Positions 1-26,485 of a stretch of 26,485 nucleotides of DNA are shown here, piece by piece (the stretch's first letter is position 1; each line of letters begins with the position of its first letter). The notes beneath the pieces are model-generated. The model was not told the origin of the DNA. It was given only the letters and a program-made list of their open reading frames with translations, and made no database searches. This DNA comes from a virus. Position numbers and translations under genes: made by a program. The stretch spans positions 1-26,485 of the IMG/VR virus record IMGVR_UViG_3300025930_000034, one strand, 5' to 3'.

Positions 1-765
1 CTGCACCGTGTCGTAGATCTTCGGTGGCAGATGCAGCTGTTCCTTGTTGGCGCGGAAGATGTGCGGCTTGGTGATCTCCTTGAACAGATCGACGTTGCGG
101 TGCCCGACCACGTGGCGGTTCTCGAACCCGCCCATGATGCAGAACTGCGACTGGAACGTGGTCTTGTACTTGTGCCCGATGATGTCGCGATCGAGGAAGT
201 AGAACTGCGCCCATTCGTCGGTTAGGTCCTTGGCGATCGGCGTCCCGGTCATGATCATGCGCTGGCGGCACTGCGCATTGAAGGCCAGAAGTCTTAACTT
301 CTTGGAACGCTTCGCGCTGAACGACTTGATGCTGTCGCTCTCGTCCACGATGATCAGCAGCTTGTTGTTGTGCTGATGGCAGAACTGCTCCAGCAGCGCA
401 TAGGCCTTCTCGCTGTTGAGCGCGTCGATATTGGTCGAAAAGATTTCCAGCCCAAGCGTCCAGTGCTGGCAGAACCAAGCCGGTGGCTTGCGTCCATTCC
501 AGTAGCCAGTGAGTGCCGGCACGTTCCCCCACAGGTGCAATGGGACCTGCTCCTCGATCCATTGCGCATGCACACCCTTGGGCGAGGAGAACACCAGCAC
601 GCCGGTTATCATCTTCCTGAGCCAGCGGTATGACACGATGTCGAGCGCAGTCTTGGTCTTGCCGGTGCCGGGATCGGAGAAGATGGCACACACCGACTTG
701 TCCTTGAAGCGCTCGAAATTCTCCAGCTGGTAGTCGCGCGGCGGCATGCGAAAGGCGTATTCCAT
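1..765 (-). CDS. SF2 DEAD/DEAH (SNF2-like) helicase, 3' part cut by window edge
   Basis: This is the N-terminal 255 residues of a superfamily 2 ATPase/helicase; the reading frame is open to base 1 and continues outside the window. Seen: an early Walker A (SDPGTGKTKT, residues 30-39), a Walker B/DExx box (IIVDESDS, 138-145) and the SF2 motif III (MTGTP, 172-176), which together form a RecA-like lobe 1. The family uses ATP to move along or remodel duplex DNA; phage members sit in replication operons. The start is the ATG at 765, 11 nt after the stop of the upstream primase-helicase gene, so the two are co-transcribed. The C-terminal helicase lobe is not visible, so full-length function is inferred. 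A restriction-like or chromatin-remodeller-like role cannot be excluded from this half alone. Confidence 0.85.
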   Translation of the reverse strand, partial: MEYAFRMPPRDYQLENFERFKDKSVCAIFSDPGTGKTKTALDIVSYRWLRKMITGVLVFSSPKGVHAQWIEEQVPLHLWGNVPALTGYWNGRKPPAWFCQHWTLGLEIFSTNIDALNSEKAYALLEQFCHQHNNKLLIIVDESDSIKSFSAKRSKKLRLLAFNAQCRQRMIMTGTPIAKDLTDEWAQFYFLDRDIIGHKYKTTFQSQFCIMGGFENRHVVGHRNVDLFKEITKPHIFRANKEQLHLPPKIYDTVQ

Positions 766-776
766 AGGACAGGCCT

Positions 777-2987
777 TTACAGCATCTTGACGGCGATGTC
801 CACCGGAGGGGCAATGGTGGAGCGCACGTACTTGCGCCGTTCGGCAACGTCCTGCGAGCGGTTGGCCAGTTCCTTGCCGGTCTGCGGCGACATGATCACC
901 CACTGCAGCAGGCCCTCGACCTTGAGCCGCTCGTCGAACGTCTTCCAGCCCAGCACGCTCATTGCCCTGCGCAGTTCGGTGGTGCTCTCATAGACCCTGC
1001 GCTCCGGCGTCTCGCGCGCGAGATAATCGCGCAAGGCCTTTTCCGCGACCGACACCGGGATCTCCATGTTGGCCTCGCAGAAGCTGCGCAGCAGCTGCAT
1101 CGCATCACTCTCGCTCTCGCGCTGGATGTCCTTCTTGCGATCGGTCATCGGCGCCGTCTCGCCCAGCAGGACATAGTCGTCGAAGCGGTCTGCCCAGTTG
1201 CGGATGATGCGCAGCCCGTTGCCCTCGATCCACCTGTTGATCCACACCCACTTCTCGCGCGGCCACGGGTTCTCGGTCAGCGTCGGCACGAACCAGCGAC
1301 GATCGCTGTCCTCCAGCTTGAGCGCGCGCATCGAGTTGGAGAACGCCATCACGTGGACCCAGTTCTCGGTGGTGTAGTGGTTGATGTACTTCTCGTTCAC
1401 CGATGTCTCGCGATCGGTGATGTAGGCCTTCAGCTTGTTGGCCGCCTTCCAGCTGCGCCCGGTATAGATCTCGTTGACCACGGCTAACCGCTTGTTGACC
1501 ACCCATGAATTGAACTGGCTGTCCACGATGTCGCTCTCGTTCGGGAACGAGCAATTGTGCCGCCCGACAAGGGGAGCGAGGATCTTCTCGCCCAAGGTGT
1601 TCTTGCCGACGCCATGGGTGACGCTGATCAGCAGCGCCGCAAAGGCCATGCGGATCTCCGGGCGCGCGATCAGGGTCGCGCACCAGCGCATCATGTGGTG
1701 GTGCTCGTGCTTGACCGGGAAAAGATAGGACATGAATTCCAGCCACGGTGCGGGATCGCCGGCCTGCGGCGTGATCAGCGATGGCATGTAAAGGTTGATG
1801 GTGCGCGGTTCGCCGGAGTGACCAATGATGCGTTCGACGGTGTCGGGCCGATAGGCCATCTTGCCGTACTGGCAGGACAACTCCCGCTTCAGCAGGACGC
1901 TGACGTCCTTGGTGTGGCTCAACGCCGACATGTGCCCGTTGAACACCTTGTCGCGGAAGCGCAGCACCGGGCGCTGCAGGCAGATGTACAGGTCCGTCTC
2001 CTCTACCCATCCCCAGACGTTCTTGAACTCGTCGCGCAGCACCGGGACCATCTTCTTGCCAGCCTTGGTGAGATCGGTCGCCCACGTCGCGGGGCGCAGA
2101 TGCTCCAAGAATTGCGGGCCGCGATAGATCGAGACGCCGTCGCGCTCGACGAAGAAGTGCTGCGGCCACGGATCGGCCATGTCGAATGACGGCGGGAAGT
2201 GCTTGTTGAACGTGATCGAGAACACCGTGATGCCATGCAGGTGCTTGGCGATGTCGGCAATGGCACGCCTCCCGGGGTCGTCATTGTCGGCAACGATGAA
2301 GGCCTGCTTGACGCCGGATTTCGACAGCACGCTCCAGTCGGTGCGCCCGGGGTTGAGCGCGCCGCCGATCCAGCCGAGATGGACCGCCCCGGTAAGCTCG
2401 CGCCCCCACGGGTGCTGCTCAAGCTCGCGCCTCCCTTCGTCCGTCGTCGGGTTGGTGAGCCGGTGCATGGCGCGCGCAGCCTTGGCACCCTCGTGCAGGA
2501 ACACCGTGGTGTTGTTGCCGAGGTGCTCCATGCCCCACAATGGCAGCGGGCCTTCCGGCTCGCACATCCGCCACATGTAGTCGTCGAAGCACGTCCACGG
2601 ACGATACTTGCCGCGATCGGTTTCCTCCGTGCGCTCCTGCAGCATGATCAGCTGACCGGCCATATTGCGGAATTCGAACAGGTTCTCCGGGTCGATCAGC
2701 TTCAGCTGTTCGGGCGGCTCGTAGTTCCTGCCCAACAGCTTCGCGGTTGGCCACTGGTAGGTGGCCATGTCTTTCTGGATCGCCTTGAGTTCGCCTTCGG
2801 TGGGAGCGACATCCTCCGGCGCGATCACTTCCAGCTTGGCCGGATTGAAGCGGACGATGTGGGCGTCCTTCCAGTATCTGCCCTTCACCGTCTCGACGAT
2901 TGCCGCGCGGATCGTGCGTGGGATGGCGTGAATGCGTGACAGGTAGGCGGCGATTGATGGAACATCATTCAGATTTGTGATTTTCAT
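777..2987 (-). CDS. Primase-helicase (TOPRIM-like plus DUF5906/SF3-type ATPase)
   Basis: This 736-aa protein probably primes and unwinds DNA at the phage replication fork. The N-terminal half has a TOPRIM-like pattern: FLHEGAKAARA with Glu166, then IVADNDDPGRRA with Asp234 and Asp236. The C-terminal half is an SF3/AAA+-type ATPase of the kind found in phage DUF5906 proteins: Walker A HGVGKNTL (458-465), Walker B-like LAVVNEI (501-507), sensor AFSNS (548-552) and an arginine-finger-like DSDRRWFV (560-567). No N-terminal zinc finger is seen. The start ATG lies inside the 3' end of the polymerase gene (23-nt overlap), which implies translational coupling with the polymerase. The domain order is from sequence; the primase activity is inferred from the family. 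Confidence 0.85.
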   Translation of the reverse strand: MKITNLNDVPSIAAYLSRIHAIPRTIRAAIVETVKGRYWKDAHIVRFNPAKLEVIAPEDVAPTEGELKAIQKDMATYQWPTAKLLGRNYEPPEQLKLIDPENLFEFRNMAGQLIMLQERTEETDRGKYRPWTCFDDYMWRMCEPEGPLPLWGMEHLGNNTTVFLHEGAKAARAMHRLTNPTTDEGRRELEQHPWGRELTGAVHLGWIGGALNPGRTDWSVLSKSGVKQAFIVADNDDPGRRAIADIAKHLHGITVFSITFNKHFPPSFDMADPWPQHFFVERDGVSIYRGPQFLEHLRPATWATDLTKAGKKMVPVLRDEFKNVWGWVEETDLYICLQRPVLRFRDKVFNGHMSALSHTKDVSVLLKRELSCQYGKMAYRPDTVERIIGHSGEPRTINLYMPSLITPQAGDPAPWLEFMSYLFPVKHEHHHMMRWCATLIARPEIRMAFAALLISVTHGVGKNTLGEKILAPLVGRHNCSFPNESDIVDSQFNSWVVNKRLAVVNEIYTGRSWKAANKLKAYITDRETSVNEKYINHYTTENWVHVMAFSNSMRALKLEDSDRRWFVPTLTENPWPREKWVWINRWIEGNGLRIIRNWADRFDDYVLLGETAPMTDRKKDIQRESESDAMQLLRSFCEANMEIPVSVAEKALRDYLARETPERRVYESTTELRRAMSVLGWKTFDERLKVEGLLQWVIMSPQTGKELANRSQDVAERRKYVRSTIAPPVDIAVKML

Positions 2988-5733
2988 TCTCGGCCCCGAT
3001 GAAGCAAAACCCCTCGACCCAGATCATCCGGAAATCAGCCGGGACCATTCCTCTCAATGCGTAATATCCCTTCCCATGGGCGATGATCTTCTTGCCCATG
3101 GGGTCGAAGTCGTAGCGCGACACCTTGGCGAGAATCTCCCCGGTGTCGTCCTCGATCCGCATGTTGAGCGACATCGCGCCGTTGGCGGGCTTCTCGCGAA
3201 GCTCGTTGACGCGGCCGATCACAAGCACGGTGTACTTCTCGCCGTTGGTCTGCACGGCACCGATCTCGCTTGGCGTTGAAACGATGTTGAGTTTCTTCGG
3301 ATCGGGCATCAGCGCGTTGAGAGCGCTGCGGATCGGGTAGAGATTATCGATCTTGGTCTTCATGCGCGCAAGCAGCTTGCCGACATGATCGGGCAGCTGT
3401 TCCATCGGACGCGCACGTTGCGACAGGATTGTTGACTGATGCTTCGGCCCGATGCCGATGATATTCGACAAAGGGCCTACGAGCTTCTTCTGTCCGTCAA
3501 CGTTCCCCACTGTCCACTTGTCGGTGGACACGTCCTTGTCGGCCGGAACGTAGCGGATGCCCTCCTTCTCCAGTTCGCGCAGCAGCTTGATCTGATTCTC
3601 TTCACTGGTGTGCGAGAGTGTGGCTGCGGCGAACTCCAGCTGGTGGTGCGCCTTGAGCCAGCAGCACCAGTAGGAAACGACAGCGTAGGCAACTGCATGG
3701 CTCTTGTTGAACGAGTAGGCGCCGGATTCGCGCAGCACGTTCCAAGTGTGCTCGATCGTGCTGTCGGTCATGCCGTGCTGCTTGCAGCATTTGCTGAACG
3801 TCTGCAGGAACTTGTCCATCTCCTCCGGACCGGCAGACTTGCTGATCAGGCGGCGCAGCGCGGACACGTCAGGCCATTCCATGCCGACAGCACGGCAGAT
3901 CTGCATGATCTGCTCCTGATAGATCACGACGCCCAGTGTCGGCTGCAAAATCGGTTCGAACAGCGGGTGCAGGTAGCTGGCTGCTTCCTGATTGCCCCGG
4001 ATGCGCAACCAGCGCTTGTCCTCGCCCGACTGCATCGGCCCCGGGCGGGCCAGTGCGGTGAGCGCGACCATGTCCTCGAATGCGTGGACCAGCACCTTGC
4101 TGGTCAGCTGCTGCAGCGCGCCGCCATTGAACTGGAAGATGCCGGCGTAGCGGCGCGTGTTGAGGATGTGGAACGATTTCGTATCGTTAAACGGAACCTT
4201 GGACAGCGTGTCGCGCGGAAGGTTGGCCAGCTGCAGTGCATCCTCGAATACCGACAGCTGGGTGAGCCCAAGCATGTCGATCTTCAGCAAGTTGAGCTTC
4301 TCGGCATCGCGGTAGTCGCACATCGTGGCGCCGGAGCGCTGGTCGATTGCCACGGTGTCGCTCACCGGGCCGTTCGTGATCACGACGCCACCGGGATGCT
4401 GGCCAGCGTGGCTTGGGTGGTCGATCAGCTTGGCCGCAACAGCCAGTTCCGGATACTTCCGGTTCAGCACGTTGTTCTTCAGTGCCTCCTCGATCGAGGA
4501 CTTCTCGGCCTGATCGGCTATGCCCTCGACAGCCCACTCCGGGATCTTCAGCGCGATCGCCGCCGCGCGCAGTGCGGAGCGGACCTGAAACATGTTGACG
4601 GTGCCAAGCCGCGCCACACGGTGCGGGCCATACTTCTTGCGCACGTAGTCGAAGATCAGGTTGCGGTTCTGCTCCGAGAAGTCGATGTCGATGTCGGGCA
4701 GGTCCGCACGGTTGACGTCGATGAACCGTTCGAACAACAGGCCATGCGGGATCGGGTCGATCGTGGTGATGCCCAGCAGGTAGCAGACCAGCGAGCCGCA
4801 GCTTGATCCGCGCGCGGGACCGACCATCATGCGCTGGCGCGCGAATGCGACGATGTCGGCGACCATGTAGAAGTAGTCTTCGAATCCCTTGGCGACGATC
4901 GTCGCCAGTTCGCTCGTCAGCCGTCTCGCGTAGGGCTGGCTGCCAAGGTTGACACCAAGCCGCTGCGCACCAGCCTCGCACATCTGCAGCAGGCTGTAGG
5001 GACGCGGCGGGTGCGCCATCTCGGCGCGCTGCAGGGTTGCGGTCGATTGCTGCAGGATGGCGTCACGTCGCTGCAGGGCGACGTCGAGGTTCATCTGGAA
5101 CAGGTCGAAATGGCTGACCGATGCGCGCCATTCGTCGTCGCTCATTATCCACTGGGGATAACTCTGGGTATCGGAGCGCTTGCCGCAGGCCATCTCGTAG
5201 AGGCCGCGATCGTCCTTCCCGGGAAATCGGTTGTCACAGGCGGCGACTAGCAGGTGCTCAGCCTTGAGCACGCGCTTCAGTTGCCCGGGGCTGACCGCTG
5301 GGGACAGCGCGAACCAGAGGCCCGATCGAGGTCCGATCACCTCGACCGGGCTCCGATGACCCATGACAACATTGAGGCTTTCGGCAGCGCGGGCTGCCTG
5401 CTCCAACGTCAGCAGGGGCTCATAGCGGAATTGCTCAGTTGCTACGCTGATGATCTGGTGCAATGGCCGCAGGTCATCCTTGGCAATGAAAGTCCAGTAG
5501 TCAACCACCGGGCGCTTCGCCGTGATGTCCTGCGAGACGGCAAGCTCGACGCCGAACGCTGGCTGCATGCCCAGCTTGCGCACGATGCCGTCCCACTGCA
5601 CCCAGCCGTAGGCCGACGCGGTGTCGGTGATTGGCGCATGCTTGCGGCCATGCTGCTGCAGGATGCTGGCAATGACGGACAGCTGGCCAGCAGCCTTGTG
5701 GAAGGCATAGCCGGTGCGGATGCGGACGCTCAT
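2965..5733 (-). CDS. DNA polymerase III alpha subunit (C-family), degenerate PHP domain
   Basis: This is a replicative C-family DNA polymerase of 922 aa, shorter than the ~1160 aa usual for bacterial DnaE. Seen: an N-terminal PHP-like segment (residues 1-70, ending PAFGVEL) that lacks the metal-binding HxH (RTGYAF) and the ITDHG His (ITDTA), so it is probably catalytically dead. The palm has GPARGSSCGSL (305-315), the catalytic PDIDIDF with Asp349 and Asp351, and the third Asp486 in LLKIDMLGL. A helix-hairpin-helix-like segment (IIGIGPKH) and a C-terminal OB-fold-like stretch with RIEDDTGEI are present. Much of the C-terminal tau-binding region seems to be missing. The start ATG overlaps the preceding 56-aa gene by ATGA. 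The exonuclease two genes upstream could supply the proofreading that an intact PHP does in some homologues. Confidence 0.95.
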   Translation of the reverse strand: MSVRIRTGYAFHKAAGQLSVIASILQQHGRKHAPITDTASAYGWVQWDGIVRKLGMQPAFGVELAVSQDITAKRPVVDYWTFIAKDDLRPLHQIISVATEQFRYEPLLTLEQAARAAESLNVVMGHRSPVEVIGPRSGLWFALSPAVSPGQLKRVLKAEHLLVAACDNRFPGKDDRGLYEMACGKRSDTQSYPQWIMSDDEWRASVSHFDLFQMNLDVALQRRDAILQQSTATLQRAEMAHPPRPYSLLQMCEAGAQRLGVNLGSQPYARRLTSELATIVAKGFEDYFYMVADIVAFARQRMMVGPARGSSCGSLVCYLLGITTIDPIPHGLLFERFIDVNRADLPDIDIDFSEQNRNLIFDYVRKKYGPHRVARLGTVNMFQVRSALRAAAIALKIPEWAVEGIADQAEKSSIEEALKNNVLNRKYPELAVAAKLIDHPSHAGQHPGGVVITNGPVSDTVAIDQRSGATMCDYRDAEKLNLLKIDMLGLTQLSVFEDALQLANLPRDTLSKVPFNDTKSFHILNTRRYAGIFQFNGGALQQLTSKVLVHAFEDMVALTALARPGPMQSGEDKRWLRIRGNQEAASYLHPLFEPILQPTLGVVIYQEQIMQICRAVGMEWPDVSALRRLISKSAGPEEMDKFLQTFSKCCKQHGMTDSTIEHTWNVLRESGAYSFNKSHAVAYAVVSYWCCWLKAHHQLEFAAATLSHTSEENQIKLLRELEKEGIRYVPADKDVSTDKWTVGNVDGQKKLVGPLSNIIGIGPKHQSTILSQRARPMEQLPDHVGKLLARMKTKIDNLYPIRSALNALMPDPKKLNIVSTPSEIGAVQTNGEKYTVLVIGRVNELREKPANGAMSLNMRIEDDTGEILAKVSRYDFDPMGKKIIAHGKGYYALRGMVPADFRMIWVEGFCFIGAENENHKSE

Positions 5734-5900
5734 GGCTTTGGATCTCCGCCATTGAGGAAGTGAACTTCCCAGCGGGCATCGTCCTCGTCCTTGAATTCCG
5801 AGACACGAAAAAAGTCGGCATAACCTTCTTCCGGTCCAGCCCGGAGCCAGTAGCCGACATGATACAATCCATCCTCTTTATCGAGCGTATAGACCCACAT
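5730..5900 (-). CDS. Small acidic hypothetical protein (56 aa)
   Basis: No family is recognised. The 56-aa product begins MWVYTLDKEDGLYHVGYW and is acidic and aromatic-rich; it could form a small beta-rich domain, since phage proteins with a 'YHVGYW' type strand are common. I chose the ATG at 5900, although a longer frame is open upstream, because it overlaps the exonuclease stop in a TGATG arrangement and the sequence upstream of it only translates the exonuclease gene out of frame. The stop overlaps the polymerase start by ATGA. This tight coupling between exonuclease and polymerase suggests a role tied to replication, but that is inferred from position alone. Confidence 0.7.
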   Translation of the reverse strand: MWVYTLDKEDGLYHVGYWLRAGPEEGYADFFRVSEFKDEDDARWEVHFLNGGDPKP

Positions 5901-6433
5901 CAGAGTTCTCCCCGCTTGATCAGTTCGCGGTAGCAGCGCAGCAATGCGCGCACGTCCACGATCGCGCGGTGCGCACCATGCAGGTCCTCCGCGAACAGCA
6001 GGCGGTATAGCTCGCTCAGTTTCATGCGCCGGCCCAGCAGATGCTCCGTCGCCTCGACGGTGCAGATGCCTCTCGGCCACTTCACGTCTGCGGTGTTGTT
6101 GCGCCTGAATTCGCAGGCCAGCATGTGCATGTCGAAGAACAGGTTGTGCGCGACGACGACGTCAGCCAGCACCAGCAACGCGCGAATCGCGGGCGCATGC
6201 TTGTGGAAGGGCGGCGCGTCCTTCACCATCTCGTTGGTGATGTGCGAGATCTCGGCCGCCTTCGGCGCGATCGGGATGCCGGGATTGAACAGCCAGTTGA
6301 ATTCCTGTTCGTCCCTGAGATCGTCGTCCCAGAGGACAGCGGCGAATTCGGTCAGGCGCGGCTGGCGATCGTCAGGCACGAGCGTGCCGGCGGAAAGATC
6401 CGTCGTCTCGGTGTCGAAGATGAGGTGTCGCAT
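5900..6433 (-). CDS. DEDDh 3'-5' exonuclease (DnaQ/epsilon-like)
   Basis: A 177-aa exonuclease of the DnaQ superfamily. All three motifs are visible: ExoI FDTETTD (Asp7, Glu9), ExoII VVAHNLFFDMHM (Asp101) and ExoIII HRAIVD (His155, Asp160), which makes it DEDDh class. The length fits a bare catalytic domain with no C-terminal tail for binding a polymerase. The ATG at 6433 was preferred over an upstream ATG in the same frame because it starts the conserved fold at RHLIFDTETTD and follows a CCGGAG ribosome-binding site; the upstream extension has no domain character. Its place in front of the polymerase gene suggests it is the phage proofreading subunit. RNase T-like or nucleotide-salvage roles are less likely alternatives. 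Confidence 0.92.
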   Translation of the reverse strand: MRHLIFDTETTDLSAGTLVPDDRQPRLTEFAAVLWDDDLRDEQEFNWLFNPGIPIAPKAAEISHITNEMVKDAPPFHKHAPAIRALLVLADVVVAHNLFFDMHMLACEFRRNNTADVKWPRGICTVEATEHLLGRRMKLSELYRLLFAEDLHGAHRAIVDVRALLRCYRELIKRGEL

Positions 6434-6635
6434 CGGGCACTCCGGTTGAAGGTGCGGGGATTGTCCTGATTTGCCGGGAATGAGCACCTCACACACACAA
6501 CGAGGAACCGGCTTTTGACGCTGGCGTGGCTCGAAATCTGGTGCCACCGCGCTTCGCGCATCAGGACCTTGGATTAGGGCTGCCTTGCCCCGCTGCTGGA
6601 CCAACCGCTTTGGAGATCTTCCCTCCTCGTTGCGG
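6434..6635. other. 202-nt gap inside the replication operon
   Basis: This is the only sizeable break in an otherwise overlapping minus-strand operon. On the minus strand it holds an AGGAGGG sequence close to the 3' end of the 185-aa gene, a GCGC-GAA-GCGC mini-hairpin near 6552-6562, and a GTGGC/GCCAC stem near 6529-6550. An open frame covers most of it but shows no domain. No tRNA cloverleaf, clear promoter pair or T-tract terminator could be supported. It may hold a leader for the exonuclease gene or a decayed small gene. Confidence 0.4.
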
Positions 6636-7193
6636 TCAGGATGCCGGCGTTATCTTGGCCCGCCTGCCGACGAAGATGCCAAGCGATTCCCATGGCAGCT
6701 GTTCGCCGGCACGCAGCTTCTCGCGCACGAAGGCTTGCAACGTCTGCGCATGCACGTCGTGCGTGACGTTGACCGTGAGCCCGCGATCCTCCAGTTCGCG
6801 TGCCAGATGGATCGCGCGGTTGTGGTCCTTCTTTTCGAACGGGACCACGACCTGATTCCTGATCAGCGCGGCGCCATCGTGCGATTCGAGCACGCTGACG
6901 GCGAGCGCACGCTGCAACGGGTCCTTCGGTAGCGATCCTTGCACGAAGTCCTCGACCTTGACCTTCGACCCGTCCTTCAGCGCGAACGACGTCAGGCCGG
7001 CTTCAGCCATGGCGTCAGGGATGCGGACGAACTTCAGGTCGTTCAGTTCCTTGCGGACCTTGGTCAGTTCCTCTTCCATCTCGGCAGCAATGCGCTCCAG
7101 CAGGACCGCACGCTCCGCAGACTTGACGATCTCTGCCAGCGGAGCGAGCCCGATCTCGGCGGGCTCGTCGAAGGCGCGTGCGATGTCGCTCAC
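6636..7193 (-). CDS. Conserved phage coiled-coil protein near replication genes (185 aa)
   Basis: Function unknown. Residues about 20-60 form a charged helix (LLERIAAEMEEELTKVRKEL), a likely coiled coil. The C-terminal half carries a pattern I associate with a widespread phage protein family found beside replication or recombination genes: IRNQVVVPF, then HAQTLQAFVREKL, then ESLGIFVGRRAKI. The start is a GTG at 7193 that overlaps the upstream stop as GTGA, with an AAGGAG ribosome-binding site 7 nt before it; the longer open frame upstream is only the neighbouring gene read out of frame. It is the second gene of the operon, coupled to the 274-aa gene. A role as an adaptor in replication or recombination is inferred from position only. 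Confidence 0.8.
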   Translation of the reverse strand: MSDIARAFDEPAEIGLAPLAEIVKSAERAVLLERIAAEMEEELTKVRKELNDLKFVRIPDAMAEAGLTSFALKDGSKVKVEDFVQGSLPKDPLQRALAVSVLESHDGAALIRNQVVVPFEKKDHNRAIHLARELEDRGLTVNVTHDVHAQTLQAFVREKLRAGEQLPWESLGIFVGRRAKITPAS

Positions 7194-8014
7194 AGCGGAT
7201 CTCCTTCGTTGTAGCGCACGCGCTGCGCCGGCTGCTCGCCCTCGACGCCGGCCATGTCGCCCTTGGCATTGCCGGCCGTGAGCGAGGCACGGAAGCGCTT
7301 GGCTGCCTCCGCGAGGCTCTGCCAGTCGGGCAGATCCGGCAGCGCTTCGGCGCGCTCGACCTTCCAGCCCACCCACGACCCCTCCGCATTCGATTCGGGG
7401 ACAGTGGTGAGCGTGTAGACGCGATAGTAGATCGGCGGGGTGCGGGTCTTGCCGTTGTCGAGCGTGATCTCCTCGCTCATTGCCAGCGTCAGCAGGCGGC
7501 GCGCCTTCTTCAGCTGCGTCGAGGTCATCGGGATGAAGACCTTGCGCGGTGTCCTGCCGTTCAGGTCGAAGCCAAAGAACTGCGCTGTCTCCGCGATGTA
7601 GTTGCCGTTCGGCAGCGTCGCGCGGTTGTTCTGGTCGCGGGTCGCCTTGTCGAGGATGTCGCTGTCCTCGTGGATGCGGACCAGACCCTTGCCGCTCGAT
7701 CGCGGCGCCCACTCCATGTAGACCTTGGTGTAGTGGACCGGGAGAAAGCGCAGTTCGTCCCCGATCACTTCCTGCAGGCCGATGTTGTAGATCGCACCGA
7801 CGCGCGCATTCGGGTCATATTCCGGCTTGCCCTTGGTCACCTGCGGGGAGAGGCCCTGCAGGATCGAGTAGCGCGGGATGATCAGGTCGCTGGCTTGGAC
7901 GTTTTCGAAGCCGGTGTCTTCGGTATCGAACGCTGCGCCGACGCTTGCCGGAACCTGCGGTCCCTTCACCGTTGCCACGTCCTGATTTGTCTGGGGTTTT
8001 CGCTTGGTCGCCAT
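7190..8014 (-). CDS. Conserved phage protein, possible ssDNA-binding/recombination accessory (274 aa)
   Basis: First gene of the minus-strand operon. The start ATG at 8014 follows a strong AAGGAGG site 6 nt upstream. After a disordered basic N-terminus, residues ~40-60 read DLIIPRYSILQGLSPQVTKG, followed by IYNIGLQEVIGDELRFLPVHYTKVYMEW. This layout (P-R-x-S-x-L-Q-x-L-S-P, then F-x-P-V-x-Y-x-K-x-Y) recurs in phage proteins next to replication and recombination genes that are usually annotated as hypothetical. A single-strand DNA-binding or exonuclease-partner role is a guess from context. The C-terminal ~50 residues are low-complexity and acidic at the end, which is common in SSB-type proteins but not diagnostic. 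Confidence 0.8.
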   Translation of the reverse strand: MATKRKPQTNQDVATVKGPQVPASVGAAFDTEDTGFENVQASDLIIPRYSILQGLSPQVTKGKPEYDPNARVGAIYNIGLQEVIGDELRFLPVHYTKVYMEWAPRSSGKGLVRIHEDSDILDKATRDQNNRATLPNGNYIAETAQFFGFDLNGRTPRKVFIPMTSTQLKKARRLLTLAMSEEITLDNGKTRTPPIYYRVYTLTTVPESNAEGSWVGWKVERAEALPDLPDWQSLAEAAKRFRASLTAGNAKGDMAGVEGEQPAQRVRYNEGDPL

Positions 8015-8109
8015 GTTGCCCTCCTTGGGCGTTGGTCCGGTGCCGAGCGTCCTCGCTTGGTCAACCGGAGGAGAACAGCATGCGCCAACTTTTTTCGATT
8101 TGCAAGATG

Positions 8110-8177
8110 AAAGGCCTTGCATTTGGGATAAAAGAATGCTTTAACCCTGTGACGGACAACCAGCAGGAGATTCCCCA
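8110..8177 (+). promoter_or_regulatory. Repeated early promoter/leader, copy 1
   Basis: First of four related leaders. It has AAAGGCCTTGC, a -35-like TTGCAT (8117-8122), a 17-nt spacer and a -10-like TTTAAC (8140-8145), then GTGACGGACAA and a CAGGAGATTC ribosome-binding region ahead of the ATG at 8178. It lies in the 163-nt divergent gap (8015-8177) between the minus-strand replication operon and the plus-strand early genes. A minus-strand promoter should also lie in this gap: a TTGCAA with 17 nt to CATGCT (about 8105 down to 8077) is a weak candidate. Confidence 0.55.
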
Positions 8178-8399
8178 ATGAAGCGCAAAGACATCTTCAC
8201 CCTTGAGACGACCTTCCTTGGCCACCCGGCCTCGACCAATTTCGAGACGTGCCCGGTGGTGAAGATCGAGTACCAGCCCAATGGCAGCGATCCCTTCGTG
8301 GTGAAGACGCGCCGCTTCCCCAACAAGGTCGATGCGACCCGTCGCTTCTATCTGTTGAGCGACGCGGTGGCCTACGCCAACAGCATCCGGGGGGCGTGA
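8178..8399 (+). CDS. Hypothetical early protein (73 aa)
   Basis: No family recognised. A 73-aa basic protein with an alternating hydrophobic pattern that suggests a small beta-rich fold (VVKIEYQPNG, FVVKTRRF), then a helix (LLSDAVAYANSI). It is the first gene of the plus-strand early run and follows promoter copy 1 with an AGGAG site 9 nt before the ATG. Its stop is one base before the next start, so the two are coupled. Its position and size are typical of early phage proteins that bind a host target, but nothing in the sequence identifies one. Confidence 0.75.
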   Translation: MKRKDIFTLETTFLGHPASTNFETCPVVKIEYQPNGSDPFVVKTRRFPNKVDATRRFYLLSDAVAYANSIRGA

Positions 8400-8400
8400 C

Positions 8401-8649
8401 ATGACCGACAAGATCACCATCGAACTCACCCTTGAGCAGGCCGAAGACATCTTCGACGCCATCAACGTCGCCTCGCTGCGCTACGCCGACAAGGCCGACG
8501 AGGCGAAGCGCGAACTGGGCGCCTACGACTGGCGCCTGTCGAGCGCCGAGAAGCTGCAGGCCTACGAGGACCGGCGCGACCTGTTCACCAAGCGCTGGAT
8601 CGAATTCTACCAAGTGATGAAGGTCGTCAGGAAAGGAGGTGTGGCATGA
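8401..8649 (+). CDS. Hypothetical early protein, helical (82 aa)
   Basis: Unknown function. An 82-aa, highly charged and mainly helical protein (ITIELTLEQAEDIFDAINVAS, then a Lys/Glu/Ala/Arg-rich helix). The start resembles the short 'T-L-E-Q-A' helical adaptor proteins common in phages. It begins one base after the preceding stop, and its own stop overlaps the next ATG by ATGA. The AAGGAGGT near its 3' end (8633-8640) serves the next gene. There is no signal peptide, TM segment or metal-binding motif. Confidence 0.75.
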   Translation: MTDKITIELTLEQAEDIFDAINVASLRYADKADEAKRELGAYDWRLSSAEKLQAYEDRRDLFTKRWIEFYQVMKVVRKGGVA

Positions 8650-8870
8650 TGAAGTTTCATCGTGACCATCGCGTTACCGTCGATGGCACCCAAGTCGGGA
8701 CTTGGTCCCGCCCCGATCCAAGCGGCGCAGCTTGGACACGCAGCCCAGTGTGGGTGTTTCGTTCGCTTGATCGGAGAGTGGTCGAGCAGGGCAAGACCCG
8801 CAAGCAGTTGTTCGAATTTGTCCAACTGATCGAACAAGCATTGTTGAAGCACACCAAGGGGGAGGCATGA
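8646..8870 (+). CDS. Hypothetical early protein (74 aa)
   Basis: Unknown function. The 74-aa product has a Trp-rich N-terminal half (GTWSRPDPSGAAWTRSPVWVF) and a C-terminal amphipathic helix (LFEFVQLIEQALLKH). Two in-frame ATGs (8646 and 8649) follow AAGGAGGT; the first gives a 5-nt spacing and the second 8 nt, so the true start may be the second. It overlaps both neighbours by 4 nt, in the middle of a coupled cluster of small genes. Confidence 0.7.
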   Translation: MMKFHRDHRVTVDGTQVGTWSRPDPSGAAWTRSPVWVFRSLDRRVVEQGKTRKQLFEFVQLIEQALLKHTKGEA

Positions 8871-9064
8871 TGCGTAACCTAGATGGTTTCACCCTCGCTG
8901 GCTTCATCAAGCGCGCCAAAACGATTTTGCGCGAGGAGCATCCAGAATTACCGAATGACATCTGGCATGAACGATGGAGCGGCATCTGCGAGGATCACTG
9001 GAACGTCGAGTTGATCCCGCAGCAAGCAGTGGATGCGATCTTGATCACGGAGGGATTTGAGTGA
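8867..9064 (+). CDS. Hypothetical early protein (65 aa)
   Basis: Unknown function. A 65-aa protein with a helical N-terminus (FTLAGFIKRAKTIL) and conserved-looking Trp/His positions (NDIWHERWSGICEDHWNVEL), which could be a small binding module. Tandem ATGs at 8867 and 8870 follow a GGGGGAGG site. It overlaps the preceding stop by ATGA and is coupled to the next gene by GTGATG. No domain is recognisable. Confidence 0.7.
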   Translation: MMRNLDGFTLAGFIKRAKTILREEHPELPNDIWHERWSGICEDHWNVELIPQQAVDAILITEGFE

Positions 9065-9303
9065 TGGCGAACCCCTTCGACGTGCTGGTGGAGCACTTGG
9101 TGCGCAACTCGACCGTTTCGCACGTGCTCGACCGGCTGGAGAACTTGTGCGTCGAGAGCGCGCAGGAGGCGCGCAGGGATGGCGACGAGGGAACGGCGCG
9201 TTCGTGGGACCGCAAGGGATGGGCAATCAATGTCGCCAGAGGCGAAGTTGCCCATGAGGAGAACTACCGCTTTTTCTGCAACAACGAGGAGGAAGCCCAA
9301 TGA
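9064..9303 (+). CDS. Hypothetical early protein (79 aa)
   Basis: Unknown function. A 79-aa acidic protein; its first half is helical (FDVLVEHLVRNSTVSHVLDRLENLC). The ATG at 9064 (TGATG overlap with the previous stop) was chosen; a GTG at 9061 is an alternative in the same frame and adds one residue. The stop overlaps the next start by ATGA. It is the last member of the 8178-9303 string before the zinc-ribbon/winged-helix gene. Confidence 0.7.
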   Translation: MANPFDVLVEHLVRNSTVSHVLDRLENLCVESAQEARRDGDEGTARSWDRKGWAINVARGEVAHEENYRFFCNNEEEAQ

Positions 9304-9623
9304 GGACCAGAACGACATGCCCCACCTGCGGGGCCAGACTGCGGATGAAGCGATTCGGCATCGAGATGTCGCCGCTCAAGGCGCAGCTGCTCGACATCGT
9401 CAGGGCGTCGGGCAACGATGGCGTCGAATCGGAGGCGCTGCTGGAGCGACTCCCGATCAAAGGGGTGAAGCGCCAGCGCACGCTCAACGTCCACATCAAC
9501 CAGATCAACGAGGCCATGACCGACACGCCTTGGCGCATCATTGGTTATAAGGGGACGAAATTTTTCGTGCGCAAGGATCGAAAGGCCTTGCCTAAAGGAT
9601 TAAAGCATGGTTTAACTCAGTGA
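9300..9623 (+). CDS. Zinc-ribbon plus winged-helix DNA-binding protein (107 aa), putative regulator
   Basis: A probable small DNA-binding regulator. Seen: an N-terminal CxxC (CPTCGARL, Cys7 and Cys10), then about 70 residues resembling the winged helix of OmpR-type response regulators: LLDIVRASGNDGVESEALLERL, then RTLNVHINQINEAM (recognition-helix-like; compare the T-x-x-V-H-I-x-x-L-R of that family) and IIGYKGTKFFVRK (wing). Only one CxxC is present, so metal binding may be partial or dimeric. The last ~14 codons are shared with promoter copy 2, which begins at 9581. A regulator that overlaps one of the four repeated promoters is a natural candidate for binding them, but that is inference. 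Confidence 0.75.
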   Translation: MRTRTTCPTCGARLRMKRFGIEMSPLKAQLLDIVRASGNDGVESEALLERLPIKGVKRQRTLNVHINQINEAMTDTPWRIIGYKGTKFFVRKDRKALPKGLKHGLTQ

Positions 9624-9643
9624 CGGACAAACAGGAGATTCGA
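9581..9643 (+). promoter_or_regulatory. Repeated early promoter/leader, copy 2
   Basis: AAAGGCCTTGCC, -35-like TTGCCT (9588-9593), 17-nt spacer, -10-like TTTAAC (9611-9616), then GTGACGGACAA and CAGGAGATTC before the ATG at 9644. It matches copy 1 closely and shares an upstream T-tract and GCAAG element with it. It overlaps the 3' end of the winged-helix gene, so the transcription signal is embedded in coding sequence. Confidence 0.55.
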
Positions 9644-10021
9644 ATGACCCGTTTCCACAATCTCGAATGCCCCGACTGCAAGCGCCAGAAGCTGGTCGAG
9701 GTGCCCTCGACCACCGCGTTCCACTGCTGCCGCAACTGGGACGTTGCTGTCGAGACGCAGCGCGAGGGCATGCTGCTGAACTACACCGTGACGTGGACAC
9801 CGATGGCGCCCAAGTCAAAGTCCTCGCGCCTGCCGCGCGGCGGCCACGACGTCGAAAGCTGGATGGTCGAGCCACACGGCAACGGATTCGTGCTGGTAGA
9901 CGAGTATGGCGAACTCGTAGACGACCGCGAGTTCACCTCGATGCAGGCGGCGCAGGAGGCGCTGCACGAGGTGATCATCGACGAGTTGGCGGCGCGGCAG
10001 GACCATGGGCCGGATCGATGA
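9644..10021 (+). CDS. Zinc-ribbon hypothetical protein (125 aa)
   Basis: Unknown function. The N-terminus has a likely zinc knuckle (Cys9, Cys12, Cys28, Cys29), followed by a beta-rich middle (LNYTVTWTPM) and a C-terminal helix (SMQAAQEALHEVIIDELAARQ). I chose the ATG at 9644, which sits behind the conserved CAGGAGATTC leader; an upstream GTG at 9620 in the same frame falls inside that leader and is unlikely. The stop overlaps the next start by ATGA. Early position and zinc knuckle hint at nucleic-acid or protein binding, but nothing is specific. Confidence 0.75.
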   Translation: MTRFHNLECPDCKRQKLVEVPSTTAFHCCRNWDVAVETQREGMLLNYTVTWTPMAPKSKSSRLPRGGHDVESWMVEPHGNGFVLVDEYGELVDDREFTSMQAAQEALHEVIIDELAARQDHGPDR

Positions 10022-10140
10022 AAACATTGGGAATGGTTCTCGCAATGTGGCTCGCTCTTCCACTCATTGCCATCGGGTTGTTGGGAATATTCATGGTCGT
10101 CGCGTTCATCTTCTCGGTAGTGCAGTGGGTGTTCCTATGA
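10018..10140 (+). CDS. Single-span membrane mini-protein (40 aa)
   Basis: A 40-aa protein that is almost entirely hydrophobic (MVLAMWLALPLIAIGLLGIFMV and on to VVQWVFL), consistent with one long or two short inner-membrane helices after a single N-terminal Lys. It overlaps its neighbours by ATGA at both ends, so it is translated within the early operon. It could be a membrane-acting toxin-like or superinfection-exclusion peptide; no homologue is recognised. The frame also opens further upstream, but that extension is the preceding gene read out of frame. Confidence 0.65.
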   Translation: MKTLGMVLAMWLALPLIAIGLLGIFMVVAFIFSVVQWVFL

Positions 10141-10394
10141 ACAAGCTACAGGCCAAGCGCGCCGCCGCCTTGGCGGCGCAGTACGGACGTCTCGTCGAGC
10201 AGCGCGACGACACGATCGACAAACTCACCCGCATCGCGCTCAAGCTGAAGTCGATCGAGAAACAGCTGTCGCGCTACGAGCGGATCAAGGCCGGGGGCAA
10301 GAAGGGCAACACCTTCTCGCTCACTGGCTTCCTGCCGCTGCCCCCGGGGTCTGTGCGTCCGCTGCCCCCGGATGGGGACGACGTCGGGATCTGA
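10137..10394 (+). CDS. Coiled-coil hypothetical protein (85 aa)
   Basis: Unknown function. Residues 1-55 are a basic, Ala/Lys/Arg/Leu-rich helix, a probable coiled coil (LVEQRDDTIDKLTRIALKLKSIEKQL). The C-terminus is a Pro/Gly-rich tail (LPLPPGSVRPLPPDGDD). The start overlaps the 40-aa membrane gene by ATGA. The gene ends 22 nt before promoter copy 3. Confidence 0.7.
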   Translation: MNKLQAKRAAALAAQYGRLVEQRDDTIDKLTRIALKLKSIEKQLSRYERIKAGGKKGNTFSLTGFLPLPPGSVRPLPPDGDDVGI

Positions 10395-10416
10395 AAAAAG
10401 TGCAGAGGCAGGGCCA

Positions 10417-10488
10417 AAAGGCCTTGCCTTTACCCCTGAGACGTGGGACAACAGCTGGCCATCTTCTGGCGCAACCCGGAGATTCCCA
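10417..10488 (+). promoter_or_regulatory. Repeated early promoter/leader, copy 3
   Basis: AAAGGCCTTGCCTTT, -35-like TTGCCT (10424-10429), 17-nt spacer, -10-like GACAAC (10447-10452), then AGCTGGCC, CTGGCGCAACC and GGAGATTC before the ATG at 10489. The -35 sits in an inverted repeat AAAGGC-CTT-GCCTTT, which could be an operator. Its downstream leader is nearly the same as copy 4. Confidence 0.5.
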
Positions 10489-10671
10489 ATGGATAGCACC
10501 CGTTTCGTCATCGGTACCGAGGCCGCCGCCCGCAAGCTGGCTGACCTCGACCGTTACTACCGCCCGGTGCGCCTGCGCAGCGGTCGATGGATCGTCTGGG
10601 ATGACCGATCGGAGCACGAGGTAGAGTTCGACGAGAACGCCTTCAACGGCCCGCTGAGCGAGGTGGACTAA
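10489..10671 (+). CDS. Hypothetical early protein (60 aa)
   Basis: Unknown function. A 60-aa protein with a charged helix (EAAARKLADLDRYY), then two beta-strand-like segments (RPVRLRSGRWIVWDD, HEVEFDENAF). The start ATG follows the conserved CCGGAGATTC leader of promoter copy 3; the longer open frame upstream runs through that leader and is rejected. It ends 1 nt before the next ATG. Confidence 0.7.
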   Translation: MDSTRFVIGTEAAARKLADLDRYYRPVRLRSGRWIVWDDRSEHEVEFDENAFNGPLSEVD

Positions 10672-10672
10672 C

Positions 10673-11365
10673 ATGAGCAACTTCAAATTCGTCATCATTG
10701 AGCGCAACGGAATGGGCCGCTTCCGCGCCCTCCCCAAGCTGGCGTTCGAAACCGAACAGGCCGCCAACGACTACATTGTCAAGACGTACCACGCCGGCTA
10801 CCGCGCCCAGTTCCACGTCGAATCGCGCATGCTGGAGGCCGACGACACCAACGACCGGATGACCTGCCAGTGCTGTGGCCGCAAGATCCTCGCCAAGAAG
10901 GGCCGCATCGCGAACCACGGCTACCAGCGTCCCGGCACCGGCTGGCAGACCGCCAGCTGCGCGGGCGCGCAGCAGCTGCCTTTCGAGGTGGCGCGCGACA
11001 CGCTGGGATGGTTGATCGACAGCATGAAGCGCCGACGCGAATACATGCTCGAAACCCGCCACGCGGTGTTCAACGAGACGGCCCCGGTCGTTTTCACCTA
11101 TTTCGAGTATGGCAAGAACGGCAAGCGCGAGGAGAAGACACTGAGGTTCACCCGCGACAGCTTCAAGGCGACGATCGATGCGTCGAGCTATCGAATGGGC
11201 TACTACGGCAACGATGCCCAGTTCAACGCCTTCAAGGCACGCGACCTGCGCAACCGCGACGCCGAGATCAGGCGCACCGAGGAGTGGGTCGCGGAGATGC
11301 AGGCGCGCTTCGACGGCTGGCAGCAGACGCACAAGCACGACGGCGAATTGTGGGTGAGGATCTGA
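10673..11365 (+). CDS. Zinc-motif conserved phage/bacterial protein (230 aa)
   Basis: Function unknown. The central part carries a probable zinc site: CQCCGRKI (Cys65, Cys68), His82 in NHGYQRPGTGWQ, and Cys96 in ASCAGA. This C-x2-C/H-G-Y-x-R-P/W-Q-T-x-S-C layout recurs in hypothetical proteins of phages and GC-rich bacteria. The C-terminal 60 residues form a charged helix (RDLRNRDAEIRRTEEWVAEM). The N-terminal ~45 residues (FKFVIIERNGMGRF) look like a small beta domain. It is co-transcribed with the 60-aa gene before it, 1 nt apart. The sequence suggests nucleic-acid binding but does not show it. Confidence 0.8.
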   Translation: MSNFKFVIIERNGMGRFRALPKLAFETEQAANDYIVKTYHAGYRAQFHVESRMLEADDTNDRMTCQCCGRKILAKKGRIANHGYQRPGTGWQTASCAGAQQLPFEVARDTLGWLIDSMKRRREYMLETRHAVFNETAPVVFTYFEYGKNGKREEKTLRFTRDSFKATIDASSYRMGYYGNDAQFNAFKARDLRNRDAEIRRTEEWVAEMQARFDGWQQTHKHDGELWVRI

Positions 11366-11366
11366 T

Positions 11367-11442
11367 AAAGGCCTTGCCTTTCACCCGCAGACGTGAGACA
11401 ACAGCTGGCCAGCAGGTGCTGGCGCAACCGGAGATTCGCCCC
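11367..11442 (+). promoter_or_regulatory. Repeated early promoter/leader, copy 4
   Basis: AAAGGCCTTGCCTTT, -35-like TTGCCT (11374-11379), 17-nt spacer, -10-like GACAAC (11397-11402), then AGCTGGCC, CTGGCGCAACC and GGAGATTC before the ATG at 11443. It starts right after the stop of the 230-aa gene and shares the AAAGGC-CTT-GCCTTT inverted repeat with copy 3. Confidence 0.5.
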
Positions 11443-11625
11443 ATGAACCAGACCGCCAAAGACTACCGCAACCAGCTGCGCCGCGAGATCAACGACAAGG
11501 CGCTGGCCGCGTTCAAGCGGGCGAAGACCGACAAGGCCCGCCAGAAGGCCGAGACGGAGCGGCTGCACCTGATTGCGATGATGGACGAAGCCGATCGCGC
11601 CGATGCGCTCGCTGGCCGCAGCTGA
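11443..11625 (+). CDS. Small helical basic protein (60 aa)
   Basis: Unknown function. A 60-aa, almost wholly helical and highly charged protein (YRNQLRREINDKALAAFKRA, then KARQKAETERLHLIAMMDEA), likely a coiled coil. The ATG at 11443 directly follows the leader of promoter copy 4. The upstream part of the same open frame is the preceding gene read out of frame. It precedes the SF1 helicase by 58 nt. Confidence 0.7.
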   Translation: MNQTAKDYRNQLRREINDKALAAFKRAKTDKARQKAETERLHLIAMMDEADRADALAGRS

Positions 11626-11683
11626 ACTTCAACACCGCTTGCCACATCGAATCGACCCCCGACCCAACAACCGGAGCGTCCCA

Positions 11684-13216
11684 ATGAACCTCACCCAGCA
11701 GCAGTCAGACTTCGTCTACGCGGTCACCGCGCAGGACCGCAACATCGCGCTGATCGCGCGCGCCGGCACCGGCAAGACCTCGACCATCCTCGCGGCGGTC
11801 GATGCGCTGCGCGAGACTTCCCCGCAGCTGACGATCACGGTCTGCGCCTACAACAAGGCGATCGAGGTCGAGATCTCGGCCAAGCTGAAGGCCAATGGCC
11901 ACACCGACTGGAAGACCACTGCGGCGCAGACCGCGCATGCCATGGGGTGGGGCCTCGTGCGCTTTGCCTTCCGTTCCCCCGACATCGACAAGTTCAAGGT
12001 GCGCAACATCGTCGATGCGGCGATCAAGAACGACAAGAGTGACGCGCAGCTGCGCAGCGTCCTGAGCCAGTACGCCACGCAGGTGACCGAACTGGTGTCG
12101 AAGGCGAAGCTGGCCGGCATCGGCTTCTTCGACGACGCTCCGATCGGATCGGTCGATGTCTGGGCGCAACTGGCGGAACACTACGACATCAACGGGCTGG
12201 ACGAGACGGACGCGCTGGATCTGGTGATCAGGGCGGCGCAGTGGGTCTACAAGCAGTCGCTGCAGCAGACCAACGTCGTCGATTTCGACGACATGATCCT
12301 GTTCCCGCTGGTGAAGAACCTGCGGGTGAAGTTCACCCGCGACGTGATCTTCGTGGACGAGGCGCAGGACATCTCGCGTGCGCGTCAGGCATTGGTGCGC
12401 AAGTTCCTCTCCCCGGGCGGCCAGCTGCACATCGTGGGCGACGACCGGCAGGCGATCTACGGGTTCTCCGGCGCCGATGCCAACGCGCTGGAGAACATGA
12501 TCGAGCAGCTGGACGCGGTGGTGCTGCCGCTGACCATGACGTGGCGCTGCCCCAAGGCAGTGGTCGCGCTGGCGCAGCGCATCGTTCCGGACCTTGAGGC
12601 GGCCCCGGACGCGATCGCGGGAGAAGTCAGGGATGTCGAGCTTGCCGCGATCAATGACATCAAGTTCGTCCCCGGCAACGCCCTCCTGTGCCGCAACACG
12701 GCACCGCTGGTCGCGGCGGCCTATGGCCTGATCCGCCGTGGCATCGCGGCCAAGGTCGAGGGGCGCGACATCGGCATCGGGCTGGCCAAGCTGGCGCGCC
12801 GCTGGAAGGTAGAACTGATCGAGCAGCTGCTGCCGAAGCTGGAGGACTATCGCGTCGGCGAGATGCAGAAGGCGGCGGCGAAGGGTTCCGAGGCCAAGGC
12901 GCAGGAGGTTTCCGATCGGGTCGATACCCTGATCGAGATCTGCACGGCGTGCCAGAAGGCCGGCAAGCACGGCGTCGAGGACGTGGTGGCGTTCATCGCT
13001 GACCTGTTCGGTGACGACATCGACCCGAAGGCGTGCGTCACGCTGGCCACCTACCACCGTTCCAAGGGGCGCGAGTGGGACCACGTGTTCCTGATCGAGC
13101 ACGCCCTGCGCTGCCCTTCCAAGGCGGCGCGGCAGGACTGGCAGCGGCATCAGGAACAGAACCTCGCCTACGTCGCGATCACCCGGGCGAAGCAGAGCCT
13201 CACCTTTATCGGGTGA
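11684..13216 (+). CDS. SF1A DNA helicase (UvrD/PcrA-like)
   Basis: A 510-aa superfamily 1A ATP-dependent helicase, probably 3'-5'. All main motifs are visible: Q-motif (LTQQQSDFV, residues 3-11), Walker A ARAGTGKTST (25-34), Walker B VDEAQD (224-229), motif III GDDRQAIYGFSGA (252-264), motif IV LTMTWRCPKAV, motif V TYHRSKGREWDHVFL, and motif VI AYVAITRAKQSLTFIG at the C-terminus. It is shorter than bacterial UvrD (~720 aa), with reduced 1B/2B insertions. The ATG at 11684 is at the start of the Q-motif behind CCGGAG; the 27-codon upstream extension is rejected. It lies on the opposite strand from the main replication operon, so it may serve recombination or host-DNA processing rather than the fork. 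Confidence 0.95.
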   Translation: MNLTQQQSDFVYAVTAQDRNIALIARAGTGKTSTILAAVDALRETSPQLTITVCAYNKAIEVEISAKLKANGHTDWKTTAAQTAHAMGWGLVRFAFRSPDIDKFKVRNIVDAAIKNDKSDAQLRSVLSQYATQVTELVSKAKLAGIGFFDDAPIGSVDVWAQLAEHYDINGLDETDALDLVIRAAQWVYKQSLQQTNVVDFDDMILFPLVKNLRVKFTRDVIFVDEAQDISRARQALVRKFLSPGGQLHIVGDDRQAIYGFSGADANALENMIEQLDAVVLPLTMTWRCPKAVVALAQRIVPDLEAAPDAIAGEVRDVELAAINDIKFVPGNALLCRNTAPLVAAAYGLIRRGIAAKVEGRDIGIGLAKLARRWKVELIEQLLPKLEDYRVGEMQKAAAKGSEAKAQEVSDRVDTLIEICTACQKAGKHGVEDVVAFIADLFGDDIDPKACVTLATYHRSKGREWDHVFLIEHALRCPSKAARQDWQRHQEQNLAYVAITRAKQSLTFIG

Positions 13217-13222
13217 GCATCA

Positions 13223-13253
13223 CGGGCAGCAATTACCGCGTATTTGCTGCCCG
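13223..13253. terminator. Stem-loop after the SF1 helicase gene
   Basis: A perfect 10-bp inverted repeat, CGGGCAGCAA / TTGCTGCCCG, separated by 11 nt, lies 7 nt after the helicase stop. It has no T-tract, so it is not a typical intrinsic terminator. It could protect the 3' end of the mRNA, attenuate read-through into the SprT-like gene, or be a protein-binding site. Confidence 0.45.
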
Positions 13254-13292
13254 CCTACTCATCCGCCAACCCAAACAACAGGAGACAACCCA

Positions 13293-13901
13293 ATGAACAA
13301 ACTGATGAAATCCAAGAACGAGCCACTCACCCGCGACCAGTGGCTGAACGGCTTCATCGAAGCGGCGCGAGCGGCTTTCGAGGCCGGAGGAAATCCGCTT
13401 CCGCCGAACGTGCGGGCGGCGATCTGCCCGCCGCACCGGGCGAAGCAGCGCTATGTCGGCCTGTGCTGGTCCGACGCGGTGAGCGAGGACAACGGGCGAG
13501 AGATCTGGGTCACGGCGGGCGAGACGGACCCGGTGCGGGTGGCCGGCATCCTCGTGCATGAGCTTTGCCACGCCGCGCTGCCGCATGAGGTCAAGCACGG
13601 GAAGGAGTTCCGCCGGCTGGCGACCGACATGGGGCTGGAGGGGAAGATGACCGCGACCACGGAGGGGGAGATGTTCAAATTCATGTGGGAGCCCGTCCTG
13701 ACCAAGCTGGGGCCGCTCCCGGCGGCGCGCTTCACGGCCGGATACGCGGTGGACTTCCGGGTGCAGCGGACACCGAAGATGACGAACATGGCGTGCCCGG
13801 AGTGCGGCTTCGTGGCGAAGGTGCGGCTCGACCAGATGGCGATTGGCCGCCTGCGCTGCCCGGAGCATGACGTGCCGCTTTTACGGCCGAAGGAGAGGTG
13901 A
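13293..13901 (+). CDS. SprT-like zinc metalloprotease-fold protein
   Basis: A 202-aa SprT-like protein. Seen: the zincin motif VHELCH (88-93), a downstream third ligand region (HGKEF, His102), and a C-terminal zinc ribbon CPECGF...CPEH (Cys168, Cys171, Cys189, His192). This is the standard SprT layout, related to eukaryotic Spartan proteases that cleave DNA-protein crosslinks. The start follows an AGGAG site, and the gene ends just before the 29-bp inverted repeat. In a phage it could remove protein roadblocks or degrade a host DNA-bound protein; that is inferred. The last gene of the early plus-strand block. Confidence 0.9.
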   Translation: MNKLMKSKNEPLTRDQWLNGFIEAARAAFEAGGNPLPPNVRAAICPPHRAKQRYVGLCWSDAVSEDNGREIWVTAGETDPVRVAGILVHELCHAALPHEVKHGKEFRRLATDMGLEGKMTATTEGEMFKFMWEPVLTKLGPLPAARFTAGYAVDFRVQRTPKMTNMACPECGFVAKVRLDQMAIGRLRCPEHDVPLLRPKER

Positions 13902-13904
13902 AAA

Positions 13905-14047
13905 AGGTTCAGAGTTCAGAGTTGAGGCTCTCCAGCCTATCCCGCCCGGTTTCCCCTACCATCCACCATCTTCAACTTATTTACAATTTGCCATAGGGGT
14001 GTCCGTACTGGATGGGGAGGAGAGCCTCAACTCTGTACTCTGAACCT
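13905..14047. repeat. Long imperfect inverted repeat (29-bp arms, 85-nt loop), possible structured RNA or MITE-like element
   Basis: The arms at 13905-13933 and 14019-14047 pair at 28 of 29 positions (AGGTTCAGAGT... against ...ACTCTGAACCT). The loop contains further complementarity, CCCCTA (13953-13958) with TAGGGG (13994-13999), and CCATCC (13959-13964) with GGATGG (14010-14015). These two pairings cross, so they would form a pseudoknot or be alternatives. The region has lower GC than its surroundings and no convincing gene. It could be a hairpin RNA, a transcription boundary, or a remnant mobile element; no flanking target duplication was found. Confidence 0.75.
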
Positions 14048-14062
14048 GACGGTACGTCAGGT
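14044..14062. promoter_or_regulatory. Palindrome overlapping the inverted-repeat arm
   Basis: ACCTGACG-GTA-CGTCAGGT is a perfect 8-bp-arm palindrome. Its first four bases belong to the right arm of the 29-bp inverted repeat, so in RNA the two stems compete at the edge. There is no T-tract after it. It lies about 75 nt before the nuclease gene and could be an operator or a small terminator-like hairpin. Confidence 0.4.
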
Positions 14063-14136
14063 CCCTCCCCGGAAAACTCCTCCATTGCTCATCTGAAAAC
14101 AAAATGGTTGGATTGTTTCGACATGGAGGAATTGCG

Positions 14137-14670
14137 ATGCGCGAGGATCTTCTGAAGCATCAGGTGAAGTCTTGGCTGAAGGGGGAGTGGATCAGTTTCG
14201 TTCAGCCGTCCATTGGATCAACGATTGGAATGGCCGATCTGAGTGTTCTCGTTCCGGGCATAGGTCTATCCCTTCCTGTTGAGTTGAAGGTTGCTTCGAT
14301 TCTCCTGGAGGAGAAGGGTGAATATCTCAAGAAGTACACTGAGGATGGGGACGTTATTTGCTCTATTGCCGAGGGAAAACCCAAACGACTGCGCCCATCC
14401 TATATGCGCCCTACCCAGATCGAGTGGCATGACACCTTGAGGCGTGCAGGAGGTAAGTCTCGGTTCCTGTTTGGGGTGTGCGATAGCTCACGGAGTGCCA
14501 CTACGTGGTGGGACGCTTGGATCTTGGACGACTGTTGGCTGGGGACGCTGAAGGATTGGAAGGCCGGCTTCTCGCTCGATCCTGCCAACACTAAACTCAC
14601 CCGCATCGTGACCGAGAGCCGTTTCGACGCAGAAACATGGTGGCGCGGGCTCATTCCTGATAAAGCGTGA
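14137..14670 (+). CDS. PD-(D/E)XK nuclease, VRR-NUC/resolvase-like (177 aa)
   Basis: Probable endonuclease. Seen: GMADLSVL (Asp34), LPVELKVA (Glu49, Lys51), which gives the D...ExK active site, then RPTQIEWHDTLRRAGG (Gln94) and SRFLFGV, which match the trailing Q-x-x-x-H and glycine-strand of VRR-NUC/Holliday-junction-resolvase-like phage nucleases. I chose the ATG at 14137 because GGAGG lies 7 nt upstream; the in-frame ATG at 14104 has no such site. Codon use is visibly less GC-rich than in the flanking genes, suggesting recent acquisition. Nucleases just before terminase genes often assist packaging or branch resolution. Confidence 0.8.
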   Translation: MREDLLKHQVKSWLKGEWISFVQPSIGSTIGMADLSVLVPGIGLSLPVELKVASILLEEKGEYLKKYTEDGDVICSIAEGKPKRLRPSYMRPTQIEWHDTLRRAGGKSRFLFGVCDSSRSATTWWDAWILDDCWLGTLKDWKAGFSLDPANTKLTRIVTESRFDAETWWRGLIPDKA

Positions 14671-14697
14671 ACCCAGTTCAATTGCGGGAGGTAGCGG

Positions 14698-15054
14698 GTG
14701 GCAGTTAGCTCTACCTCGTTCAAGTCTGGCCCGGACCATCGTCGCGGCTCAGGCCGCAAGAAGGGCGTTCCCGAACGCAACACGCGCATCCTGCGCGATG
14801 CCTTAATCCTCGCCGCAGAAGCCGCAGGTGGAGGTGGCAAGGATGGCCTCGTCACTTATCTCACTGAGGTCGCCACCACTAAACCTGCCGCTTTTATCGC
14901 TGTTTTAGGCAAGGTGCTCCCGCTTGAGATTAAGACGCAAGGCGAGACAAATATCCTGATCGAAGTAATCCGCCGTTTCGAGCCGTTGCCGCTAGTCATC
15001 GAGCACAAGCCAAATGGCAAAACCAACGGTCATAAAGATCCAGCTGCCGAATAA
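14698..15054 (+). CDS. terS: Terminase small subunit-like protein (118 aa)
   Basis: Probable DNA-recognition subunit of the packaging motor. The N-terminus has the basic GRKKGVPERNTRILRDAL pattern (19-36) typical of phage small terminase-like proteins, followed by KDGLVTYLTEVATTKPAAFIAVLGKVLPLEI, a helical region with a conserved 'P-A-A-F-...-L-G-K-V-L-P' core. The start is a GTG at 14698 behind GGGAGG. It overlaps the large terminase start by 41 nt, and that gene pair order supports the assignment. The family is divergent, so the name rests on motif plus context. Confidence 0.75.
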   Translation: MAVSSTSFKSGPDHRRGSGRKKGVPERNTRILRDALILAAEAAGGGGKDGLVTYLTEVATTKPAAFIAVLGKVLPLEIKTQGETNILIEVIRRFEPLPLVIEHKPNGKTNGHKDPAAE

Positions 15055-16399
15055 CTGGCGGCCACGCAATTACCAAATCCCGCTCTGGAATTACCTGATC
15101 GATGGCGGCAAGCGAGCGATGGCGATCTGGCATCGCCGCGCCGGCAAGGACGACGTCGCGCTGCACTACACGATGTGCGCCGCGAGCGAGCGCCCGGGAA
15201 ATTATTGGCACTGCCTCCCGGAATACGAACAGGGCCGGAAAGCCATATGGACTGCGGTTAATCCGCACACCGGCAAGCGCCGCATCGACGAGGCTTTCCC
15301 GCGCGAGCTTCGCGAGAATACCAACGACAATGAGATGTTCATTCGCTTCAAGAACGGTTCAACGTGGTCCGTGATCGGCAGCGATCGCTACGATTCGACC
15401 ATGGGCTCTAGCCCTGCAGGCATCGTCTACAGCGAGTGGGCCTTGGCGCATCCCGGAGCTTGGGGTTACCATCGTCCGATCTTGGAGGAGAACGATGGCT
15501 GGGCATTATTCATCACAACACCAAGGGGTCGCAATCATGCAAAAACAATGTTCGACATGGCATCACAAAGTGATGGCTGGTTTACTTCGATTCTTACTGC
15601 TCGTGACACGCAAGCTCTAAATCCTGAGCAACTCGACAACGCGCTGAGTGAATATATCTCGCTGTTCGGCCGCGACGTTGGTGGCGCGCAATTCGAGCAA
15701 GAGTATTTGTGCAATTTCAACGCAGCTATCTTGGGCGCCTACTTCGCGCTCGAAATGCTCGACGTGCGCAAGGAGAAGCGCATCGTTGAGTTCGATGCAG
15801 ACCCTGATCTCCCGGTGCATCGCGCATGGGACATTGGCGTGCGCGACGACACCGCGATCTGGTTCTTCCAGATCCGGGGCGGGCAGGTGGCGCTGCTTGA
15901 CGTCTATGGCGCGTCCACCGCAGGCGTCGAGCACTATGCTGGCGTGATCGAGGCCAAGCGCACGCTGCACGGCTGGCAGGACGGCACCGACTACGTGCCG
16001 CACGACGCCAAGGTGCTCGAATGGGGCGCGGGACGCACCCGCGTCGAGAGCATGCTCGCGTTCGGCCTGCACCCGTTCGTGATCACTGCGGCAAACAAGC
16101 TCGACGGTATCGAGGCCGCGCGCCGCACGCTGCCGATCTGCGTCTTCCACCCGCGCTGCGAGGAGATCGGGATTGCCGCGCTGGAGCAGTACCAGCGCGC
16201 TTGGGACGAGGAACTGAAGGCGTTCAAGCAGGAGGAAAAGCGCAACTGGACCACCCACTACGCCGACGCCTTCCGCTATCTGGCGCAGGCGTGGAAGCTG
16301 CTGCCGATTGCCAAGCCGGTCGATCGCATGCCAAAAGGCTGGGTGATTCCACCCCCGGATGAGCCTACGATCCGGCGACCCGGGAGGATCAGGCTATGA
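15014..16399 (+). CDS. terL: Terminase large subunit
   Basis: The ATPase-nuclease that packages phage DNA into the prohead. The 461-aa length is normal. Seen: a divergent Walker A WHRRAGKDDVAL (39-50), Walker B GIVYSEWAL with Glu141, motif III-like FITTPRGRN (167-175), and an RNase H-like nuclease with AWDIGVRDD (Asp273) and YADAFRYLAQAW (Asp418). The start ATG lies within terS, and no later start keeps the conserved N-terminal segment LPNNWRPRNYQ. A stretch around 15490-15730, between the ATPase and nuclease domains, has lower GC than the rest of the gene. Confidence 0.95.
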   Translation: MAKPTVIKIQLPNNWRPRNYQIPLWNYLIDGGKRAMAIWHRRAGKDDVALHYTMCAASERPGNYWHCLPEYEQGRKAIWTAVNPHTGKRRIDEAFPRELRENTNDNEMFIRFKNGSTWSVIGSDRYDSTMGSSPAGIVYSEWALAHPGAWGYHRPILEENDGWALFITTPRGRNHAKTMFDMASQSDGWFTSILTARDTQALNPEQLDNALSEYISLFGRDVGGAQFEQEYLCNFNAAILGAYFALEMLDVRKEKRIVEFDADPDLPVHRAWDIGVRDDTAIWFFQIRGGQVALLDVYGASTAGVEHYAGVIEAKRTLHGWQDGTDYVPHDAKVLEWGAGRTRVESMLAFGLHPFVITAANKLDGIEAARRTLPICVFHPRCEEIGIAALEQYQRAWDEELKAFKQEEKRNWTTHYADAFRYLAQAWKLLPIAKPVDRMPKGWVIPPPDEPTIRRPGRIRL

Positions 16400-16665
16400 A
16401 AAGTACTAGACCTGAGTTGGCGACGCTGGCCAACGGGATCGATTTTGCCCTGCGCGGCATGTACCACGACCGGCCATTCGAATTCCTGTTCGTGCTGGCC
16501 ATGCCTTCGGCGGAAGGCCACGTCACGCTCAACACCATCACCGGCATCACCGACACCGACAAGCTCTACACCATCGGCATGCATCTGATGGACATGGCCA
16601 AGGCGCAGCGCAGTGACGCTGGCCTCGATGAATTCGAGGATGATGAGATCCAAGGTCACGCATGA
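16396..16665 (+). CDS. Hypothetical protein downstream of terL (89 aa)
   Basis: Unknown function. An 89-aa acidic protein with a hydrophobic core (FEFLFVLAMPSAEGHVTLNTITGI) and a C-terminal acidic tail (LDEFEDDEI). It overlaps the terL stop by ATGA. Its 'D-T-D-K-L-Y-T-I-G-M-H-L-M-D-M-A' helix is amphipathic. There is no TM segment. The position among small genes between TerL and portal is often used for accessory and lysis genes. Confidence 0.75.
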   Translation: MKSTRPELATLANGIDFALRGMYHDRPFEFLFVLAMPSAEGHVTLNTITGITDTDKLYTIGMHLMDMAKAQRSDAGLDEFEDDEIQGHA

Positions 16666-16668
16666 GCC

Positions 16669-16968
16669 ATGGCCAGAATGCCCAGCCTGCCAACCGCAGC
16701 CCAACGCCTGACCACGGCGCGCGCGGGACGCAGGAGCGTCGGCTGGAATGAGGCCGAGGGTGAGTATAGCCAATCGGTCGATTCGAGCGCGATCCGCCAA
16801 GTCGGCTATAGCGAGAACGACCGCACGCTGAGCGTCACGTTCCTGCAGAGCGGGCGCACCTACATCTATTACGAAGTGCCGGTAAGCGTGTACCGTGGCA
16901 TCACCAGTTCGCCGTCGCCGGGGCGCTTCTTCAACGCCAACATCAGGAACCGCTACCGCTTCAGCTGA
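16669..16968 (+). CDS. KTSC-domain protein (99 aa)
   Basis: Residues ~37-97 fit the KTSC domain: a Ser/Ala-rich start (DSSAIRQVGY), a strand pair (LSVTFLQSGRTYIYYEVPVSVY) and SPGRFFNANIRNRY. The domain is small and occurs alone in phages and at the end of lysyl-tRNA synthetases; its biochemical role is not settled. A basic N-terminal ~25 residues precede it. The gene starts 3 nt after the previous stop. The assignment is strong at motif level; the role in the phage is unknown. Confidence 0.85.
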   Translation: MARMPSLPTAAQRLTTARAGRRSVGWNEAEGEYSQSVDSSAIRQVGYSENDRTLSVTFLQSGRTYIYYEVPVSVYRGITSSPSPGRFFNANIRNRYRFS

Positions 16969-16978
16969 GGAGGCTGCA

Positions 16979-17191
16979 ATGATCGGCACCTTGGTGGGAA
17001 TCATCTTCGCGCTGATCATCCTTGGCGTGTTGTGGTGGGGCATCCAGCAGTTGCTCGCGCTTGTGCCGATCGCAGAGCCGTTCAGGACCATCATCTACGT
17101 CGTGTCCGTGATCATCATGGTGCTGATCGTGCTCTGGATCATCACGGTGCTGCTGGGAATGGCCGGCGTGCATGTGCCAAGGATGATTTGA
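16979..17191 (+). CDS. Two-TM small membrane protein, holin-like candidate (70 aa)
   Basis: The 70-aa product has two predicted membrane spans (residues ~3-28, IGTLVGIIFALIILGVLWW; ~38-61, IIYVVSVIIMVLIVLWII) joined by a short loop and a weakly basic end. A strong GAGGAGG site precedes the ATG at 16979, and the gene overlaps the next start by one base (TGATG). Size and topology fit a class II-type holin, and the position between terminase and portal is compatible, but no endolysin or spanin is next to it. Membrane-active anti-superinfection proteins look the same, so 'holin' is tentative. Confidence 0.75.
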   Translation: MIGTLVGIIFALIILGVLWWGIQQLLALVPIAEPFRTIIYVVSVIIMVLIVLWIITVLLGMAGVHVPRMI

Positions 17192-17412
17192 TGACCCTGC
17201 ACAAGGACGCCTTCGGCTATCGCACGCCAACCGACGACCAGCAGGCCAGCATGCAGGTCTGTCGCGAGGCGACCGAGCAGTATGCCATGACCTTGATGGA
17301 GGTCGTGCCCGAGGGCGCCGATCGCACCTTCATCCTGCGCAAGCTGCGCACCCTTTCGATGTGGGTTAATGTGGCAATCACCCGGCATCAGGACGGGAGC
17401 GTGCGGCCATGA
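17191..17412 (+). CDS. Acb2/Tad1 hairpin-domain family protein, putative anti-CBASS cyclic-nucleotide sponge
   Basis: The 73-aa protein matches the small helical-hairpin family (formerly DUF7681) that includes phage Acb2, which sequesters cyclic di- and trinucleotide signals of CBASS, and the hairpin of Tad1, which binds Thoeris gcADPR. Seen: AFGYRTPTDDQQ (7-18), REATEQYAMTLMEVVPEGADR (25-45), KLRTLSMWVNVAITRH (50-65). The pattern F-x-Y-x-x-P, then R-E helix, then V-P-x-x-x-D-R, then L-R-x-x-x-M-W-V-N-x-A-I is that of the family as I recall it. There is no added domain, so Acb2-like size fits better than full Tad1. It is in the late operon, coupled to the membrane gene and to the 51-aa gene. 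Family membership is fairly clear; the ligand is unknown. Confidence 0.75.
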   Translation: MTLHKDAFGYRTPTDDQQASMQVCREATEQYAMTLMEVVPEGADRTFILRKLRTLSMWVNVAITRHQDGSVRP

Positions 17413-17564
17413 AGCGTTGGCCAGTCATCCGGCACATCCGCGCCATCTATTGGGCGTGGCAGGCCGAGGGCTACTACCGCACGTGGCAGAAGGCGCGCAC
17501 GTTTCCGCTTAAGGGCGAGAACGACTACTCGCGCGCGCATCGCATCTGGAGGGGAGAAGAATAG
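17409..17564 (+). CDS. Small basic aromatic protein (51 aa)
   Basis: Unknown function. A 51-aa, very basic and Trp/Tyr-rich protein (AIYWAWQAEGYYRTWQKAR), probably one amphipathic helix. It overlaps the Acb2-like gene by ATGA, and its TAG is directly followed by the portal ATG, with GGAGGGGAGAAGA inside its last codons serving as the portal ribosome-binding site. It may exist mainly to couple translation or may be an accessory virion or anti-host peptide. Confidence 0.65.
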   Translation: MKRWPVIRHIRAIYWAWQAEGYYRTWQKARTFPLKGENDYSRAHRIWRGEE

Positions 17565-19973
17565 ATGTCCATGATCCTCCCGCCTCCCGGCAAGGCAGCC
17601 GAGCCGCGTGGCCGCCAGAGCGACGAGGTCAACGTCTACACCGAGCCGAAGAATGCCGACACGTGGATGGAACTGATCCGCGAGAGCGAGAACGCATTCG
17701 AGGAGTGGAACGACGCCTGCGACAACATCGACAAGCTCTACGCCAACCTTGAGCGGCTGCGCGAGGGGCGGCGCGATCGTCAGTTCCAGATGTTCTGGGC
17801 CAACGTGCAGGTGCTCGCCCCGGTGATCTACGCGCGCGCCCCGGTGCCGGTCGTGGTGCCGAAGTTCAAGGACCGTAAGCCTGTTCCCCAAGCCGCGAGC
17901 GAGATGGCGGAACGCTGCGCCATCGTGTCGTTCGACGATTCCTACATCCATCCCGCGCTGAAGCAGGTCAGGGATGGCCTGACACTGCACGGTCGCGGCG
18001 CGCTCTGGTGCCGGCACGAGCGCAACGCCCGGGGCTGGCAACCCGAGCGCGTCTGCATCGATTACAAGGACAGGCGCGATTTCCTGCACAGTGTCAGCCG
18101 CAGCTGGGCCGAGGTCGAGTGGGTCGCGGCAGCGAGCTATCTGACGCGGCGCGAGGCGAAGAAGCGCTTCCAGAAGTTCTCCGGCGACGCCTACGACAAG
18201 CTCGACTACAAGGTCGAGCACGACACCAAGGATGTTGGCGGCACCGACGATCGCGAGCGTGCCAAGATCTGGGAGGTCTGGCACAAGGGGCTGGAGCTTG
18301 TCGTCTGGGTGAGCGAGGGCTCAGAGGTCCTGCTCGACGAGGCCAAGCCGCACCTTGAACTGCAGGGATACTTCCCCTGCCCGCAGCCGGCATATTCAAC
18401 TACGCAGCCCGGTTCGCTCGTGCCGGTCCCCGACGTCGAGTATTACCGCGACCAGCTGGAGGAATTGAACTCGCTCACCGCGCGCATCCATGCGCTCACC
18501 GAAGCGATCATGGCGAAGGGGTTTTATCCTGCCGGCGGCAACGAGATTGCCGACGCGATCGAGAAAGCGATGCGCACGAGGTCGTCCAGCGAGATCATGG
18601 TCCCGATCAAGAATTGGGCCGCGTTTGGAGGCACCAAGGAAGTCATCGTCTGGTTGCCGCTCGACGTCATCGCCAACACGGTGATGACGCTCGTCGGCAT
18701 CCGCAAGCAGATCATCGACGACATCTACCAGATCGTCGGGTTGTCCGACATCATGCGTGGCTCGACCGATCCGCAGGAGACGCTGGGCGCGCAGAAGCTG
18801 AAGATGCAGTCCGGGTCCGTTCGCATCCGCGACAAGCAGAACGAAATGGTGCGCATCGCGCGCGACTGCGTGCAGATCTCGGTCGAGATCATCACCGAGA
18901 AGTTCGACGACGAGACGATCCTTGCGATGTCGCAGATGGACCTGCCGCGCAAGATGCAGGTGCAGCAGCAGATCCAGCAGCTGCAGCAGCAGGCCGCGCA
19001 GCAGATGATGCAGGTGCAGTCCGATCCGCAGATGATGCAGCAGCTGCAGGCAAACCCGCAGGCGCAACAGGCGGCGCAACAGGCGGCGCAGCAGGCGCTT
19101 GGTCAGATACAATCTCAAATTGAACAGTTGTCGCAGAAGGCGACGGTCGAGGACGTGCTTGCCTTCCTGCGCAACAACCGCGCGCGCAACTTCGTGCTCG
19201 ACATCGAGACGGATTCGACCATCCAGCTGGACGAGCAGCAGGAGAAGGAGCAGCGCGGCGAGTTCGTCACCGTGCTGGCCACGCTGATCCAGCAACTGGG
19301 CACGATGGTGCAGATGCTGCCGCAGAGCGCGAAGTTCGGTGGCGAGGTGCTCAAGTTCGCGATCTCGCCCTATCGCGCCGGCCGCCAGCTGGACGGCTCG
19401 ATCGACGAGATGACCGAGCAGCTGAGCCAGCTTGCAGCGTCTGGCCAGATGCCGCAGCAGGGCGGCCAGCAGGGCAAGGAAGACCCGCAGGCGAAGATGC
19501 AGATCGAGCAGATGAAGATGCAGCACGCCGCGCAGGAGAACGACAAGGACCGCCAGATCCAGATTGCCGAGATCCAGTCTCGCAGCATGGCTGAGCAGAG
19601 GAAGATCGAGAACGAGAAGGAAGTCGCCATGCTGGAATTCCAAGGCGCCGAGAAGGAGCGGCAGGCCAAGATCGCGCAGATCGCGGCGCAGATGCAGCGC
19701 GATCGCGAGAAGCACGCCGCCGATCTGCAGAAGATGCAGGGCGACTTTGTCCTGAACACCCAGAAGCAGCAGGTGGCGCGGCAGGGAATGCAGGAGAAGA
19801 ACGCCATGGTGCGCGAGGGCATGATGATGAAGGCGCAGGGCGACGCCATCAACCGCCAGCAGAAGGCCGCGCAGTTCAATCAGGCGAGCCAGCAGAAGGC
19901 GCAGCAATTCAACCTTGCCGCGCAACAGAAGGAGCGGCAGGCTATGATGCCGAAGGGACCGCCGCGCCAGTGA
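17565..19973 (+). CDS. Portal protein with long Gln-rich coiled-coil C-terminus
   Basis: The 802-aa dodecameric portal through which DNA enters the head. The N-terminal ~450 residues carry the portal pattern seen in podovirus-type phages: WANVQVLAPVIYARAPVPVVVPKF, LTLHGRGALWCRHE, EVWHKGLELVVWVSEG, YYRDQLEELNSLTARIHALTEAI, IMRGSTDPQETLGAQKLK. The last ~330 residues are unusual: Gln/Met/Ala/Lys-rich with long heptad-like helices (IQQLQQQAAQQMMQVQ; KMQIEQMKMQHAAQ; EKERQAKIAQIAAQ), comparable to the helical barrel of P22-type portals but longer. Its start directly follows the stop of the 51-aa gene. The order TerL-small genes-portal supports the assignment. Confidence 0.9.
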   Translation: MSMILPPPGKAAEPRGRQSDEVNVYTEPKNADTWMELIRESENAFEEWNDACDNIDKLYANLERLREGRRDRQFQMFWANVQVLAPVIYARAPVPVVVPKFKDRKPVPQAASEMAERCAIVSFDDSYIHPALKQVRDGLTLHGRGALWCRHERNARGWQPERVCIDYKDRRDFLHSVSRSWAEVEWVAAASYLTRREAKKRFQKFSGDAYDKLDYKVEHDTKDVGGTDDRERAKIWEVWHKGLELVVWVSEGSEVLLDEAKPHLELQGYFPCPQPAYSTTQPGSLVPVPDVEYYRDQLEELNSLTARIHALTEAIMAKGFYPAGGNEIADAIEKAMRTRSSSEIMVPIKNWAAFGGTKEVIVWLPLDVIANTVMTLVGIRKQIIDDIYQIVGLSDIMRGSTDPQETLGAQKLKMQSGSVRIRDKQNEMVRIARDCVQISVEIITEKFDDETILAMSQMDLPRKMQVQQQIQQLQQQAAQQMMQVQSDPQMMQQLQANPQAQQAAQQAAQQALGQIQSQIEQLSQKATVEDVLAFLRNNRARNFVLDIETDSTIQLDEQQEKEQRGEFVTVLATLIQQLGTMVQMLPQSAKFGGEVLKFAISPYRAGRQLDGSIDEMTEQLSQLAASGQMPQQGGQQGKEDPQAKMQIEQMKMQHAAQENDKDRQIQIAEIQSRSMAEQRKIENEKEVAMLEFQGAEKERQAKIAQIAAQMQRDREKHAADLQKMQGDFVLNTQKQQVARQGMQEKNAMVREGMMMKAQGDAINRQQKAAQFNQASQQKAQQFNLAAQQKERQAMMPKGPPRQ
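19062..19097 (+). repeat. Three tandem 12-bp repeats in the portal gene
   Basis: Two exact copies and one single-mismatch copy of GCGCAACAGGCG encode AQQA three times within the Gln-rich coiled coil. This is a slippage-prone site that may vary in number between related phages. Confidence 0.8.
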
Positions 19974-19982
19974 GGACGAGCC

Positions 19983-20852
19983 ATGGCCTACTACGGTGGA
20001 ACTCCGCAGGCGGCTGACCCGCGCTTCCTGATGGACCGCCTGATGCGCAACGGCATGTCGCGCATGCAGGCTGCTGCGGTAGTGGGCAACCTGCAGCGTG
20101 AGAGTTCACTTCACACCAATGCGGTCAACCCGGACGAGGGTGCTTATGGCCTGATGCAGTGGCGCGGGCCGCGTTTCGATGCCCTGCAGGGATTTGCCGC
20201 GCAGCAAAACAAGCCGTGGACCGATCCCGGCGTGCAGGCCGATTTCATCGGGCACGAAATGGCCGGATCTGAGCGAAAGAATGCCCGGGATTTCTACGGT
20301 GCGCAGGACCTCGACAGTGCCACAAAAGCCTTCGGGAACAACGTGGTGCGCTTTGGTGACGACACCTTAGCGGAACGTCAGGTGAACGCCCGCGCAATCT
20401 ATAATTCGCCCATCACCCAGCAGGCGACCGGCACGGCCCCGACAGTTTCACGTGAAACTTCCCGGGCGCTCTACGGCAGCGGCGGCCCCTTGGGCTATGC
20501 GGGTACCACAGGGCTGCTGAATTCGCCCAACCCGAAAGGTATTCGAGGAGGTATCGAGACGCTTGGCGAAGGACTTGGCATGGCTTTCAAGCCACGTGCT
20601 CCCGGTTCGCTGTTTGCCGGGGCTACTGGAGCAAGTCCCGGCAACGTGGCGGCAGCTGGTCCCTCCAAAACCCCAGCCCGGGACCAGCTGTCGTCCGTTC
20701 CGCCCGAGTTTCCGGGAGGCGTCATCCCTGCTCCCACGCCACGCCCGGAGACGGCACCCGGTCCGATGACCCCGGATCGGGATGCTGTCCGCATGGGTGC
20801 GCTGGCTGATTTCGCCGCCTATCGTGACAGCGTGGACTATGGGGTGGGGTGA
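19983..20852 (+). CDS. Virion-associated tail lysozyme-type peptidoglycan hydrolase (289 aa)
   Basis: The N-terminal ~140 residues match the phage tail lysozyme family (lysozyme-like fold): MSRMQAAAVVGNLQRESSL with the likely catalytic Glu40, then NPDEGAYGLMQWRGPRFDAL, QADFIGHEM and ERQVNARAIY. Such proteins travel in the virion and open the cell wall during DNA entry. Residues ~145-289 are Pro/Gly/Ala-rich and disordered, ending in a short helix. The start ATG follows GAGGACGAG. It sits between the portal and the large polyvalent gene, as expected for an ejected protein. A parS-like palindrome lies in the linker codons (20444-20459). Confidence 0.85.
   Translation: MAYYGGTPQAADPRFLMDRLMRNGMSRMQAAAVVGNLQRESSLHTNAVNPDEGAYGLMQWRGPRFDALQGFAAQQNKPWTDPGVQADFIGHEMAGSERKNARDFYGAQDLDSATKAFGNNVVRFGDDTLAERQVNARAIYNSPITQQATGTAPTVSRETSRALYGSGGPLGYAGTTGLLNSPNPKGIRGGIETLGEGLGMAFKPRAPGSLFAGATGASPGNVAAAGPSKTPARDQLSSVPPEFPGGVIPAPTPRPETAPGPMTPDRDAVRMGALADFAAYRDSVDYGVG
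20444..20459. promoter_or_regulatory. parS-like 16-bp perfect palindrome (ParB-type site)
   Basis: AGTTTCACGTGAAACT is a perfect 16-bp palindrome that contains the entire 14-bp chromosomal parS core GTTTCACGTGAAAC; only the outermost base pair differs from the usual TGTTTCACGTGAAACA. It is in codons for TVSRETS, in the disordered linker of the tail lysozyme, so coding constraint is weak. Chance occurrence of a 14-mer in this window is about 1 in 10,000. No parA or parB gene is visible here. Confidence 0.7.
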
Positions 20853-23800
20853 TGGCCTACGAGGAAGAGCTAGACCCCTACTACGGCGTCCCGCGCATCA
20901 CGGTTCGCCCTGAGGCTCCGCCGCTGAACGACCTTCCTTGGGGCAAGCCCGCCGAGGAAGGCGGGAGGCCGATGGGGCGGCTGTTCGAACCGGACCTCTC
21001 AGCTGCCGATCAGCCGCTGCCGCCGATGCAGGGGCGCCTTCTAGAGCCCGACACGTCGCCGGCGGAAAGCCCGGTCAAGGTATGGGCGCGCGAGAATTTG
21101 CCCCGGCTGGATCGCCCGATCATTGCCGGCCCCAACTCGATTGCCGGCGGCGTGATGGGCTCGATCGCTGCCGGTGCACGTGGGCTTGGCGACTGGCTTG
21201 GCGGGCGACCGTCAGAGCCTGCGGCTCCGCGCACCCCGGTCGATCCCACATTCGCCGCACGTGAAATGTGGCAGCAGCAGTACCCTTCGCCCAAGGACCC
21301 GTCCCTGCTGCAGCGTGGCGTCGGAGCGATCGGCACCGCAGCCGAAGAATTGCGGCAGGCTCCGCGCAACATGTTCGAAGGCGAGATCGCCCGCATGCAG
21401 CCGGGGGTCAGCAGCGAGACGTTCCAGCGCGGGCGCGAGCAGTCGATCGGTGCCGCAGCCGACGTCACCTCGACCTTGGCCGGCGCTGGCCCGATCGGCG
21501 CATCGATCCGTGGTGTCCCGATGCTGGGCGGCAAGAGCACGCTGGGCACCTTCGGCAGCGTGATGAGTGCGCCACAAGCCAAGCTCGACAAGCTGCCGCA
21601 GGCGCAGCAGATGCTGAAGGAAGGGCGCCACCTGTCCGATGTCTGGAAGCAGACCGGGTGGACCTTCGACAAGGCCGGCACGCCGTTGCACGAGATCTCC
21701 GACCAGCACGCCTACTTCCGTGGCATCCCGAACAAGTCCGGGCAGCCGGTCGTGCTGGAGGATGTGCTGCACCATCCCGAGCTTTACTCACTCGTTCCGC
21801 AGCTGCGCAAGATGCCGGTCTACGTCGATCCGACGCTGGACGCCTATGGCTCCTACATGCGCGGTGACCTGTCCAAGGGCGACCTTGGCTTCATCATGCT
21901 GGGCGACAAGGCGCTGACCGACTTCAACAAGCGTGGCGAGGTGTTCTCGACCCTGCTGCACGAGGTCACGCACCCGATCCAGTTTCTGGAGAACATGCCG
22001 AAGGGTGGCAACCCAAGGGCGAAGCAGTTGCCGGGAAGCCCAGCTGACCAACTCTACCAGCAGGCGGTTGCAGCGGTGCAGAAGCCCGAGTTCAGCATCG
22101 AGCAATGGGCGGAGAAGTTCGGCAAGCCGGTGAACGATCCTGTCGTGACCGCGTCCTACCGGAATTACGTCGAGGACCACGTGCGCAACGTCAACACTCC
22201 TGAATTCCAGAAGGCGCTGCGCGAGTGGGCCGGCAACCAGAACTACGATCGTGGTGTCGGAGAGATCTACGCGGAGCTTGCGCCGACACGGCAGGATTAC
22301 ACCGACGTGCGCCGCATGGAGATCCCACCGCACATTCAAGAACGTGGTGTTGGCTCAGACAAGATCATTCCGCGCGAGAAGCAGACGGTCGAGTACTACA
22401 CGCCGGAACAGCGCGGCCTCGCAGGCGTGCCGCCGCCGACGCGCGAGCAACTGGGCTTCCCGCCGCGCCAGCCGGGTCCGCTCTACACCGAGCCCGAGCA
22501 GCTTGGTCTGTTCCGCCAGAAGGGCGGCACGCCGCAGCTTGGTGACGTCCTCAATCCCGTGCCTCCCGAGATGCGGGCTAAAGGTGCCACCGGGTCCAAG
22601 TCGCCGTTCGAAAATGTCGATGTGACGTGGAACGGCAGGCAGATGCGCGAATGGTCGCCGCAGGACTGGCACGAGTTTGGCAAGGCGCACGGCATCGACA
22701 ATCTTGGCCCGCTCACCGACCTGAAGTCGTTCAGGACCCCGGACGGCTATCAGTTCACCTTGCCGGGTGGCACCGATGGCACGTGGACCTATTATGACCT
22801 GCTGCACATGAAGGCCAACCCGATCGACGCATCGCGTGTGCCGCGCGAACTGCACATCGAGATGCAGAAGAAGCTGGGGCGCACCATGACGGAGAACGGT
22901 GCGGAGGCTTCGCCGCAGAAGATCTGGGATGGCCTGATGCTGGGCATCACGTCGCCAAGCAATCCGTTGTTCCCGAATCAGATGAGCGCATCGCGCCTGC
23001 GCCTGCGCGGCAACCTGAGCGAATCGGAAACGATCAACAAGCTGGCCGACAGCATTCCGTGGGAAGCCGGATCGAAGGTCACACGCGACGGTCAGCCGGT
23101 GACCAAGGAAATGCTGATGGAGTATGACCACAAGATCGGTCAGATGTTTGACCTGCAATCCGGCAAGGCGAACCCTCCCGGTCTGGGGACGCGCGGCGGC
23201 GTCAACTACACCTACATTGCCGAACTGGCGCAGATGTTCAGGAAGAACCCGGACTGGTTCCGCAAGACGCCGAACGAATCATGGGCCGAGTTCACCGAAC
23301 GTCTGGCCACGCAGACCAAGGGTCTGTCGATGAAGACCGGATCGTTCAGCGGCGTGTGGCAGGACCCGTACAACGCAGCGATCAGCGCGATCGACCGGCA
23401 CATGGCGAGGGAATTCGAGAAGCGTGGCGGCCTGTTCCTCAATCCGACAGAGGAGGAGGCATGGCGCCAGAAGACGATCAAGAGTTGGAACAAGGACAGG
23501 GACTTGACCGGCGACAGCGCGATCAAGGACTGGAATTCTCTCATTCAGCAGAAGGGTTCGGACAGCTTCTTGGGCGAGAAGCTGCTCGAATATGTCGGGG
23601 CGCACAGCAAGCCGCAGACGCGGCTCAAGTCGGGCGAGTTGAATCCCGACGTTCCTGCGCATCTGCAGACCCCCGGCTTTTATGAGCCGGAGAACGCACT
23701 GATCATGGGCGAGGCCTACAAGCGCGCGCTCGCCGTCAACCAGCTGGCCGCGAATGAATCGGGCCTGAACCTGTTCATGAGCCAGTGGCTCGAATGGGAT

Positions 23801-24064
23801 CGCATCCGCAAGCGTTTCGAGCCGCACGAGAGCCAATTTCCCGGGCTTGGCAAATTGCCCGCTCCGTCGAAGCAGCAGCTGGAAAGCGCGCTTGCGGCGC
23901 ACGTCGAGACTGGGCATTGGGACGTCAGCAAAAAGCCGGGTGCGTCGCCCGAGATGAAACCGACTCGTCCGCTTGGGCGCAACCCGTCCGAAATGGGATA
24001 TCTTGGAATTGCCGGTGGTGCCGCTCTTGGCAGCATTGCCGATCCGCGAAACTACCAGCAGTGA
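20852..24064 (+). CDS. Large polyvalent/internal virion protein with HExxH (LPD23-like) domain (1070 aa)
   Basis: Probable ejected virion protein. Residues ~285-385 match a large polyvalent-protein-associated domain of the LPD23 type: LEDVLHHPELYSLVPQL, DLGFIMLG, then LLHEVTHPIQFLENMPKGGN with a zincin-like HEVTH (His370, Glu371, His374). Further on, KIWDGLMLGITSPSNPLFPNQ (~690-710) resembles a region of other phage virion proteins (DUF7178-like, from memory). The N-terminal ~150 residues are Pro-rich and disordered. The ATG at 20852 overlaps the lysozyme stop (TGATG); a GTG three bases earlier is possible. Such multi-domain proteins are thought to enter the cell with the DNA and act early against the host. 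Confidence 0.85.
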   Translation: MAYEEELDPYYGVPRITVRPEAPPLNDLPWGKPAEEGGRPMGRLFEPDLSAADQPLPPMQGRLLEPDTSPAESPVKVWARENLPRLDRPIIAGPNSIAGGVMGSIAAGARGLGDWLGGRPSEPAAPRTPVDPTFAAREMWQQQYPSPKDPSLLQRGVGAIGTAAEELRQAPRNMFEGEIARMQPGVSSETFQRGREQSIGAAADVTSTLAGAGPIGASIRGVPMLGGKSTLGTFGSVMSAPQAKLDKLPQAQQMLKEGRHLSDVWKQTGWTFDKAGTPLHEISDQHAYFRGIPNKSGQPVVLEDVLHHPELYSLVPQLRKMPVYVDPTLDAYGSYMRGDLSKGDLGFIMLGDKALTDFNKRGEVFSTLLHEVTHPIQFLENMPKGGNPRAKQLPGSPADQLYQQAVAAVQKPEFSIEQWAEKFGKPVNDPVVTASYRNYVEDHVRNVNTPEFQKALREWAGNQNYDRGVGEIYAELAPTRQDYTDVRRMEIPPHIQERGVGSDKIIPREKQTVEYYTPEQRGLAGVPPPTREQLGFPPRQPGPLYTEPEQLGLFRQKGGTPQLGDVLNPVPPEMRAKGATGSKSPFENVDVTWNGRQMREWSPQDWHEFGKAHGIDNLGPLTDLKSFRTPDGYQFTLPGGTDGTWTYYDLLHMKANPIDASRVPRELHIEMQKKLGRTMTENGAEASPQKIWDGLMLGITSPSNPLFPNQMSASRLRLRGNLSESETINKLADSIPWEAGSKVTRDGQPVTKEMLMEYDHKIGQMFDLQSGKANPPGLGTRGGVNYTYIAELAQMFRKNPDWFRKTPNESWAEFTERLATQTKGLSMKTGSFSGVWQDPYNAAISAIDRHMAREFEKRGGLFLNPTEEEAWRQKTIKSWNKDRDLTGDSAIKDWNSLIQQKGSDSFLGEKLLEYVGAHSKPQTRLKSGELNPDVPAHLQTPGFYEPENALIMGEAYKRALAVNQLAANESGLNLFMSQWLEWDRIRKRFEPHESQFPGLGKLPAPSKQQLESALAAHVETGHWDVSKKPGASPEMKPTRPLGRNPSEMGYLGIAGGAALGSIADPRNYQQ

Positions 24065-24076
24065 GAGGAGAACGTC

Positions 24077-24841
24077 ATGGCTGAACCCGACACGCAAGTC
24101 CTTTCGGGCGGCAACTACGACCTGCGCCCGACCTACGTCTACAATGACCAGTTCGTCGGCCACGCCATTGCGGCACCGACGACCAACCTCCCACGTACTG
24201 CCACGGTGACGGTGGCCAATCCGACGCCGCCGACGAACCAGCAGCCATGGTGGCAAGGCACACCTCCGACGCCGTACATTGCGGTTGCGCCGAATCCACC
24301 GACAACGCCCGCCTACGAGACTAATGCCTACAAGCCCGGGGCGGCTGGTGGCCCGGTCTATCCGGTGCCGCCGCCTGATGACACCACGACCGACTACAAA
24401 GGCATCTTCAAGAATGCCAAGGATTCGATCGTGGCTGCAGGCAGACCCGAGGCGTTCGGCACCGAGGTTCACGTCAACAAGACCGGAGCGCCGGTCCCGC
24501 TGGTCAATTTCACGGCGACGCATTCGGATCTGGGCAACTACACTGAGCGTCCGAACGCTGACCATCCATCAACGCTGACGCCTGCCGGCGTGACGACACT
24601 GACATCGATCGCGCCGCCTTCGGTCGCTTCCGGTGGCGGGACGCAGCTGCTGACGGCAACCGGGACCAACTTCACCAAGCAAAGCGTGATTGTGGTGAAC
24701 GGTGTGCCGCAGACGACCACGTTCGTTTCGAACACGTCGATCACCGCAACTGTGACCAAGAAAGCGACGGCTGGGACATGGCCAGTGATCGTGACCACGG
24801 CTGGAGCACAGACCGCTCCGCAGACTTGGACCTTCACATAG
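24077..24841 (+). CDS. Virion-decoration-type protein with IPT/TIG (Ig-like) domain (254 aa)
   Basis: The N-terminal ~110 residues are Pro/Thr-rich and flexible (NPTPPTNQQPWW, PNPPTTPAYETN). Residues ~175-254 form an IPT/TIG Ig-like fold: LTSIAPPSVASGGGTQLLTATGTNFT, SVIVVNGVPQTTTFVSNTSI, ATVTKKATAGTWPVIVTTAG. The middle (GIFKNAKDSIVAAG) is unassigned. Ig-like domains in phages usually decorate heads or tails and bind glycans or cells. It starts 12 nt after the polyvalent gene, with a GAGAGGAG site. Exact virion position unknown. Confidence 0.75.
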   Translation: MAEPDTQVLSGGNYDLRPTYVYNDQFVGHAIAAPTTNLPRTATVTVANPTPPTNQQPWWQGTPPTPYIAVAPNPPTTPAYETNAYKPGAAGGPVYPVPPPDDTTTDYKGIFKNAKDSIVAAGRPEAFGTEVHVNKTGAPVPLVNFTATHSDLGNYTERPNADHPSTLTPAGVTTLTSIAPPSVASGGGTQLLTATGTNFTKQSVIVVNGVPQTTTFVSNTSITATVTKKATAGTWPVIVTTAGAQTAPQTWTFT

Positions 24842-24851
24842 GAGTAATCTC

Positions 24852-25073
24852 ATGGCTGATGATCCGAATGACCCGAACAAGGGCCCCGGTCAGCCGGGGT
24901 TCGTGCCGGAGGCTCCCAAGCTTGAGCCGTTGCCTTCGAACGAGGAACTGCACGCGATGAAGCGTGCCGAGTTGGATAACCTTGCCGAGGCGCGTGGCGT
25001 CGATGTCAGCGGCGCGAGCAACAAGGACGAGGTGATCGAGCTACTCAAGAAGGACGCAAGGAAGCGGAAATGA
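24852..25073 (+). CDS. Small HeH/LEM-like helical protein (73 aa)
   Basis: Begins with a Pro/Asp-rich flexible part (NDPNKGPGQPGFVPEAP), then residues ~33-70 (LHAMKRAELDNLAEARGVDVSG, then NKDEVIELLKK) form a helix-extended-loop-helix pattern as in HeH/LEM/SAP-like domains, which often sit at the ends of phage virion or scaffold proteins and may bind DNA. The AGGAG site lies just before the ATG, and the stop overlaps the SPRY gene by ATGA. The role is inferred. Confidence 0.7.
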   Translation: MADDPNDPNKGPGQPGFVPEAPKLEPLPSNEELHAMKRAELDNLAEARGVDVSGASNKDEVIELLKKDARKRK

Positions 25074-25840
25074 GCCTAGCCGTAGTCACCGTTGCTTCCG
25101 GTGGGTTGCCGGTGGTCGAGCTTGCTGCGGGCAAGCTTGGCCTCCCGGTCACCGAGGCGGCGAACGGTCGCGGCATTGCCGTGACCAAGGTGGTCGGCGC
25201 GCCGGGACTGCCAGTCGTGTTCGATACGATTGGGGTGGGGCCGGGGCCTGTGACGAATGCGACGCTAGACCCGGCCACCGTCACTGCAGTCACGCTCTCT
25301 GGCGGCAATCTCGTCGCGACCAACACAGGTACGACATCGGCGGATCAGGGTGTGCGGGTTGCAACGGTAGCAGGGAAAACCACCGGCAAGTATTATTTTG
25401 AGATGACGGGCAATTCCGTGACAAGCGCAGGCGTCAATCACGGTGTTGGTATTGGGACGCCGACATCGACCTACATCAACATGGGCAATGGAGGGACAAC
25501 TGGCGTTGTTGGGTACCGGACAGGAAGCGTCTACTCAAACGGCAGTTCTGTTTTGACATTTGCGGGTTACAGCAACGGTGAAATAGCTGGCGTTGCGGTT
25601 GATCTTGATAATCGTAAGATTTGGTTTCGCAAATCACCATCCGGTATCTGGAACGGCAATGCTTCTTTTAATCCTGCGACCAATGTTGGTGGCGCGACGA
25701 TTCCGGCCGGGACGATGGTTCCGTTCTGTCTTTTTGGCGGCGCGGGTGGTTCTGCTGGTAGTTTTGTCACGATCAACTTCGGCGCATCGGCCTTCAGCGG
25801 CGCGGTGCCTGCCGGGTTCACCGCAGGGTGGCCCGCATGA
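25070..25840 (+). CDS. SPRY-domain virion-type protein (256 aa)
   Basis: Residues ~1-60 are a Gly/Val/Pro-rich repeat module (VASGGLPVVELA, GLPVTEAANGRGIAVTKV, GAPGLPVVF), a type common in phage structural proteins and probably the virion anchor. Residues ~95-256 form a SPRY (B30.2-like) beta sandwich: GKYYFEMTG, HGVGIGTP, VVGYRTGSVYSNG, IAGVAVDLDNRKIWFRKSPSG and ATIPAGTMVPFCLFGG. SPRY domains bind proteins or glycans, which suits an exposed decoration. The SPRY part is less GC-rich than the N-terminal part, a sign of domain shuffling. The start overlaps the HeH-like gene by ATGA. Confidence 0.8.
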   Translation: MSLAVVTVASGGLPVVELAAGKLGLPVTEAANGRGIAVTKVVGAPGLPVVFDTIGVGPGPVTNATLDPATVTAVTLSGGNLVATNTGTTSADQGVRVATVAGKTTGKYYFEMTGNSVTSAGVNHGVGIGTPTSTYINMGNGGTTGVVGYRTGSVYSNGSSVLTFAGYSNGEIAGVAVDLDNRKIWFRKSPSGIWNGNASFNPATNVGGATIPAGTMVPFCLFGGAGGSAGSFVTINFGASAFSGAVPAGFTAGWPA

Positions 25841-26226
25841 CCGACATCCGCCTGATCGAGTATGAGCCTGGAAGGTGGCGCGTTGATCGGCGCGAGATTC
25901 CGGTCGCGCGCTCCGATCTTCCGCTTCCTTATGTGATCTCGGACACGATGCCACCGACTGAACAAGTCGATGGAAAATTCTACACTTCCAAATCGGAGTT
26001 CCGGGCAACCGGGAAGGCGTTGGGGTTGATCGAGGTTGGCAACGAGAAGTTGCCGCCGCGAGTGCGGTCGAGCATGCAGTCAGGTTTCAAGGAGAAACGC
26101 AGGCAGATCCTCAAGACCGCGCTCGAAAAAGTTCGGGCAGGGCACCATGAGCGACATTTCGACCCCAGTAACTCCGGTGGGCGACAGCGCGCCGCCGCTG
26201 CCTACGACCGAGGTGACGATACCTGA
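25837..26226 (+). CDS. Conserved phage structural-region protein (129 aa)
   Basis: The first ~70 residues have a conserved-looking pattern PLPYVISDTMPPTEQVDGKFYTSKSEFRA, then ALGLIEVGNEKL, which I associate with a protein common just before scaffold/capsid genes in podovirus-like phages; its function is not established. The remaining part is basic and helical (FKEKRRQILKTALEKV). The ATG at 25837 overlaps the SPRY stop by ATGA; an in-frame ATG three codons earlier is less likely. Its last 80 nt overlap the next gene in another frame, which is long for this operon. Confidence 0.75.
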   Translation: MTDIRLIEYEPGRWRVDRREIPVARSDLPLPYVISDTMPPTEQVDGKFYTSKSEFRATGKALGLIEVGNEKLPPRVRSSMQSGFKEKRRQILKTALEKVRAGHHERHFDPSNSGGRQRAAAAYDRGDDT

Positions 26227-26485
26227 TCAGGCGCCTGCCGGTGCCAATGGTGAGGTTGGTCAGCAAGCCCCAGACAAGTCCCCCGAACAGCGTGCGCATG
26301 AGCGCAACGCCGCACGCCGTGCATCGGTCGAGAAGGCCTTTGCCAAGGCAAAGGAGAACGCCGAGTCAAAGGCGGCATCCGAGTCAAACAAGGCATCCGA
26401 GTCAAACAAGGCAAATGACACGGATGCCAAGGCCAAGCCGCAGGAAGAGCGCCCCCGGGGCGAGCGCGGGCGATTCGCTCCGCGC
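26147..26485 (+). CDS. Scaffold-like protein, N-terminal part cut by window edge
   Basis: The frame is open to the last base (113 residues). The start ATG follows a GCAGGGCACC region and overlaps the previous gene by 80 nt. The N-terminus is disordered and Pro/Ala/Gly/Gln-rich, then highly charged and helical (RAHERNAARRASVEKAFAKAKENAESKA), with a Ser/Asn/Lys-rich repeat and RPRGERGRFAPR, a basic 'GRFAP' turn frequent in phage head scaffolding/capsid-assembly proteins. The major capsid gene would be expected next, beyond the window. The assignment is moderate because only the flexible start is visible. Confidence 0.55.
   Translation, partial: MSDISTPVTPVGDSAPPLPTTEVTIPDQAPAGANGEVGQQAPDKSPEQRAHERNAARRASVEKAFAKAKENAESKAASESNKASESNKANDTDAKAKPQEERPRGERGRFAPR
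26375..26410 (+). repeat. Two tandem 18-bp repeats in the scaffold-like gene
   Basis: Two exact copies of GCATCCGAGTCAAACAAG encode ASESNK twice, with a third degenerate start (GCAAATGAC). This is a slippage-type in-frame expansion in a disordered region. Confidence 0.85.

Follow-up and report, generated by a model that had tools for sequence, protein, structure and literature searches.

The Acb2/Tad1 hairpin family comprises phage proteins known as sponges for immune signals. T4 Vs.4 (Acb2; 7uq2) and the Pseudomonas phage Acb2 p26 (8h2j, 8h2x) are helical hairpins with a pocket tyrosine and a basic residue, and both carry an insertion of ~20 residues between their helices. In T4 Acb2, substitution of the pocket tyrosine (Y8A) has been reported to disrupt the binding of cyclic dinucleotides, on which another residue, F82, is reported to stack once they are bound (PMC12657218). 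Tad1 (7uav, 7uaw, 8kbb) bears the hairpin at its C-terminus and carries an extra N-terminal beta-sheet domain (PMC12043709), while Acb2 homolog 43, solved with 3'cADPR (9ptq), is a short hairpin without inter-helix insertion.

The window analyzed here is the whole 26,485-nt stretch of viral DNA from IMG/VR record IMGVR_UViG_3300025930_000034. It includes a 73-amino-acid open reading frame, originally predicted from sequence motifs as an Acb2/Tad1-family candidate, which lies between the genes for the terminase and the portal:

15014-16399, + strand: terminase large subunit (phrog_2, 3.9e-22)
16669-16968, + strand: KTSC-domain protein of an accessory cassette (PF13619, 75 bits)
16979-17191, + strand: 70-aa hydrophobic, probable membrane protein, overlapping the hairpin gene (96% conserved in locus L001)
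17191-17412, + strand: 73-aa protein assigned to the Acb2/Tad1 hairpin family (PF24729, AlphaFold2 hairpin, structural matches)
17409-17564, + strand: 51-aa open reading frame between the hairpin gene and the portal gene (absent in loci L001 and L002)
17565-19973, + strand: portal protein (phrog_12082, 8.9e-179)

Like Acb2 homolog 43, the window protein is a short hairpin with uninterrupted helices, but the two share 13% identity, the inter-helix turn reads R-E-K in homolog 43 and A-D-R in the window protein, and the aligned part of homolog 43 lacks the D-G-S-P-R tail described below. T4 Vs.4 and Pseudomonas Acb2 p26 (18-21% identity) share with it the hairpin and the equal spacing of tyrosine and basic residue, whereas their inter-helix insertion has no counterpart in the window. 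The C-terminal hairpin of Tad1 shares the family signature up to M-W (C-R-E-N-A-M-A-I-T-K-L-Q-E-C-L-M-W). The window protein is a hairpin only, with 14 residues ahead of the first helix and no strand predicted by AlphaFold2; lacking the N-terminal beta-sheet domain, it was rejected as a Tad1 proper. The same family also includes, at ~28-33% identity, hairpin proteins from Lactococcus phage 1706 and from phages of Mycobacterium and Gordonia; these lack the full T-R-x-x-D-G-S-P-R tail.

Family membership and predicted fold

The profile search proposed with the original prediction yielded a significant match: PF24729 (Acb2_Tad1_hairpin) aligned to the window protein over positions 1-58 of its 58-position model, at 30.4 bits (E 4.4e-7) against a curated cut-off of 27 bits. 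A second profile of unknown function, phrog_1454, matched at 9e-11. All of the motifs that had been cited were present, namely F8-G-Y10-R-T-P13, R25-E26 in helix 1, V39-P-E-G-A-D44-R45 and M57-W-V-N60-V-A-I63, and these two profile matches indicate that they go beyond chance resemblance. Across 46 aligned sequences, PF24729 was recognized in 43 (best E 1.5e-25) and other families in none. Five positions (P13, R25, M57, N60, I63) were invariant in this alignment and four (F8, Y10, Q17, P40) nearly so, the conservation of M57, N60, and I63 being partly imposed by the retrieval pattern and that of the remaining six being free of it.

Against the PDB, the A2 profile ranked Acb2 homolog 43 first (E 0.0025), with Tad1 and Vs.4 as weak matches; such matches came from profiles only, a single-sequence phmmer search of the PDB giving nothing relevant for the hairpin protein, and PADLOC and NCBIfam held no model that fitted it. 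Relatives were found in viral contigs and in bacterial contigs, including one from a Rhizobiales bacterium, as well as at ~30% identity in isolated phages of Mycobacterium, Gordonia, Arthrobacter, Lactococcus, and Streptomyces.

The AlphaFold2 monomer, built from a 46-row alignment, is a two-helix hairpin (mean pLDDT 88.5) with antiparallel helices at residues 15-38 and 43-64, block-mean pLDDT above 90 over residues 11-60, and both ends poorly ordered. The hairpin fold originally foreseen was thus recovered in this single-chain model, and its best matches among solved structures were Acb2-family proteins. VIA-align ranked Acb2 homolog 43 first (Z 7.7, rmsd 1.8 Å over 63 residues), followed by T4 Vs.4 with cGAMP (Z 6.7), with the Acb2 structure 8h2x (Z 6.2) falling among unrelated helical hairpins that scored up to Z 6.3. 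Foldseek against solved structures also placed Acb2 homolog 43 and T4 Vs.4 first (E 0.37 and 0.99); weak E-values of this kind are expected of a short hairpin. Among viral models in BFVD, the best 12 matches were all named as Acb2/Tad1 hairpin proteins. Since Foldseek E-values exceeded 0.1 and unrelated hairpins reached Z 6.3, the match of the modeled fold is by itself weak evidence for family membership, but it becomes convincing when combined with the profile match. We conclude that the window protein is almost certainly a genuine new member of this family of immune-signal sponges.

Operon context and placement in relatives

The interval between terminase and portal holds, in order, an 89-aa open reading frame, the KTSC-domain protein, the 70-aa hydrophobic protein, the hairpin gene, and the 51-aa frame. 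The start codon of the hairpin gene shares bases with the stop codon of the preceding gene (TGATG) and its stop shares bases with the start of the next frame, which places it inside a tightly packed operon. Compared with a 97% identical relative in locus L001, ten codons differ, and because eight of these changes are synonymous and two non-synonymous, the open reading frame is a real gene under coding constraint; the frame is also kept among relatives. The location had been described as lying between a holin-like gene and the portal, which needs amending on both sides: the 51-aa frame intervenes before the portal, and the upstream 70-aa protein matched no Pfam or PHROG family, so that its identification as a holin was set aside. 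The expectation that the gene would escape position-based searches stands for these searches only, as a plain Pfam scan detects it.

When the late region was compared with phages by megablast, no match was returned. Downstream of the portal gene, positions 20849-24064 encode a 1071-aa protein that carries a large-polyvalent-protein domain, LPD23 (PF18838), and a 256-aa protein encoded at 25070-25840, also in the late region, displays a sub-threshold SPRY match (21.2 bits for a cut-off of 26.3).

In two isolated phages whose portals are related to that of the window, Rhizobium phage RHph_I3_18 and Bradyrhizobium phage ppBjS10J-1, the terminase gene directly adjoins the portal gene with zero genes between them; the small genes found at this junction in the window are hence an accessory cassette. 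Within the same lineage, the order inside the cassette varies, the hairpin gene preceding the KTSC gene in loci L014 and L016 and following it in the window. In unrelated phages, too, the hairpin gene is found close to packaging genes: it lies between a different terminase and portal (L044) or upstream of the terminase (L051), and in Gordonia phage ScarletRaider (region 2977-5280 of locus L006) a hairpin relative directly follows the portal gene and precedes genes annotated as an RNA ligase and a VIP2-like ADP-ribosyltransferase.

We counted distances to the terminase in the viral records behind loci L015-L074 (G001-G035), 20 of which had a detectable terminase. The hairpin gene was located within 4 kb of it in 11 of these 20 records, where 4.3 were expected (p 0.0007); after evident pairs were dropped, 8 of 16 remained near the terminase against 3.3 expected (p 0.007), the kinship of the remaining records being uncontrolled. 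We regard this proximity as a lead. Other relatives were 20-40 kb from the terminase, and those of loci L024, L036, and L072 were located in replication regions, next to Sak4-like, RNA polymerase, or helicase genes. Taken together, the presence of relatives elsewhere and the absence of the gene beside related portals indicate that it is not a core packaging component.

Pocket residues, turn, and C-terminal tail

The residues discussed in this section are encoded as follows:

17212-17229, + strand: F-G-Y-R-T-P, codons 8-13 (Y10 aligned to T4 Acb2 Y8 and Pseudomonas Acb2 Y11)
17263-17265, + strand: R25 codon, helix 1 (aligned to T4 K23 and Acb2 K26; invariant in 46 sequences)
17308-17325, + strand: inter-helix turn P-E-G-A-D-R, codons 40-45 (P-E-G-R-E-K in Acb2 homolog 43)
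17380-17409, + strand: subclade tail T-R-H-Q-D-G-S-V-R-P, codons 64-73 (conserved in the subclade; low pLDDT in the monomer)

The suggested comparison with the pocket of solved Acb2 was favorable: in a MAFFT alignment of the window protein with T4 Vs.4 and Pseudomonas Acb2, the known tyrosine is kept as Y10 and the position of K26, which we take to be a ligand contact in Acb2, remains basic as R25, with a gap-free spacing between the two in all three proteins. Two other positions differ. That of T4 F82 is occupied by T64, and is not a phenylalanine in Pseudomonas Acb2 either. That of the turn arginine of Acb2 (R67), presumably a trinucleotide contact, is occupied by A43, with P or A at this position in 45 of the 47 sequences of the subclade; a literature text search did not confirm the roles of Acb2 R67 or T28.

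This subclade consists of the 47 distinct sequences most similar to the window protein, which we compared with 19 more distant ones. Features mostly absent from the latter include the turn residues G42, P/A43, D44, and K/R45, the helix 2 residues R50 and R53, and the tail T64-R65-x-x-D68-G69-S70-P71-R72, in which the window protein has V71. The usual turn of the subclade is G-P-D-K, the R-E-K turn being found in Acb2 homolog 43 and in some of the more distant sequences. Within the tail, T64, R65, and G69 are conserved in all 47 members, R72 in 46, and D68 in 41. Conservation at positions 57-66 is partly fixed by the retrieval pattern, from which the turn, R50/R53, and the D-G-S-P-R motif are free. 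Conservation of the tail despite its disorder in the modeled monomer would be expected if it became ordered upon assembly or ligand binding, and this turn and tail may tune which ligand is bound. As the subclade lacks the R-E-K turn and has this conserved tail, the ligand of the window protein should not be assumed.

Probable function and competing explanations

The window protein quite probably sequesters an immune nucleotide signal. By analogy with solved relatives, which are hexamers, such a stand-alone hairpin would most likely oligomerize, and the predicted oligomer would capture, without cleaving it, a cyclic nucleotide alarm signal from CBASS or Thoeris, which would keep the effector silent during phage replication. 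We infer 3',3'-cyclic dinucleotides or a cADPR isomer as candidate ligands. A narrower form of this function, i.e., capture of a signal outside the classical CBASS set, such as a cADPR isomer, is a real possibility, though somewhat less likely than not. The best fold match, which has the same short-hairpin size, was solved with 3'cADPR, and the subclade is set apart by its turn and its conserved tail; however, a common fold reveals no ligand, and Y10 and R25 are identical and similar, respectively, to residues of cyclic-dinucleotide binders. Going further, it is rather unlikely but conceivable that the altered turn and tail of subclade sponges build a different pocket, suited to a signal outside the preferences of known Acb2/Tad1 proteins, and that these sponges tend to travel with the terminase and portal genes.

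The genomic position of the window gene could suggest that this family member has lost sequestration and become, e.g., a small packaging or head accessory protein tied to the terminase and portal, given that the window gene sits between the two and that its relatives are enriched near the terminase. We consider this improbable: relatives are also found in replication regions or far from the terminase, the gene is missing from this place in phages with related portals, and the pocket tyrosine and R25 are kept. Short two-helix hairpins do yield many unrelated structural matches, but it is extremely unlikely that the family assignment itself reflects such a coincidence, as the profile match exceeds the curated cut-off, relatives are consistently recognized as members, and 14 well-known control genomes yielded zero matches in the same search.

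Overall, the window protein and its relatives add a widespread, uncharacterized group of probable immune-signal sponges, mostly from uncultivated phages, to a family so far characterized in few model phages, and the conserved tail offers a clear starting point for testing how the specificity of sponges may shift.
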